Part shown: positions 1 to 64,000 of the stretch, piece by piece
Layout of the letters: each line of letters opens with the position of its first letter
How positions within the stretch are numbered: the stretch's first letter is position 1
Source: Auricularia sp. M13
Taxonomy: Eukaryota > Basidiomycota > Agaricomycetes > Auriculariales > Auriculariaceae
NCBI GenBank assembly: GCA_037042915.1
Contig: CM073202.1
Span: forward strand, 1,488,001-1,552,000
Direction: 5' to 3'
Length of the DNA: 64,000 bases
Translations under genes and position numbers: made by a program
Notes under the pieces: generated by a model
The model's input: only the letters and a program-made list of their open reading frames with translations
Told to the model about the DNA's origin: nothing
Database searches by the model: none

Positions 1-1829
1 ACATGCGGCGCTTGCCCGTGAACGCCGAGCGGCCGTGCAGCACGCGCTGGTTGTCGAACGCTGCACAGGAGGATCAGCACTCCCGACCCGAAAAGCAGAG
101 GGGAAGAAAGAGGACGCACCCATGACGGTGCCGGGGCGAGCTGGAACCAGTACTCGGAGTCGGGCGACGTGAGCGTCTTGTGCCAGAGCCGAAGCGCGTC
201 GTAGAACGCGTCCGTCTCGTCCGGCGCGAGCGCCAGCACGCTGCGGTCGTCGTTGTTGTACCGGATCTGCGTCAGCTCGCCCGTGGCTCCAGCGTCGAGA
301 TGATCGGGAAGCCTGAGCCGCGGCCGCGCTGTGGCTCTGTGAGCGCGAGAAAGACAGTTGGGAGTTGGGGAAATAGGACAGGACATACGGTGCCGGTGCG
401 GTACATGACGTTCTCCTCGCCCGCGGCGTGCGACGAGATGCGCACGCTGCGCAGCGTCTCGAACGCCGCGGGGTAAAGCTCCTTCACGAGCGACGCGACG
501 TAGAACCCGTCGACCAGGAGGACGCGCCGCCCGTCCCTTCCGTGTGCGATAACAGATGCAGGAATTGCAGGCCTACGGGATCGGTCTACAGGGGACGATT
601 GTCAGTATGAAGCGAGGGAAGCAGCGAGAAATGCGCACGTAGTATGTGCCGTCGGTGTGCGCGCCGAGCGCCATGGACGTGTACGCGGTGTCGCCGCGCG
701 TTGCGTCGGAGGTGAATTCCCAGAACTTTCCGTCTGGAGACATGGTATAAGAGCGCGTTCTCGTGTTGGAAAGCGCAATTTCACCCACAATGGGTTTCAC
801 GGATGAACGAGATGCGCCGTATGAGCTCCTCCGTGGCCTCTGGCGTGGCTGGCACGCCGTTCACGAAGGAGAAGCCGAATTTGTCCTATGAGAGTTGATT
901 TGAGCATTCTCAATCGAACTCGTCGGCAAGAGGGAGACGCGTACTATCCGCCGCAGCCACTTCCACACGCCCTCATCATCCTGCATCACTTGCTCGTACG
1001 CGATCGTCGGAGGGTCCTTTGCAATCCCAGCACCCCAATGGAGCTTCCTAAAGACTAGATAAGCCAAGTTGGATAGAAAGAGATAGCATATAGCGCACTC
1101 TGATTGCGGCCGCTCAAAGAATGGATCGTAGGAATTCAAACGAAGCCATGCCCACGGGTATACCGATACATGTGGTCCTGGCGATGCTGGCCCTAGATAA
1201 TCATAAGGGCGTCAATCGTCGAGCGCAAGGATATATGGTCTGGACACCGACATGTGACCTCCAGACCGGCAGGTGTGCTCTCCACCTTCGTAGGTTGGAC
1301 ATCGGGTCGTATCTATGTGTATGTGGATTATAAGCCTCAGAGTTACAGGGACGAGCAGCAGATGGTGCTCACCGAGAATGTGTCAACGAGCCGCTGCTTC
1401 GTGACAGGATGAAAGCATTCCGAGCAACGGCAATGGTCTCTCAACCATATGTGGTGACTGGCATAGCTAGGTTGAGCAATGCAAAGTCGATTTGTGAATG
1501 GATGCGCACTATTTCGACCAGACTTTGCCGTCCCATCCGACAGAGACCTTGCGGTCGTCCAGGCCGACAGATGGCAACGACTGCTGCGCCTCTGCTGCAG
1601 CTGCGTCTGTCGCTGGAGCCGCCGTCTCCTCGGCAGCAAGCTTGCGCCCGTTCGTTACGGCCTCTGTCTTCTCGATGGTGCGCTCGACGAGAATGCGTGC
1701 CGCTGCGGAGGATGCTGGGCGCTTTTGCGAGTGCAGCGTGCGTCGGGCAAGACAGAGACGAGCAGGACGCGATTTCGCCGCTGTGGGCGCGAGCCTGGGC
1801 AGAGCAGACGACGCGAGCGAGCGCAGCAT
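1..1829 (-). CDS. TMLHE: Trimethyllysine dioxygenase, mitochondrial (3' end beyond window)
   Basis: Fe(II)/2-oxoglutarate dioxygenase that hydroxylates N6-trimethyllysine, the first step of carnitine synthesis. The first exon (1829-1510) starts with an Arg/Ser/Ala-rich presequence (MLRSLASSALPRLAPTAAKS), which suggests mitochondrial import. Exon 2 (1457-1373) gives HHIWLRDHCRCSECFHP, the N-terminal zinc-binding domain typical of TMLD and gamma-butyrobetaine hydroxylase. Further exons encode YPWAWLRLNSYDP, FWEFTSDATRGDTAYTS and ALGAHTDGTYY, whose HxD supplies two iron ligands. The leftmost exon encodes NQRVLHGRSAFTGKRRM with the distal His. FWEFTSD and TAYTS favour TMLD over the butyrobetaine enzyme. 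About 40 C-terminal residues should lie left of base 1. It shares a 282-bp divergent promoter region with the next gene. Confidence 0.9.
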
Positions 1830-1995
1830 GGCTGGCGCGGAGGGAGCTGGCGAGAGGCAAGGGAGGGCTCGGCCCGTGGTCTGCCGTTTGCTGGCCGTTC
1901 CTGATCTCGAGTCGTCATCATCCAGCCGCTGTTGACCGACGCCTGCCTTGCCCTCCCGTCACCGTCCGCCGTCGAACCCGGTGGCGATGGCACTC

Positions 1996-2001
1996 TATAT
2001 A
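1996..2001 (+). promoter_or_regulatory. TATA-like box upstream of the secreted hydrolase
   Basis: TATATA lies about 110 bp before the ATG at 2112, within the short divergent spacer. The position suits a core promoter with a leader of about 80 nt. It is inferred from sequence only. Confidence 0.35.
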
Positions 2002-2111
2002 CTGCACCCGGCCTGTCAGCGATCAGCGCCCAACAGCAAAATGCGCCTCGGAATTCCGGCGGTTGCATTGCGCCTTGCAATTGACTCTCGCCTGACTCCG
2101 TACCACCAACG

Positions 2112-3179
2112 ATGCTCCTGAGGCTCACTGCAATTGCGACGCTTGCAGCCTGCGCGCTGGCATCGCAGCTGGTGCTGGACGAGCACACGCCCAAGCCGAC
2201 GCGCGAGGGCTACACGCTGTTCCCGGTCAAGGATGCAGGCAAGCCAACCTTCACGCACTACCAGGTCTTTGGCGACCTCGCCAACGCCAAGGCTCGCCCG
2301 CTCGTCGTGCTGCACGGCGGCCCCGGCGTGCCGTCCAACTACCTGCTCTCCCTGACCGACCTCTCGCGCCGCATGCCCGTCGTGCTCTACGACCAGCTCG
2401 GCAGCGGCCGCTCCACGCATCTGCGCGAGAAGCTGGGCGACACGGGCTTCTGGACCGAGCAGCTCTTCGTCGACGAGCTCTTCCACCTCGTCGAGCACCT
2501 CGGCATCGCGGACAACTACGCCGTCCTCGGCCACTCCTGGGGCGGCATGCTCGGCTCGCGCTTCGCCTCCCTCCAGCCCAAGGGGCTCAAGAAGCTTGTC
2601 ATTTCCAGCTCGCCCGCGAGCATGACGCTCTGGCTCGAGGCCGCCAACAGCCTCCGCAAGCAGCTCCCGCAGGACGTCCAGGACACGCTCGACAAACACG
2701 AGGAAGACGGCACCACCGACAGCGAGGAGTACCTCGAGGCCGTCGCCGTCTTCTATGCAAACTACGTCTGCAGAATCAACCCTATGCCTAAGGATGTGCA
2801 GGACGCCTTCGAGATGCTGGACGAGGATAACACGGTTTATTTGACCATGAATGGCCCGTCCGAGTTCAACGTCGTGGGCCCGCTCAAAGATTGGACGATG
2901 ATCGATGACGCCCACAAGATCAAGGTGCCGACGCTCGTGACAAATGGCAAATACGACGAGGCGCAGAACTCGGTCATCGAACCCTGGTTGAGGTTGATCC
3001 CAAATGTTCAATGGCATCACTTCGAGGTCTGTCGTACATTGTCTTCCCCAAACTAGTCCGAACTCACCGCATGACAGAACTCCAGCCACATGTCACACTG
3101 GGAACAGCGTGACGAGTTTATGGATGTTGTTGAAAGTTCTTGCTCGAGAAATAAGCGGCTGACGCTGTCTTTTCTCTGA
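2112..3179 (+). CDS. Proline iminopeptidase-like alpha/beta hydrolase, secreted
   Basis: Serine hydrolase of the S33/proline iminopeptidase group, expected to release N-terminal proline or act on small peptides or amides. Two exons (2112-3026 and 3078-3179; 51-nt intron with a GTCTGT donor) give about 338 residues. A signal peptide (MLLRLTAIATLAACALAS) opens the protein. HGGPG near residue 61 forms the oxyanion hole, GHSWGG near residue 142 carries the nucleophile, TNGKYDEA holds the likely acid Asp, and exon 2 supplies the histidine in NSSHMSHWEQRDEF. All three catalytic residues are present. The secretion signal is unusual for intracellular proline iminopeptidases but common in basidiomycete paralogues. 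The exact substrate cannot be read from sequence. Confidence 0.85.
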
Positions 3180-4322
3180 TCTTGCTGCTGAAAAGGTTTC
3201 AATGTCGATAGCTCCTCAAATGCGAAATTACTGGCGAGGCGAGTTCGATCAAGAGTGGCTGGTCGACTGATATTCAAACAGTTATTGTCGTGGGCATATT
3301 GTCCGCAAATGGAGTTAGGTTTGTTAGGTGCGGCCGGGCCGCAGATATTAGCATTGCTCATTCACCATCGAGTTCTCAGTGCGTGGCGCACATGCTGTTC
3401 TGTCTGTGTCGCTATGGCCTCACCTTCCCGACACTGCTACAATGCTCCTCGAATCTGCGCGTCCGCTCGTAACACCTCACGTGATCTCACGTGATCTGCT
3501 GTACAAAAACGCGACAAAACGGTTGCGGGTTCGACTGCCTTTTATCGTTTCCCTGGCGCATCAGTGTCAATATGTGTAGAACAGATCGATTTGCAGGCTG
3601 CGAAGGCTTTTCGGTATCGGGAATGCTGCAGAAACATTGACAGCGTGTATTCGCAGTACTGTCATTCGGGTTTTCTAGCCTAACAAGCCCCCCGGCGTTA
3701 TTCGACCTATCCGGGATGTGGCTCTGCATGCAGATAACAGGCGGGAAAGTTTCGTATGCCTGTCACTCTGGCGGTCTGCCTCCCGCTTCCTCTGAGCCTG
3801 TCATACCCGCGTCCTTGAGTCCAAGAGAGCGTACACTTACCGCACTTCGAGCCCGAAGGTCGTGCACGCGAATTGCCAGTGTCTCTTCATCCATGTACTT
3901 GTGTATTGGGCTATCCGTATGTCCAGTCGACTCGGGTTATCAGTGTGAAGCCGCTGAAGCGGCTGGGACCCAACGGCTCGCGATGGGTGGGCGTCCCTAT
4001 GCAGCTGGCGCTTCTTATCCACTCACCTGACCTAGCATGTGACCAAAGAGCCCCTACGGTCATATGCAAGGCACTCCTGTCGAGTCCTGTTTGGATCGAT
4101 GTCGAGACAAGCAACCGGGAATATGGCTGTGGCAGCTGCCATTTGCTGCCGACTCCAGTTGAGCACCAGACAACTCTGAACGGTCGAAATAAGCGCAAGA
4201 TAAGGCGACTCCCCAAAGTTATCACGGAGAACAACTTCAGCAAGACGTTAAGGTGCCCCCGAGAGAGACGGGGTATGTACAAGCGACAGTACATAGTTGT
4301 ACACGGGTCAAGACATGACGCG
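3180..4322. other. Intergenic region, no supported gene
   Basis: Open frames up to 198 codons occur on both strands, but none has recognisable domains or basidiomycete-like exon structure. It is the shared 3' region of the hydrolase and the convergent kinase gene. The only distinct element is a tandem CACGTGATCT at 3478-3497. Confidence 0.5.
3478..3497. promoter_or_regulatory. Tandem CACGTGATCT, possible bHLH binding sites
   Basis: Two exact head-to-tail copies of a 10-mer, each holding the palindromic E-box CACGTG, the core bound by Cbf1/USF-type bHLH factors. No gene start lies close, so a regulatory role is only a guess. Confidence 0.3.
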
Positions 4323-5156
4323 TCATGATGAGAATCCAGCAAGTGGATCGGTGATAGCTTCGTTGAGAAGGGCCGCGGCGAGCTGACGTTGCTCGCTGTC
4401 GGCAATGAGAGAGAGATCCAGCTTCTCTCCGTCCAGAATGAGATCACGGATGTCTTCGTCTGACATGGTGGAGTCATTCTCTGGGTAATATGGCGCTCGA
4501 CCAGCATGTATCTCCCAGACGGTCGCCCCTAGAGAGTATAAATCGTCTCTGAATGTGGTTGCGCGCCGACTCGTCGCGTAGTCAAGCAGAGAGGGGCTTG
4601 TCCAGGGGATAGAGAACTCGGACTGAATGTCCATATCGTCCTCGACAAACCTGGACGTGCCGAAGTCACAGAAACGAATGAGTCCGTCGGGGCATACAAG
4701 AAGATTCGAGAGTTTGATGTCTCCGTGTACAATACCGAGGCGGTGAAGTTCTGTCACCAGATGTATGAGACGCCGAACGATTCCAGCTTTATCCAGGCCC
4801 GCTGAGGCAGGCGTGACTGACTGGCACAGAGGCATAAACATGCCCAGAGGCTGATCTGGAAAGAGAACAAGAGATAGCGGCCGCACAGCTGTGTGTCGCG
4901 CAGCTTTCGACATGGTCCAGTCGCGGACTGCCGTGTATGGCCCGTGCTGTATCTTCAGCACTAGCTTATCGTTCCACTGATAGATCGTGGCGTTGCCGTG
5001 TTTTTGAATGATGTTGGAGGGAAGGAGCTCCTTGGTGATACGAGAAACATCGATCCCACAGTCGAAGTCTAGGTCTGGCATTGGTAATTTGTTTTCCTGC
5101 TCCACGACGTTCCCTGCCTCGGCCGCCATTGACTCTGCTGCAACTCGTATGAGCAA
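4323..5156 (-). CDS. Small Ser/Thr protein kinase-like protein
   Basis: Intronless frame of 277 residues. A kinase fold is supported by the ATP-site lysine in KLVLKIQHG, the catalytic loop HGDIKLSNLL (about residue 143) and the magnesium loop CDFGTSR (about residue 164). After these come DDLYSLGATVWEI, as in subdomain IX, and a helical C-lobe. The usual HRD is HGD, so it is a non-RD kinase. The glycine-rich loop is degenerate (KHGNATIYQW), and the APE motif is replaced near WTSPSLLDYA. It may be active, because Lys, catalytic Asp, Asn and DFG are all kept. Basidiomycetes carry many such short orphan kinases with unknown substrates. Confidence 0.75.
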   Translation of the reverse strand: MLIRVAAESMAAEAGNVVEQENKLPMPDLDFDCGIDVSRITKELLPSNIIQKHGNATIYQWNDKLVLKIQHGPYTAVRDWTMSKAARHTAVRPLSLVLFPDQPLGMFMPLCQSVTPASAGLDKAGIVRRLIHLVTELHRLGIVHGDIKLSNLLVCPDGLIRFCDFGTSRFVEDDMDIQSEFSIPWTSPSLLDYATSRRATTFRDDLYSLGATVWEIHAGRAPYYPENDSTMSDEDIRDLILDGEKLDLSLIADSEQRQLAAALLNEAITDPLAGFSS

Positions 5157-5460
5157 GAGTATCGAGTTAATTGCAGACCAGATACCAAAGTGTTATAGGG
5201 GTTTTGGAGGGTTGCTCTGTTGGGAATGCACGTGGAGAAAGAGCAAGTTGAAGTCGCGGTTTCACTCTCCGCGCCGCCCACCAACATGTACGACACCGAG
5301 CTTGCAATGGCCAGAGGATTTTTACCGCATTGAGTTCTCCTTATATTACAAATACATTGAATAAGAGTACAGGATTTACACGAGTGCACTGAACAGGCGC
5401 CTTGGAACTACAGAGCGAAGAGCAGTTCAAGAGCAGTTGGCGTCCTGTGTGGGACAATTA
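5157..5460. other. Spacer upstream of the small kinase
   Basis: No recognisable feature. It probably holds the promoter and leader of the minus-strand kinase gene and the 3' region of the uncertain frame that follows. Confidence 0.4.
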
Positions 5461-5934
5461 TCAGTGGCTTGTTCGACGAACACCATCCCACTGACAGTCT
5501 GTGGATGCAGCGATGTCCGCACCCTGAAATTGCGTAGTTCTATAGGGCTTTGGGTTGCATTTTTGACATTCGATGAGAAGCCACTGGGTCTTGTTTGCAA
5601 TCGTCAAGCCCTCAGGGATGGGCTCTGGGCGGGGATGTTCACACCAGACGTTGTTGCGCGCGCACTCAGCGTCCTGGAATGTCATCGTGAAAGAGTGCCT
5701 TTGAGGCCGCTGAATGCAACGAATATAGTTGAACGCGTAAGAGTAGCACATCTCTACAAGAGTGTTAGCTGTAACCTCGACGCACGATGCAGCTGCACGA
5801 GGTACGATATTAGAGAGTGCAACGATGTTCGCGTTCTTCAAGTTGTTTGTCAGGACAAACTTGCTGTCAGTCGGAGATGCAAAGAAATTGGCGGACTGGA
5901 GTCGGGACGGAAAATATTGCCAGTAGTAATGCAC
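5461..5934 (-). CDS. Hypothetical cysteine-containing protein (uncertain)
   Basis: A 157-codon intronless frame that I do not recognise. It has eight cysteines, a mixed composition and no signal peptide or membrane segment. The plus strand is also open here (5437-5937, 166 codons), so one of the two is a shadow. I prefer the minus frame because its amino-acid composition is more protein-like (for example ANKTQWLLIECQKCNPKPY). It may be no gene at all. Confidence 0.3.
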   Translation of the reverse strand: MHYYWQYFPSRLQSANFFASPTDSKFVLTNNLKNANIVALSNIVPRAAASCVEVTANTLVEMCYSYAFNYIRCIQRPQRHSFTMTFQDAECARNNVWCEHPRPEPIPEGLTIANKTQWLLIECQKCNPKPYRTTQFQGADIAASTDCQWDGVRRTSH

Positions 5935-5997
5935 TGAGCAGGAACTACAGTAAAGAAAATAGGTAGATGTCTGTGAGCGATAAGAAAAGGACCACGT

Positions 5998-8612
5998 CTA
6001 ATGCTCCCCGTAGATGCTATCTAACACACCATTCATGCGCAGTATGCCCTTCGTCCAATGCTCATTCCCGGCGATGAAGCCCTTCCGCACCACCTTGCCC
6101 CGCTGTACCACCTTCCCTTCCGCCTCGAGCTTCACGTATATCCCCTCTCTCGGCCCATCGTAGAACCTAGACGGATCGGAGGCCATGCGCGCGAGCTCAC
6201 CTTCCGACGGCATCTCCCCGCGGTGCACAACCGGTACGAGCTCGATGCCAGTGTCCCGCAAGATGTCCTCAAGCACCTCGCGACTGGCGAAGGAGCGCTC
6301 CGCGCGGTCGTACAGGTCGAAGGCAATGAAGAGGGCGGGCAAGCGCGCGTATGGTATTGAGTGCGTCGCGGCCAGCCACTCGCCGTAGAGGATGTAGCGC
6401 TCGGGGTACTGCGCGTCGCGCCCGAGAATGCGGTGCAGTGCCTCACGATGCCGCGTCGTCCATGCGCCGAGCTTGCGGAACTGTTCGTGCGAGGATGGGT
6501 TGACGTAGTGCGAGCGGTTTTGTACGAGGACGTTATTGCCGCTGGCATCGAGCGAGAAGCCCATGTTCGCGCCGTCAATCTTCTCCGTAATGACGGCGCG
6601 TGCATGAGCCGGAGATTTAGGAAGTGCCTGGACGATGTCGTCGTCCGTTGCGGCGCCGAGGTCGATCAGGTGAGGCGTGCGCGGGAATTTGACAATTCCG
6701 GCACTGGAAGGACACAACCTGCGGACGAGGTCGTCGGCGGCCGCAAACTCTTCACGGTGAGAATCGCGCTGAAGCCATCGCTAAGAGCAGGCGGGACGAA
6801 CTGCTCCTCCATCTGCTTGACGGCTGCGCGTACACGCCCACCGGGCGGAAGAGTCGGATGGTCCGGACGCGCCTGCGCACGCGATGTGCACAGTCCCACC
6901 GGATAGTCGAACCAGACGCACACCGCGCTGATCGCGCGGTCCGCAAGCTTGAGGAACCACCGCCGGTCCGCGTCGCTGGTGTTGCAGCGGTCGAGGATGA
7001 TCTTCTTCCTCGCGCGGCCCACGGCGTCCTCGACCTTGGCGCGCGACCCGATCTCGTCCTGCGATATCCACGTCCACTTGTCCGGCTCGCGCTTCGCGAC
7101 GGACTGCGCAAACCAGGACTTGCCGGCGCCCGGAAGCCCGACGAGGACGAGCATGTCGCATTTATCTGCGCTAAAGTCGCCCTGCACCTCGAGCGGACAC
7201 GGCGGCGGCTCGTCGGGCGCGCGCGGGAGGAGCGACTGCCGCTTCCAGAGCGTGCTGCACCACTTCTGCACGAACGCCTCCTGCTGCTTCGTCTCGACGC
7301 TGCCAGGGCGCATGGTGCGCAACTTCTCAATGGCGACGCTGCTCTCCAGCGTGGGACATGAACCATGAAAGACGGGACTGAAGCCGAACGCCGCGAGGTA
7401 GCATGCTGCGACGGTGCCAGCACGGCCTTTGCCCCCGCCGCAATGGACGAGAATGGGCAGGTTGCTCGGGTCGGCGAAGAGGCGCAGGATGAGGTCCATC
7501 TGCTCAATCGTGGGTGGCTGATAGTTCGGAATAGGAAGGAAGGTATGCCCAACGCGCCCGCTGCGGAACCAGGTGGGGTCCAAGGGAGTCTCTTCGGTCA
7601 GGGTCAGGACGTGCCTGATCCCCAGTAGCGGAGAGCCGAGGAGCGCGATGTCGTCTGCGTCGCGCGGCGTCGACATGAGCGCAAAGTGGAACGGGACGAG
7701 CCAGCGGAAGAACCGCGGGAGTCGCGACCAGCCCTTGTTCGTCTCGAGCGAATGCGCGGACGAGGCGAGAGGGACGTAAAGGCGCTGCGTCGAGTCTACA
7801 CAACGCGAGGGCGAGGCGACATCGTCATCAGCGTAAACCTGTGATAGCATGGCGCGGACGTGATCAGGCCAGGGACGCAATAGCACGGAATACAAATCTT
7901 CGGGGAGAGCAAGCATTTCCTCCTCCAGGAAGACATGGCCCCATTCGGTATGCTGAGTGCAAATGAGCATTCGAGATCGACAGTGCTTTGTGATTTTCTC
8001 GTCGCCGCCCAGCGATAGCACCTGGCCATAGGCAAGCATTGCGAGTTTCCACTTCTGCTGGAGGCAGGCAACATCTCCGAGACGCACAAAGCCTCGCTCT
8101 GAATGCGGATACCGATTGCAAGCCAGACTCGCCATCTCGTAGGCTTTTGCCGCATTGTTTTCGAGCTGGTAGCCAAAGCCGACATGGTCAAGGAACTCGA
8201 GTGAAGGCTGGGCTGGAAATTGGTCGGGCAAGAGGGTGTCGAAACCACGCTGCGAGCCGTTGTCATCGAATGCGGAGAGCTGTACGTAGAACGAGCGGAA
8301 TGGGAGGTCAAGTCGTTTCCGGACGAGTTGACCCGCATTCCATACAAAGAGAAGCCAGTACGAGCTGTCACGACCGCAGATTCCGACAGGAAGGATGTGC
8401 TGCACATCGAGGTTGCCGCAAAGGCGTCGGAGCAACGCCAATTTTGTGCGCCCAAGTTCGAGCAACTCTGCTGCAGTAAATAATTCGAGCTGGAACGGGC
8501 CTGCGCGCTTTGCGCTGCCAGCTAGTACGGGTGATTCGAGCGCGACGTATACGAAGCCGTCAATGTCCGGTCCGGCCACGGCGGCACGATCCTCGGCGAG
8601 CTTGAACTCCAT
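5998..8612 (-). CDS. Multidomain RNA repair protein: TPR-like, dual-specificity phosphatase, polynucleotide kinase, RNA ligase
   Basis: One protein of about 870 residues that appears able to heal and seal RNA ends. Residues 1-130 are a unique N-terminal region. About 140-205 are TPR-like helices. About 300-460 form a phosphatase with the CX5R signature in VHCGGGKGRAGT (Cys391, Arg397). About 487-605 form a P-loop kinase (GLPGAGKS near 492, then DRCNT and RPDHPTLPP, as in polynucleotide kinases). About 630-870 are an Rnl2-like RNA ligase: motif I EKIDGAN with the lysine that takes AMP, NRSHYV, YILYGEW, REGIYVK and VVRKGF. The ATG at 8612 is chosen because a TATA box lies 64 bp upstream, although the frame stays open to 8870. 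The frame breaks by one base at 6745-6747, between VKS of the kinase part and AAADDLVRR of the ligase part; one added base restores continuity. It resembles the fungal RNA-repair fusions called Swiss-army-knife proteins. Domain calls are firm; the biological role is inferred. Confidence 0.85.
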
Positions 8613-8675
8613 GACAGTCGGTGTAAATAGGTTCAAGGTTGGGATGGATGAATTGATCTGAGGAAACGACCATTC

Positions 8676-8685
8676 ATATTTTATA
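8676..8685 (-). promoter_or_regulatory. TATA box of the RNA-repair gene
   Basis: On the minus strand this reads TATAAAATAT, 64 bp upstream of the chosen ATG at 8612. It supports that start over in-frame upstream ATGs in the same open frame, which extends to 8870. Confidence 0.5.
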
Positions 8686-9620
8686 GCTGCTCGCTGACTC
8701 TTGGTTACAGCTCGTTGCGCGCGGGACCGGTGTGCGCACTGAGTCAAGCGCCGGCTGTGGTAGTCAAGCGGCGGTGTTAGTTTAGTTTGCGGACTTGCAT
8801 TGAGTGAGTGGAAGACCAATGCAACTGCGAAGAGCGCATCAGGGTAAGCGCGCACGCTCTGGCAGCTCAAGACCCCAGGGCGCCGTAAACAGAAGGCTGT
8901 ATCGGGCAGCGGTGGTTGCTACACAAGCCCATCCTCTGCGCAAATCTTTCGTCATCCTCAGGCTGGCTTTGCAAAGAATAATACGATGCCACAGTGCCGG
9001 CAGCAGCGCAAGGCCAGGCTAATAGAGATGAGGACGAGGTTGCGCGGGTCCAGATGCGAAGCGCTCGCGATTAGGCGTGCACCGGGGATCAAGCGGACCA
9101 GCCTCATGGCGTAAACGGATAAAAGCTCCGTGGACTAGGGACAAACGGGGACTCTCTTCTGAGAGATGCATCAGCGTGCTGAGAATGAGAACGGCCGCTG
9201 CCTGAAATGCGGTGCAGGCAGAGACGACAGCCGTGGAGGCGGGGGGAATGAGCAGCGGTCGCAAACTGCCGACGTAGGGCCTGACGGGCACGCGCCGCCG
9301 TCAGCGGATGTCAGGAATATGTACTGTACATTCAGTCTGAGGTGAGACGACCGAGCTCAGGTTGGGACGGACGAGCGGGAAGATCGGGACGAGAAATTTT
9401 GGGTCCGACGAGGAAACGGCGGCCAAACAGGCGGCATCAAGGACTGCCTGTGTCTCCATTCACTCTTCCAGTTTCCCGCTCCCTCGCCGTCGTCGGTCGA
9501 GTCTCCTGAGGCTGCCCGCCGCGCACCCAGCCGTCCCGAGACGATTGTGCGACCCCAGAGCCAACTGAAGACTGCTTGCTGGCCCCCACCCAGCACCACT
9601 TACTACATACACCCACACAT
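8686..9620. other. Divergent promoter region
   Basis: Spacer between the RNA-repair gene and the ataxin-2 gene. Several short open frames overlap here on both strands, with no domain or exon logic. It presumably holds the ataxin-2 promoter and leader. Confidence 0.5.
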
Positions 9621-12587
9621 ATGTCGCTCGCAGCACGCCAGCAGAAGGGACGGCCCAAGGGCGTTCCGGACAACGCCCCGCCGAATCGGTCAGTCGCCTC
9701 GATTTCCCCGCTCCGCCGTACTTACTTTTCCGCGGCCACCCGCGCAGTCGACCGGCCTGGAAGACCCAGTCGTACAACCCCGGCAGCCGCACCTCCACCC
9801 CGCCAGCGCAGAACGCGGGCCCCGCCAACGGACAGGGCTTCCCCCCGCTCAACGCCGCCGCGCCCACAGACTCGAAGCCTGCACCAGATCTCAATGGCGC
9901 ATCGCCGAATGGCACCGCAAACCCCTCTGAATGTCAGTATCTACACCAGCTATCGCCCACACGGACCCAATACTCATCGCTCATTTTTTACTGCATGGAT
10001 ACACAGCTTTCCGCACCGACACCGAGATTTCCCAGACTGGCCCTGGCTCTCGCGCCCAGCGAGAACTCCAGGCGTGGCAGGCCCCCACGGACGCCCCTTC
10101 ATACTCTCAGACGCTGTCCGGAAACGGCGGCGCACCCCGCGGCGACGACGTGACTTTTGGGCCTGGGGCCTCGTCTGGGTCATGGGACCAGTTCGTCGCC
10201 AATGAGCAGATGTTCGGCGTCACCACCAGCTTTGATGAGGACGTCTACACCACAAAGCTCGACCGCAACCACCCGGACTACAAGGAACGCGAGCGCAAGG
10301 CTCAGCAGATCGCGAACGAAATCATAGGCGTCAGTTTTACATTCTGTTATCGCTGTGCTATGTTTGAACCTGGGCCTGACTTCGCGCTTCCTGCGTCCGT
10401 AGGCCACGTCCAACAACCCGCACGTCGCTGAAGAGCGGAACCAGAACGATGACAGCGGAATAAATGAAGAGGACAAGTACGTACAACTGTGTTGTCTTCT
10501 GCCACAGCCTCTAAACAATTTATTCAGATACGGTGCCGTGGTCCGTAGTGCCAACGCATACGTGCCCCCCGGTGCACGCAAGACTACCAGCACCAACGGG
10601 AATGGCTCGTCGTCTGCAGGGACTCCCGCCGAACCTGCCGCTGCCGCCGCTGCCACCAAGCCAGAGGTGCCGAAGGTCAAGATTAACGTTCCGGACGACA
10701 AGGCTGCAAAGGTGAGTCTGATTGACATTGCGAATCATTGCCTCAGACGTGCTCATATCTGTGACAGGCCGGTGGAGACAATCTCGTTGGGACTTTCCGC
10801 GATTTCATGGCTACGGAGAAGAAGCGCCTCGAGCAGAAGCGCCAGGCTGTTATCAAGAACGAGATTGACAAGCGCGTCGCTGACTTGGTCAAGTTCAGCC
10901 AGACGTTCAAGGTATTTTCCGATCTCCTGCTGAACATGCCTTCAGATACTGATGGGCGACCTCGATAGCTCAATAAGCCGATCCCGGATGATCTTGTCCC
11001 CATCCTCGCGAAGGATGAAGCCAAGCAGGCCGCCATCCGGGAGAAGAGCGAGAAGGATGCTTCATCCGGCCACGCTCGCGCGATCGGCCCTTCGACGACC
11101 ACCAGCACCAACTTGAACGCAACGCCGGCCCTTCTCCCTACTCAAACGACCATGTCTACATCGAAAACCAATCCCAACGTGTCGGCTGCTAGCGGCGGGG
11201 GCATGAAGCCGAGTGCCTCGGTTGCGTCCCGCTTGCCACAGACGAAGGATGCGGCTTCGCGTACTGCTGCTGCTGGCGCAACCCCAACTGTGAAGCCGGT
11301 ATCAACGAGTTCGAGTGCCAAGAAGCCTGCTGTGTCGATGGTCATCCAGAGTATCCCGCCGTTCAACCCGGAGAAAGCTCGTCTGAGGCAGCAGCAGCAA
11401 GCCGCTGCTGCTGCGGCCAGTCCGGCGTCGCCCACGGCTGATTCGGCCAAGCTCAATGTCAACGCACCTACGTTCAGGCCCGGTAGCACTGCCGTCAGCC
11501 CCATCTCGACCGCTCCTCCTTCCAACGCCGCTGTGGATTCGCCCAAGGCCAAGGCTGTCGACCCGTCCCCGTCCGTCGCCCCTGCCCAGACTACGAATCC
11601 GTTCTTTGGAACCCGGCCGGCTAAGAAGCCCACCCCCGTTCACATCAAGGACGACTTCAACCCGTTCAAGTTCGCAAAGGTTGCCGAGGCCAACCAAATT
11701 AGTGAGCCGATCCGTTATATTTTTTTCAATTCACGCCTTAATCATCTTGTAGGTGCGCTGTGGCCGTACAACGGCAAGCGTTTCATGCTTTCGTACCCTC
11801 CTCCCCCCGCACCCAACCCGCCTGCCCCTCACATCCCGCCACCTGTCGCGGGACCCCCGCCCCCACCTCCCCCTTACGAGCCGGAGGATGCTGCTCAGCA
11901 GCAAGCGCGCGCGGCCGCGACATCGGGTTACATGGTTTACTATCCGCAGTACTATCCTGGTCAAGTCAGTGCTCAACCACAATACCCCAACAACCCGGCG
12001 CTGACGCCAAACTGGCAGTACATGCATCCTCCTCCACAGCCTATGATGCCCGGCGCCCCCGGTGCTCCTCCTCCTCCGCAAGGGTATATTCCCGCTGGCT
12101 TTATTCCCCATATGTATCCCGCTCCCATGCCTCATGGTGCTCACGGTCAGCGTAAGTTGCCTAGGGTGTGGCTGGCTTATTAAATCCCATTAATTTTCCT
12201 ATAGCAATGTATCCTCCTCCCCACATGGCTGGCATGCCTCGTAAGTTCTCTTGCCAGTCATATTCCCATTAGATCGCTCATTTGTCGCAGCCCCCAGCAG
12301 TACATGCCTCCCCCCGGCGCGTATCCCACTCCTAACGGCGCCCCGCCGGGCTCGATGCCGCCGACCCCCATGCCTGCGCATGCTTACTACCATGCGCCCC
12401 AATGTGCGTGTCGTGTGGCAAGCTCGCGCACTCACATTTTGACTGACGAACTCCGATATCTTCAGTTGGCTATCCGATGATGATGGCCCCTCCTCCCCAG
12501 CAGGGTCAGCCGCGGCCGCCGCATCCTTACGAGGGAGCTCCTCCCCAGCCTGGCGTCCCCATGCAAGGCCAAGTCTCGCACCAGTGA
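9621..12587 (+). CDS. PBP1: Ataxin-2 / Pbp1 homologue lacking a visible Lsm domain
   Basis: Poly(A)-binding-protein partner of stress granules and mRNA regulation. Exons traced: 9621-9688, 9748-9932, 10007-10329, 10403-10476, 10528-10711, 10768-10911, 10969-11701, 11753-12151, 12205-12240, 12291-12403 and 12466-12587. The LsmAD domain is clear: SFRTDTEIS, then NEQMFGVTTSFDEDVYTTKL, KERERKAQQIANEIIG and NKYGAVV-like YGAVVRSANAYVPPGA. A PAM2-like stretch may be LNVNAPTFRPGS (about 11452), and a Pro/Gly/Tyr-rich tail ends in GQVSHQ. Homologues carry an Lsm fold between FPPL and FRTDT; here only about 30 residues separate them. The CCCCC run at 12291-12295 leaves the QYMPPPGAYP exon one base out of frame; six C would fix it. 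Confidence 0.88.
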
Positions 12588-13041
12588 TCGTCCCCGCTCT
12601 GCTCGCATGTTCCTTGTTTCTATCGCATTCTTTTCAACTTGGGCGATGTGCCTTGTGGCTTTGTTGTTGCGGTGGCAGTGGTGGTGGCGGTCCAGCGCTG
12701 AAGTTCACAACGTTTGGAGGAGGTCAGGAGAGAGAGAGAAACAGCGCTGGGGTCTAGTAGCGGTTGCGGCATCGTTTGGGTCCCCTGTGGTCCGGGACGG
12801 AGGGTGTAACATGCGCAGTGTGGGGTGTTGTAGGCTGTTCACAGATTTCGTTTTGTTGTCCTGCCGAAAACATGCTTTCCTGCGTTCGTGTGCAATGACA
12901 GTCAGTCGTGGTCGTAAAATCGGAGCATGTTGTAGAAATCAATCAGTGCGTGTGGACGGGGAGCGTAACGACAATGGGTCAAAACCAGACATGGAAACAA
13001 AACTAGAGATGGGACATGCAATCATCCCCTCAACTCGTAAA
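12588..13041. other. Convergent 3' region
   Basis: Between the stop codons of ataxin-2 (+) and BUB1 (-). It is G/T-rich near 12660-12690, and no gene is supported. Confidence 0.5.
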
Positions 13042-16000
13042 CTAAATCGTCAACGTCGCGACCTCCACCTTCTTCAATAGGCTCTTCAAGGACTTCTTGC
13101 TCTTGCGCAAGGAATCCTCCATCTCCACACGGAGCGCGGTCAACTCGTCGCAGATAGGCAACGCGCCGTCCGCACGAACGAGCCCGGGATTGAGAAGCAT
13201 GTCGAAGAATCGCGACCATAAATCCGTCTGCCAGTACCGCTTCAACTGCTGCTTGATCGTGTACCGCTTGACGCCTCCGTCGTTCACGACGTTGACGCCC
13301 TCCATGTGCTTGCCGTAGAGCATCGTGTACACGATGGCGGCGAGGCCGTAGTAGTCGGTCTGGTATGTCCAGGGACGGCCCTCGCGGACCTCCATGCAGT
13401 CCTTGTCGTCTGCCTCCCAGTCGCACGTGAACGTCTGGCCGGCTGGGAACATGCGCGTGTCGATCATGCGCCCAAAGTCGATGAGGCGCACGCCCTTGCG
13501 ACCCCAGCCGTGCGCGCCGGTCGGGTCGTAGACCAGGCTCCATTCGTCCGTTGAATCGAGGCGAAGCATGCAGTTGTCGATCTTCAGGTCGCCGTGGATG
13601 AAGCCAGCAGCATGCATCGTCGTCAAAAGCTTCAGAAGTTCGATGGCGAAGAACTGGACAAGCGGTTCCTCGAGGCCGCCACCGACCTGCGCAACCTTGG
13701 CTGTGGCTGCGCGGTTAACGACGTCGAGGAGCGTGCCCTGCTTGCTCAGGTTCATGACGAAAAAGCTCTCGTCGGCGAACGTGTACAGCGACCGAGGGTG
13801 GATGAAAGACGAATGAAGCTCGCGCGGCAAGGCAGCCAGCAGGCGCGTCAGCATCGAGAATTCCCAACGGTCGCTGGGCCGGACGATCTTGATGGCGACG
13901 TGGTTGTTGTCCTCGCCGTCCTCATCAAGCAGCTCGCCCATATCGCAGTCGCGCGCGACATAGACTGCGCCAAAGGCCCCTTCACCGAGCTTGCCAGTGA
14001 CTTCGAACGTATCCTTGCCCAATGACAGAGTCAACTTGGAAAGATCGATCGTCGTGTCGTTCGACTTGCGGCCCTTGGACGCGCTGAACTTCTGCAATGC
14101 AGTCCACCTGTTCGACGTCTGCGAATCAAACCTCTGGCAGCGAGGGTCCTGGTCCAGCAACTCCAGCAGGGCATGCGAGATCTGTTTCGAGTACGCGTTG
14201 CACGGGTTTGGCAGATTCTGCAGTTGCGGACCCGAGGGCAGGACCGAAGTCGTGAACTCCATCGTCGACATGGTCATGGTGTCCATGGCGAAGGAGGGCA
14301 GCGTCGACGAGTCCATGCGAGGATCGATGGTGTGTCCATCGGAGACGCGGAACGGCCGCTCCACGCGCTCGAACGAGTCGTCCGGGATGGGTGCGTCCTC
14401 ACATAGCAGGCTGGGCGGGAGTACCGCGTTGCTCTCGTCGCCAGATGAGATAGCCATGGATCCCGGCTCGGCGAAGCCGCGGTCAAAGTCGCCGGTGCTG
14501 CTAGCTTCGTATGTGCTCTCCGTGCCGGGCCTCAGAGCGTTAAGACGGTCGCGGAAGGAGACCACGACGTCGTCGTCTTCCATATGCGCATCCTCGTCCC
14601 CGTCCACGAAGGGCCTGAATGCGGGCGCGGAGGGGACGATGTCTTCATCTTCGTCAACGTACGGTCTGAACGCAGGGGTCGGCGTGGCAGCGACATCTTC
14701 ATCATCCACGAAGGGTCGGAACGACGGCGTTGTGCGCGGAGGCGGTATGACGACGGATTCGTCCTCGTCCACGAACGGCTGGAATGCACGCTGCGGCGCT
14801 TCTTCGGGCTCGTCGCGGAATACAGAAAACTCATTAGAGGGAGCTGGTTCTTGTGGTTCGTCCCTGAATATACCATATGCCTTCGGCGTCGCGGCCTCCT
14901 CATCGCGGAAGGGCGTGAAGGCAGGCTTCTTCTCGCTCAGCGCCTTGGGCCCGTTGATGTCGTTCTTGGCTTTCTTTGGCTGCATGGGAGTCGCGAACTG
15001 CGCGTCCGTGGGTGGCGAGGGTCTTTTCCGTGAAACTTCGTCATTCTTCATCTGTACCCCAGTTTGATTAACGGTCCCCAGTGTCAAAGACAACCAAGAC
15101 GTACCTTTGGCGGAGCTCGGATAGCATTTTCATTAGATGGAGCGCGGGACACTGGTAGGAGTTATTGGCATTGAATACAACGAAAGGAAGGCACTCACTC
15201 GGAAGGCGTTTTGCGCCAGCATTCTCATCGGCCTTCGGCGCGACGACGATCTCTTCGCGGGGAAAGTCGCTCGGACGCATGCTCTTCGTGGGCGAGTTGA
15301 ACATGCCGTACACATCCGCGAGCGCCGCCTTGGTGTTGATAGTCACTGTGGGCTCGGACGGGATGGCTCCTGCTGCGCTGAGGAAGCCTTTGCTCGTCTT
15401 CTTCCCGGTCTCGTTGAAGTCAACTGACACGGCGCTGGAGCCCTCGGGCATCGGTGGCGCGGGCCATTTCTTACCCAGGAGACCAAGATGACGGGCGCGG
15501 GCCTCTTGTATGCACGACTCAATGTTGTTCGACCACAGCAGGTCGAGTTTGAACCTGTGCTTCTCGGGACGCTTGCCAGGAGCTGGTGCAGAGAGCAAGT
15601 TCGGATATGGGTCGGTAATAATGCCTGACGCCTTGCTGGAGGGCACAGAAGCAGGGGCGGAAGAAACGGTGGTAGAGGTTGATGTAGATGTTGCGGCAGG
15701 GCGCTGCGTTTCTTTGGTGTAATTGCGGAACGGATCGCGTCGCAAGAGTTCAGCTTCACTCGTGCCTTTCGCAGGAGTCATAGCGTTCGTCCGCGTAGGT
15801 GCTGAAGGTGTTTGCGGCTCAGCGGGGGCCTGAGACGAGGGAGATTAGAAATGTGTCCAAGAACCTGAAGTGTTATTATTTACCTCGTCTCGGAAGACTT
15901 CAATGGGAGCTGGCCGCGCCGGCCCTTTGGCAAGCTTCATCTTGACATCTCCAGGACGCTCTACCTCTCGTGCATTCTCCTTGATACGAGATGTTCGGGT

Positions 16001-16909
16001 GCCAAACTCTGGCCATTCATTGCCGGGCTCTTGGACTGCCCCGTCCTCGCCGTCGACAAATGGCTGTATGCGGGAGTTGGACCCCGTGGCTGGGTTCGCA
16101 TCGCGGAGAGGTGCAGCTACGCCTTTGCGAGATGAGACTTCGCCCAGCGCTTTCCGCTTCGTCTGCGGTGCGGTCGACGCAGGCGCTGGTTCGGCGTGCA
16201 ATGGGCCGGCCATCATGCGAAGTTGAAACTCCTTGTAGCGCGTTTGCAGGCGCTCGAGAGGTCGTGCACGCCTGTTGATTCCGAGTCGATACATTTCATC
16301 GGCCTCGCTTCGCCTGTACGCGCAAGCAGTCAGTTTCTGACAATCTATGGCGCACGCAATGTCCGCGAGGACATACCTGCCGTCACGCTCCAGTGCTAGC
16401 GCGTATTCTTCGTAGAAGAGCGTGTATATGGTGCCGATGTCGTTGGCGAGCAGGAATGCGAACATGTCGACGGGCTTTTCAACGTGAGTGGAATAGAGCA
16501 CCCAGAGCTTGAGATAGCGCAGGTCGTTCTTGTAGCGCGGGTCGTCCTTGAGCGTCCGCGTGGCTTCATCGAAGAGCGTGATAAGGCCAGAGTCGGAGTT
16601 GTGGCCCTGGGGGTAGGATTCGATCGTCCAGTCGACGAAGGCCAAGTAGCCGGCGAGCGGGTCCTCGTCGTCCTCGATGGCCTGGGCGAGGTTCGCGCGC
16701 ATTTCCTCGCGCTCCTGGTTGAGCCGCGCTGCGCGCTCGCGGTGGGGTGTGCTTAGGGCCTGGGACAGCGCAGTGGCACGGCGGCCCCGGGCCAGTGGTT
16801 GGATGTTCTCCTTCGCGGCCTCGAGGATGGAGCCGTCTACAATGGGTGTCTCGACTGGTTCGATGCCCTTGAATATCTGGCTGGACGGCGTGGCGGGCAC
16901 CGAATCCAT
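13042..16909 (-). CDS. BUB1: Spindle checkpoint kinase BUB1/Mad3 (unsplit MadBub)
   Basis: Kinetochore checkpoint kinase of about 1,190 residues with at least three introns. Residues 33-35 form an N-terminal KEN box (EAAKENIQP). The Mad3/BUB1 TPR region follows (YLAFVDWTIESYPQG, RYKNDLRYLKLWVLYST). A second KEN (RIKENAREVE, about 15985) is flanked by IQPFVDGED and IEVFRDE. A GLEBS-type Bub3-binding motif is NTKAALADVYGMFNSP (about 15300). Exon 4 carries seven F-x-x-F/Y-x-D repeats (14587-14928). The kinase domain has GEGAFGAVYVA, the ATP lysine in VAIKIV, HGDLKIDN and IDFGRMID; HGD is also found in other BUB1 kinases. Having both KEN boxes and a complete kinase on one chain is the pre-duplication layout, unlike budding yeast with separate Mad3 and Bub1. 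The exact acceptor before exon 4 is uncertain. Confidence 0.93.
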
Positions 16910-17298
16910 ACTGGACGAGTGCGCCTTCGCTGGCCGAGCGGGGAGTGAGCGGTAGCGGAAAGAGTTTAACGCGTTGGGTCACGTGCTGGATCCCCTTTCC
17001 GGTTTCAACTCCGGCATTTTTCTCAGCCACAAGTGCGAAACACCTGTCGTGGATAGGAACAGCAAATCTCGTCTAGAATGAGTGCATCAAATGGCTGTTT
17101 GAATTGTAAGTCATCCCCACACAAAACAAAAATGAACCAGAAAATGCAGAAATAATTTCTTTTCATTGACCCATGGGGTTTGAAAATAATATCGACTTTC
17201 TGCAGTGCAATCGAGCAGCAGATGCAGCCATAGCGCCATCCTCGAAGGCGACGGGGATAAAAGTCGGAACCGACGGTTTCAAGTCCCGCATCTTTTCC
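16910..17298. other. Divergent promoter between BUB1 and an unknown gene
   Basis: Contains a possible upstream mini-exon (ATG at 17078 followed by GTAAGT at 17106) that would extend the unknown plus-strand gene by about 75 residues after splicing to about 17206. I prefer the downstream ATG at 17299, but the upstream start cannot be excluded. Confidence 0.4.
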
Positions 17299-19522
17299 AT
17301 GAGCGACGACGTCGACTCGCTGTTCGGCTCGCGCCCGTCCTCGCCCGTCGCGGCTACGCATGCAGGTAGGTCAGAGCGGCCCCAGCTGGCACTGCCGGGG
17401 CTCGCATTGCCTACTGGCATCCAAAACGTGGGGACCATTGCACTTCCTGGTCTCCCCGTCAGTATTGAACAACCAGCCACAGCCCCTTCCCCTAGGCTCC
17501 CTTTAACCCCGGCTACACCATCCACGCGCCATCCCACACCCATTCCGCGTACTGCGTTGCGCCTGCCGCTCAAACGCGCGCCCGCAAAGCCAGCGCCAGA
17601 GCAAAGTCTAAAGCGCAAGCGGCCTGCGCCAGACCTTGACCTGCCCGGTCCCGGCGAGCCACTGCCTCCGAATCTTTTGCGCAACCACAACTCGCTTCTT
17701 GGGACCGCCGGTCGCGTGGCGGGACTCAAGCTCCCACAGCCCGTCGGTTCTGGTCTGTCGCGCTCGGATCCCGTCGTGATTGACGATGACTCCAGACGGT
17801 CGTCCAGGGGCAGCGTCTCTGGCCGTACTGCAGCCACTCCGGCAACCACTACGTCGTCGCGTGACCCACTCGCACGATTGCAGCGAAACCCAAACTTCAT
17901 TGCTGTTCTTCGTGGCTTGCTCGCCCATACCACCATGCAGCGTCGCGCGCATCACTCCTCCGGTCGTCCGCCGCCGCCAAAAAAGAGGAGACTCTCTCGC
18001 GTACCCTCTGGCGCGCAGGATTGGGACGCTCCCTACCCATTTCCTCCTGGCGAAGGCCCTGACAAGTACGACGAAACATGGTCGCAAAACCGAGGCGCCA
18101 AACTCGTCAAAGACCTCATTCAATTGGTCTCTGAGGCAGTCAGCGGCCCGCAAACCGAGATGGATGTCGACACGAATGCGGCTGCAACGGAAGGACAGGA
18201 GGCGATCGCTACTTCGGTTAACAACTGGCTCGACACGCTGCGAAATACGCCTGCCCCTCCGTTTCTGGATCAGCAGACGCAGCTTCTCCAGGTGAGCTGC
18301 AAATCCCAAACATCTTCTTGAACGGTGTCTCATTCGATCCTCCCGACTCTTTCTCGCATGGCGCAGCCCCGCCCTCCGACAGCTTCGACTCGTTCGAAGG
18401 TGTGGATTCCCTGCAATCGCTCATGGCCCTCTACGACAAACAATCCGACGAGAGTCTTTTCTCCACCCTATTCGGCACCGACTTCAATAACTTCGGCGCT
18501 GCAGAACTCGGCGCTCACACTTCGGCCTCTAGTCCAGCGTTGCCGTCTCCTATGGTGCCAGAGTTTACGGCAGAGGCAAGTAGCGCTGCAGACGTGCCCG
18601 ACTCTGTCATCGATCCGGAGCTGCTCGCGATATCCCGGCAGCAAGTGGCGAGTCGCTCGATTCACGCGCCATGGCCGACACCCGAATCGTCTCTACATTC
18701 CCCTTCACTGCAGTCGTCGATGTTCGGGCAGGACGAAGGTGGGTGGATGGAGGCATTGCTTTTGGGAGGTGTGCCGACCAATCATGCAGATGAACCTGGC
18801 ATGAATACGCAGTCTCCGAGCAAGCAAGGCGAAGGTGAAGTGGATTTATGGCAGCTGCTAGGCAATATGCCGACCATCTCTTTCTAGACTCGACCACACA
18901 TGACTCACACCAGAGTTCGACTGCGGTTGACCCACTTACCGACCCCGCTGCGTTTGAAGATGCAATCAAGTCCCTGCTCGCCAGCATGCCTCCCCTTGGA
19001 GACAACTCAACCGACGCTTTGATGGACTTCCCGGATATGATGCTGCCTACGCCTGACTCCTCTACCGCCGTCCCTCAGAGCCTGAACTTGGATCAGCCAC
19101 CAATACCTCGCCCCGTTGACATCGCGATACCTCATCAACCTCTAACGCCTGTCTCCCTCGTAACCCCGACTTTCGCATCCCCGCGCCATTCCATCACCAG
19201 CCTCGCGGATCTCGCGACCCTCGAACCCGTCGCGCAGCCCCCGCCTTCCGCCGCGGCTACGGTGCCACCCACGCCGTCGGTCGCAGATCCTCCACCCAGC
19301 GTCAGTCCCACTCCTGCGCCCGTCGAAGCTGGTGTAAGTACGAGGGCAAGTCCTGGCCCTGCCACATGGACCAACAAGGTGGAGAAAAAGTCGGCGCTGC
19401 TTGCGCAGGCGCTCGCACACCGTGCCAGGCTGCAGGCCGAGCTGGACAGAGCGCAGCATGATATCTGGGGGTGTACCGTCGAAGATGGGGTTTTGCATCG
19501 TTTGCTGTATCCGCCGAAATAA
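17299..19522 (+). CDS. Unknown Ser/Pro-rich protein
   Basis: I do not recognise this protein, which has about 720 residues. It starts MSDDVDSLFGSRPSSPV and is mostly low complexity. A more ordered block lies at LARLQRNPNFIAVLRGLLA and KYDETWSQNRGAKLVKDLIQ (about 17875-18130). A Lys/Arg-rich patch (PPPPKKRRLSRV) looks like a nuclear localisation signal. A C-terminal coiled coil follows (KKSALLAQALAHRARLQAELD). A 53-nt intron at about 18835-18888 (GTGAAG...CTAG) joins the last two blocks in frame. The frame slips by one base near 18289-18300, between FLDQQTQLLQ and IPNIFLNGVSF. No exit phase of the GTGAGC there fits, so a missing base is likelier than an intron. A nuclear regulator is a guess. 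Confidence 0.65.
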
Positions 19523-19927
19523 TGTGACGATGAGCATCTGTCGTATAGCTTTGTGATATGCATATGATTTCACTATTCAACTGCTTTCGACCGGAAGGGC
19601 CCCAGAGGCTGTCAAAAGGTGTTTCGCATGCAGTTCGATAAGCAATTTTTGGACAGTTTTCAAGGTAAACCTGAGCTTTTTCTAGCTCCTTGCAGCCAAA
19701 TTCGTATGACCTCAGCACCTGGCGGTTTCGACGAGGAGACAAAGGAGCGCGTGTTTCCCACGTGATGTGCGCGACCCAGAGTCCGCAGCCACGCCATCGT
19801 CACGTATTGGAACCGACTCGGCTCTCTTTCCGTTTTACGCTGTCACATTCTGCAGCTCCGTTCTTCTTTGTGCTCGCTGCTGCGTTAACGTGCCCAGTCT
19901 CTTCGCCTGCGAGACGACTATCAGGAC
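19523..19927. other. Spacer with promoter of the GH5 gene
   Basis: Contains a TAATGTGACGATGAG-type 3' end of the upstream gene and a pyrimidine-rich stretch before the GH5 start. No gene is supported. Confidence 0.4.
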
Positions 19928-21958
19928 ATGCGCTTCGTGCGCACCGCACTCGCAATTGGATGGCTCGCCGCGACAGCATACGGCAAGGCGCCGCGCTGCC
20001 ACTTGCGAAAGCGGGGACAGCTCATCGCCAAGCCGCCGCATCCCACCAGCCCCGCCACTGGCACCAGCACTTCTGGCGGGCCTGCGCCGACCGGCTCTCC
20101 TGGAGGCGACGATGGCCCGCTCGCACTGTTCAACTACAGCACGACTCCTATCCGCGGCGTGAACCTCGGTCAGTCGCCTTTTTTGACTTGGCTGTGGGAA
20201 AGACTAACCTCGAGCTGTAAATCTAGGCGGGTGGTTTGTCTTAGAGGTTCGCGGCCGCTTTCGTATGTCCGCGTCTCTGCTCACGCGACAATTACGCAGC
20301 CGTGGATAACGCCCAGCATTTTCCAAGCGACCGGCAACGACAATATCATAGACGAATATACGTTTGGCCAGCTGCAGGACCACGATGTCGCACTGAAGGC
20401 CCTGACTGCGCACTGGGAGAACTGGATAGTTGAGGACGACTTCAAAGCCATGAGCGATGCCGGCCTCAACCACGTGCGGTGCGTCTGGACTCGCTCTGTG
20501 CGCTTTGCTTCGGGTGACGAGGCTAAATATACCTCGCCAACAGCATCCCGCTGGGATACTGGTCCGTGCCACAGGAGGAGTCGGTCGCGCCATACGTCGT
20601 CGGCGCGTATCCGTACTTCAAGAATGCGCTGAAGATGGCCAGGAAGTACGGACTATACGTCATTCTCGACCTGCACGGTGCGTCTGGCCCCTCGTTTCCC
20701 GAGGATGTGCCCGGTGCTGATGAGCAAGCAAGGCGCCCCGGTTCCCAGAATGGTGTGTGTTTGCGATTCCCCGTGGTCAATCGCTGATAGAGGGCGAATG
20801 TTTGAAGGTTATGACAACAGGTACTGTGTCCGTTCAAATACATCGTTTTCGTCTGCTCACGGAATTCCTGCGTCTATGCAGCGGCCAACGACGTCCCGAC
20901 CCACAGTGGGCAAACGACCCAGACAACGTCGCAAGGACGATCAACATCATCCACGACCTTGCCAAAGACGTTGGAGATCAGATCTCCGTGGTGCAGCTGC
21001 TCAACGAAATTGCTGGCTACACAAATCAGGCGTTTGCATCGGCCGCACGATTGTATTGGCAGAAGGGATATGCTGCCGTCAGAGATGGTGCGGGCGACAA
21101 CGTGCAGGTGATGATCGGCGACGCGTTCTTCGGCGTGCAAGCCTGGGAGGGCTTCATGCAGCCACCTGATTACCGCGGCGTGCTCATGGACTACGTGCGT
21201 GTCAACTGAAGTTCTTCATGACGTTCGCCTTACTGTGTCCAGCACGAGTATCAAATATTCAGCGTCCCAGAGTTGCAGCGGTCACAGGACGACCACATCA
21301 GCGTGCGTTCCGTCTTGTGTTTCTCTCCTCGCCCTCTCAGACAATATATGAGCAGTACGCTTGCAGTCTTGGACCTGGCCTGGCATCATTCTCGTCGACC
21401 AACTTGTGCGTGATTCTTTTCGTCTCGTTGTCTGGCTGCTCAAGGATTTCGCAGGTGGACCGTCGTGGGCGAATGGTCTCTTGCCATAACAGACTGCACC
21501 TTGTGGCTGAACGGCCGAGGCGTTGGGGCGCGCTGGGATAATACTTATTATCCGGGGCCGAATACGCCTGTGCTTGGGCAATGTGAAGGTCTGAGCATGG
21601 ACGGTTCCAAGTTCTCGGACGATTATAAAGCCTTTTTGCGAAAGTGAGCTTTGTCTCAATCAACTGCTTTTCTGGTGACGCCAACGCTGTGCCATAGGTA
21701 CTGGGAGGTACAGGTGCACATTGGCGAGATGTCGAAGGGATGGGTGCGTACTATGACGGCCGCTCTGCGCCCTACTGACACAGACATCCGCAGATATTCT
21801 GGACGTGGAAAGCAGGTACGCATCCTGCAGTAGCGACGAGCTTCTCGCTCATTCGATTTGTAGAAAACTCTGACGAATGGTCGTACAAAGTCGGCGTGCA
21901 GCAGGGCTGGATACCCTCGGATCCGTCCGACCGTCTCTATCCCAACATTTGCGGATAG
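19928..21958 (+). CDS. Exo-beta-1,3-glucanase, GH5 family, secreted
   Basis: Glucan 1,3-beta-glucosidase of the fungal cell wall. The signal peptide is [19 protein letters not shown]. After a Pro/Thr/Gly-rich linker comes the GH5 barrel, spread over about ten small exons. In order these give [65 protein letters not shown], the acid/base Glu in [18 protein letters not shown], and the nucleophile Glu in [12 protein letters not shown]. The protein ends in IFWTWKAEN...[13 protein letters not shown] with stop TAG at 21956. The acid/base motif is usually NEP and reads NEI here. All catalytic residues are kept, so it is probably active in wall remodelling or glucan breakdown. Confidence 0.9.
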
Positions 21959-22964
21959 ACATCCCACGAAGGAATACCATCACGAATCTTATAGCATATC
22001 ACGGACGATGTAGTTATAGTCCAGTTATACTTAGGTGCGATATACGCGCGCCGCACGATTGTATTGATTTTCGCTTTCGCTGGAGATGTTACAGAGAGAT
22101 TCTTTTCTGGCCGTGCCTGCAGTCCGTCGGGCTGGACCTGCCGCTATCCACGACATCGGGTCTTCTTGCCCTTGTGCGGCTTTTAGTGGTGACCAGGTAA
22201 CTGTGGCCGCCCAATCTGCCCGGCGCGCATCAGTCTATGGCAGTCAGGCATCGATGACAAGATTGCGCGGGACGTAGTACCCGTGCAGAATATGAGCGTT
22301 CATGTGCTGGTTGCTACTGCTGCTGGTGCGGTGCTCCAGAGCGCTGCGCTATCTGAGCGATGTGGCGTTGAGCATCCTTCACTCCCGGGGCGAGCTGTGG
22401 ACGTCGGCGCGGAATGTTGCATTTATGACTGAACATCGACAGCGCGTTACGACCCATCCAACGCTTTCTCTGCGTCTATGTTCCATATGTCTCGTCAAGG
22501 CCGCGCGTTTAACTCCTTGGTGGTGTCTTCAGCAACGATACTGGCACCCACTGCAGCTGCTCAGGATGGTATCCTATACCGCGTCGCCTGAAGTTTCAAC
22601 AAATGGCTTGGCATCATGCAGGTACTTTTGACACCGTCTCAGCTAGAATGGAAAGCCTGTCTCGAATGTCGCATTGCCACTTAAACTTGCCGATCAGTTT
22701 ACAGCGCTGATGGATTGGCTCTACCCGGACACTATAAATTCTGCGTGCAGCTTTCCTCGTAGTCAACAGCACTCAGTTCCTCTTTCGTTCTCTCTTCGGG
22801 CTAGCCCCTCCTTTGTCTTTCTTTATCATCTCTGGTGCACGACACTAGCCCTTCACAGGTCAGTAACACTTTGCACCTTGAGCTGTGGCTAAACTTGCTT
22901 GCAGCCTTAGCAAATTCCTCGCTCCCGTTCATCCTACAACAGCATCTTTGGCAGCCTCCCCAAT
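21959..22964. other. Intergenic region with promoter of the small secreted protein
   Basis: No supported gene. The right part holds TATAAAT at 22733-22739, and a probable leader intron runs from about 22858 (CACAG/GTCAGT) to about 22904 (TTGCAG). Pyrimidine-rich sequence precedes the start at 22965, as in strongly expressed basidiomycete genes. Confidence 0.45.
22733..22739 (+). promoter_or_regulatory. TATA box of the small secreted protein gene
   Basis: TATAAAT about 230 bp before the ATG, followed by a C/T-rich leader with a likely spliced leader intron. It fits a strongly transcribed gene for a secreted product. Confidence 0.45.
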
Positions 22965-23882
22965 ATGTTCACCCCGCATCGATCGCCCTTCTGGTTCTTG
23001 CCACCACTTCAGCCTTTGCCACCCCACTTCGTAGTAAGTCTCAAGCCTCAATATGACCCTCAAAATTCTCCGACTCATTTGTTCAAGGCAGCCGCCTCCC
23101 GCGCACGACCGACACTGTCGTCAACACATTCACTCCTCCGTCTCTCGGCCAAATCTCATTCAACAACTGGGGCAACTTCCAATGCCTGGCCGACTTCGAC
23201 AGCTTCTACGGAATTGACAACTTCGGCGGTCACCACAATGTGCAGACCGTCCTCACCCAGGTCAACCAAGTGTGCGAGGTTCAGACGGTCTCCCTCGTCC
23301 AGCAGCAGCTCGCTATCATTGCCGAGTACGCTAAGCGCGTGATCACGACTGCCCTGTGCTCCTCGGAGGTCCAGACAATGTGGGTGGCCCGCATTTTCTA
23401 GGCGCACGAGATGGTTCGCTGACTTGTGAATGCAAGTGTCTTTGAGCAGTGGCTGTCGTCCATTGGCAGTTTCTCAGGTGACTGTGAGTACTATCAACAC
23501 AGCGTACTATCGTTGGAGTGAACTCATAGAGCGCGACTTGGTTTTTCAGTGCGCCACATCTCTGGCCGTACCGTTGGCTACGACCATATCATCGCCTCGC
23601 ATATCGGCGACCTTGTGGATGTTCACGGCAACATAAACTTCCACGTGCGTCCGTCCCACCGTCAGAATTACGGAGACTGATCAGCAACGATAGGACTTCG
23701 GCTTCAAAGGCGTGGACATCGGCCAGAATGTCATCCATGTTAGCGGTGGCAATTGGGTCGACGGCATCAGCGAGCACTCCGTCCAACAGGCGTTCTTTGC
23801 CTCTCAGATTGCATCGTTGAGCTCCGCATCGACATTTGGGGGATTCCCAGGCTCGTTCATAACGCCAAGCTTTGCGGCTTAA
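22965..23882 (+). CDS. Small secreted protein of unknown function
   Basis: About 225 residues after splicing of four short introns. I do not recognise the family. The intended N-terminus appears to be MFTP-ASIALLVLATTSAFA, a good signal peptide. In the sequence as given the ATG and this segment are one base out of frame; CCCC at 22972-22975 would have to be CCCCC. The mature part carries NNWGNFQCLADFDSFYG, a helical Gln/Val-rich stretch with three cysteines (VNQVCEVQTVSLVQQQLAI, ALCSSEVQT), RHISGRTVGYDHI, and a Gly/Ser-rich end (SASTFGGFPGSFITPSFAA). It has no catalytic motif. A structural or effector-like secreted protein is possible but not shown. Confidence 0.7.
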
Positions 23883-25795
23883 GATACTGTGTAGGCATGC
23901 GCAGGCGGACTGTAGATTTGCAAGGGTGACTAAAGAAGCTGTGCTTACTTGAAAGAACCTAATATGTATGGATGACTGAGGACTGTTCAGAAATATGGGC
24001 AATAACAGACCAAGGCCTCTCATTCGTTGTTGAATTGAAATGTGATATATGTGAAGGATCCCATCCCAAACGACCTGCCCTGAAGTAGCGGGTTATAAAC
24101 CACGAGGCGGAGATTGACTTTCTTCGGTTCGGTTTGCTCTCACGCAACACCCCTTGGCGCAGGTATGGCAGTCACCCCGCCCTTTTGCGGCCCAGCTCTA
24201 ATCGCTGTTCAGTGTCGTGCCTCGTACTGGCGGCCTCGGCCTGCCCTTGCTGGCTATTTGGCTGGCATCGGACCATCGTGTCCTGGGACTCTTGTCCCAC
24301 CGTCTCGACCGGACCCAAACCTCGGGTACGTCGTGCTGTGGAGGCTTGGTGGAAGTCATTGACTGTATCCCGCAGGTTCACGCGAGACATCAGGCCTGGA
24401 GTGAAGAACTTTTGCTTCTGGCGTACGGCGGTGCCACTGCATCGTTGTGGCGGTGGGCATTTACGCATGCCGTATGTTGTGCCCGCTCATCCTTTGGCTC
24501 ATGCTGAGCGAGCTCTGTAGCACCGTGTGACGGAACTTTCGTCGCTGACCTTTCAGCGCTGGCTGCCTGGTCTACTTTGATTCGGCCGCGCATTTGCGCT
24601 GGCTGGATGGCTCGCCTTTAGGCTGTAGCCGGCCGTCTGCTATTCTCTTCAGAGAAAATGCGTGACGTGTATTCTTCAAATCAATTACCCAAGACCCTAT
24701 CTTCCTCATCCCGCCTGTCCCCCCTCCTCACATCCCGTACTTTCTTCGCTGCGCGGCCTGTCAAGTCGGTTCATTCGCCCTTCCGTTGCAATGCAGAAAG
24801 TGTATCCAGCACGACTGCGTATCCCTCAGCCCTGGAACATCCAAGCGCGCCATCGTACCAACTGCAGCTCTGGACGATATGCTCCATGCAACCTACACCC
24901 CTCAGACAGCCCCTCGACGTGCGCGCAAGTCGAACGAGACTGATCACCTCGCTTCTACTCGCCCTGCCCTCGACGCGCCCGCCGTAAGCCGCGCTCCACA
25001 GACGATGCAAGCACTCTGCGACGGCACCATGTGCTCTTGCTCCTCCTGTACCGCGCAGTAAGTCGCCAAGGTCTGACAGCGGTCCCGGTTCCATGTCGAG
25101 GCCTCGAGACACGGAGACGACCGATTTCGACGGTGCCAGCCCGATTTATCCGAAGAGCCCGAGAGCGGCCATGTTCCCGCTCGTACATACTTGCACCCTG
25201 CTGGTCTTTGCCATTCGACGCTTAGAATGTTTGAACCTTGTCGTGTAGTGTCACGCCGCTTACGCGGCGCGGCTTTCACCTTCTCTGCGTCGTGTAGTCC
25301 GCATGTTCTAGCCGTATTAGAGTGTGTGCAAATTGCATTGAACGTCCTTTTTTGCAAAGTCGTCCGCGTTGTGGCTGTCGTGCGCTTCAATATGAACATG
25401 AACGGTCGCGAGTTACAGGTTTGAAGGGGGCGCCGTCGACGTCCATGTGTACTATCTGGAGCACGATGTCTGAACGTTGAACGTTGAACCGTAGGGCACT
25501 ATGAAGTCATGTTTTGTTATTCACAAAATACCAAATGAGACTTGTGGAATCGCCAAGCATATTCAGTATATTTAAACTATTTTCAAAATACTGACTGCGA
25601 TGAAAAGAGGCGTCTTTCGACGTTGCGGAGAACGGATGCAATCATCATGGCATTAAGCAGTTACAGGAAGGTTTGGCGGCGCCTCATCCATGGTTGAACA
25701 TTGAACAACTTGGACGAGTCACCTGGTCTCCGCAGTCCTAGCTAGTCAGTACACAAAATACACGATGAGAGGCGCCATAGAACTACATCATGGCA
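23883..25795. other. Long intergenic region, no supported gene
   Basis: Several frames of 80-150 codons exist on both strands without domains. A CxxC...CxxC-like stretch near 24750-24830 does not form a proper zinc cluster. The right end holds a decayed copy of the 3' end of the next gene (25641-25690). Confidence 0.5.
25641..25690. repeat. Diverged duplicate of the 3' end of the next gene
   Basis: CATCATGGCATTAAGCAGTT and the sequence after it match 25787-25830 (CATCATGGCATTAAGCATTA) with small gaps. Both continue to GAACAACTTGGA. The copies lie about 145 bp apart, the right one covering the stop codon of the minus-strand gene. It looks like a short local tandem duplication that has decayed. 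Confidence 0.5.
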
Positions 25796-28133
25796 TTAAG
25801 CATTACGGGGGCGGCCCCTCATCCCGCAGAACAACTTGGAGACTGCGAGTCCAAAGGCCGCATTGAACTCCCAGCTGACGCGGCTCTTGGCCCGGCGAAT
25901 CGTCTCGCGGCGATTGGCGACGGTCTCCTTGCTCCAGTCCGTAACGCGTCGCAGGCCCTCGCGCGCACGCTGCGGGCTGACGCGCTTGGCGATGCGGCGC
26001 GCGTTATGGCGCGCGCGCTGGTGGCGGGCGGCGACATGCTTGACGAGCGGGCGCGCGCGGTCGAGATTGCGCTGCAGCGCGGCGAGCAGTTCGTCGGCGT
26101 CAAAGATTTCGCGCGTGGAGGAGCGCGAGCGCGCCAGCGTCGGCTTGGCGGTGGCCGGTGCCGGTTCCGCGGCGGCGGGCGTGTGGAAGCCGGCGGGCAG
26201 GAGCGGCAGGCGGCGCGTCTTGAGCGCGGGCGGGTCGATCGTGAGCGGCGCGCTCGCCGTGCCCTCGCTCGCCGCGACGGCGGGCGACTTGGTCTTCGTC
26301 TCGCCCGCGAGGGACGCGGACGTGCCGGCCTGCTGTGGATGCGCGACGGTCCTGCCTGAGGCTGCTGCTGCGCCTCCGCGACGGCCTTCTCCTTCTCGCT
26401 GCTGAACACGGACAGCGCGAGGTTGCGAAGCGACGAGGAGAGCAGAGACGTGTCCTGCGCTTGCGCGACCGGGGCGGGAGACGAGGGTTGGCTGGCCAGC
26501 GAGTCCGGCGCCACCGGCACAGGGGATGGTGGAAGCGTCGTCGTGGGCGACGCCGGGGCGACCGAGGACGCGTTCATCGTCACCGCCACATGGTTGTAAC
26601 GCGGAACGAAGACTTGGAGGTCAAGACAGCCAGTAGCATGGATAGCACCGCACTGAATGTTATCGGTTAGAAAGACGATGAAGCGCAGGCAACAGCAGCA
26701 TACATAGCAGTCCAAGTGTGCTCACGGAAGTGGCCCGCGAGGCGCGCCTTCAACTCATCCCGAGTAGCAGCCGCAGCCGGCGAATGAGCAGAGACCTCGC
26801 CCTTGACAGTGGCGGCGCGTTCCGCAAACAGGCCGTCGCGCATCCCAAGCATAGCGGCCCTGCGCTCGAGCAGGTTGACGGGCATGACAGCGCGTCGCGG
26901 AACGCCCTGCGGCCACAGATCCAATGTGTCTTCAGCGGAAACGCCGAAGAGCTGCCACTCGGTGTCCGTGCGCGCGGCGTGCAGCGCGCCTGCGTCCTTG
27001 CTGGGCGTGACGAGGATGGACGACTCGACGCTGGAGGGAAAGCTGAATGTGCCCGAGTCTGCATCCGACGACGGCGCGCGCGAGCGCAACGATGGCGGTG
27101 TAAAGCTTGCGTTGGAATGGATGAGCGGCAGGAACTTGGTGCCACCTGGCAGGAGGTCTCGCAGCGGGAACGAGCGCAGAATGCGCGTGTTGGAGAAGAA
27201 GACGATTGCGAGACAGCGCGCGGCTGCGCGGGCCTAGATAGGATCGATGAGCGTAAGAAGGAAGCGGGCTTGCGCAGGAGAGATAATCAGTGACTTGCCT
27301 TATCGGTGTCCTCTGTCGCGAGGACGCGATAGGTCTGGTGACCGTCCGCATGCGCGATGTCGTGAGTGCCGAAGAGCGCGGCATTCTTGCCCGGGTGGTG
27401 GACGAGGTGGTCAGCGTCGAGGGCATCGGCGATGGCCTCGACGAGCATATTGACGATACGCTGGGTACGCACGAGGCTGGGCCGGTGGCCGAGCACGACG
27501 ATGGCAAGCTGGGCGGGCGCGTCGTCGGTGTCGGACTCTGAGACCGACCGGGCGTCGTCGTGTGTGTCAGCGGTGTCGGAGTGCGGCTCGAGGGTGTCCT
27601 GGGTCCAGGTGCTGTTCATGGACGAGTTGGGGTCGAGCATGTCGTCTGAGCTGGACAGCGGGTCGGGGAACTCGAGTTTGAAGCTCTCAGGGTCGTACGC
27701 CACATCGTCCGCGGCCGCGGGCCCGGCAGCATCGGCGCGGTCCTCGCTGGGCTGGGCGGCCTCGGCGTCGCTGCCAGGGATCGTTGGGCTGCTGGGCGTT
27801 ATCGTTGAGCACTGCCGGCTGACTGTCGATCGATAGCGGCTGCTGGTCCACGGCCGCACGTTCGTCCGGCACGCCCTGCCACTCGTCGCCCAGCGACAGA
27901 TGCAGGCCGCCGACGGGGCTGCTGGGCGCCGGGGCAGAAGGAACAGAGTCGAGGTCGCTGGCGAGCTGCAGGCGGTCGTCGTCGTCTGAGTCGGTGTCGG
28001 AGCCGTGGCTGCTGCTGGTGACCTCGAACCACTCCGAGTCCGAGAGCGATCCGATGTCTGAGAGGTCGCTGGCGCCGGGCGTGAGCGGCGGCGAGTCGAG
28101 GTCGACGTTGGCGGGGGCGGTGGAGGCGGGCAT
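25796..28133 (-). CDS. Unknown Ser/Ala-rich protein with acidic N-terminus
   Basis: I do not recognise a family. It starts MPASTAPANVDLDSPPLTPG, followed by an acidic serine stretch (SDTDSDDDD). A more conserved-looking core follows: APAQLAIVVLGHRPSLVRTQ, LFGTHDIAHADGHQTYRVLA, ARCLAIVFFSNTRILRS and WQLFGVSAEDTLDLWP. After an intron near 26640-26720 come a Ser/Pro segment and a basic helical end (REIFDADELLAALQRNLDRA, then many Arg/Lys), with the stop at 25796-25798. The frame jumps near 27780 (one extra base) and near 26330 (one missing base), between EAQQQP and the frame reading TVAHPQQAGTSAS. Neither site has a fitting intron. It is probably one gene with consensus errors. Confidence 0.55.
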
Positions 28134-28714
28134 CGCGTCGTCACGGTGGCCGTCTCTGAGAGAGAGGCGGGTGGCGGATCCCCGGCTCGGTCTTATCACA
28201 CTTGGGGATCCATGTTCCCACGCCTTCCTATTCAGTCGCCCAACGCATACACACGCTGCACAGACGTGTTCTCGTCCCTCAAATTTCTGCAGTGCGCGTA
28301 CGTGGCTCTGTCCAGCCCCGCGGGGCCGTTTAGGCTCTGGCTGCGCGCGCGGCACGAGTCAGCGGGTCCAGTAGCTTCACGCGGACACCGAGCACAACTC
28401 AGGCCCGACACTGAAAGGCGCCCGCAGCACTCTTGTGCGCCACATAAATTCTGACTGCAGAACCGCATACAATGCACATGCACACAACTTCCCCAGGCAC
28501 ACACGCTGCTGACTTGGAGCCGGGATGCAAACTGGCAAGTCACGGTCGAGTTGCCCAAGCCTGAGCGGAGTTGGTGACGCACCTTCCCAATCCCGAACGA
28601 GTCCCAACCCGCAGGCCATCGACAGCCCGTCCCAGGCGTCTACGTGCGCTCTCACCTTCCCGTCCGTGCCAGCACATTGCGATTTGATAAACGAAAAGGA
28701 CTGCGCGCGATTGG
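28134..28714. other. Divergent promoter region
   Basis: Spacer between the unknown minus-strand gene and exportin-T. No gene is supported and I see no distinct promoter motif. Confidence 0.5.
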
Positions 28715-31700
28715 ATGGATCCACAGCAGCTGGTTCAGGCGATTGTCATTGCCGCCGACGCCTCGCAAGACCGCGCGCTGCAGCTCCAGGCGGTCGAGTT
28801 CCTCAACAAGCTCAATCCGACCGACTCCTGGCCCGCCTGCCTCTCCATCTTTGTTGACGCTGCGCCCGATGGAACACGCACCCATCCGCCACAGGCCAGG
28901 CTCTTTGCGCTCAAGGTTATGGCGTCTTTCCTAGGCAATGGGTGCGTTCTCTTATGCCGTTTTTGCGCGTCCATTCTTTCCTGCGTTTTGGCCGTCTTTG
29001 CGCTTGTCGCGCGGTGAATCGGTTTGGTCGAGCGGGACTCGTGCGGCGCGTCTTTGCACGCAGGTCGTCTGACGCTGCATCGTTCGTCGCATCGATATCG
29101 AACGCGTTCGGCGATTCGTGCCGATGCTACCGGCCTGCTCGTCCTCTCTCCAAGTCCATGTGATGTTCTGTCGCAAGGCACATGAGCCAGCGGCCTTGTA
29201 ATCTCTCTTTGACGCGTCTCTGGCCGGTTCCCTCGCTCATCGCGTGCCACAGGACCGATCCTTTGGACGAGCAGTCTGCAGAATCGATCAAGCAGACATT
29301 ACTCAACTACATCCAGTCGGAATTCGTCTATGGCCCTGCAGAAGCCAACGCATCCTGTACGCGCGCCTTTATGCTGATCTTCTTCGCTTTCACCCATACC
29401 ACACATTCCACAGACCTGCGCAATAAAGTCGCTCAAGTCCTCGCGCTGTTTTTCCTGCGCGTCTACCCGGCGCAATGGCCGACGTTCTTCGCCGACATTC
29501 TCTCGATGGCGTCCTCGCCCGCGATGTCGCTCCTCATCTTCCACACGATCATCGAGATCTCCGGCGAGATATTCGACCAGCTGCTCAAGTCCGCGCGCGA
29601 GTTCACGCCGGCGCGGCACGCGCGCGACGGCAAGATTCGCGAGGCCATCCGCAACGGGCCCGACGCGGCGACGATGAACGACGCCGTGCTCGCGCTCGTC
29701 GTCGGCGCGCGCGGCAAGTACGACGAGGTCGTCGACTGGGGCCTGCGCGCCTTCGCGTCGTACATCCGTGCGTGCGTGTTCCCCCAAGCGCCGGCACGCC
29801 CAGCTCACCGCGCCGCGTGCTGCAGCCTGGATTGATGTCAACTTTACCGTCACGCCCGCGACTATTCAGCTGCTCTTTACCCTCCTCAGCGACCCCAATC
29901 TGAATATCCGCCTCGCGACCAGCGTCGCGCTGCTTAGGATGGTGCAGAAGGGCCTCAAGGAGGGTTCAGACAAGCTCAGCTGTTCAAGGTGCTCTCGCTC
30001 GGCGAAGTTCTGCGTACACTCGACGAGCGCACGCGTGCGGAGAAGGCGGAACGCGAGGTGCCGAACGAGGACGAAGAACTGTACCGCGAGTATTTGGGCC
30101 GGTTACTCAACGGGTATGGTCTTGAGCTCGTCAAGTACGTTGATGAGGTACGACTTGTTCGGGTTGTTTATAGACCGTCATTACTGACTATGGGTCTGTA
30201 TAGCTCGCGCTCGGCGTTCCGATGCGGGAAGAGTTCAACGTGCTATTGCAAGAACTGCTCCCCACCCTGCTCAATTTCATGGGCGATGACTATGACGATA
30301 CCTCTTCGACTGTCTTCACTTTCCTGACCGCTCTGCTCTCGAGTGTATGTGGAATTAATGCTTCCATTGCCTGCGGCTAACATTCGATGCCTTGCCTTTG
30401 CAGCAAAAGAAGTCGCAAAACCGGCTGCCCAGTGTCTCTCAAGAATCTTTACGACAATTCTGGACGTCTCTGCTGGGCGTCATCCTAAAAAAGATGCGGT
30501 GGGACGCGGACGCCGAGCCACAGGAAGACATGGATGAGGACGACCTTCAGGCGTTTGAAACGTTACGAAAGGTTTACGTTTGATTCAAAATCTCCCCCTC
30601 CAGCACTTGGCTGATTTGACGAATAGGATTTACGAGGATTTGTGGACACGATCTTAACGCTAGACCAGGCGCTCGTGGCGTCCGCGGTGCAGCAGCTCTC
30701 GCTCAACACGCTTAAGGCGTACGAGGCGGGGACGGAGGTGCCGTGGCAGGACGCCGAACTTGCTGTTTATCTTGTTTTTATTTTCGGGGAACTGACGAAG
30801 GGTTTGTCGTCCCCCTCCTTGTTTGTAGTGCTATCTCGCTGATTTCATTGCACGATGTAGCAACGTCAGGTGGGCGCAGGGCGTTCTGCGAGTGCCCACA
30901 GGTAGAAAAGGAGCAACGGAAGGCGGTCGACTACTCGGGATACCCGCTCACCATGCAGGGCGAGCTCATGATGGCGCTCATGCGCTCCGGCATGGCACGG
31001 TATCCGCATCCCACCGTGTCGTTACAGTTTTTTGAGACCGTGGCGCGGTATGGCGATTTCTTCCGCGTGCGGAGGGAGTGCGTTGTCCCTGCTTTGGAGG
31101 CGCTCGTCGGACCTATGTATGTTTGGTTTTCTTTATCTTATCGCAACTTGCATCTCATGCAATGTCGGTGCAGGGGCGTGCATAATCCTGTAGAAACCGT
31201 CCGGCAACGCGTGTTTTACCTCTTCCAGCGCTTCGCGAAGGACATCCGGAATGAGATCGAGCCGACGCTCGTCCCAACGCTCATTGACGGCCTGCGCGAT
31301 GTGCTGCCGCCCTACGCCGCCCTGCCGGACGCGGATTCGTCTGGACGCTCGTCTCCTTCTTCTCCGTCGGATTTGTTGGACGATGCGGTGAACACGCCGT
31401 CGATATTTGACTCGCAGCTGCATCTGTACGAATCCGTTGGCGCACTCGTTTCGCTGCTCTTCGCTACGCCCGTCGAACATGCCGCCGTGCTGCAGAGCGT
31501 GGTCAGTCCGTTACTCGACGAACTTTCGAATGCGCTGTCTGCTGCTGCGAATAGTACGGGCAACTTGCTGCCTGTGCTGCGGGTGCATCATGCCATCGCT
31601 GCGCTGGGCTCGTTGTCGCGAGGATATCCAGATTACCCGAAGGCGCCCGGACCCGAGTATGTCAGGCCGCCCATCGAGGTATTCCAGAGCGTCGCGCAGG

Positions 31701-32782
31701 CTATCCTCGTTGCGCTCGATTCGCTCAAGGTGTTCAAGTCCATCAGGGCTGTGGTGCGTTTTCTCAATTATGGGTCGTCCTTGCGCCGGACGTTAACGAG
31801 ATGCATTCCAGGCGCGCACGTCCTTTGGACGCCTGTTCGCGGCTGCCGGGGAGAATGTGGTGCAGTTCATGCCGGCGCTCATGACTAGTCTTGTTACGCA
31901 CTTCGACCCCTCTGAATTGGCGGACTTTGTCAACTTTATGAGCCATCTTGCGCACAAGTTGGAGGTGAGCGTTGTTCCTCTGCCTGGGGAGAATGATTAC
32001 ACTGAATCGCGGTGTAGAACAAAGTCTTTGACGTTATGAACGAGCTCATCGTGCCGCTGAACTCGCACGTATCGAGCGTCGTGTCCAGTCCGGAAGTGCG
32101 GCAATTACATTCGGAAACGAAGAAGACCTACTTTGCGTTCCTCAACACCGTTATGCGGGCAAAACTGCAAGACATTTTCGTTTCCGAACGTACGTTTCCA
32201 CCTGTAGATCCTGTGCGTCTTCTGAACACACTGCAGGAAATGTCTCGCAATTACAGGGCGTGCTGGAGTTCGCACTCCAGACTGCCCACGGCTTGATGGA
32301 GCCTGGAACAGCGCGATTAGCTGTCGACTTCTTGCAGGCTTGTGTCGTGGCCTGGGCCTCTCCTGCTGGCGTCCCTATCTCCAATGGCGGCCCCGTGGCG
32401 CACCCTGCTCCCGCGACAATAGCAGGCTTCGAGACCTTTGTTTACGAACGATTAGTCCCGCTCCCGTTCGAGGTGGCGTCTTCTCCTAACTACAACGTCG
32501 GAGACGCTCAGACTTTGGTGGTATGTGTGGTGTCAGCAGTACTACGTATTTTATCTAATATCTGTCCAGTTTCTAAACTCCCTCGCTGATCTGCTGAAGG
32601 CGATACACAAAGTGCGCGGGGAAGAGGCCCTGAACTTCCTCGCCACTGTGTACCTCCCGTCGCAAAATTGCCCGCCTGCGATGGTCGTGGAGTTCGCGAC
32701 GGCGCTACGCGATAACGAGCAGAAGGTGTTCCGAAAATACTACGTTGACTTCGTGAAGGCGCTGCGCCGCGCGGCATCGTAG
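28715..32782 (+). CDS. LOS1: Exportin-T, tRNA nuclear export receptor
   Basis: Karyopherin-beta protein that carries tRNA out of the nucleus with Ran-GTP. It begins MDPQQLVQAIVIAADASQDR. An unusually long first intron (about 28940-29252) comes before GTDPLDEQSAESIKQTLLNY. HEAT-like helices follow throughout: LRNKVAQVLALFFLRVYPAQ, YISWIDVNFTVTPATIQLL, LALGVPMREEF, YSGYPLTMQGELMMALMRSG, VHNPVETVRQRVFYLFQRFA, and the C-terminal EQKVFRKYYVDFVKALRRAA. YPAQWP and SWIDVN are typical of exportin-T. At 29975-29978 the frame moves from EGSDKL to QLFKVLSLGEVL with one base missing. The exon junction near 32180-32260 (VSER to GVLEFALQ) also has an awkward phase. The protein is otherwise complete. Confidence 0.9.
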
Positions 32783-33086
32783 AGCATGTTGTACTCTGCA
32801 CGCTTTTTATATCTCCCATCCTGCAATTACCGTCATCTGTGTTATCGCACTGCATAGCTACTATATTCCACTCGCATGTAAGACTCTGGATAGCTAAAAT
32901 GATCTCGAAATAAGCAGACGTTAATGTTTTGGTGTGTTGCAATCCCCACGAATGTTCTTGTTCTCTGTGGTTGTTAAGCGCGCGCGGAGATGTTTACGCG
33001 CCAAAGCATCTTGGCTCTTGAACAGCGCCGCGACGCGGCGGCAGTGATCGTCGACCCGTTGCCTTTCTCGCCTATTGCTCGCGGCG
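32783..33086. other. Spacer with LOS1 3' end and CUL3 promoter
   Basis: Nothing beyond a short AT-rich stretch after the LOS1 stop is evident. The two genes lie in tandem on the plus strand. Confidence 0.4.
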
Positions 33087-36047
33087 ATGTCTGGTGAGCG
33101 CGCTGTCCTGAGAGCGTTGAACGCTGTCTGAACGGCGTGCAGTGCCCGCGTATCGCAAGGGCAAGACCAAGATCGTGCGTCACTCTGCTCCTACTTGCGC
33201 TGATACTGACGCGGGGCATTTGCCACACAGAAAGCACCGCGTCCGGCACGTCCAATCTGGATTCTCTAGTAGTACGCGTGCTGGCTGACCGAGCGTTTCA
33301 CAGCGGGCATCCGACGCATCGAGCCCGGAGACTTGGAGCCTGCTCGCAACTGCCATCCGGGAGATTCACAACCACAACGCGTCCAAGCTTTCGTTCGAGG
33401 AGCTCTACCGCTATGCGTACAACCTCGTCATATATAAGCACGGAGAGCTGCTCTACACCGGCGTCCGCAGCCTCGTGCGCGACAACCTCGACCGACTAGC
33501 GCGCGAGCAGATCGTACCCCTCTTCCCTACCAGTAGCCCGAACGAGCCCATGCAGCAGGCGCACGAGGGCGAACTGTTGCTCAAGGCGGCAAAGGATGTG
33601 TGGGAGGACCATTGCAGCTGCATGTTGAAGCTGAAGGCTGTCCTGACCTACATGGTGCGCCGGTGATATCGCTCTGTGGAGTTGTTTGACTAAAGTGACT
33701 CGTAGGACCGTTCGTATACAGAGACGAACGGCGTGCCGCCCACTTACGAAATGGGCTTGCGGCTGTTCCTGGAACGCATCGTGCATTCGGCGCAATTTCC
33801 TATTCAACGGCACCTCGTTGCGACTCTGCTAAATCAGATACGAATAGAGCGCGAAGGCTACGCGATCAACCAGTCAACAGTCAAGGGATGTCTACAGATC
33901 TTCTTGACCTTGAACGACGAGTCGCAGAAGCAGGTGTACAAGACGGACTTCGAGCCCGTGTTCTTGCAGGAAAGCGCGGCGTTCTACAAGGCTGAGGGCG
34001 ATGTGCTGACTCAGTCCTTGAGCGTCCCGGAGTATCTGCAACGAGTGCGTGTCTTCTCTATTCCGCTTTCCCCTCTCACTATCATCAGGTCGACTCACGG
34101 TTGACATCCGAAGAGAACCGCACGAATTTCATGATATGTGAGGCGACATGGGAACCTTTGCGTGCCATTCTCGAAGAGCATCTCATCGCCAATCATGTCA
34201 ACACCATTCTCGGCGGCTTGGAGCCATTGCTTGAGACCGACAACATTAATGACCTCTCGCGAATGTTCCGCATTCTATCAATGGTTTCTACTGGCATTCC
34301 TTCTTTACGGCGCTCCGTAAAGGAGTCTATACTACGACGTGGGCGCGAGGTTAACGAGGCCAGCCTGCGAATCGTTGCCGACCCTGAGGCGGACGGCGAG
34401 CCAGCGGACGATCCGAAGAGCAAGGGGAAGGCCAAAGAGAAGCCGACTGGGCCAGGCTACGCACTTACAGTAGCCCACAAGTGGGTAGAAGATGTCCTAG
34501 CTATTAAGGACAAATTCGACAGCATACTCAAGATGGCCTTCAATAACGACCTCATCATCCAGGCGGCCATTACAGAGGTATATATGCCCTGCCTATTGAC
34601 ATACTCCCATGCTAATCTCGTACACAGGCGTTTGAATCCTTCATCAACTCTAACGCGAAGGCGCCGGAATTCATCTCGTTGTTCATCGACGAGAACCTCA
34701 AGAAGGGTTTGAAAGGGGTAAGGACTTTGAGGCGTATTTGCCGCTTCGTCTGAGTATTGCTGCAGAAAACCGACGACGAAGTCGACGCAGTCCTGGACAA
34801 GACCATCACACTATTTCGCTTCGTGTCCGAGAAGGATGTCTTCGAGCGCTACTACAAGGCACATCTTGCGAAACGTCTGCTTCACGGTCGTAGTGTATCC
34901 GACGATGCGGAGCGTGCCATGCTGGCGAAGCTGAAAGTCGAGTGTGGCTTCCAGTTCACGCAGAAGCTGGAGGGCATGTTCAATGACATGAGGCTATCCA
35001 TCGAAGCGATGCAAGGCTACAAATCATATCTTTCCACGACATCGGTGCGTCCGAGGGGTTCATATGTATTCTGAATAACGCTGACTGTCTGTGCAGGCAC
35101 CTGAAATCGAGCTTAATGCGACCGTGATGACCTCAACTTTCTGGCCAATCATGCACGCCGAAAGCGCATGTGCATTGGCCCCCGATATGATCAAGGCGTG
35201 CAAGTCTTATGAGGCCTTCTATCTCTCACGGCACAGTGGTCGACGTTTGACCTGGCAGCCATCGCTTGGAAACGCGGATGTCCGCGTACAGTTCAGGGAT
35301 CGCACTCACGACCTTAACGTCTCTACATTTGCGCTTGTTATTCTTCTCCTGTTCGAGAAAGATCCTGAAAATGGTCGCTTGTCCTATCAGGTCAGCAGCA
35401 GCTCTTGACCTGCTACACTTGCTGATGCTATGCTGTAGGAGATCAAGGAACGGACCTGTATAGCCGACGTCGAACTTTCGCGTAACCTACAGTCGCTGGC
35501 TTGCGCAAAGTTCAAAGTGTTGCGAAAGCATCCACCTGGGCGAGAAGTGAACAAGGACGACGAATTCTCGTTCAACAACGACTTCAAGTCTCCTCTTCAA
35601 CGCATCAAGATTGCGACCATTGCTGCACGCGTTGAAGACAAAGACGAGACGCGCGAAACTCGCCAGCATGTCGAGGAGGAGCGGAAGCACCAAACAGAAG
35701 TAAGCTGCAACACTCGCTTCTAGTTTTGCTCGACTAATCATGACTTTCTTTTCAGGCGTGTATTGTTCGAATTATGAAGGACCGCAAGACAATGTCCCAT
35801 AATGAACTCGTCAATGAAGTTACGCGTCAACTTGCGTCAAGGTTCCAACCCAACCCTCTCAATATCAAGAAGCGCATTGAAGCTCTCATCGACGTACGCG
35901 GCCCCATCCCGTTCCTTGCGGTAACTGATCTGAAATATACAGCGAGAGTATCTTGCGCGCGGGTCTGACAAGAAGAGCTACAATTATCTGGTATGTGATT
36001 TGCTCCAGGCACGAGATCTGAGCTGATGCATCGTTGTGCAGGCATAG
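33087..36047 (+). CDS. CUL3: Cullin-3, scaffold of BTB-type ubiquitin ligases
   Basis: Scaffold that joins BTB adaptors to the RING protein Rbx1. Exon 1 is only seven bases (ATGTCTG at 33087-33093), followed by [11 protein letters not shown] and KAPRP. The cullin repeats start at [20 protein letters not shown]. The middle gives [20 protein letters not shown] and [20 protein letters not shown], then the cullin homology domain with STFWPIM. The winged-helix end has [20 protein letters not shown], in which the Lys after RIM is the NEDD8 site, and finishes [17 protein letters not shown] with the last Ala in its own exon. The [18 protein letters not shown] start and the YLARxxxxxxYxYxA end are specific to CUL3. 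An Asp/Lys-rich insert ([15 protein letters not shown]) sits near 34400. There are at least ten introns; the first exon junctions near 33235-33320 are not certain. Confidence 0.92.
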
Positions 36048-36605
36048 TTCTCGTGCTTTCGTCCTATCTGCAATACGCATCTCTGCACTGTATCCTTACC
36101 ATGTTGTGCTACGAGCTGATTCAACTGTCCTTGGACTGTGATGTTCTGGATCCTTATTTCTTCCCCCTTCCAAGGCTGACTTGCGGTGCTAATCCTTTCA
36201 ATCCGAAGTTTGTGTCAGACTGTTTTGAACCGTGTCCCAGACCGCGGCGATCACTCTATCAAGGTTGTTGTGAACTCCTGAGGACGGTGCAATCCATCAT
36301 CCGGTGTCGAGGGTGGAAATGATGACCGTTGTTGATCAGGTATGACGGCCATCAGCTGGCGAGTCGAAGAGCACTTCGGGCAGAGCCTTCGGGGCTTTGA
36401 GGCTTGTCTTCCTTGACCACTGAGCGCCGTCAACTGCTCGAGACTCGACGTCTCCTGGCCCGGTGCCTCCTTTCGTTTTCTTCTTCGTTCGCTGAATCCT
36501 TGCTGGCTGGATTCCACCTGTCTGGGACAGTTCAGCTTTTTACTTGACTTATTTCGTTCGATTTTGCACCCTTCCACCCTGTCCTTTCGTTCGTCAACTG
36601 CAGTA
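36048..36605. other. Spacer with promoter of the receptor gene
   Basis: No gene or clear core promoter is visible. There is a T/C-rich segment (about 36470-36600) just before the receptor start. Confidence 0.4.
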
Positions 36606-39517
36606 ATGGCTTCGACAACCAACAACCTTCTTGTCGCTCGCGACATAATGTCCCAGCTCGTTTCCGTCGTTCGAGCCACGTCCAAGTGCGTGCCATATCC
36701 TTGCATGCACCGATCAATTGCGCGCTAACCGATGTTAACAGCTTCAACGCTTCTGCGTCCCTCGTACGTATAGTCAGTCTGAGAACTATGACGCAGACCT
36801 CTGAACGACTATGCACAGGCAATTCTCATCCCTAGCATATTCTCGGCCGGCGCTGTATTCCTCATCCTCTGCCACATCGCGACCGCAGCTGGTGCACAGC
36901 TGTATCGTCGTTTTGTCCACGGCGCAAAGGGGGAGCGCATCTTTGTAACGACCCCTCTGGGCATCTACATCGTCTCTCTGTTGCTGTCCTCTCTGCTGTC
37001 TGCCGTCGGGGCAAGCATCAACATTCAATGGGTCAAGACTCGTAGCATTGAAGCTGGTGCGCCTTGTACCCCTCTGTAGCTGAGGACACATACTCAAGTC
37101 GTTTCTACGCGATAGGTTCGTTGTGCGGTACCCAATGTACGTGTGGTCGGCGCATGTCAGTCGTAAAGCGGTAGCTCACGGCGTTGCAGCCACTCTTCTG
37201 CAATTCGGCAGTCTGGGGACGGCGCTCTTCATTCTTTGTGAGTTTCTCCAAATAGCAACAATGGGTTGGACAAACGGCTCATATACCTTTCAGACGTGTC
37301 TGCGCATACTTTCAATGTTGTCATTCTGCGCAAGGCAGTAGCCCGGTGGGTGCTTGCCCTCAGTGTCGTATCGTTGTGGGCGCTGGTGCTATTCCTTGGT
37401 AAGTTACTGGCTAGGTATCAGAGACGTCACTCACCTGCCTGACAGATCTTGCTGGACCGTTGCTTGTGCCGAAGGATCCTATCAACGCATTCTACGGTTC
37501 GTTACCAGTGCGTTTAGCTTGCAGTTATTCACCGGGGAACAGGGCCTGCCGGTTCGTGGTGCTGGATCACGACGCCGTATCGCAAGAGCCAGAAGTCCTT
37601 GCAGGCTGTCCCGGTTCGACGATTGTTGCTACCCCCCATACGCGACCTAACGGCTCCTCTTGTAGATGATCATCGTCAGCGGCCTCAGCATCATCATGTT
37701 CGGTTTCATCTTCGTGCGTGCCAGGCAAAGTGGACCGACCACTATTACTGGGAAGGGCAAAAAGGCGATGAAGCTCGCTGGTAGCCATGACCTCAAGGGC
37801 AACAGCGCCATGCTTGTAACGAAGTATCTGGCTTGGTATCCTATCGGTAAGTAACACGCAATACCCAAGATACAGCAACCATCTGACCGTAAACCAGTCT
37901 ACATCTTGTTCACCCTGCCCCTGTCAACCGTTGCCCTCATGGGACGGGCCAGCTCTATCAGCAAGCCTGTCGTGTTTGCAGAGGTCCTTTACAGCTTTCA
38001 AGGTCTGTCTTCGTACATACACTGGCATTATGATCTCATGATGGAGTTCACAGGTCTTGCGTTCGTTGCTGTCTTCATTTGCACTTACCGGTGCGCTCCT
38101 TGCATAGCCCTCGAGACTCCGTGGCTAATCTTCCTATCAGCGTCTTTGGAGGTCGTCCATGGCGTTTCGGTGTTGGATCCTACACACTCCAGGATCCAAC
38201 GGCAAGGCATCTGACCAAAGCTTTGAAGCTCTCGAGAAGGCCATCTCTCCGGTATCGGCGCCTCAACCTTGGAAGCCTGCGACCCAGGAATGGACGGTTG
38301 ACCGCTCGCTGTCCACGCGCTCGCGTCCCTATAGCATGATGAGCGCTGTCTCGAAAGCATCCACCGGTGCGCCTCCTCTTCCGCCAGTCAAGGATATGCC
38401 TGTGCCGCCTGTTCCTGTTGCTACCACTGAGGATGGTTCCGTCGGTCGCGCGCGCTCACATCGCCGCAACGTTTCAGAGGACACACTGGTCGACCGCGAG
38501 GAGGCCGCTTCTCGCTCGAACACCGTCCGGTTGGCAGCTCCTTCTCGCAGCGGGAACATCGCGCGCCCTGCGCCTCGCCCGGAACCGTTGCAGTTTGACG
38601 AGCAGGCACGCGAGAGCAACGGAAGCCTGGATACCATCGTCGAGGTGCCAACGCCCGAGCCCAGCCCGCCGCAGGTTCTTGCACGCAACGCTAGCTTTGC
38701 GAATTCTATGTCTATCCGGTCTGCAACCCCTCCGATCGACATGGCTCGCCAACGGTCTCTTGCCAGCAGACAGCCGCCGCCGCCGTCCGCTCTGAGCAAG
38801 CGGCCTTCGCAGTTCAGCAGCGGTAAGCCTGCGGCCAGGAAGGAGTCTGTTCGCTTTGCTCCTATGCCGACCGTGATGGGCGAATCACCAGTAGAGGCTG
38901 CTGCGCCTGTACCAGTCGTCCCGCTGACGCTGCCTGCTGTTCCGCCGCCTGCTGCGACCCCAGAGTCCACAGTCGCCAAGGCCGCGTCTTTACGGAAACC
39001 GGCGATGCGCCCCATCGGTCTGACGGGCTCAAACGTGGACATGCGCAACATCCCGCTGCCGCCCATCCCGCCGCAAGCAGCAGCGTCGAAGCGCCAGGAG
39101 CCGCCGAAGCCGAAGATCGTGATTCCGGGCAGAAAGGACCAGAACGAGCGCGACACTGTGTTCATCATGGAGACGCCCGTGCAGCTGAAGAACCGACCGT
39201 TGACCGAGTTCGACATGCCGGTGCAGGTGTTGGAGGTGCTCAGCCAGCCGGCGAGCGAGGCGGGCGAGGAGACGCCGGCCGACTTCTACGAGGAGTCCGA
39301 CCGCGCGAGCTCGATCCTCAATTACTACGGCGCGTCCAGCCCTGGTGGCTACGCCCGTGTAAGCCCAGTCGCCGGTAACGAGTACGTGCCTCGCATCAAC
39401 GTCCAGCCCGGCTCGGACGATGGCGACCACCCCTCGCCGCCCGGCGCGACCAAGGCGCCCGGCATGTTGGTCGTACCGCCGCCAATGATGCGCAAGCCAC
39501 GGCCAGGGTACTTATGA
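36606..39517 (+). CDS. Seven-helix G-protein-coupled receptor, Git3-like, with long cytosolic tail
   Basis: Predicted plasma-membrane sensor. Many small exons encode about seven hydrophobic helices: ILIPSIFSAGAVFLILCHIA, IYIVSLLLSSLLSAVGASI, LLQFGSLGTALFIL, WVLALSVVSLWALVLFLDLA, IIVSGLSIIMFGFIF, VYILFTLPLSTVALM and GLAFVAVFICTYR. SLCGTQ and SAHTFNVVILRKAVARW resemble basidiomycete Git3/cAMP-receptor-type proteins. A tail of about 430 residues follows that is Pro/Ser-rich, with TVFIMETPVQLKNRP, VQVLEVLSQPASEAGEE and ILNYYGASSPGGYARVSP. The frame slips once at TTT 38222-38224, between GSYTLQDPTARHLTKA and EALEKAISPVSAP; one added T joins them. The ligand is unknown. The last third of the tail is duplicated at 42182-42566. 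Confidence 0.75.
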
Positions 39518-39975
39518 GGATGAGGATGAGAGTCATGGACGCATTGTTGCTGTATCAATTTCTCATTGTTGTTGGGCTACTGCATGGACTGTGTTGTGTT
39601 GTAGCACTTGTAGCATCTGCATCTGTCTCGAGCAATGCGCAATCGGTATCGAAGCCGTTCACCGCGAAGGGTCCTTCGGCATTTTCGGGTCAAGATCTAC
39701 TAGCAAAGTGTGCATTTGTGTTTGGTGCGGCTGTTCCAACTGGAAGGCGACGGATTAACTAGATGTTCAGGAGCACGGAAAGAACACGAAATTGCTCGCG
39801 TGGCGGCTTTTGAAGAGCTTGCCCTTCATCTCGGGCGTGACGTCGAGGCTCAGGTTGCCCCAGAGGCGCGGCGTGCCACCCGGGCCATTGAGGTCAAGGT
39901 GCGCGCTGGACAGGCCGCCAATGTCACTGTCGCTGCACGAATTATGCCAGGTCTGCCTCCGTCTGGAATTTGAAC
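39064..39975. repeat. Segmental duplication, copy A
   Basis: Copy A runs from the receptor tail (CATCCCGC near 39064) through its 3' region to a remnant of CIA30 exon 1. It matches 42182-43530 in the same order and orientation at a visibly diverged level. Compared with copy B it lacks about 500 bp between 39795 and 39806; the break lies in a shared CTCGCG/CGCGT context. Confidence 0.8.
39786..39972 (-). pseudogene. CIA30 exon 1 remnant
   Basis: The minus strand matches the first coding exon of the intact CIA30 gene (43332-43607) around SDIGGLS, HLDL, GPGGTPR, WGNLSLDV and PEMKGKL. It keeps only that part; the remaining exons are deleted and the start region is degraded (the QFVVGSD part is lost). 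It cannot make a working assembly factor. Confidence 0.75.
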
Positions 39976-40449
39976 AAGGTGCCGCCCCTCATTCGTATCA
40001 TTTTGCATGCACAATTGTACAACGGTTCTCAAATTGATCTCGGGCTGCAGAGAATGTGAATTCTCATGCATCGTGTCAACCTGTGCAGTTGAACTGCGAA
40101 GCGGCGTTTCCCTCGATTTGCAAGTTCTGCGAGCGCAAGGGTATTAGGAGCCTTCATGTTAGGTGATACTCCATACGTACCTTGCATATTGTCGTTCCCG
40201 GCATGAACTGGGCGGGTCTAGAGGGGTTCATTCCTGATTAGAATCGACGCGCAGGCCAGGAGAACCAGCGACGCACGGTACGACGGAGAGATTGTCCACG
40301 GAGATGCCGCTGCAGACAGCGCCGGGGCTGCACTCGAGGTCTGCCACAACGGATTTTTGGGAGCCGGAGGAGGTACCAGTAATGTTGCGAATGCTACGAG
40401 AGCGGAGGGCGTCAAAGGAAGGGCTGCAGGAGTCAATATGACATGGGGC
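39976..40449. other. Spacer downstream of the polygalacturonase
   Basis: 3' region of the minus-strand GH28 gene. Short frames on both strands have no support. Confidence 0.4.
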
Positions 40450-41901
40450 TCACAAGATGTTCGTCAGGTCCACACGCGACGGCACTTGTGCGCACAGTTC
40501 TTCGCTCGTCATGTAACACTTCAAGTCCGCGTCAGCCTATACAACACATACTTGCAGAGGTTCGAGATTCGCCATGTACCTGATCGACTGCACTGTTTCA
40601 GTGAGTTGCACCGCGGGCGTGGGTAAAGGACGCACAAATCAACGGGTGGTCGACGTTCTCCACGACGACATTCTCGTACACGATCTGGTTGACGCGCCCA
40701 GAGCCTACGTTCGGGCCGGCCCACACCTTGATGCGCGCGCCGTTCTGCGCGTTGGAGATCTGCACGTCCTGCACGCGGATGTTCTCCGCGATGTCGAAAA
40801 CTGGGGGTACTGGCCCAGGCTGCCGACCGAGATGCCGTGGCTCCCGTCGCATGTTCTGAGATGGTCAGGGTCAGCGGAGTAAAATTGGGCGGTTGGGTAT
40901 GCGATGGGGACGTACAGGTTTCGGACGAGGATATTGGTCACATTGGGCTTGAAGCTCACGCAGCTGCAAGCGCGCACAAGATGATGAGAGTCCGTAGGAG
41001 AGGTTTCATGGAGTATACTCACTCGTCGTTGTTGATGATGTTACTATTCTGAATTACTACGTTTTCGCTGCGATATAGATCCCATCCGTCGGTGTTCTTT
41101 GGAGTTGTGGAGCTGTTTGATTTGGTTGTAATTGTTATGTCGGAGAATAGCACATTGTTGCTGGTGTGCACAAGGTTGAACCTATTACGCCGAAGAGATG
41201 GTAAGCAAGCGCATGCGTTGGAGATGCAAGATGAAGGACCGACCACATGGGCGACTGAATCATTTTGATATTTGTAACCGCAGCCCCGTCAGCCTTGAAG
41301 AGCGTCAACGGTAGGGGTCGGACAAGCGTTGCATTGGTCCGACTGTGTCGCGTACATGTCAGATGCGAGTCCGAATTTCTGACCGTCTTGCACGTACAAT
41401 GCCTCCCACCAAGCCTATTGCCGTTAAGCTATTTGTCGAAAGCGCAAAAAAGAGCATACCTGGCCCGAGCCGTCGATAGTGCCTCCACCACTGAGCAGGA
41501 TGTTCTTGCCGCCGAGCATCCAGAACGTCGAAGTGTTCTGGAAGTCTTCCCAAAGCAGCCCTTAGTTCAACATGGACTCGCCCATCGACACCAAACAGCT
41601 CACCGAAAGGAAACGCATGGCCTCCCCAGTACGCCAGGTCGTCGAAATACTTAATGGTCCCATGGAGATTGATATGCGTGTCCTCGAGTGCGGTGGTGTT
41701 CATCGCTGAGCGGATGGACAGCGTCGTGCCGCGGGGAATGGTGACCGTTGCGCACGACTTGAGAGCGCGCACGAGCGCAGGCGCGTCATCCCTGCCGCTA
41801 GCATGTACCGTACAGGCAGCACCGTGACGCGCAGGTTCTCCGCGCTGGGATGACAGCGCGCCAAGTGGGAGAAGGGACAGGGCAAGTGCGACGAGGAACA
41901 T
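40450..41901 (-). CDS. Exo-polygalacturonase, GH28, secreted
   Basis: Pectin-degrading glycoside hydrolase with a right-handed beta-helix. It starts with the signal peptide [17 protein letters not shown]. At least five introns are visible; one removes a stretch so that [12 protein letters not shown] is continuous. Motifs in order are [11 protein letters not shown], the catalytic Asp in NTDGWD, and NNDDCVSFKPN, whose second Asp codon is split by a GTGAGT intron. Next come the histidine motif [12 protein letters not shown] and ARIKVWAGP with the substrate-binding Arg-Ile-Lys. It ends [20 protein letters not shown]. All catalytic residues are intact. The exo-type is suggested by overall resemblance and is less certain than the family. 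The gene sits between the two copies of the segmental duplication. Confidence 0.92.
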
Positions 41902-42181
41902 GGCTGGGAACCAAAGTTCATCTTCGCACAGGAAAGAGTCTTGTATGTGCCAACAGTATGTGCGGTCCGTCAGTGCGGTCCGTCAGAGCAGGCGGGCCGT
42001 GCGCCAGCGAGAGGCGTCGAGCACATGATGCGCCAGAGGTCCCGAAGCATTGAGGAGGAGCTCGCAGCCAAATAAAGAACTTCTGCAAGCGCTCAAGCAT
42101 ATCGTGTGAACTCCTTCTGTCGGCCCAGGAAACAATATGAAAACTGTGGATAGCGAGTGAATTACGAACTCACCCGTGCGA

Positions 42182-42566
42182 CATCCCGCGGCAAGCAGTA
42201 GCGTCAAAGCGCAAGGATGCCGGCGCAGCAAGAACGAGCGCGCCACGGTGTTCATCATAGAGACGCCCGTACAGCTGAAGAACCGGACGCCGACCGACAT
42301 GCTGGTGCAGGTGCTTGAGGTGCTCAGCCAGCCGGCGAGCGAGGCGGGCGAGGAGACGCCGGCCGACTTCTACAAGGAATCTAACCGCGCGAGCTCGTTC
42401 CTCAACTACTACGGCGCGTCCAGCCCTGGTGGCTACGCCTGTGTAAACCCAGTCACCGGTAACGAGTACGTACCGCGCGTCAACTTCCAGCCCAAATCAG
42501 ACGACGGCGGCCACTCTTCGTCGCCCGGCGCCGCCGATGATGCTCAAGCCGCGGCCGGGGTAGGAA
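42182..42566 (+). pseudogene. Receptor C-terminal tail fragment
   Basis: Matches the end of the receptor at 36606-39517: TVFIIETPVQLKNRTP, VQVLEVLSQPASEAGEE, PADFYKESNRASSFLNYYG and GNEYVPRVNFQP. It has no membrane helices, start region or splice structure of its own. The open frame runs on to 43033 across the antisense of CIA30, which makes a 286-codon frame that should not be read as a gene. Confidence 0.8.
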
Positions 42567-43530
42567 TGAGGACGAGGATGAGTGTCATGGACGCATTATT
42601 GCAGTATGCATTTCTTGGACTACTGCGTGGTCTGTTGTGTCGTAGCATCTGCATGACCGCATCTGTCTCTAGCAATGCGCAATCGGGATCGAAGCCGTTC
42701 ACCGCGAAGGGTCTTTTGGTATTTTCGGGTCAGTATCTACTGGCGAAGTGTGCACTTGTGTTTCGTGCGGTTGTTCCAACTAAAATGCGAAGGATTAGCC
42801 AACTGTTCAGGAACGTAACGGGAACACGAGATTTCTCGCGTACCTCTACTCCTTGCCGTGTGACGTCGCCCTCGACGTCGATGGAAAGTATCCCGAGCTC
42901 AAATAAGCCCTCCACCCCGTACCTCCCCAGCACGGAAATCCCAAACATCCACACTTTCCGCCGGTCCATCATGGGCTGCGTCAGGTCCAGCTTCCCGCCC
43001 GTCGTGAGCTGGAATTTATCCAGTGGCAACTGACAGAGCGTCAGTAGACGAGGAAAGTACAACGCGACACGCACATAAACGTCCTCCCAGCCGCCGTCGT
43101 TGCGCATCGTCTCGAGCTTGTGCTGCCACAGCTCGTCGTGGAACGCGTCGGCGGTCTGGAGGTTGACGTAGATGCCGTGGCGCGTGCGCGGGTCGCCGGC
43201 GCCGCGCACGCGCAGGACGAGGTAGTCGTAGAAGGTCAGGTCCTCCGTCATCTCGCCGAACAGCGACGTCCGTCTCTGCACTCATGCTGCTCAGCCGCGC
43301 GTTATATGGAGGGGGGGGCAGCGGCGCGCACGCGATTTCGGAAGCCCGCGTAGCCGCTTTTGAGCAGCTTGCCCTTCATCTCGGGCGCGACGTCGAGGCT
43401 CAGGTTACCCCAGAAGCGCGGCGTGCCGCCCGGGCCCTTGAGGTCAAGGTGCGCTGTGGACAGGCCGCCAATGTCTCTGTCGCTGCCCACGACAAATTGC
43501 GCCAGGTCTGCCTCTGTCTGGAATTTGAAC
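42182..43530. repeat. Segmental duplication, copy B
   Basis: Same order as copy A: receptor-tail fragment, receptor 3' region, then CIA30. In this copy CIA30 is complete, while the receptor is reduced to its last third. The left border is near CATCCCGCGGCAAGCAGTAG. Confidence 0.8.
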
Positions 43531-43607
43531 AGTGTGCGTCGCGCGCGCTCGGGTTCGTCAGTGCCCGACATGGTCAGCACTGTTTCGCGCGTCAAGACTG
43601 CGTTCAT
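42730..43607 (-). CDS. CIA30 family complex I assembly factor
   Basis: NDUFAF1/CIA30-type protein that assists mitochondrial complex I assembly. Exons 43607-43332, 43275-43075 and 43029-42730 splice in frame with GTGCGC and GTGCGT donors. The domain reads LFKFQTEADLAQFVVGSD, DIGGLSTAHLDL, GTPRFWGNLSLDV and GYAGFRNR, then DYLVLRVRGAG, HGIYVNLQTADAFHDELWQH, LPLDKFQL and GVEGLFELGILSIDV. The start at 43607 gives a short N-terminus without a clear targeting signal, so an upstream exon may be missing. It is the retained copy; its duplicate at 39786-39972 is dead. Confidence 0.85.
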
Positions 43608-43922
43608 GGCGCGTTGGTGGAGCCCTCACCTTTCATGGTTCCATCCTGCAAGACTCTGACGGACCGGTTGAGATACTGACGAAAGCGCGAAGGGACGGAC
43701 ATGCATAAGTTTGTTCGTGTTTATCGGTCATACTCATACTACTGCTGCAAGCGAGAGTACTGATACAACCGACAACGATGGCAGACAGAGCACCCCATGC
43801 ACAAGGGCGAGCTGGAAGGAGCGGGAGAATGTGGACGAGTAGAGACGGCGCGAGATAAAAACAAGAGCGATAAAAAACGGGAAAGTCACAAGCCACCGAG
43901 ACCCAACCGAATGCGCGCTCCT
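43608..43922. other. Spacer between CIA30 and RAS
   Basis: RAS 3' region and CIA30 promoter, both on the minus strand. No extra feature is visible. Confidence 0.4.
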
Positions 43923-44907
43923 CTACGCAACAACGCAGCCGCCACAGCAGCCGGGTGTCGGCGCGTCGTGGTCGGGCGCCTGGAAGTTGGCGCCGGCAGG
44001 GCCGCCGACGTTCGGCCCCGCGTTGGGACGGCCGACTTGCTGCTCCTGCAACGGGGCTCAGGGGCGGATCTGCCACTAGCAGAGGCATGACGCACCTTGT
44101 TGTAGCGTCTAATCTCGCGCACGAGCGAGCTGAAGGCCTCGTCGACGTTAATGCGCTGCTTTGCCGAGGTCTCGATAAATTTGCAATTGAAATGCTTTGC
44201 CAGGTCGCGGCCCTCTGCAGGTAAATGTTGATAAGCGGTCTGAGGCAGGAGCAAGACGCTGCGCACCGTTCATGCCCACTTGACGCTCGTATTCCAGATC
44301 ACACTTGTTGGCGACGACAATGACGGGGAAGGAGTCCTTGTCCTTGACGCGCAGGATCTGCTGGTGGAAGGTGGAGATTTCCTCGAACGAGTTGCGGGAG
44401 GTAATGGAGTAGACGAGGAGGAAGCCCTCGCCTGTGCGCATGTATTGCTCGCGCATGGCACTGCCATCCATCAGCGCTCTGTTTGCGGGCACGGCGCGGG
44501 GCTGCCGTCTCGCTCACCCGTATTCCTCCTGGCCGGCGGTGTCGAGGACGTCGAGCAGCGCGACCTCGTCGTCGATCACGCACTGCTTCCGGTACGAGTC
44601 TGCAGCCCGGCGGCATCATGAGCGGCGCCGCGGCGCGGGTGGCATCAAAGCGGCGCACCCTCAATCGTCGGGTCGTACTCGTCCACAAAGTGGCTCTGGA
44701 TGAACTGAATCGTCAACGCCGACTTGCCGACGCCTGCACACGGCCCTCAGCCACACAGCGCGCACAAGACCTGACTCTGCGACGCACCACCGCCGCCGAC
44801 AACGACGAGCTTGTACTCGCGCAAGAACTGGGCCTGCGCAGGGAATAAGCCGGGGAACGGGTGGCACGACGGCCACTGCGGCAACACACCCTCGGGTTCA
44901 TAGCCAT
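43923..44907 (-). CDS. RAS1: Ras small GTPase
   Basis: Membrane-anchored switch upstream of cAMP and MAPK signalling. It starts [20 protein letters not shown]. The P-loop reads [11 protein letters not shown] and is split by an intron after the fourth Gly codon base. Then come [14 protein letters not shown] (effector loop), [57 protein letters not shown] and [11 protein letters not shown] 75-nt intron precedes the variable tail, which ends in [14 protein letters not shown] is a farnesylation CAAX box, and the cysteines just before it suit palmitoylation. The glycines matching human Gly12/Gly13 and the Gln61 equivalent are wild type. RAS1 versus a paralogue cannot be settled here. Confidence 0.92.
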
Positions 44908-46046
44908 GGCTGGGATATGGGCACTCGAAACGGGGGAGGTAAACGACTCAAGGAAACCTCCGAGCGGGCCTGCTCTTCAAATCACCCGGCCAACGCCGGC
45001 TTTCGCACGCTGTTTCAAACCAGACTCGCCCAGGACGGCTGCCAGGCTGTTTCGGATTCCAGTGCCCCCGCCCGTCCGCCCTGCGCCGCCACACTGCTCC
45101 CGTGGGGGGCTCGTAGCAGCAACAGACGCCTCTATTTGCCCGGCTTAGGCACGCTCTGCTCCCGCCATTTCCGTTTCTGTTCATGAGTGTTCTGTCAATC
45201 AGACCTTCGCGTCTTCTCCGCTTCTGCCACAACTGCCCCTTGCTTACAGCTTATTTCTTCGGGAATTGACTCTGACTCTGACTTCTGCCTTGGACTATGC
45301 CCCCCGCTATCGCTTATTCCGCCCTGACAGCGATCGCGAATGTCTCACCGTCCTCCACAACTCGACATCCCTCCACGGGTAAAGGAACGACCGCCCGTGG
45401 ACCCAGCCACTGTACTGCCAGCGCCGATAACAAGCAGCCCAGCGTCTGCGACGATTATCGCTGCCGGCGTCGTCAGACTATCAGCTGCAAGGCTTAGCGC
45501 TGTCTTAACTCTTGTCTGCCCCGACGTCCTCTGAGACGGGGTCCTCGGCTCAGCTGGCCACCCTGATAACCTGAGTCATGGGACATCTCGTCGTGCATTC
45601 AGGATCGCTCGAGGCCTTTAGTTGATCAGCATCGCAATATGTCTGTAAATGGTAAAACATGCAAAGCCCCTCTCTGTCATGCCGCTCGTTTACTCTGGCT
45701 CAAGTCTCGTCGGAACCGCAGACGTGGGCGAGAAACCCGTCGCGAACCGTACCATACACAGCGCACATTAAATCTGCTCATGCTGTACCTGCTTGTCGAC
45801 AACTGCACTACAGCAAACCCGCTGAGAAATTCGGTAGCGCATGCGCTGCTTTATGTCGGTAGCGGAAAATACCTCTCCTCGACTGGAGGATAGCCTCAGC
45901 GGGTCGCGGAAAACGGTCACTTTTGTACATTTATGAATCGGAGACCCTCATACAACCATATGAGCATAGCATGACGCGCAGAGACCAGATTTACAGCATA
46001 CAGCAGCAAGCCTCCTCCAGGTCCGAGGGGGGACACAAAGGCGAGC
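44908..46046. other. Intergenic region, no supported gene
   Basis: Upstream region of RAS and 3' region of the DUF262 gene. Short open frames on both strands have no domain or splice logic. Confidence 0.5.
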
Positions 46047-48393
46047 CTACTTCTTCGGCTTATTGAAGAAAAGCGGCGCGCGCTGGCCGAGCAGCCCACC
46101 GACGGGCTGAGCAAACGTGCTCCGCGCCTGGTTGACCTGAGCCTGCAGGTCCGCCAGCGCGGGCGACGGCGACGCGGTGTGGTGCTGGATCGGCGCGGGC
46201 TGGAAGGAGAACGTCCGCCGGATGTTGGGCTTGACGTCCTCCTCCTCGGCCTGCTGGAACACCGACAGCGGCGGCGGCGGCGGCGGCGGAGTTGGGTGTT
46301 GGCATCGGCGTCGCGGGGGAGGGCGTCGCGGGCGCCGATGCGGGCGACTGCGACGCCGTGGACCCGAGCGCCTTGAGCTTCGGCAGGACGAATGACGGGG
46401 TGCTCGTCGATGCCGACTTGCTGCTGCCGGCGGTCGGCCGCGCCGGCGTGGTGGTGTTGTTATTTGCCTTCAAGCGCTTCTGCAGAGCCTGCGCCAGCGG
46501 CGCCTCGGGACTCTCAGAGCGCTTGCGCTTGCTGGCGGTGACGGCGGCAGCCTTGACCACCGCGCCCGCGGTCTGCGCGAGCGGGATCACGGGCACGCTG
46601 ACCTGCTTGTTGATGTAGTTATACATCGCCTTCTTGCAGTAGGTGTTGTTCTTCACGTCCTTGTACTGCGCGCGGATATCTGTGCGCATGCCATCGATCG
46701 CTGCGACAAGCCCCGCAAGCGAGAGCCGGTCGCGGTACTTGCCTATCAGCACCGCGGTCATGATGAACTCGACGGGCGAAAACATCGTCGCATGCTTCTT
46801 GAACACCTTCGAGTGCGTCGGGTCGCGCGCGATGTGTAAGAAGATCCTGAATACGTCGAGGACTTGCGCCTGCCACGCTGGATCAATGGTGCCTTCCAGG
46901 TCAAGCCACTTGGTCAAGCTAGCGCTCTCTACAAAAGAAATTTACCCGCGTCAGCCTCTTCCTGCCACAAAAAAAAGAAACGTACTCATGGTCATGTTGG
47001 GAAGGCATTCGAGCCGATAGATGGATTCGGCAACGCAGGCAAAGTCTTTCCCACGCGCTTTGTCCCATGGCAAGCGAGATGCCAGGCCATCGACGCAATT
47101 AACGATCTCGCTGAGCACTTTCTTAGTCAGTACTGGATTCTTTCCAGCCTTAGCTCGCCACTGTAATGAGCGTAATCAGCTGAAACAGGGATGCGTGCTG
47201 GGTTGCGCCCATCCTACCTTCTCTGTGCGAACGTCAGCATCGACGATAGAGAATTCCAGTAGCATCACCCACCATCCTTCTTCAGGTCCTTTCCGAACTG
47301 CACGCGCTGGAATATTTCGCGTTCGTCGTCTGTAAACCACAACGTCAATCGGAGACAGAAAGGAAGTAAGAAAAAAAAGATATACCGAGCGTGATGCCGT
47401 TGTAAATGACGCATACAAGCTGCACATTTTCGAGGCGCCTGCGTATCGGTTCAGGGAGAGCCTTGGCATTCCTGTTGGCTCCAGAACTTTTGTAATAGTA
47501 AGCCGACTTGGTCGCTTTATCCCTGACTGAGCAACATAAGCAACATGGCCAGAGCACAGGCTGTGTGCAGAATACTCACATGGTATCTGTTTTCGATAGC
47601 GGGTTATCTTAACACGATGCAAGCAATGGGAAGAACATACCATTCCATCCATGAATCTGGAGATGTTCAGCCATTTTGACACAGGGCGAAATGCATTGAC
47701 GAACCGTTGTATAGACGTCAAGCGCTGTTTTCCGTCAATGCACGTCCAAACGGGTCCACCGTCCTCTTGAACACGCTTTGCTGTGATAAAATGAGTAAGA
47801 AATGCCGCCAGCGTGTGATCATGCTTCAGCACCACGCACCGAGAATAACAGGTGGTACTGAGCCACGATGTAGAACATTAAGCACGGAATTAGTTGGTCT
47901 TGAACGTACGCACCGTAGTACTGAAGGGGAGTTGAGAATAAGAACGGGCTACAGCGGAATGGGACGCACATTTCGCAGTAAGGAGTCAATGAGGGCGCAT
48001 TGATCAGTGTCCTGCCACACGACGTCGCGCTGTGTTTTTCGATGAAATTCAGTCATAAAGGATGCATTAGAGCACGCACTTGGTATTCCGGCTCCAAGTC
48101 AAGCTCGTCTGGCGAAGACTTCAGCTCATCGTAGGCCGCGTTGCGCGGTGGGACTGACTGTGGTGCATCATCTCTGGGCCGAGTCTCAGCGTGAGCGTCT
48201 GGCGGAATGAAGAACACGCACCATATAGGGTTCTGCAGCTGTAGACTGTGGGCACAGGATCGACGAGTATGCGGCCGAGATCGAGCGTGCTAGGCTGCTG
48301 TTTTGCTTTCGACGCTCGCGCAGGACGCTCTGCGTCGGAGAGCAGCTGGTCCTCATCGCTGGACGCGTACGAGAAGTCCGAGTCGGCGTCCAT
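46047..48393 (-). CDS. DUF262 domain protein
   Basis: Fungal member of the DUF262 (ParB/Srx-like fold) group. The start MDADSDFSYASSDEDQLLSD is acidic. The domain follows over several short exons: AYDELKSSPDELDLEPEYQ joined to RDVVWQDTDQCALIDSLLRN, then the hallmark CIDGKQRLTSIQRFV. After more exons comes a helical C-terminal region (WLDLEGTIDPAWQAQVLDVF, GLVAAIDGMRTDI). A basic Ser/Pro-rich tail contains KRKRSES, a possible nuclear signal, and ends RAPLFFNKPKK. The tail frame shifts by one base beside the (CGG)7 tract at 46269-46289, where an Ala-run frame must change to the frame reading LSVFQQAEEEDVKPNIRR. The function of fungal members is not known; in bacteria the domain occurs in nucleic-acid-cutting defence proteins. 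Confidence 0.75.
46269..46289. repeat. (CGG)7 microsatellite inside coding sequence
   Basis: Seven perfect CGG units in the DUF262 C-terminal tail, encoding a proline run on the minus strand in the favoured frame. The reading-frame break of that gene lies next to this tract. Confidence 0.8.
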
Positions 48394-48641
48394 CTGTGTC
48401 GCCTAAGCCTGGACAGAGCGGTGGGGTTATCGCAGCGGGGTCGGGGAGAGGTGTGGCCGTCGGCCAGCTGACCAGACAAAATGCAAACACGCGGGACCTT
48501 TTGCGATTGCCTCCGCGGACGCAGACCTGCCCTCCCACGTGAAAGTTTCCGGGGCGCGTCGAGAGTCGTTGCGTCAGTGATTCCGAGTCCGCGCTCTTTC
48601 TCCCCAACCCCAACCCATTCCAGCACCCTCTTCAGCTCATA

Positions 48642-49285
48642 ATGGCCGGTGATCTCAACGAAGACGGCTTCCAGGCACGTTTCCGGCCAATCGCACGCCC
48701 TCGTACGACCGCTCACCAGCTCTACAGGCCTCCCAGGTCCTCTCCGCCATCGGCAGCTCGTTTGAGAGCGCCAGCGACGAGGAGAAGAAGGGACAGATCA
48801 AGAAGGCAAGTCCAGAGCCTGCTGCATACGCCGCTCACGCTGACTCTGCTCCAGGTCAACGCCATCTTCGAGATGCAGCTGAAGAACGGCGCGGGCAAGC
48901 AGGCAACGTGGACAATCGACCTCAAGAAGACCGGTACCGTCTACAAGGGCCCGCGAAGCCCAAGGCGGACGTCACCATCATCATGGACGGTGCGCCGCCC
49001 AGCTCAGACGCCAGAGTGACGGGAGCCTGAACACACCGCAGACGCAACATTCGTCGACCTGGCCAACGGCAAGCTCGATGGCCAGAAGGCATTCATGACT
49101 GGAAAGCTGAAGGTACGCTGGGCGCAGAGTTGATGGCTTTATCCGCTCATGCGTGGTCACAGGCAAAGGGCAACATCATGCTCGCAACAAAGCTCGACAG
49201 TGTGTTCAAGGTGCGCCTCCTCCATTTTGCGCGAAGAGAAGCTAACGCGCGCGCACAGGCGAACAAGGCGAAGGCCAAGTTGTAG
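48642..49285 (+). CDS. SCP2 sterol-carrier-like protein, peroxisomal
   Basis: Small lipid-binding protein of the SCP2 fold. It starts MAGDLNEDGF. Spliced pieces give QVLSAIGSSFESASDEEKKG, VNAIFEMQLKNGAGKQATWT, IDLKKTGTVYKG, ADVTIIMDG, FVDLANGKLDGQKAFMTGKL and KGNIMLATKLDSVFKANKAK. The C-terminus is AKL, a peroxisomal PTS1 signal. About five exons are present. At CCC 48950-48952 one base seems missing, so the frame reads PRSPRRTS where PAKPKADVTI is expected. The usual role is moving acyl-CoA or sterols in peroxisomes. Confidence 0.85.
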
Positions 49286-49488
49286 TCGTGTCCTCGTGTA
49301 AAGCAACTACTTCCAATTCCCTTGTTCTGATTTATACACCTTTCGTAAATTTCATGACATTGGACGTGTAAACGACACATGAGTTGGGATTACCAATGTA
49401 GACGATAGTGGAAAGAGACAATAGGTCGGACGGTTAACGAATGGACGGGCACATGCGAGGACGGCGTGGGGATAGAGTGCGAAGTGGA

Positions 49489-52400
49489 TCAGAAGAAGCT
49501 ACCAAAAAGTCCCTGCGCACGCCGCTGTGTGGGTTGCGCATCTTTTCGTAGATTGACAAGGCTTTGCAGTTGTTGCATGACCTAGGCGCGCGAGGGATGA
49601 GCTCCCAAAATACAGGACAATTGAACAGAGCACGCACTTGTTCAAGCTTCTCCTTCCGCTCCTGGAGATCCAGATGTCGCCGAATGGCAGGGTTCTCCCG
49701 CGCAAAGCGTGCGATCTCGCTCCGGTCCAAGTCGTAGATTAGCCGCGAGTCTATCTCGCGAGGGAACTGTGTGTGCGGTGTCAGAGCCACGCGCATTTTG
49801 GATGGATTGGAGACGCACCTGGTAGAAGAACTGATCCAATAACTCTATGTTGATAAACATGGCGGACGTGTATGCCAGCTTGTTGGCAACCACGTTCAGG
49901 AAGACTTCCGGGCACAGAACATCGTTCTCTGGGCCGCCCTTACAGCGCTTGCCCTTCAACGTCGCGATACGATACTTGAGCACGGCCAGGCGGTCAGTGT
50001 ATAATCGCGCGTGGCGGGCTGAAGAACTATCAGTATCCGGAAAAAGGGAGCGCGGGAAGAGCTGACCGTCAAGGATGCTGGCGGGGCTATACCGATACTC
50101 TTCAACAGGCGTCGGCGCGGGCGCAGGCTGGTCCGAGCCATCGGTGATCTCCAACCTTCTCCGCTTGCGCTCCTTCTCCTGGTCCTCGAGCGCCTTGACG
50201 TAGTCGACAATGCGGTTGAGCTTGCGGCTACCGCCAATGCGCTTGCGGATCTCGCGCAGCTTCGTCTCGCACATCGCGATCTCCCGCTCGAACAGCTCCA
50301 CAGCCCTCACGCGGCCCTCCTCCCACTCGCGCTGGTCGATCTCCACCTCGTACTTGAACGGCTTAATGCAGTTCTCCACCTGGTCGGCCGTGACGCCGAC
50401 GCGGTCCCGCAGGATGCTGTGCGAGAGCTGCTCGAGGCGCTCCGCGGCGCGTGGATGGTGGTTGAACGGCTCGCCGCTGGCAATGGAGTCGATCAGCGCG
50501 CGCAAGCCGTCGGCGACAAGCTGCGTCGAGTCGCGCCCAACGCCGCTTTTCGTCAAGAGGCTCGATGCGGCGTCGAGTTTGTAGCGCCAGTACGGCTCGA
50601 CGTTCTCCGGCTTGAGCTTGCCGTCGTTGGCGAGCGCGGTGAGCTCCTGCATGCGCTCGTCGGACCAGTAGAGCTGCTCGAGCACGTCCATCACGCGGTC
50701 GTCCAGCATGCTCTTGAGACGCGCGCGGATGGCGGGCTTGGCGAATTGCGCCTGGCTGTTCTTGAAACGCGCCTTCAGCGCATCCATCGTCTCCGCGACG
50801 TACGACTCGGCAGATATCTTCCGGTCGTTATACTGGACCTTGAACTGGTATGAAGCTTCCTCAAGCTCGAGTTGGACGGCGTTGGTAATGCCATGGAGGG
50901 ACGACGCCATGGACGACTCGAGCACTTCCATGAGCCGCTTCCGCAGAGTGTCGGTCCCAACCATGAGTGAGGACGACTGGCCAAAGTAATCCGCGTGTTT
51001 CGAGAAGAACGCCTGCTCAGAGCGACGAGCCACATCGCCAACGTTCTCTCCAGACCGTCGAGACGAGCCTTTACAGATGACGCCTACATATCCAAGGTGC
51101 AGGGGATAGCGGTTGCCGCGGAGGATTGCAGCTCCAACCTCCGGTTCGACGAGGTCCATCTTCGTAAGGACGCCAATGGTTCGCAGGCCCAACGGATCTA
51201 CCCTACGACTAGCTCTCAGGGCAGGCGAGTTGGCAAGGTCAACATCCGCGGCGCAGACGGCGAGGATAATGTTGGGCTCGCGGATGTAGCGATCACAGAG
51301 GGCGGCAATCTTCTCCTTGAGCGTCTCGGGCTGGTCCATCGACGGAATCTGGATGTAGCCGGGCAGGTCGATGAGCGTGAGGTCCGGCACGCGCGAGCTG
51401 TAGATTCGCAAGTCAATCGGGTCGTTGCTGACGCACTCCGAGGGCGGACAGCAAGGTTGAGGTCTGTGAGTGTGCGCTGTATTTGCGAGAAATCGGTGAT
51501 TTTGCCCAGTCCGAGTGCGGGAAATTCGCCGTATTCGACAGCTTTGCCATTTTCAGCCGGGGTGTGGATGAGTGTCAGCTCGATGGGTCGGCGAGTGACC
51601 ATGTTGTCTCCCCTAGGATTATGATGAGTACATGCGACATGCGAGCATAGTGCTTGGAACACACTTTGGAAGAAATTCCTGTCCAACGATGGCCTCCAAG
51701 ACGGAACTCTTTCCAGAGCTTTGACTCCCGATGACGACAATACTGGGCAACTTGAGGCCGTCCTTTTGGTCGACGCTCAAGAGAATGCTGCGGATCTCGA
51801 TGAGCTTCCGGGTGAGGTGCATGAGACCGTCCTGGCGAGCAGCTGAAGCAGTTTGGTCATCTGCCTTAGCATCTGGTGCCGACATAGTCGCGGCTACCAA
51901 CGCAGCAATTGCGGCATCTTCCCCGTCGACTGGAGGCTTCTTGCCCGAGCCTTTTCCACCACCGTTGGATCCTCCCTCGCGACCCTCTGAACCCTTCAAG
52001 AGGTCCTTCAAGAACTGAGGGACCTCTACGGACGGCAGTTGGAACTCTGAAGCCTTCGCGGACGCATTCTTCCAGCCTTCCGCCGCAGAGTCGAAGAAGT
52101 CGGTCGCCGTGTCTTTGACGGAGTCAACCCACGCCTCCGATTTCTTTCGCACCTCTGAGATGGTCAGAACCCGATAAGCACGATTATAGATTTGCGCACC
52201 TTCGAACTTGTAATTCACATAGCCAAGCGCGCCCGCGCCAACGGTTGCGCCAGCGACAGGTACTCTGAAAGCGCGGGCAACAAACTTGGGTATAGCAGAG
52301 TACGAGATAGCGCGCGCGTGTATTTGTCTGAAGGCTTGGAACTGGTGGGCAGCAGTCTTGGGCCGCAGGCGCAGTGTGCGAGGAGATAACAGCGTGCTGA

Positions 52401-52557
52401 TCGGTCTGCTGGCCAGACGCGGCTGCATCTTGAATGGCGCTGTTGACGGGCGAGCCAGCGCCTTGCTAAACTTCGTGCGCACCGGTCCCAGCATTGTTCG
52501 CGTTGTAGCTGGTGAATGTGCGAACGGGGACGCGCGCGTCGCAAGCGGCACCGGCAA
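49489..52557 (-). CDS. MGM1: Mitochondrial dynamin-like GTPase Mgm1/OPA1
   Basis: Inner-membrane fusion GTPase. The first ~90 residues are an Arg/Ser/Ala-rich presequence (an internal ATG at 52494 is an alternative start). An anchor [20 protein letters not shown] follows, then a linker with a Gly/Lys stretch. The GTPase has G1 [17 protein letters not shown]2 around [15 protein letters not shown]3 LIDLPGYIQ and G4 [10 protein letters not shown]. The stalk and GED parts include [20 protein letters not shown] and [20 protein letters not shown]. The last exon gives [16 protein letters not shown] and ends GLFGSFF. Short introns interrupt the G2 region and the 3' end. The anchor followed by a linker fits rhomboid processing into long and short forms. 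Confidence 0.93.
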
Positions 52558-54553
52558 GAGTCTCGATCGGTGACTGCCGGCCGCAGTTGGAATCTTGTCC
52601 TCGTTCTTCCCTCTCGTCTTCAGTCGCTCGCGTCCAGCGTGTTCTCGTGCTATTTTGCTTTGACTCCACGCGACACGGACGCTTTATGGGCTCATTGCTA
52701 CTGGCTGGCAGCATGATATGCAGTTTGACGCATGCTCGATTTCCTCCGACGTTTTCTCCTCGGAGATTCTGTATTTGCGTAGCAGGACGCCGAACGAAAT
52801 CGCATACCCACTGTCATATTTTCCAAGCTAATCTGCGTTTTTTTTTGCTGAAACTTTGACATATCAAATCATTGCTCGCGAAGGCTGCTCAATACAGGCT
52901 TGCGTATGCCCGACTGCCGCAACTCTAGTCCGTCCAGAAGCAGTCCTCTTTATCCATGCCATATGAACCATTCTCTTTGAACTGAGCGCTCACCCGACCT
53001 TCAATCACATTCGTCGTCTCTCATCGCGTCTGTCAGACACCGCCGCTGGTCTTCGCGCTCCGGCTGCAGGTCTACCCTCTGAAGCGGCTACTGCCCTGCT
53101 ATCGAATTGCCTTTGAAAAATTATCACATCCCTCTGTGTTCTGTGCTCGACTGCGAACCTGTGGGCCCAACATGGAACAGGCTTCTGTGTGCAAACTCCT
53201 TACTTACTAACGGCCTCGTCAGCCCCTACGACTGTGTATGCACATGCGATGCCCCTATTCTTACATTCATGCGTCTTCTGGGATCGTGCGCGCCCAAGCA
53301 CCGGTTGATTTTCATGATCGACAATCTCACAGCCTTTGCTCTTCTACCACCCTCGTCCATGTGCCCTGAAGTCATCGAGAACCTAGGCCCGCGCAACCGC
53401 CGCACCGCACCCAGACGAGCACACTCACATTCTATGCTTCGCGGAAGCTATGTGTCATGCGTCACAACAGGCGACAAGACGTACATACTGCAGAACTTCG
53501 TCATAAGATTTGTTTAGAATCTGGCGAGCGCAGTCTCCGGGCGCACGGACGATGTGGACAGCGTGCGGGCCGGCCGCCAACACACCGACGATGGCAATTG
53601 CAATTACGCCAAGCTTGCGCTACGGTAGTTCACTGTCGTCCGAGCACGGGGTCTCAAACTTTTCAATGCAGTGTACGATCGCCGAGGCTCAAACTATTCG
53701 TCATGGCAGCTCATCCGAAGTGGTCATCTCAAATTCCCGTCGTCGACGTGCGACCCCTGCGTTACCGCATCTGCTAGTCCTCTCGCTTCGAACGCCAGGA
53801 ACACCCTGTCCCTCAGGTGACGTCGACGGAGTCACGGTGACTGCGTTATCGTTCTCGGTCTCGAATCCACGTCACACTCATCCGATCTGCCCAATCCGAG
53901 TAGCATTCTGATTCCATCGACGCTGCAGCGGGACGCAGCTGGGGAGCATGTGTCTAAATCAAGCAGGGCCGCCCGCCTATGACAGTGGCTAAGCGCTGTG
54001 TAAACCGACGTCATTTCGTCGCAGTGAAACGGACAAAGTCTCAACAGTTCAACAGTTTCCCCGTGCGCACTCGACAAGAAAAACAGGTCAACGACGTCAT
54101 TTACATAGCACAGGACGATGATCAGTGTGGTGACGTTCACGCGGCTAAGTGTGTACTGAGCACACACCAGCCAACATATCGAGCCATCAGCGAGTTCTAA
54201 TTTACTACTGTACAGTCCCGTGAAACCCTGCGCGTCCTGCTAATAGCTACATTCCGACGTCAGGATCGAGAGACAGCGTTTCGGGAGCACGGACGATATG
54301 AAGCAAGTCGATAACATGGGACCAGGGCAAGGGACGGGGTGTTGTACATCGAGGGAGGCGTTGGCTTGGAAGGGGTAGTAGGGACAAGAAATATAACGCT
54401 ATAGGGTACAAGCGAGTCCAGATACGACAGGACGCGCAGGGTCAACGCACGCTGCGGAAGGGGACAAGATTAAACCCTGATATTTTGCAGGGAGGCTGAA
54501 AATTCACCAGGGGGCAGTGGGTATAGCCACGAGGGAGACGGACCCAGAAAACG
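52558..54553. other. 2-kb intergenic region, no supported gene
   Basis: Upstream region of MGM1 and 3' region of the zinc-finger gene. Frames up to 136 codons (53107-53517, +) and 133 codons (53510-53911, +) look random. No repeat or RNA gene is recognised. Confidence 0.5.
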
Positions 54554-57141
54554 CTATGCGCTCGTCACGGGCAGCGTTCTTCCGTTGGTGGCGTTGGCAC
54601 TGAAGTTGGCGCTGCGGATATTGTGCACGCTGGGGAGGCCGCGGTCAAACGGGCGGCCGCGGCGTTGTTGCTCATCATCGCTGCTGTCATCCCGCCCGCT
54701 CTCCTTCTCGTCGTCCGCGCCAGACGCACTGTCCGCAGACGGCGAGTCCGCAGCTTCGCCAGTGGCGCCGAGCTTCGTGTGCGCGGCGCGCTTGGAAGTC
54801 GTCGGGCCGAGTGTCTGCGAAGCAAGCCGCTTGAACGAAGGGCGCGAGCTGTCGTCCGCAGCACCAGGTTCCAGCTTCATTGCGCGGTTAGACGCATCGC
54901 CCCCGCCGATGGATCCCGCAAGGGACGGGCGACGCGAGAGGTTGGCGTCCGACGAAGTACCTTCGGAATCGTCGCCGCCGCCGCCCGCCGCGCAGCCGTA
55001 TGCCTTCCATCTGTCCTCCCCTCAAGCGCGGGTCGAACTTCAGTACCGGCGGCGGCCGCGAACGAATCGCTTCCTCGTACGAGCGCAGGTCAGCAGGGTT
55101 GACGATCGACTTGGGCGGCAACGCGGTATTGTGTGCATGCCCGAGTTGCTGTGCCATCGACGCGTGCGGTGTGTCGTCGTCATAGGCGTGACGTTCGTTG
55201 ACGTTCGTGTTAGAGCCCGAAGAACGACGCAGGGGCGGTAAACTCGTCGACTTGGATAACGAGTGCATCCGAATGTACCCGGGCCGCCCGTTCGCGAGCG
55301 GCGTCTTCATTGCGCCAGGTGTCTCGGTATCAGGCGTCTGGCCCGTCGCGTACGGGTCGCACATGAATGCCTTCCAGAACTCCTTCATTTGACGTGCTTC
55401 CGTCGCGGGAGAAAGAGCCGCTGGACCTGCGTCATGTGTCAGCGAAAGATAGCATGCCTCGGTGGCAGAGAAGCCTGACCATTTGTTGTTCCAAACGAGT
55501 TTTGCTCAGATCCCCGAGGACCGGGGGCGCCACTAGGACCTGCATTGCTGGACAGCGTACCGTCATGGCTGCTGGGTCGTGGCATCTCAGGCTGCGAGTT
55601 CGGGCGGCTCCATGGTCCCAAGTCGGCGGAATTGCCAGCGTCCAGGGGAGGCGGGTTGAAGCTGAATTGGTTACCCGCCTGATTCCGCAGCTCCTCGAGG
55701 GACAGTAGGCCAAATGCATTCGACACTTGTCCGTCGTTCCTGGGTACTTGCATGTTATTGCCATACATGAACGAGGGCGGATCTATACGAGGTAACTGTT
55801 GCTGATCCTCCGTATTCGGGGGCGCTTGGTTGCCCGAAAAGACGTCATGAGTCGTGGGCAATGAGGCATGGGACGAGAAACCGGTCCCGCGCATGCCCAA
55901 TGCAGGAGAAGAGGAAGAGGAGAAGTCAGAATGCGTGCCCGAATCCGATTGCGAGTGAGAGTGGCCGCGCCGGTAACCGTAAAGATCGACTGGGGGCTGC
56001 GTCATATCTATGAGCGACCGAGGACTGGGGAGGGAGCCCGTCGACGGTCGGGAGTCGTAAGAATCGTAGCCGCTGAGGAAGTCGTTCGAGATATTCTGCG
56101 CTCTCGGGGCGTGTAGGGAATGGCCTAGCGCGTGCAGATCACCCGGCAGGCCAGCGCCAGACCCGGCTTGCCAGTTATTGAGATTGGCGCTGCTGGTATG
56201 TGAACCGCCGGCAGAACTCAGCTGCGAGCTGGCCGGCGACGGGGCCGTGGGGAGAGACGGATACATGTGCAGCGGGATATCTAGAGCATTAAGCGAGGCT
56301 AGGAAGGTCAGATCAGCGTCAACCGGGGAAGAGCTGTTCCAGGAAATTCACCGTGCGGGGCAGGGAGCGGAAGCGTATTCGTTCTATGCGAGTTCATGTC
56401 CGTCGCCGACTGAAGCGGCGGGATGGAATAAAGACTGGACGAGAAGTTGTTCAGGCCAGCAGGGTCGTTGAGGTTCGCGCCGTAGAGCGGGTCCGCGGAG
56501 AGCATGGAAGGTAGCGAGAGACCGCCGGGCGCAGCAAAGTGGCCTCCATTGAAGGAGAGCGGGTCTCCAGGCTTGTGCTGGGCGGCCTGGGCTGCACGGA
56601 TGTAGGTGCACTGCAGACTGCGCTGGGAACACGACGCTTGGCGAGACTCAGACGCATGCGGGCGTGCGGGGGAACGGGAATGACGTACTGCAGGGTACGC
56701 GCAGGTCGCAGGCGGCGGCGGTCTGGGCGCACTGGTCGCACTGCCTGGCTGCGTTGTGCTGCTGTGCGTGCTGCTGGGCCTGCAGCTGCTGCTGTTGTGC
56801 GGCGACGCGGGCGGAGTTTGAGCCGCGCCTGCGGGATGTGGTGTTGGGCGGGCGGTCAGCAGCATGGCACTTGTTGACGTGTCGGGAGAGAAGGTCGCTG
56901 TTGGGGGAGCGTTGAGGGTGCACGGCTAAAATGCTAAATGCTGCAGGACTCACGAGCGCGCAAACTGGTCTCCGCAGGTGGTGCACTTGTAGGGGCGATC
57001 GCCGGTGTCTGTGGGGCAAGGATTGTTTCAGTTTGCTGGCGCGCTGGGGCCGGGGGACGCACGCGAACGCATGTGGCGCGCAACATGCTGGGGGCGCGTA
57101 AACGTCGACTGGCACACTGGGCATTTGTGGTCTCCGGCCAT
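54554..57141 (-). CDS. Transcription factor with two C2H2 fingers and a Zn2Cys6 cluster
   Basis: Starts MAGDHKCPVCQSTFTRPQHV. Two C2H2 fingers (CPVCQSTFTRPQHVARHMRSH and CTTCGDQFARSDLLSRHVNKCH) are spread over three exons. A Gln-rich linker leads to QCDQCAQTAAACDLRVPC, joined by a GTACGT intron to TSCSQRSLQCTYIR. The spacing is C-x2-C-x6-C-x5-C-x2-C-x6-C, a full zinc cluster but without the usual basic residues in the first loop. The rest is Ser/Asn-rich and disordered, with the conserved block MKEFWKAFMCDPYATGQTP. It ends in an acidic Ser/Asp stretch and NGRTLPVTSA. Near CCC 54984-54986 an extra base seems present, since GGDDSEGTSSDANLSRRPSL continues in another frame. Target genes are unknown. 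Confidence 0.82.
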
Positions 57142-57322
57142 CGCAGCGCAAGGGCAAGAGCAAGCAAAGACGTACGAGAGAGAGAAGCACTGGCCGCAAA
57201 CTCCGATCTTACCTGCCCTCAAATTCGCTTTACGCCTGACGTCATTGTGAAATGCCCTCGTATTTCTCCGGCAAATGCCGTGCTGACATGTCCTTTCACT
57301 CTCAGTGCTCCCCCGCTTTTCC

Positions 57323-58788
57323 TCACTCCCGCGACGCCGTGGCAGTTATCAGCCCGCTGTCAAATACGAAAAGAAAAGAAAAGAAAAAAAAAGTCCCATC
57401 AGCCCGGCAAACAGCGTCACAAGAACCATCGCCCCCCTTACTGACCTCGGAGCTAAAAGTGGACAGAATACTTCCGCGCTCGCCCTGCAGGACGTCATCG
57501 CTCGGCGGCTGTCTCCGACACGCGACACAGGGACAGACGCACGGGGGCGACACGTTCTCGAGCCCGAGGTACTTCATGTCGACGGGGACGTAGTGTTTGT
57601 TGGGCAGCGCATACGACGCCCGCGTCACGCTCGCGTTCGCTTCGATCAATCGCGCCGCCATCTTGAACAGACTCGCCTGCGAAGACGTCAGACCCGCATT
57701 TCCATGGCGACCCCAACACGCGTCTGCAGATCCCCGCAGCGCTTTCGCGTCCGCCGCCGCTCTTGCCCTCACCTGGACGCTTGCGCTCTCGTCCTGCGCG
57801 AAAATCTCCAGCGTGATCGCCTTGGCCGCCCGCGCGACCTCGCCGTACCGCATCTTGCCGCCCAGCGCCGCCAGCTCGTCCACGCCGCTTACCTGCGCGA
57901 CCTGGAAGTCGTAGCTGAGATCGACCGCCGTGCTCAGGATGCGGTCCGACACCTCGACGAGCGTCGTGTACTCGTCCCGCACGAACCCTTCGAAGGCCGA
58001 CCCCGTGCTCTTGAGCACTGTATAACACCGTAAGATGAATGAGCGCACGGGCGCCAGCTATCTTCTCACCCAGAAGGTCCTTGAGCCCCGAAGTCACTCG
58101 CACCGTCAGCTTCTGCTTGTCCGCTCCGTCGACCTGACCAGAAAAGTCAATACGACAACAGCAAGCCGCCTGCTAATCTCTCAGCTGACCTCGACACGCG
58201 TCGTTTGCTTCTCGTCGCCGTCGCGCACGAACGCGTGCGAATGCGGCTTGCCGTCGACGACGATGCGCGTCCACTTGAGCTTCTCGATCTCGACGAACGC
58301 CTTCTTCAGGTGCGCGTATTTCTGCAGCACGAACACGCCGATATGCACCGCGAAGAGCTCGACGTCGAGCACGTGAGGCGACGTCTTGGCAAGCGCTATG
58401 CACGCGATCGTTGTCAACATCTTGTCCTCTGGCTTTCTCTCTGTACTTGCCATAGATTATATTCTTCACTGCGCTGCATGCTCAGGCACTGGCACCGTTA
58501 TCAACCGCCGGACCACTCACTCGAGTCCGTCGCCACAACGCAGGAGTTATCCGCATGCGTGTAGCTGCATCACCATTTCTCTTGAGCAGGGCATCAAGGT
58601 AACGCACAGATGGCATTGTACCTTGTGTCGATGTCGCCTTCGACGAGCAGCTGCACGACGTACTCCGCCACTTCCTGCTTCCCATCGCCGACATCCCGCA
58701 CGACGCGCAGCACGCGCACGTTGCTCTTCCCGTAGCGCGCCGCCGCGAGACGCACAGTACCGGCCGTGGCTGCTGCAGTCGTCGACAT
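57323..58788 (-). CDS. Uricase (urate oxidase)
   Basis: Purine-degradation enzyme that oxidises urate to 5-hydroxyisourate. It starts at MSTTAAATAGTVRLAAARYG. Motifs in order are ARYGKSNVRVLRV, with the catalytic Lys, EYVVQLLVEGDID, DNSCVVATDSIKNIIYG, ALAKTSPHVLDVELFAVHIG, VVDGKPHSHAFVRDGDEKQT, LKSTGSAFEGFVRDEYTTL, ALPNKHYVPVDMKYLGLENV and AEVFCPLLAPSGLITAT. About eight exons splice by short introns; the last one ends TTTGACAG, then GLITATASRE and TGA at 57323-57325. The end ASRE is not a PTS1 signal, although most fungal uricases end in SKL-like tripeptides. A hAT MITE lies about 120 bp upstream of the ATG. Confidence 0.9.
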
Positions 58789-58910
58789 CGTTGCTGAAGC
58801 TCAAGAGGGATGCGGCCCGATATCGGGTGGCTATGCGCGCTTTGCGCCCTGTTTAAGCGCGCGATAACCTGACTGCTGAGGCCAGGGCGGCAGTCTGGAC
58901 TCGCTCTCGT

Positions 58911-59224
58911 CAGGGGGCATCCCGGATAGCGCGCCGTGATATCACGTCCCCCACCTCGGTCGTGGGAAAATCAAATGTTTGGCTTGTGCGGCTTCGGCAT
59001 CGACGAAAACGGACGAAACCTTTCTTCGCCACTATGGGGCCTTGAGCACTGAGATCCATATCTTAGACATCTTTTCGAATTCCCACGCAAAAAATTGGGT
59101 TTCCAGAGGTTCAGTCGAATACAACGGCTCAGAGCGCCCAGTGGCTGTGAAACCAAACATTTGATTTTCCCACGACCGAGGTGGGGGACGTGATATCACG
59201 GCGCGCTATCCGGGATGCCCCCTG
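58911..59224. mobile_element. hAT-type MITE with 72-bp perfect inverted repeats
   Basis: A 314-bp non-coding element. Bases 58911-58982 and 59153-59224 are exact inverted repeats starting CAGGGGGCATCCCGGATAGC. The 8-bp GCTCTCGT flanks it on both sides (58903-58910 and 59225-59232), a target-site duplication of the length made by hAT transposases; CAGGG ends also fit hAT. Each terminal repeat holds the palindrome CGTGATATCACG. The absence of any mismatch between the repeats and between the duplications suggests a recent insertion. It sits in the upstream region of uricase. Confidence 0.93.
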
Positions 59225-59232
59225 GCTCTCGT

Positions 59233-59903
59233 TCTCTCAGGCGACATCGAGGCTTCCTCCATTCGGCTGAGGTACGCGAGGAGCTCGCACGGTGAGTCTC
59301 AGTGTGACTGTCGAACAATCGCTACTGCTGACCCTAACGCGGGTACAGTTCTCAGGAGGCGCAACAAGAATGTCGAAGTATCCTATCATCCAATCATCCC
59401 GACTGTCAGAGCGGTGAACTCTGCGACTCATCGCAATAAACGCCGGAGGGGTTGCAGCAGACGTGGAACCCGAATGATTCGCGATCGGCCTGCGCAATGT
59501 GGTCGCGGAGAGATGCCAGTGCACCGAATTACTGTACATATATGCGAGCCGCCCCGGAAGATCACTACGGTACTAGGAATATAGTGCACAACAAGAACGT
59601 TGTATGATTCACTAGGGGTAGATAGTGGTACAAATGGGTCAATGCTCGATTAGCAGACACACATCAATGCTACGTTCCTACAACACCAACGCCATTGTTA
59701 CAGACCCGACCTCTATCATTGCCACTGGCAGTCCAACTCCTACGACTTGTACCGAGTTGATGCAACGGATTCAAAATAAAACAACAAATAAATATGCGTG
59801 GTGCAAAATTCTACAGTAGGTAGCAAGGGTTTAGCAAAATCACAGCTTTGGAAGGGCTGGCTCACCAGAGTACAACACTGGATAGCAACTTGAAGGGCGC
59901 AGG
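59233..59903. other. Spacer downstream of the membrane-protein gene
   Basis: No supported gene. It holds the 3' region of the minus-strand membrane-protein gene and the far upstream part of uricase. Confidence 0.4.
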
Positions 59904-60587
59904 CTAGACCGCCTCATCGGCGGGCTTCTTGACCGTCGACCGTGGTCTCATGGGCGGCGCGAAAGACGTGAGATAATCCCATGCAGTGAGCCGGCGGCTC
60001 TTGCGCGTCGTGGTCGTGACGACGGGGAGGGGCTTCTCAGGTTCGGGCGGCGGCACCGGCACCGGCGGGGGCGTCAGCCGCACGCGTGCGCTGTCCGCGT
60101 CGTCAGCGGGTCGCTCGGCGGCGGCGCGGTCCCAGCGGGCGGAGAAGCACATGCTGGCGAGCCCGCTGAGCGCGAGGCTCTCGACGACGCCGAGCACGCT
60201 CTGCGCGATCGCCGGGGGCGCGATGGCGAACTCGTCCTTGCGCTCGCCGAAGACGAAGCGCGGGTGCGACAGCGAGCCGGTGAGCGAGAGCGCGATGGCG
60301 ACGGCGAGCCAGAGCAGGCCGAGCACGAGCACGAAGGCGAGGTGCGCCGCGTGCGCCCAGAAGCGCGGCAGCGTGCGCGGCGTGGGCCGCGCGAAGTCGA
60401 AGCGGCGGATGGAGAGCGTGAAAAGAGCGAGATGGTGCAGGATCGTGGCGCCGCACACGAACGGGTTCAGGTAAAGCGAAGCCGCGCCCAGGTCGGTCAG
60501 CGAGAGCCCGAGCACGACGAGGGTGAGAACGAAAGAGACCGCCAGCACAACGACCGCCTTGGGCGGCACAGGGAACAAGGCCGCCAT
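59904..60587 (-). CDS. Four-helix membrane protein of unknown function
   Basis: Intronless frame of 227 residues. Four hydrophobic helices are visible: VVVLAVSFVLTLVVLGLSLT, LNPFVCGATILHHLALFTLS, AHLAFVLVLGLLWLAVAIAL and IAQSVLGVVESLALSGLASM. A Pro-rich cytosolic tail (RLTPPPVPVPPPEPEKPLPV) ends in basic residues. The layout resembles MARVEL-like proteins common in basidiomycetes, but I see no signature motif. Strong G/C third positions support real coding. Confidence 0.7.
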   Translation of the reverse strand: MAALFPVPPKAVVVLAVSFVLTLVVLGLSLTDLGAASLYLNPFVCGATILHHLALFTLSIRRFDFARPTPRTLPRFWAHAAHLAFVLVLGLLWLAVAIALSLTGSLSHPRFVFGERKDEFAIAPPAIAQSVLGVVESLALSGLASMCFSARWDRAAAERPADDADSARVRLTPPPVPVPPPEPEKPLPVVTTTTRKSRRLTAWDYLTSFAPPMRPRSTVKKPADEAV

Positions 60588-61081
60588 GCGTTGCGCCGCG
60601 CTGTTGGGCGGAAGGCGGTCGCTTGGCGGTCAGAGAGGCCTTATATGGAGGCCAGCGGAGAAAGGGAAAGCAAAAGGGCAACGAGAGCCGCCGTCAACCG
60701 TCAAGGTGTACAGCGGGTGATCGCGGTTGGGGATCGACAAACACGGGGCTATGGCCAGCTCAACACTGTCCACTTTTTTGTACTCCTGAAGGTCGTCTCG
60801 TTGTTGGAGCTCAAATCACTGGTATACCCGAGCTCAGATGAGGACCTCCAGAGAATTTCCGAGCTCAGAAGAGAACGGACAATGTCATTTCCTTCCAACG
60901 ACAGCGTTTCCTTGGCGCAGGGTCGCGTGCACAGCTTCTCCCACGATCAGTTGACATGCCAGGATTGGATCTGACAGAGCTCTCGCGGAATCATCAGGGG
61001 GTCAGGAATGCCTTTGAGCACTGGCATGGTAGCTACTTCTCAGGTAGGTACAATTTGAGAACTGCGTTGCCGTTGTCATCC
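60588..61081. other. Spacer between membrane protein and carboxylesterase
   Basis: Promoter of the membrane-protein gene and 3' region of the carboxylesterase, both on the minus strand. No gene is supported. Confidence 0.4.
60641..60647 (-). promoter_or_regulatory. TATA-like box of the membrane-protein gene
   Basis: The minus strand reads CATATAA about 55 bp upstream of the ATG at 60587. Position and sequence suit a core promoter. Confidence 0.35.
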
Positions 61082-62423
61082 TCAGATCATGGTTTCAGAC
61101 GTACGATCGCGGGTCATCCAAAATTTGCATCTGTTGACCTCGTCGGCAGGGGTTCGTTCGAGGGATGATGCGCTCCCTTCTCCCAGCGTCTGCGGCTGGT
61201 TCAACACCATGCGTCCACCAGATGCGAAGGGCAGCCAGGCGGGCGACGATCTCAGGCGATGCGCGCCGGGGCCGCCGGCAGCGACAAAGGACGTCCAGTA
61301 TGCAATGGCTTCTTGCGACAGCGCCTTCTCAGTCTGCCAAAGGGCCATGCGCGATCAGCGCTAGGAGTTCATGCACGCGAACGTACTTACTTTGTTGAAG
61401 GGAGTAAATGTGTATCCGGCGTCCGGGGCAGAACTATCAGGACCCAACTGTGAGTGAGCACAACCCCTGAACGACCATCACAAATGAGTCAAAAATACAC
61501 ACGTTGTGCCTGGTACAACGGTCAGTTGAGCACCGAGAAATTCAAGGTGAGCTCGCACCGTTGAACAGGTAGTACAAATCCGACGTGTGCATCACACCTG
61601 TGTCGATGACTATTACGGGTTTCTTGTGCTGTGCTAAGACACCTACCGAGGTAGGGATTGGCCTTGAAGAGGACGGCGTTGGGTGAATTGAAGCTGGTGC
61701 CGATGAAAGGTTAGTCTAACGCTTGCAGCCAGAAGTCGCGAGTCGCTGACCGGAACGTGAAGACATTGGGCTCACCCTTGGCCCGCATGCGATCCGCCAG
61801 AAACCAATCCCTATCCAAAATCTTAGCATTCTAATCATCCCGTTGTCAACACGCACATGCACCCAAAAATAATCTCTTGTGCCATGGTCCACGCACGCTC
61901 ATACTGCGTTGTGAAGGGACTCCCCGGCATGGAAGGAGATGGGTAGACCGCCAAAGCCTTTCGAATCGTGTCGTTGGTCACGTGAGGTCCCCAGCGCTTG
62001 AGGACGGTCGCTACGTGTCCCAAAAATCGCAAATTGGTGATCAGCGATTATGCTCTTATCAGAGCTCTATGAACTGTGATCCATGCCTATACGCACCTAT
62101 AGGATGCCTTAAGTGACTATAAGGCCTGATAAGTACCGATAGGTCGTCGGTGTGGAGTGATAAGCGGTGACCAGCGCTGATCAAAGTATGATCAGAGCGC
62201 CGCGGCCTGGGATAGAGTCTTATAAGAGGAGACCAACGCTCATCAGTAACTTGTGCCCCTAGCATCATCTGTTCACTCAAGTCCCGGAAACTGAGAGAAC
62301 ACACCATCAATGAGACGGTGTTTAGGGAGCCTGTAGGAGGAAGGGGAGGTGTGGTTCAATGGAGCGGAGGTCCGGTGGAGCGGTGGAGCGGGCTTATAGA
62401 CTTTGCTCCACCACTGCACACAG

Positions 62424-62500
62424 TCGACGCAATAGTACAGTTGGTAGCTTGCGCGAGGGCGCCTGTGGCACCTCGACGAGGCCTTGGTTCAAGTCAGGCT
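62424..62500 (+). repeat. tRNA-like segment (possible SINE head) inside the transposon
   Basis: TAGTACAGTTGG (62433-62444) matches the RNA polymerase III A box, and GGTTCAAGTC (62486-62495) matches the B box, 53 bp apart as in tRNA genes. The acceptor stem does not pair and the T stem is imperfect, so it is not a working tRNA. It may be a tRNA-derived SINE nested in the element. Confidence 0.4.
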
Positions 62501-62616
62501 CAAGTCAGATAGTAAGAAAAATGTATAACGGTAGTAAGGCTTGTCAGTGTACAATAATTGGTAGTAATACAAGTAAGTACTGGATGTACACAGTGTAGTG
62601 AGAGCAAGTAAGAACG

Positions 62617-62638
62617 GCTGCTGCATACGAGCAGCAGC
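62617..62638. repeat. Perfect hairpin in the transposon
   Basis: GCTGCTGC-ATACGA-GCAGCAGC forms an 8-bp stem with a 6-nt loop, about 120 bp downstream of the tRNA-like boxes. Its role is unknown. Confidence 0.5.
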
Positions 62639-64000
62639 TGGGAGTTTTCATGATATTGCGAGGGGTAGCTGATCAGTACTTATCGGCCCTATGAGCTTTA
62701 TGAGCTGTATCGTACTTGTCAGCTATATCAGATTCTATATGTTCTGAAGCTATTTGATCAGGTGGGGGGTCCGCTGACCCTGTTATCAGGGCCTATAACC
62801 GCTTGTCAAGGCTGATAGCCAAATTGCACTTTTTGGGACACGTCCTCATCGGTCACAAAATCCTCCGGTCGCCCACCCGCGAACGTCCTGCCGTCGTTGG
62901 TGCAATGTCCGCCGAGGAATTCAACACGAGCGAAACGGCCTGAAGCTATGAGCCTCGAGGGCAGCTCTGGCAGGTACCCGTCGGGTCCGTCGACAACAGC
63001 AGATGGTCTGCCATTCGGTATTGCGTTTATGGCGCGCACGATGTTTTCTACAGAGATAATATAGGTTCGGACCCAAGACGAAAAGCAGCACGTACCCAAA
63101 GGTGCACTTCTCAGGCAGCGCAATGCATCTGGGCCAGAGGACGGGCATCCGGCTGTCGTGCTAATGTTGGCTGCGTATATTTAGCATGCCTCGCAGGATC
63201 TCCCTGAATAGGCCCATACGTACCGAACCAAGCTTGCGCCTCTTCTCGAGTTTGCGTCGGTCCATAACCTATTGACTGTGCTACAGCACGCTTGAAAGGA
63301 ACCGGTTTGGCCCCTATGACGCCGTTCTCGTCAGCATGAAGCGACAAACTGCAAATTTAATGCCTGACCTCCATGAGAGACAACGTGCATCACGACACTT
63401 GCTCCCCCGGCAGACTCGCCAATGATCGTGATTTCGTGCGGATCTCCGCCAAACTACCAGAACTGTAGAAAATCGCATAGCGAGATTTTTTGTAAACATA
63501 CCTTGCTTATGTGGCGCTGCACCCACTCAATTGCAGCACGTTGATCGAGTAGACCAGCGTTCGCATCCCCGTCTGCCTGCACTTCTGCGCCGGAAAGGAA
63601 TCCCAGGACGTTTAGGCGGTACCCGAAGTTCACTCCAACTATTTTGGGTTGCGATTGGCTGATCCAGTTGTGCAGGGGGAATCCTCGAGGCGTCTAACAG
63701 GAGATGTGATCACTCATGAACTTAGCGCTTGCATATGAAAAATAAGAATGCGCGCTTACTCCTGCGTACAATCCTCCGCCCTGGCTCTGTTATTAACCGG
63801 TATCCCCGCAGCATATGACCGGGATGGACGCACGTAGATATATACGGCAACCGGGAGCTGAGCGCCTGCTTTGGCGTCCGCGGGAGTCCAGATGTTCAGT
63901 TTGAGACAGTCTGGAACGGTTTCACGTTGAGAAGCGCTGCGGAAGCATTGACGACACGACGCTCGCCTTCGGACTCGCCGCTGGGAGCGTTGAGATTAGC

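What the first reader, a model, noticed from the sequence alone, without database searches (positions are those of the whole stretch)
5998..8612. Single-polypeptide RNA end-healing and sealing machine
One protein combines TPR-like helices, a CX5R phosphatase, a P-loop polynucleotide kinase and an Rnl2-type RNA ligase with all nucleotidyltransferase motifs. The order (phosphatase, kinase, ligase) matches the order of steps needed to clean and rejoin broken RNA. Here the phosphatase is of the tyrosine/dual-specificity type, not a HAD or calcineurin-type end-healing enzyme. Fungal multi-domain RNA-repair fusions are known in outline, but the substrate, and whether they answer tRNA-cutting toxins or oxidative damage, is to my knowledge open. 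The N-terminal ~130 residues match nothing I know.
Basis: partly seen in the sequence, partly recalled or inferred. Interest (0 to 1): 0.82.

Follow-up and report, generated by a model that had tools for sequence, protein, structure and literature searches.

The report
Mushroom RNA-repair protein with a dead domain
This mushroom gene encodes a known but untested type of all-in-one RNA repair protein predicted to clean and rejoin broken RNA ends; in this mushroom's relatives one of its four enzyme parts looks switched off, and the gene as sequenced is broken in the middle.

Summary
On the minus strand, 8612 to 5998 holds, in order: an N-terminal 2H-fold domain, TPR-like helices, a DUSP23/VHZ-like cysteine phosphatase, a PNKP-like 5'-kinase and a minimal RNA ligase. 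The closest listed relative is Auricularia subglabra (76% identity). The reading frame changes once between kinase and ligase. Pfam already calls two of the parts "Swiss Army Knife" (SAK); 117 of 120 listed relatives carry phosphatase, kinase and ligase.

Corrections and additions. (1) The "unknown" N-terminus is a 2H cyclic-phosphodiesterase domain whose two HxT motifs are lost. The window and its four closest relatives (three named Auriculariales) form one clade and all have lost them. Erosion recurs in other lineages, while phosphatase, kinase and ligase catalytic residues do not vary in that set. (2) The phosphatase has Asn in place of the usual loop Asp, but keeps the remote Glu that VHZ uses as main acid. 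In 177 SAK phosphatases scored, 130 have Asn+Glu, 43 Asp without Glu, 1 both, 3 unscorable. (3) The ligase resembles Naegleria RNA ligase; it fails the Rnl2 cut-off. (4) The genome also has Trl1, Tpt1 and RtcB-family genes, so tRNA splicing probably does not need this protein. Activity and substrate are untested.

The parts
8238..8612 (-). 2H phosphoesterase domain (2H-SAK), residues 1-125; motif 1 reads QLEL and motif 2 YVQL instead of HxTx, so predicted catalytically dead
   Evidence: Pfam PF22547 13.2 bits in the window (under the cut-off of 27), E 1e-5 in A. subglabra and 9e-24 in Coprinopsis; motif columns; model strands at residues 41-43 and 108-111
7839..8207 (-). TPR-like helical region, residues about 136-258
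   Evidence: helices in the AlphaFold2 model, pLDDT mostly above 90; sub-threshold TPR hits in relatives
7263..7718 (-). PTP-SAK cysteine phosphatase, residues 299-450; HC391GGGKGR397AG, Asn363 at the loop-acid position, Glu440 in GSVET
6753..7163 (-). P-loop 5'-polynucleotide kinase, residues 484-620; GLPGAGK498S, D519, lid R-x3-R-x2-HPT
6668..6780 (-). overlap of the two open frames; homology leaves frame 1 and enters frame 2 inside this stretch with no residue of the relatives missing (break of the reading frame)
   Evidence: relatives' proteins read through here
6031..6696 (-). minimal ATP-dependent RNA ligase (nucleotidyltransferase domain only): motif I EKIDGAN, VQNRSHYVN, III YGEW, IIIa FIAFDLYD, IV EGIYVK, V RGKVVR (motif labels recalled)
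   Evidence: PF09414 6e-34; model pLDDT 83; best fold match Naegleria RNA ligase; motif counts
5998..6000 (-). stop codon of the ligase frame

Best explanation
The gene encodes a Swiss Army Knife-family RNA repair protein. In most relatives a 2H domain would open 2',3'-cyclic phosphate ends, a VHZ-like cysteine phosphatase would remove the remaining 2'- or 3'-phosphate, a PNKP-like kinase would phosphorylate the 5'-OH, and a minimal ligase would seal 3'-OH to 5'-phosphate, leaving a normal bond with no 2'-phosphate scar. In this lineage the 2H active site is gone while the domain is kept. The machine would therefore start from ends already opened, probably by another cyclic phosphodiesterase such as Trl1's CPD domain, or use the 2H domain only to bind RNA. 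Shown: domain order, catalytic residues, loss of HxT, one copy of the ligase part in the genome, and presence of Trl1, Tpt1 and RtcB-family genes. Inferred: every catalytic step, order of action and the RNA substrate. The copy as sequenced is frame-broken before the ligase; the even conservation on both sides suggests a sequence error or a very recent mutation.
For: Pfam matches. 120 listed relatives, most near 860 aa; 117 with phosphatase, kinase and ligase domains. Phosphatase Cys and Arg, kinase K, D and lid R in 120 of 120, ligase Lys in 119 of 119 with a letter. 2H motifs intact in 94, eroded in 23, unscorable in 3 of 120 relatives; window eroded; window plus P0003-P0006 one clade, SH-aLRT 100, all eroded. 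Models pLDDT 92.4 and 83.0 with DUSP23, PNKP and Naegleria ligase matches. Own genome holds Trl1 ligase, kinase and CPD domains, the CPD with two HVT motifs read by eye, Tpt1 and RtcB-family pieces. After the break the ligase is 85.9% identical to A. subglabra, against 83.3% for phosphatase and for kinase.
Against: In ten paper searches I found no member of this architecture with a tested activity, so function rests on homology. The frame break means this copy, taken literally, has no ligase. Eroded 2H motifs may be compensated by other residues. The fold searches shown did not test the 2H domain (no 2H structure in the 50 rows). The DSP could act on something other than RNA ends.
Confidence: 0.72

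Rival explanations
1. The gene is a recent pseudogene (or phosphatase-kinase only) in this strain: the frame change is real and the ligase is not made.
For: Two frames with no acceptable intron; no Met before motif I Lys in the ligase frame; the ligase part is found once in the genome.
Against: No other stop or frame break over 2.6 kb; the ligase part is as conserved as phosphatase and kinase; its motifs are intact.
Confidence: 0.25
2. The phosphatase is not a 2'/3'-end phosphatase but an RNA 5'-phosphatase of the DUSP11/Mce1 kind, feeding 5'-monophosphate ends to the ligase.
For: The usual loop Asp is Asn in 119 of 120 relatives; PMC9038691 (passages) lists Mce1, baculovirus RNA 5'-phosphatase and DUSP11 as PTPs lacking the WPD motif.
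Against: The remote Glu that VHZ uses as main acid is present in 120 of 120 relatives and in the window, so an acid is not missing; DUSP23 is the nearest structure.
Confidence: 0.12
3. It is the tRNA-splicing or HAC1-type splicing ligase of this fungus.
For: Same set of activities as Trl1 (healing plus sealing).
Against: Trl1 ligase, kinase and CPD domains and a Tpt1 are in the same genome.
Confidence: 0.05
4. The 2H domain still works, with other residues doing the job of the lost HxT motifs.
For: The N-terminal domain is modelled at high confidence.
Against: Both His are lost in the window, and the five proteins of the clade have different letters at motif 1 (QLEL, HIEL, RIEL, SLEL, ILEL).
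Confidence: 0.08

Closest known systems
Swiss Army Knife RNA repair proteins (Pfam 2H-SAK PF22547, PTP-SAK PF22784; source recalled as Burroughs and Aravind 2016, NAR, not held)
   Same: 2H-SAK and PTP-SAK domains by profile in relatives, followed by kinase and ligase
   Different: 2H active site lost in the window and its four closest relatives; I could not read whether this was already described
Fungal tRNA ligase Trl1
   Same: Healing and sealing on one chain; 2H-type phosphodiesterase and P-loop kinase
   Different: Trl1 is ligase-kinase-CPD, its CPD leaves a 2'-phosphate (PMC3400036, passages) that Tpt1 removes (recalled), and no PTP-type phosphatase is recalled in it; this protein has the reverse order and its own phosphatase
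Naegleria gruberi RNA ligase
   Same: Nearest solved fold; KxD motif I (K170, D172 in entry titles)
   Different: Naegleria enzyme is a separate nick-sealing ligase; 14-19% identity in its listed alignments, TM-score about 0.5
DUSP23/VHZ phosphatase
   Different: Asp65 of VHZ faces Asn here; here it lies in a chain with RNA repair domains
Mammalian PNKP kinase and kinases of Rhizopus azygosporus and Lichtheimia corymbifera (9d8a, 9drz)
   Same: Kinase domain
   Different: PNKP has a HAD phosphatase (recalled); the two fungal chains are 161-176 residues, kinase alone
Bacterial Pnkp1-Rnl-Hen1 and T4 Pnkp/Rnl1 systems
   Same: Functional logic: phosphatase, kinase, ligase
   Different: T4 phosphatase is DxDxT type and ligase a separate protein (PMC3400036, passages); the bacterial system is a complex of three proteins (PMC4411300, start of abstract in search listings only)

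Membership tests
Swiss Army Knife (SAK) family | PTP-SAK domain above Pfam cut-off | tested here: met
   174 bits against 27
Swiss Army Knife (SAK) family | P-loop kinase and PF09414 ligase following the phosphatase | tested here: met
   117 of 120 relatives; but in two frames in this sequence
Swiss Army Knife (SAK) family | 2H-SAK domain above Pfam cut-off | tested here: inconclusive
   window 13.2 bits against 27; A. subglabra 26.1, Exidia 24.2, both just under; Coprinopsis 84.6; own-genome search with the family gave 0 matches but also rang in no control
2H phosphoesterase (catalytic) | two HxT/S motifs (recalled definition) | tested here: not met
   QLEL and YVQL in the window
Cysteine phosphatase (PTP/DSP) | CX5R loop | tested here: met
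   HCGGGKGRAG
Cysteine phosphatase (PTP/DSP) | loop Asp general acid | tested here: not met
   Asn in the window and in 119 of 120 relatives; remote VHZ-type Glu present
Rnl2 family (TIGR02307) | score above curated cut-off | tested here: not met
   18.9 bits against 197
ATP-dependent RNA ligase (PF09414) | profile match and motifs I, III, IIIa, IV, V | tested here: met
   118 bits against 27; motifs
PNKP (TIGR01663 equivalog) | score above curated cut-off for the whole phosphatase-kinase | tested here: not met
   43.4 bits against 502.8; only the kinase part matches
RNA repair activity | phosphatase, kinase and ligase activity on cleaved RNA | not testable with these tools
   needs enzyme assays
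Trl1 tRNA ligase | T4 Rnl1-like ligase, tRNA_lig_kinase and CPD domains | tested here: not met
   none of PF09511, PF08303, PF08302 listed for the window protein up to E 1; they are in another gene

The most novel reading that the evidence does not exclude
SAK phosphatases have divided between them the two general acids that VHZ holds together. One type, with named members in mushrooms, Aureobasidium and a bdelloid rotifer, would use only the remote Glu (Asn in the loop). A second type, with Ectocarpus and many unnamed metagenome proteins, would use only the loop Asp. Within the first type the cyclic-phosphodiesterase domain has been switched off repeatedly, in every sampled member of the Auriculariales clade. 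The Auriculariales machine would then be a repair ligase blind to 2',3'-cyclic phosphates that takes over ends pre-opened by another enzyme, or repairs a different class of break.
Probability: 0.35. Interest if true: 0.62.

Novelty: new variant of a known kind. Interest (0 to 1): 0.5.

Why it matters
Listed relatives come from dozens of mushroom genera, yet ten paper searches gave no tested function. The pattern of which active site decays (2H) and which do not (phosphatase, kinase, ligase) predicts which RNA ends the protein must handle, and the acid swap gives a two-residue test of the phosphatase. In this genome it sits beside Trl1, Tpt1 and RtcB-family genes, so it offers a concrete entry to whether fungi repair toxin- or stress-cut RNA with a dedicated pathway.

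Tried and rejected
Intron across the break: 19 GT..AG combinations examined, each drops residues that relatives keep. RNA 5'-triphosphatase reading: weakened after finding the VHZ-type Glu. Prokaryotic origin of the whole fusion: of 564 confirmed bacterial relatives of the ligase, 80 loci were kept; 0 of 80 have a PNK or PTP motif in the ligase frame, 1 of 80 a PNK-like motif and 0 of 80 a PTP motif in a nearby frame. These are regex tests on cut loci, so absence is not proof. The first patterns for the phosphatase loop in the wider set were too strict and were replaced after reading sequences; counts given are, rechecked. In that set 52 of 109 proteins have no HC-X5-R and were not scored (many are kinase-ligase only or fragments), and the set was drawn by similarity to one protein, P0238. 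One of the 43 Asp rows (P0349) has Asp at the Glu column in a poor stretch of alignment. No tree was made of the two phosphatase types. Fold search for the N-terminal domain: no 2H structure among the 50 rows shown, because phosphatase and kinase fill the list; the domain's identity rests on Pfam profiles of relatives and on alignment. PF22547 over the own genome gave nothing, but rang in no control either. PF22784 over the own genome gave 8 matches, the window best (E 3e-51), the other seven E 1e-13 or weaker, not followed up. Papers: 10 searches gave no paper on this protein in their listings; the 2016 paper is not held.

Full report
What is there. The gene runs on the minus strand from ATG at 8612 to the stop at 6000-5998. 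It lies in a 52-Mb, 14-contig genome, and the ligase part is found there once by protein search. Its best relative among 120 listed (364 passed E 1e-10 of 7,996 scored) is from Auricularia subglabra, 76% identity; the next named ones are Exidia glandulosa and 'Auriculariales sp. MPI-PUGE-AT-0066'. Auricularia and Exidia belong to the order Auriculariales. The window is therefore probably an Auricularia-like mushroom (inference).

Domains. Pfam gives PTP-SAK at residues 299-448 (2e-51), AAA_33 (4e-13) and RNA_ligase (6e-34), with a sub-threshold 2H-SAK match (13.2 bits against 27). In Coprinopsis the 2H-SAK match reaches 9e-24 and covers residues 11-124; in A. subglabra and Exidia it lies just under the cut-off. 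By the table, 117 of 120 relatives carry phosphatase, kinase and ligase entries; P0016, P0018 and P0096 lack the ligase entry. NCBIfam matches PNKP in the kinase part (E 1.5e-11, far under the equivalog cut-off) and Rnl2 weakly in the ligase (18.9 bits against 197).

Dead 2H domain. HxT motif 1 reads QLEL and motif 2 YVQL in the window. Of 120 relatives, 94 have both HxT/S motifs, 23 lack at least one of the four residues, and 3 have a gap at motif 1 and were not scored. On a tree built from phosphatase, kinase and ligase columns (window N-terminal piece only), the window groups with P0003-P0006 (A. subglabra, Exidia, the Auriculariales isolate and an unnamed metagenome protein; SH-aLRT 100), and all five are eroded. 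The label needs at least 10 changes over the tree, 6 forced by starred branches. This was a quick tree with the simple model; 43 of 118 inner branches are open and the program warned of long branches joining at P0100 and P0108. Catalytic residues of the other domains do not erode in this set: phosphatase Cys and Arg 120 of 120, kinase Lys, Asp and lid Arg 120 of 120, ligase Lys 119 of 119 with a letter. The 2H and TPR parts evolve faster in general, also between proteins with intact 2H motifs (40% and 39% against 56-65% for the other domains between P0071 and P0100), so speed alone is no sign of decay.

Acid swap in the phosphatase. In the alignment of A. subglabra with VHZ (4erc), VHZ Asp65 faces Asn and VHZ Glu134 faces the Glu of RPGSIET. 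PMC9038691 (passages only) says that in VHZ Asp65 is subservient to Glu134. I aligned the phosphatase region of the 120 relatives and of the 57 of 109 wider relatives that show an HC-X5-R loop. Of 177, 130 have Asn with Glu, 43 have Asp without Glu, 1 has both (P0039), and 3 have a gap at the loop position. The named Asn+Glu members are mushrooms, Aureobasidium and the bdelloid rotifer Didymodactylos; others are unnamed. The Asp type includes Ectocarpus and unnamed metagenome proteins. The two types also differ in the loop (mostly CGGG[KV]GR against C.GG.GR). I read this as VHZ's two acids divided between two types. The chemistry is inferred.

The break. Frame 1 ends at 6668 and frame 2 opens at 6780. 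Homology crosses from one to the other with no residue of the relatives missing, which is what a frame change gives and a new intron does not. No GT..AG pair joins the frames without deleting residues that relatives keep (19 examined). A like scan of the Trl1 locus gave 12 combinations, 3 with a GTACGT donor, one of them a 53-base candidate ending in TAG. The ligase shows no drop in identity (85.9% to A. subglabra, against 83.3% in phosphatase and in kinase). I favour a sequence error or very recent mutation, but this is not settled. If the sequence is right, this copy cannot seal RNA.

Setting. The same genome has Trl1 ligase, kinase and CPD domains side by side, with two HVT motifs in the CPD part. 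It also has Tpt1 pieces, three RtcB-family pieces and a second PF09414 ligase on another contig. tRNA splicing is therefore probably provided for, and this protein is a separate pathway. A Trl1-type phosphodiesterase could supply opened ends; that is a hypothesis.

Spread. Ligase relatives occur in Phytophthora, Aureobasidium and rotifers (Adineta, Didymodactylos). Chains with 2H-SAK, PTP-SAK, AAA_33 and RNA_ligase domains occur in unnamed proteins such as P0247 and P0254. In bacteria no fused kinase or phosphatase motif was seen in 80 of 80 kept ligase loci (of 564 confirmed). PMC11258130 (passages) reports that bdelloid RNA-ligase genes rise on fungal attack and proposes a response to ribotoxins. 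Whether those genes are SAK proteins I did not test.

Known or new. Two parts of the architecture are named Swiss Army Knife in Pfam, so the architecture is not new. My ten paper searches listed no paper on this protein, but I read only passages of four papers, and the 2016 source paper was not readable here. Hence: new variant of a known kind.

Noticed in passing
G000 contig C4 about 4375919-4377147 (L098-L100): An RtcB-family ligase gene in three matching pieces (E 6e-34, 6e-14, 2e-8) on a long contig of this mushroom; fungi are usually said (recalled) to rely on Trl1 and lack RtcB.
   Followed up: partly
G000 contig C11 491430-491990 (L012 1078-2229 minus): A second, separate PF09414 RNA ligase frame of 383 aa with KLHGTN at motif I; no solved relative by sequence at E 0.01.
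   Followed up: partly
G000 contig C7 528258-528824 (L010): Trl1 gene with a likely 53-base intron between ligase and kinase parts, used here as a control for splice signals.
   Followed up: yes
window 4323-5192 minus: Open frame resembling a protein kinase (HGDIKLSNLL, DFGTS, read by eye), lying downstream of the repair gene.
   Followed up: no
PDB 9d8a and 9drz: Nearest single-domain fungal kinases were solved with GDP bound, which hints that the SAK kinase may use GTP.
   Followed up: no
G000 contig C10 1030458-1030985 (L015) and 763530-763820 (L017): Further Tpt1-like matches with in-frame stops on the window's own contig, perhaps decayed copies or intron-split genes.
   Followed up: no
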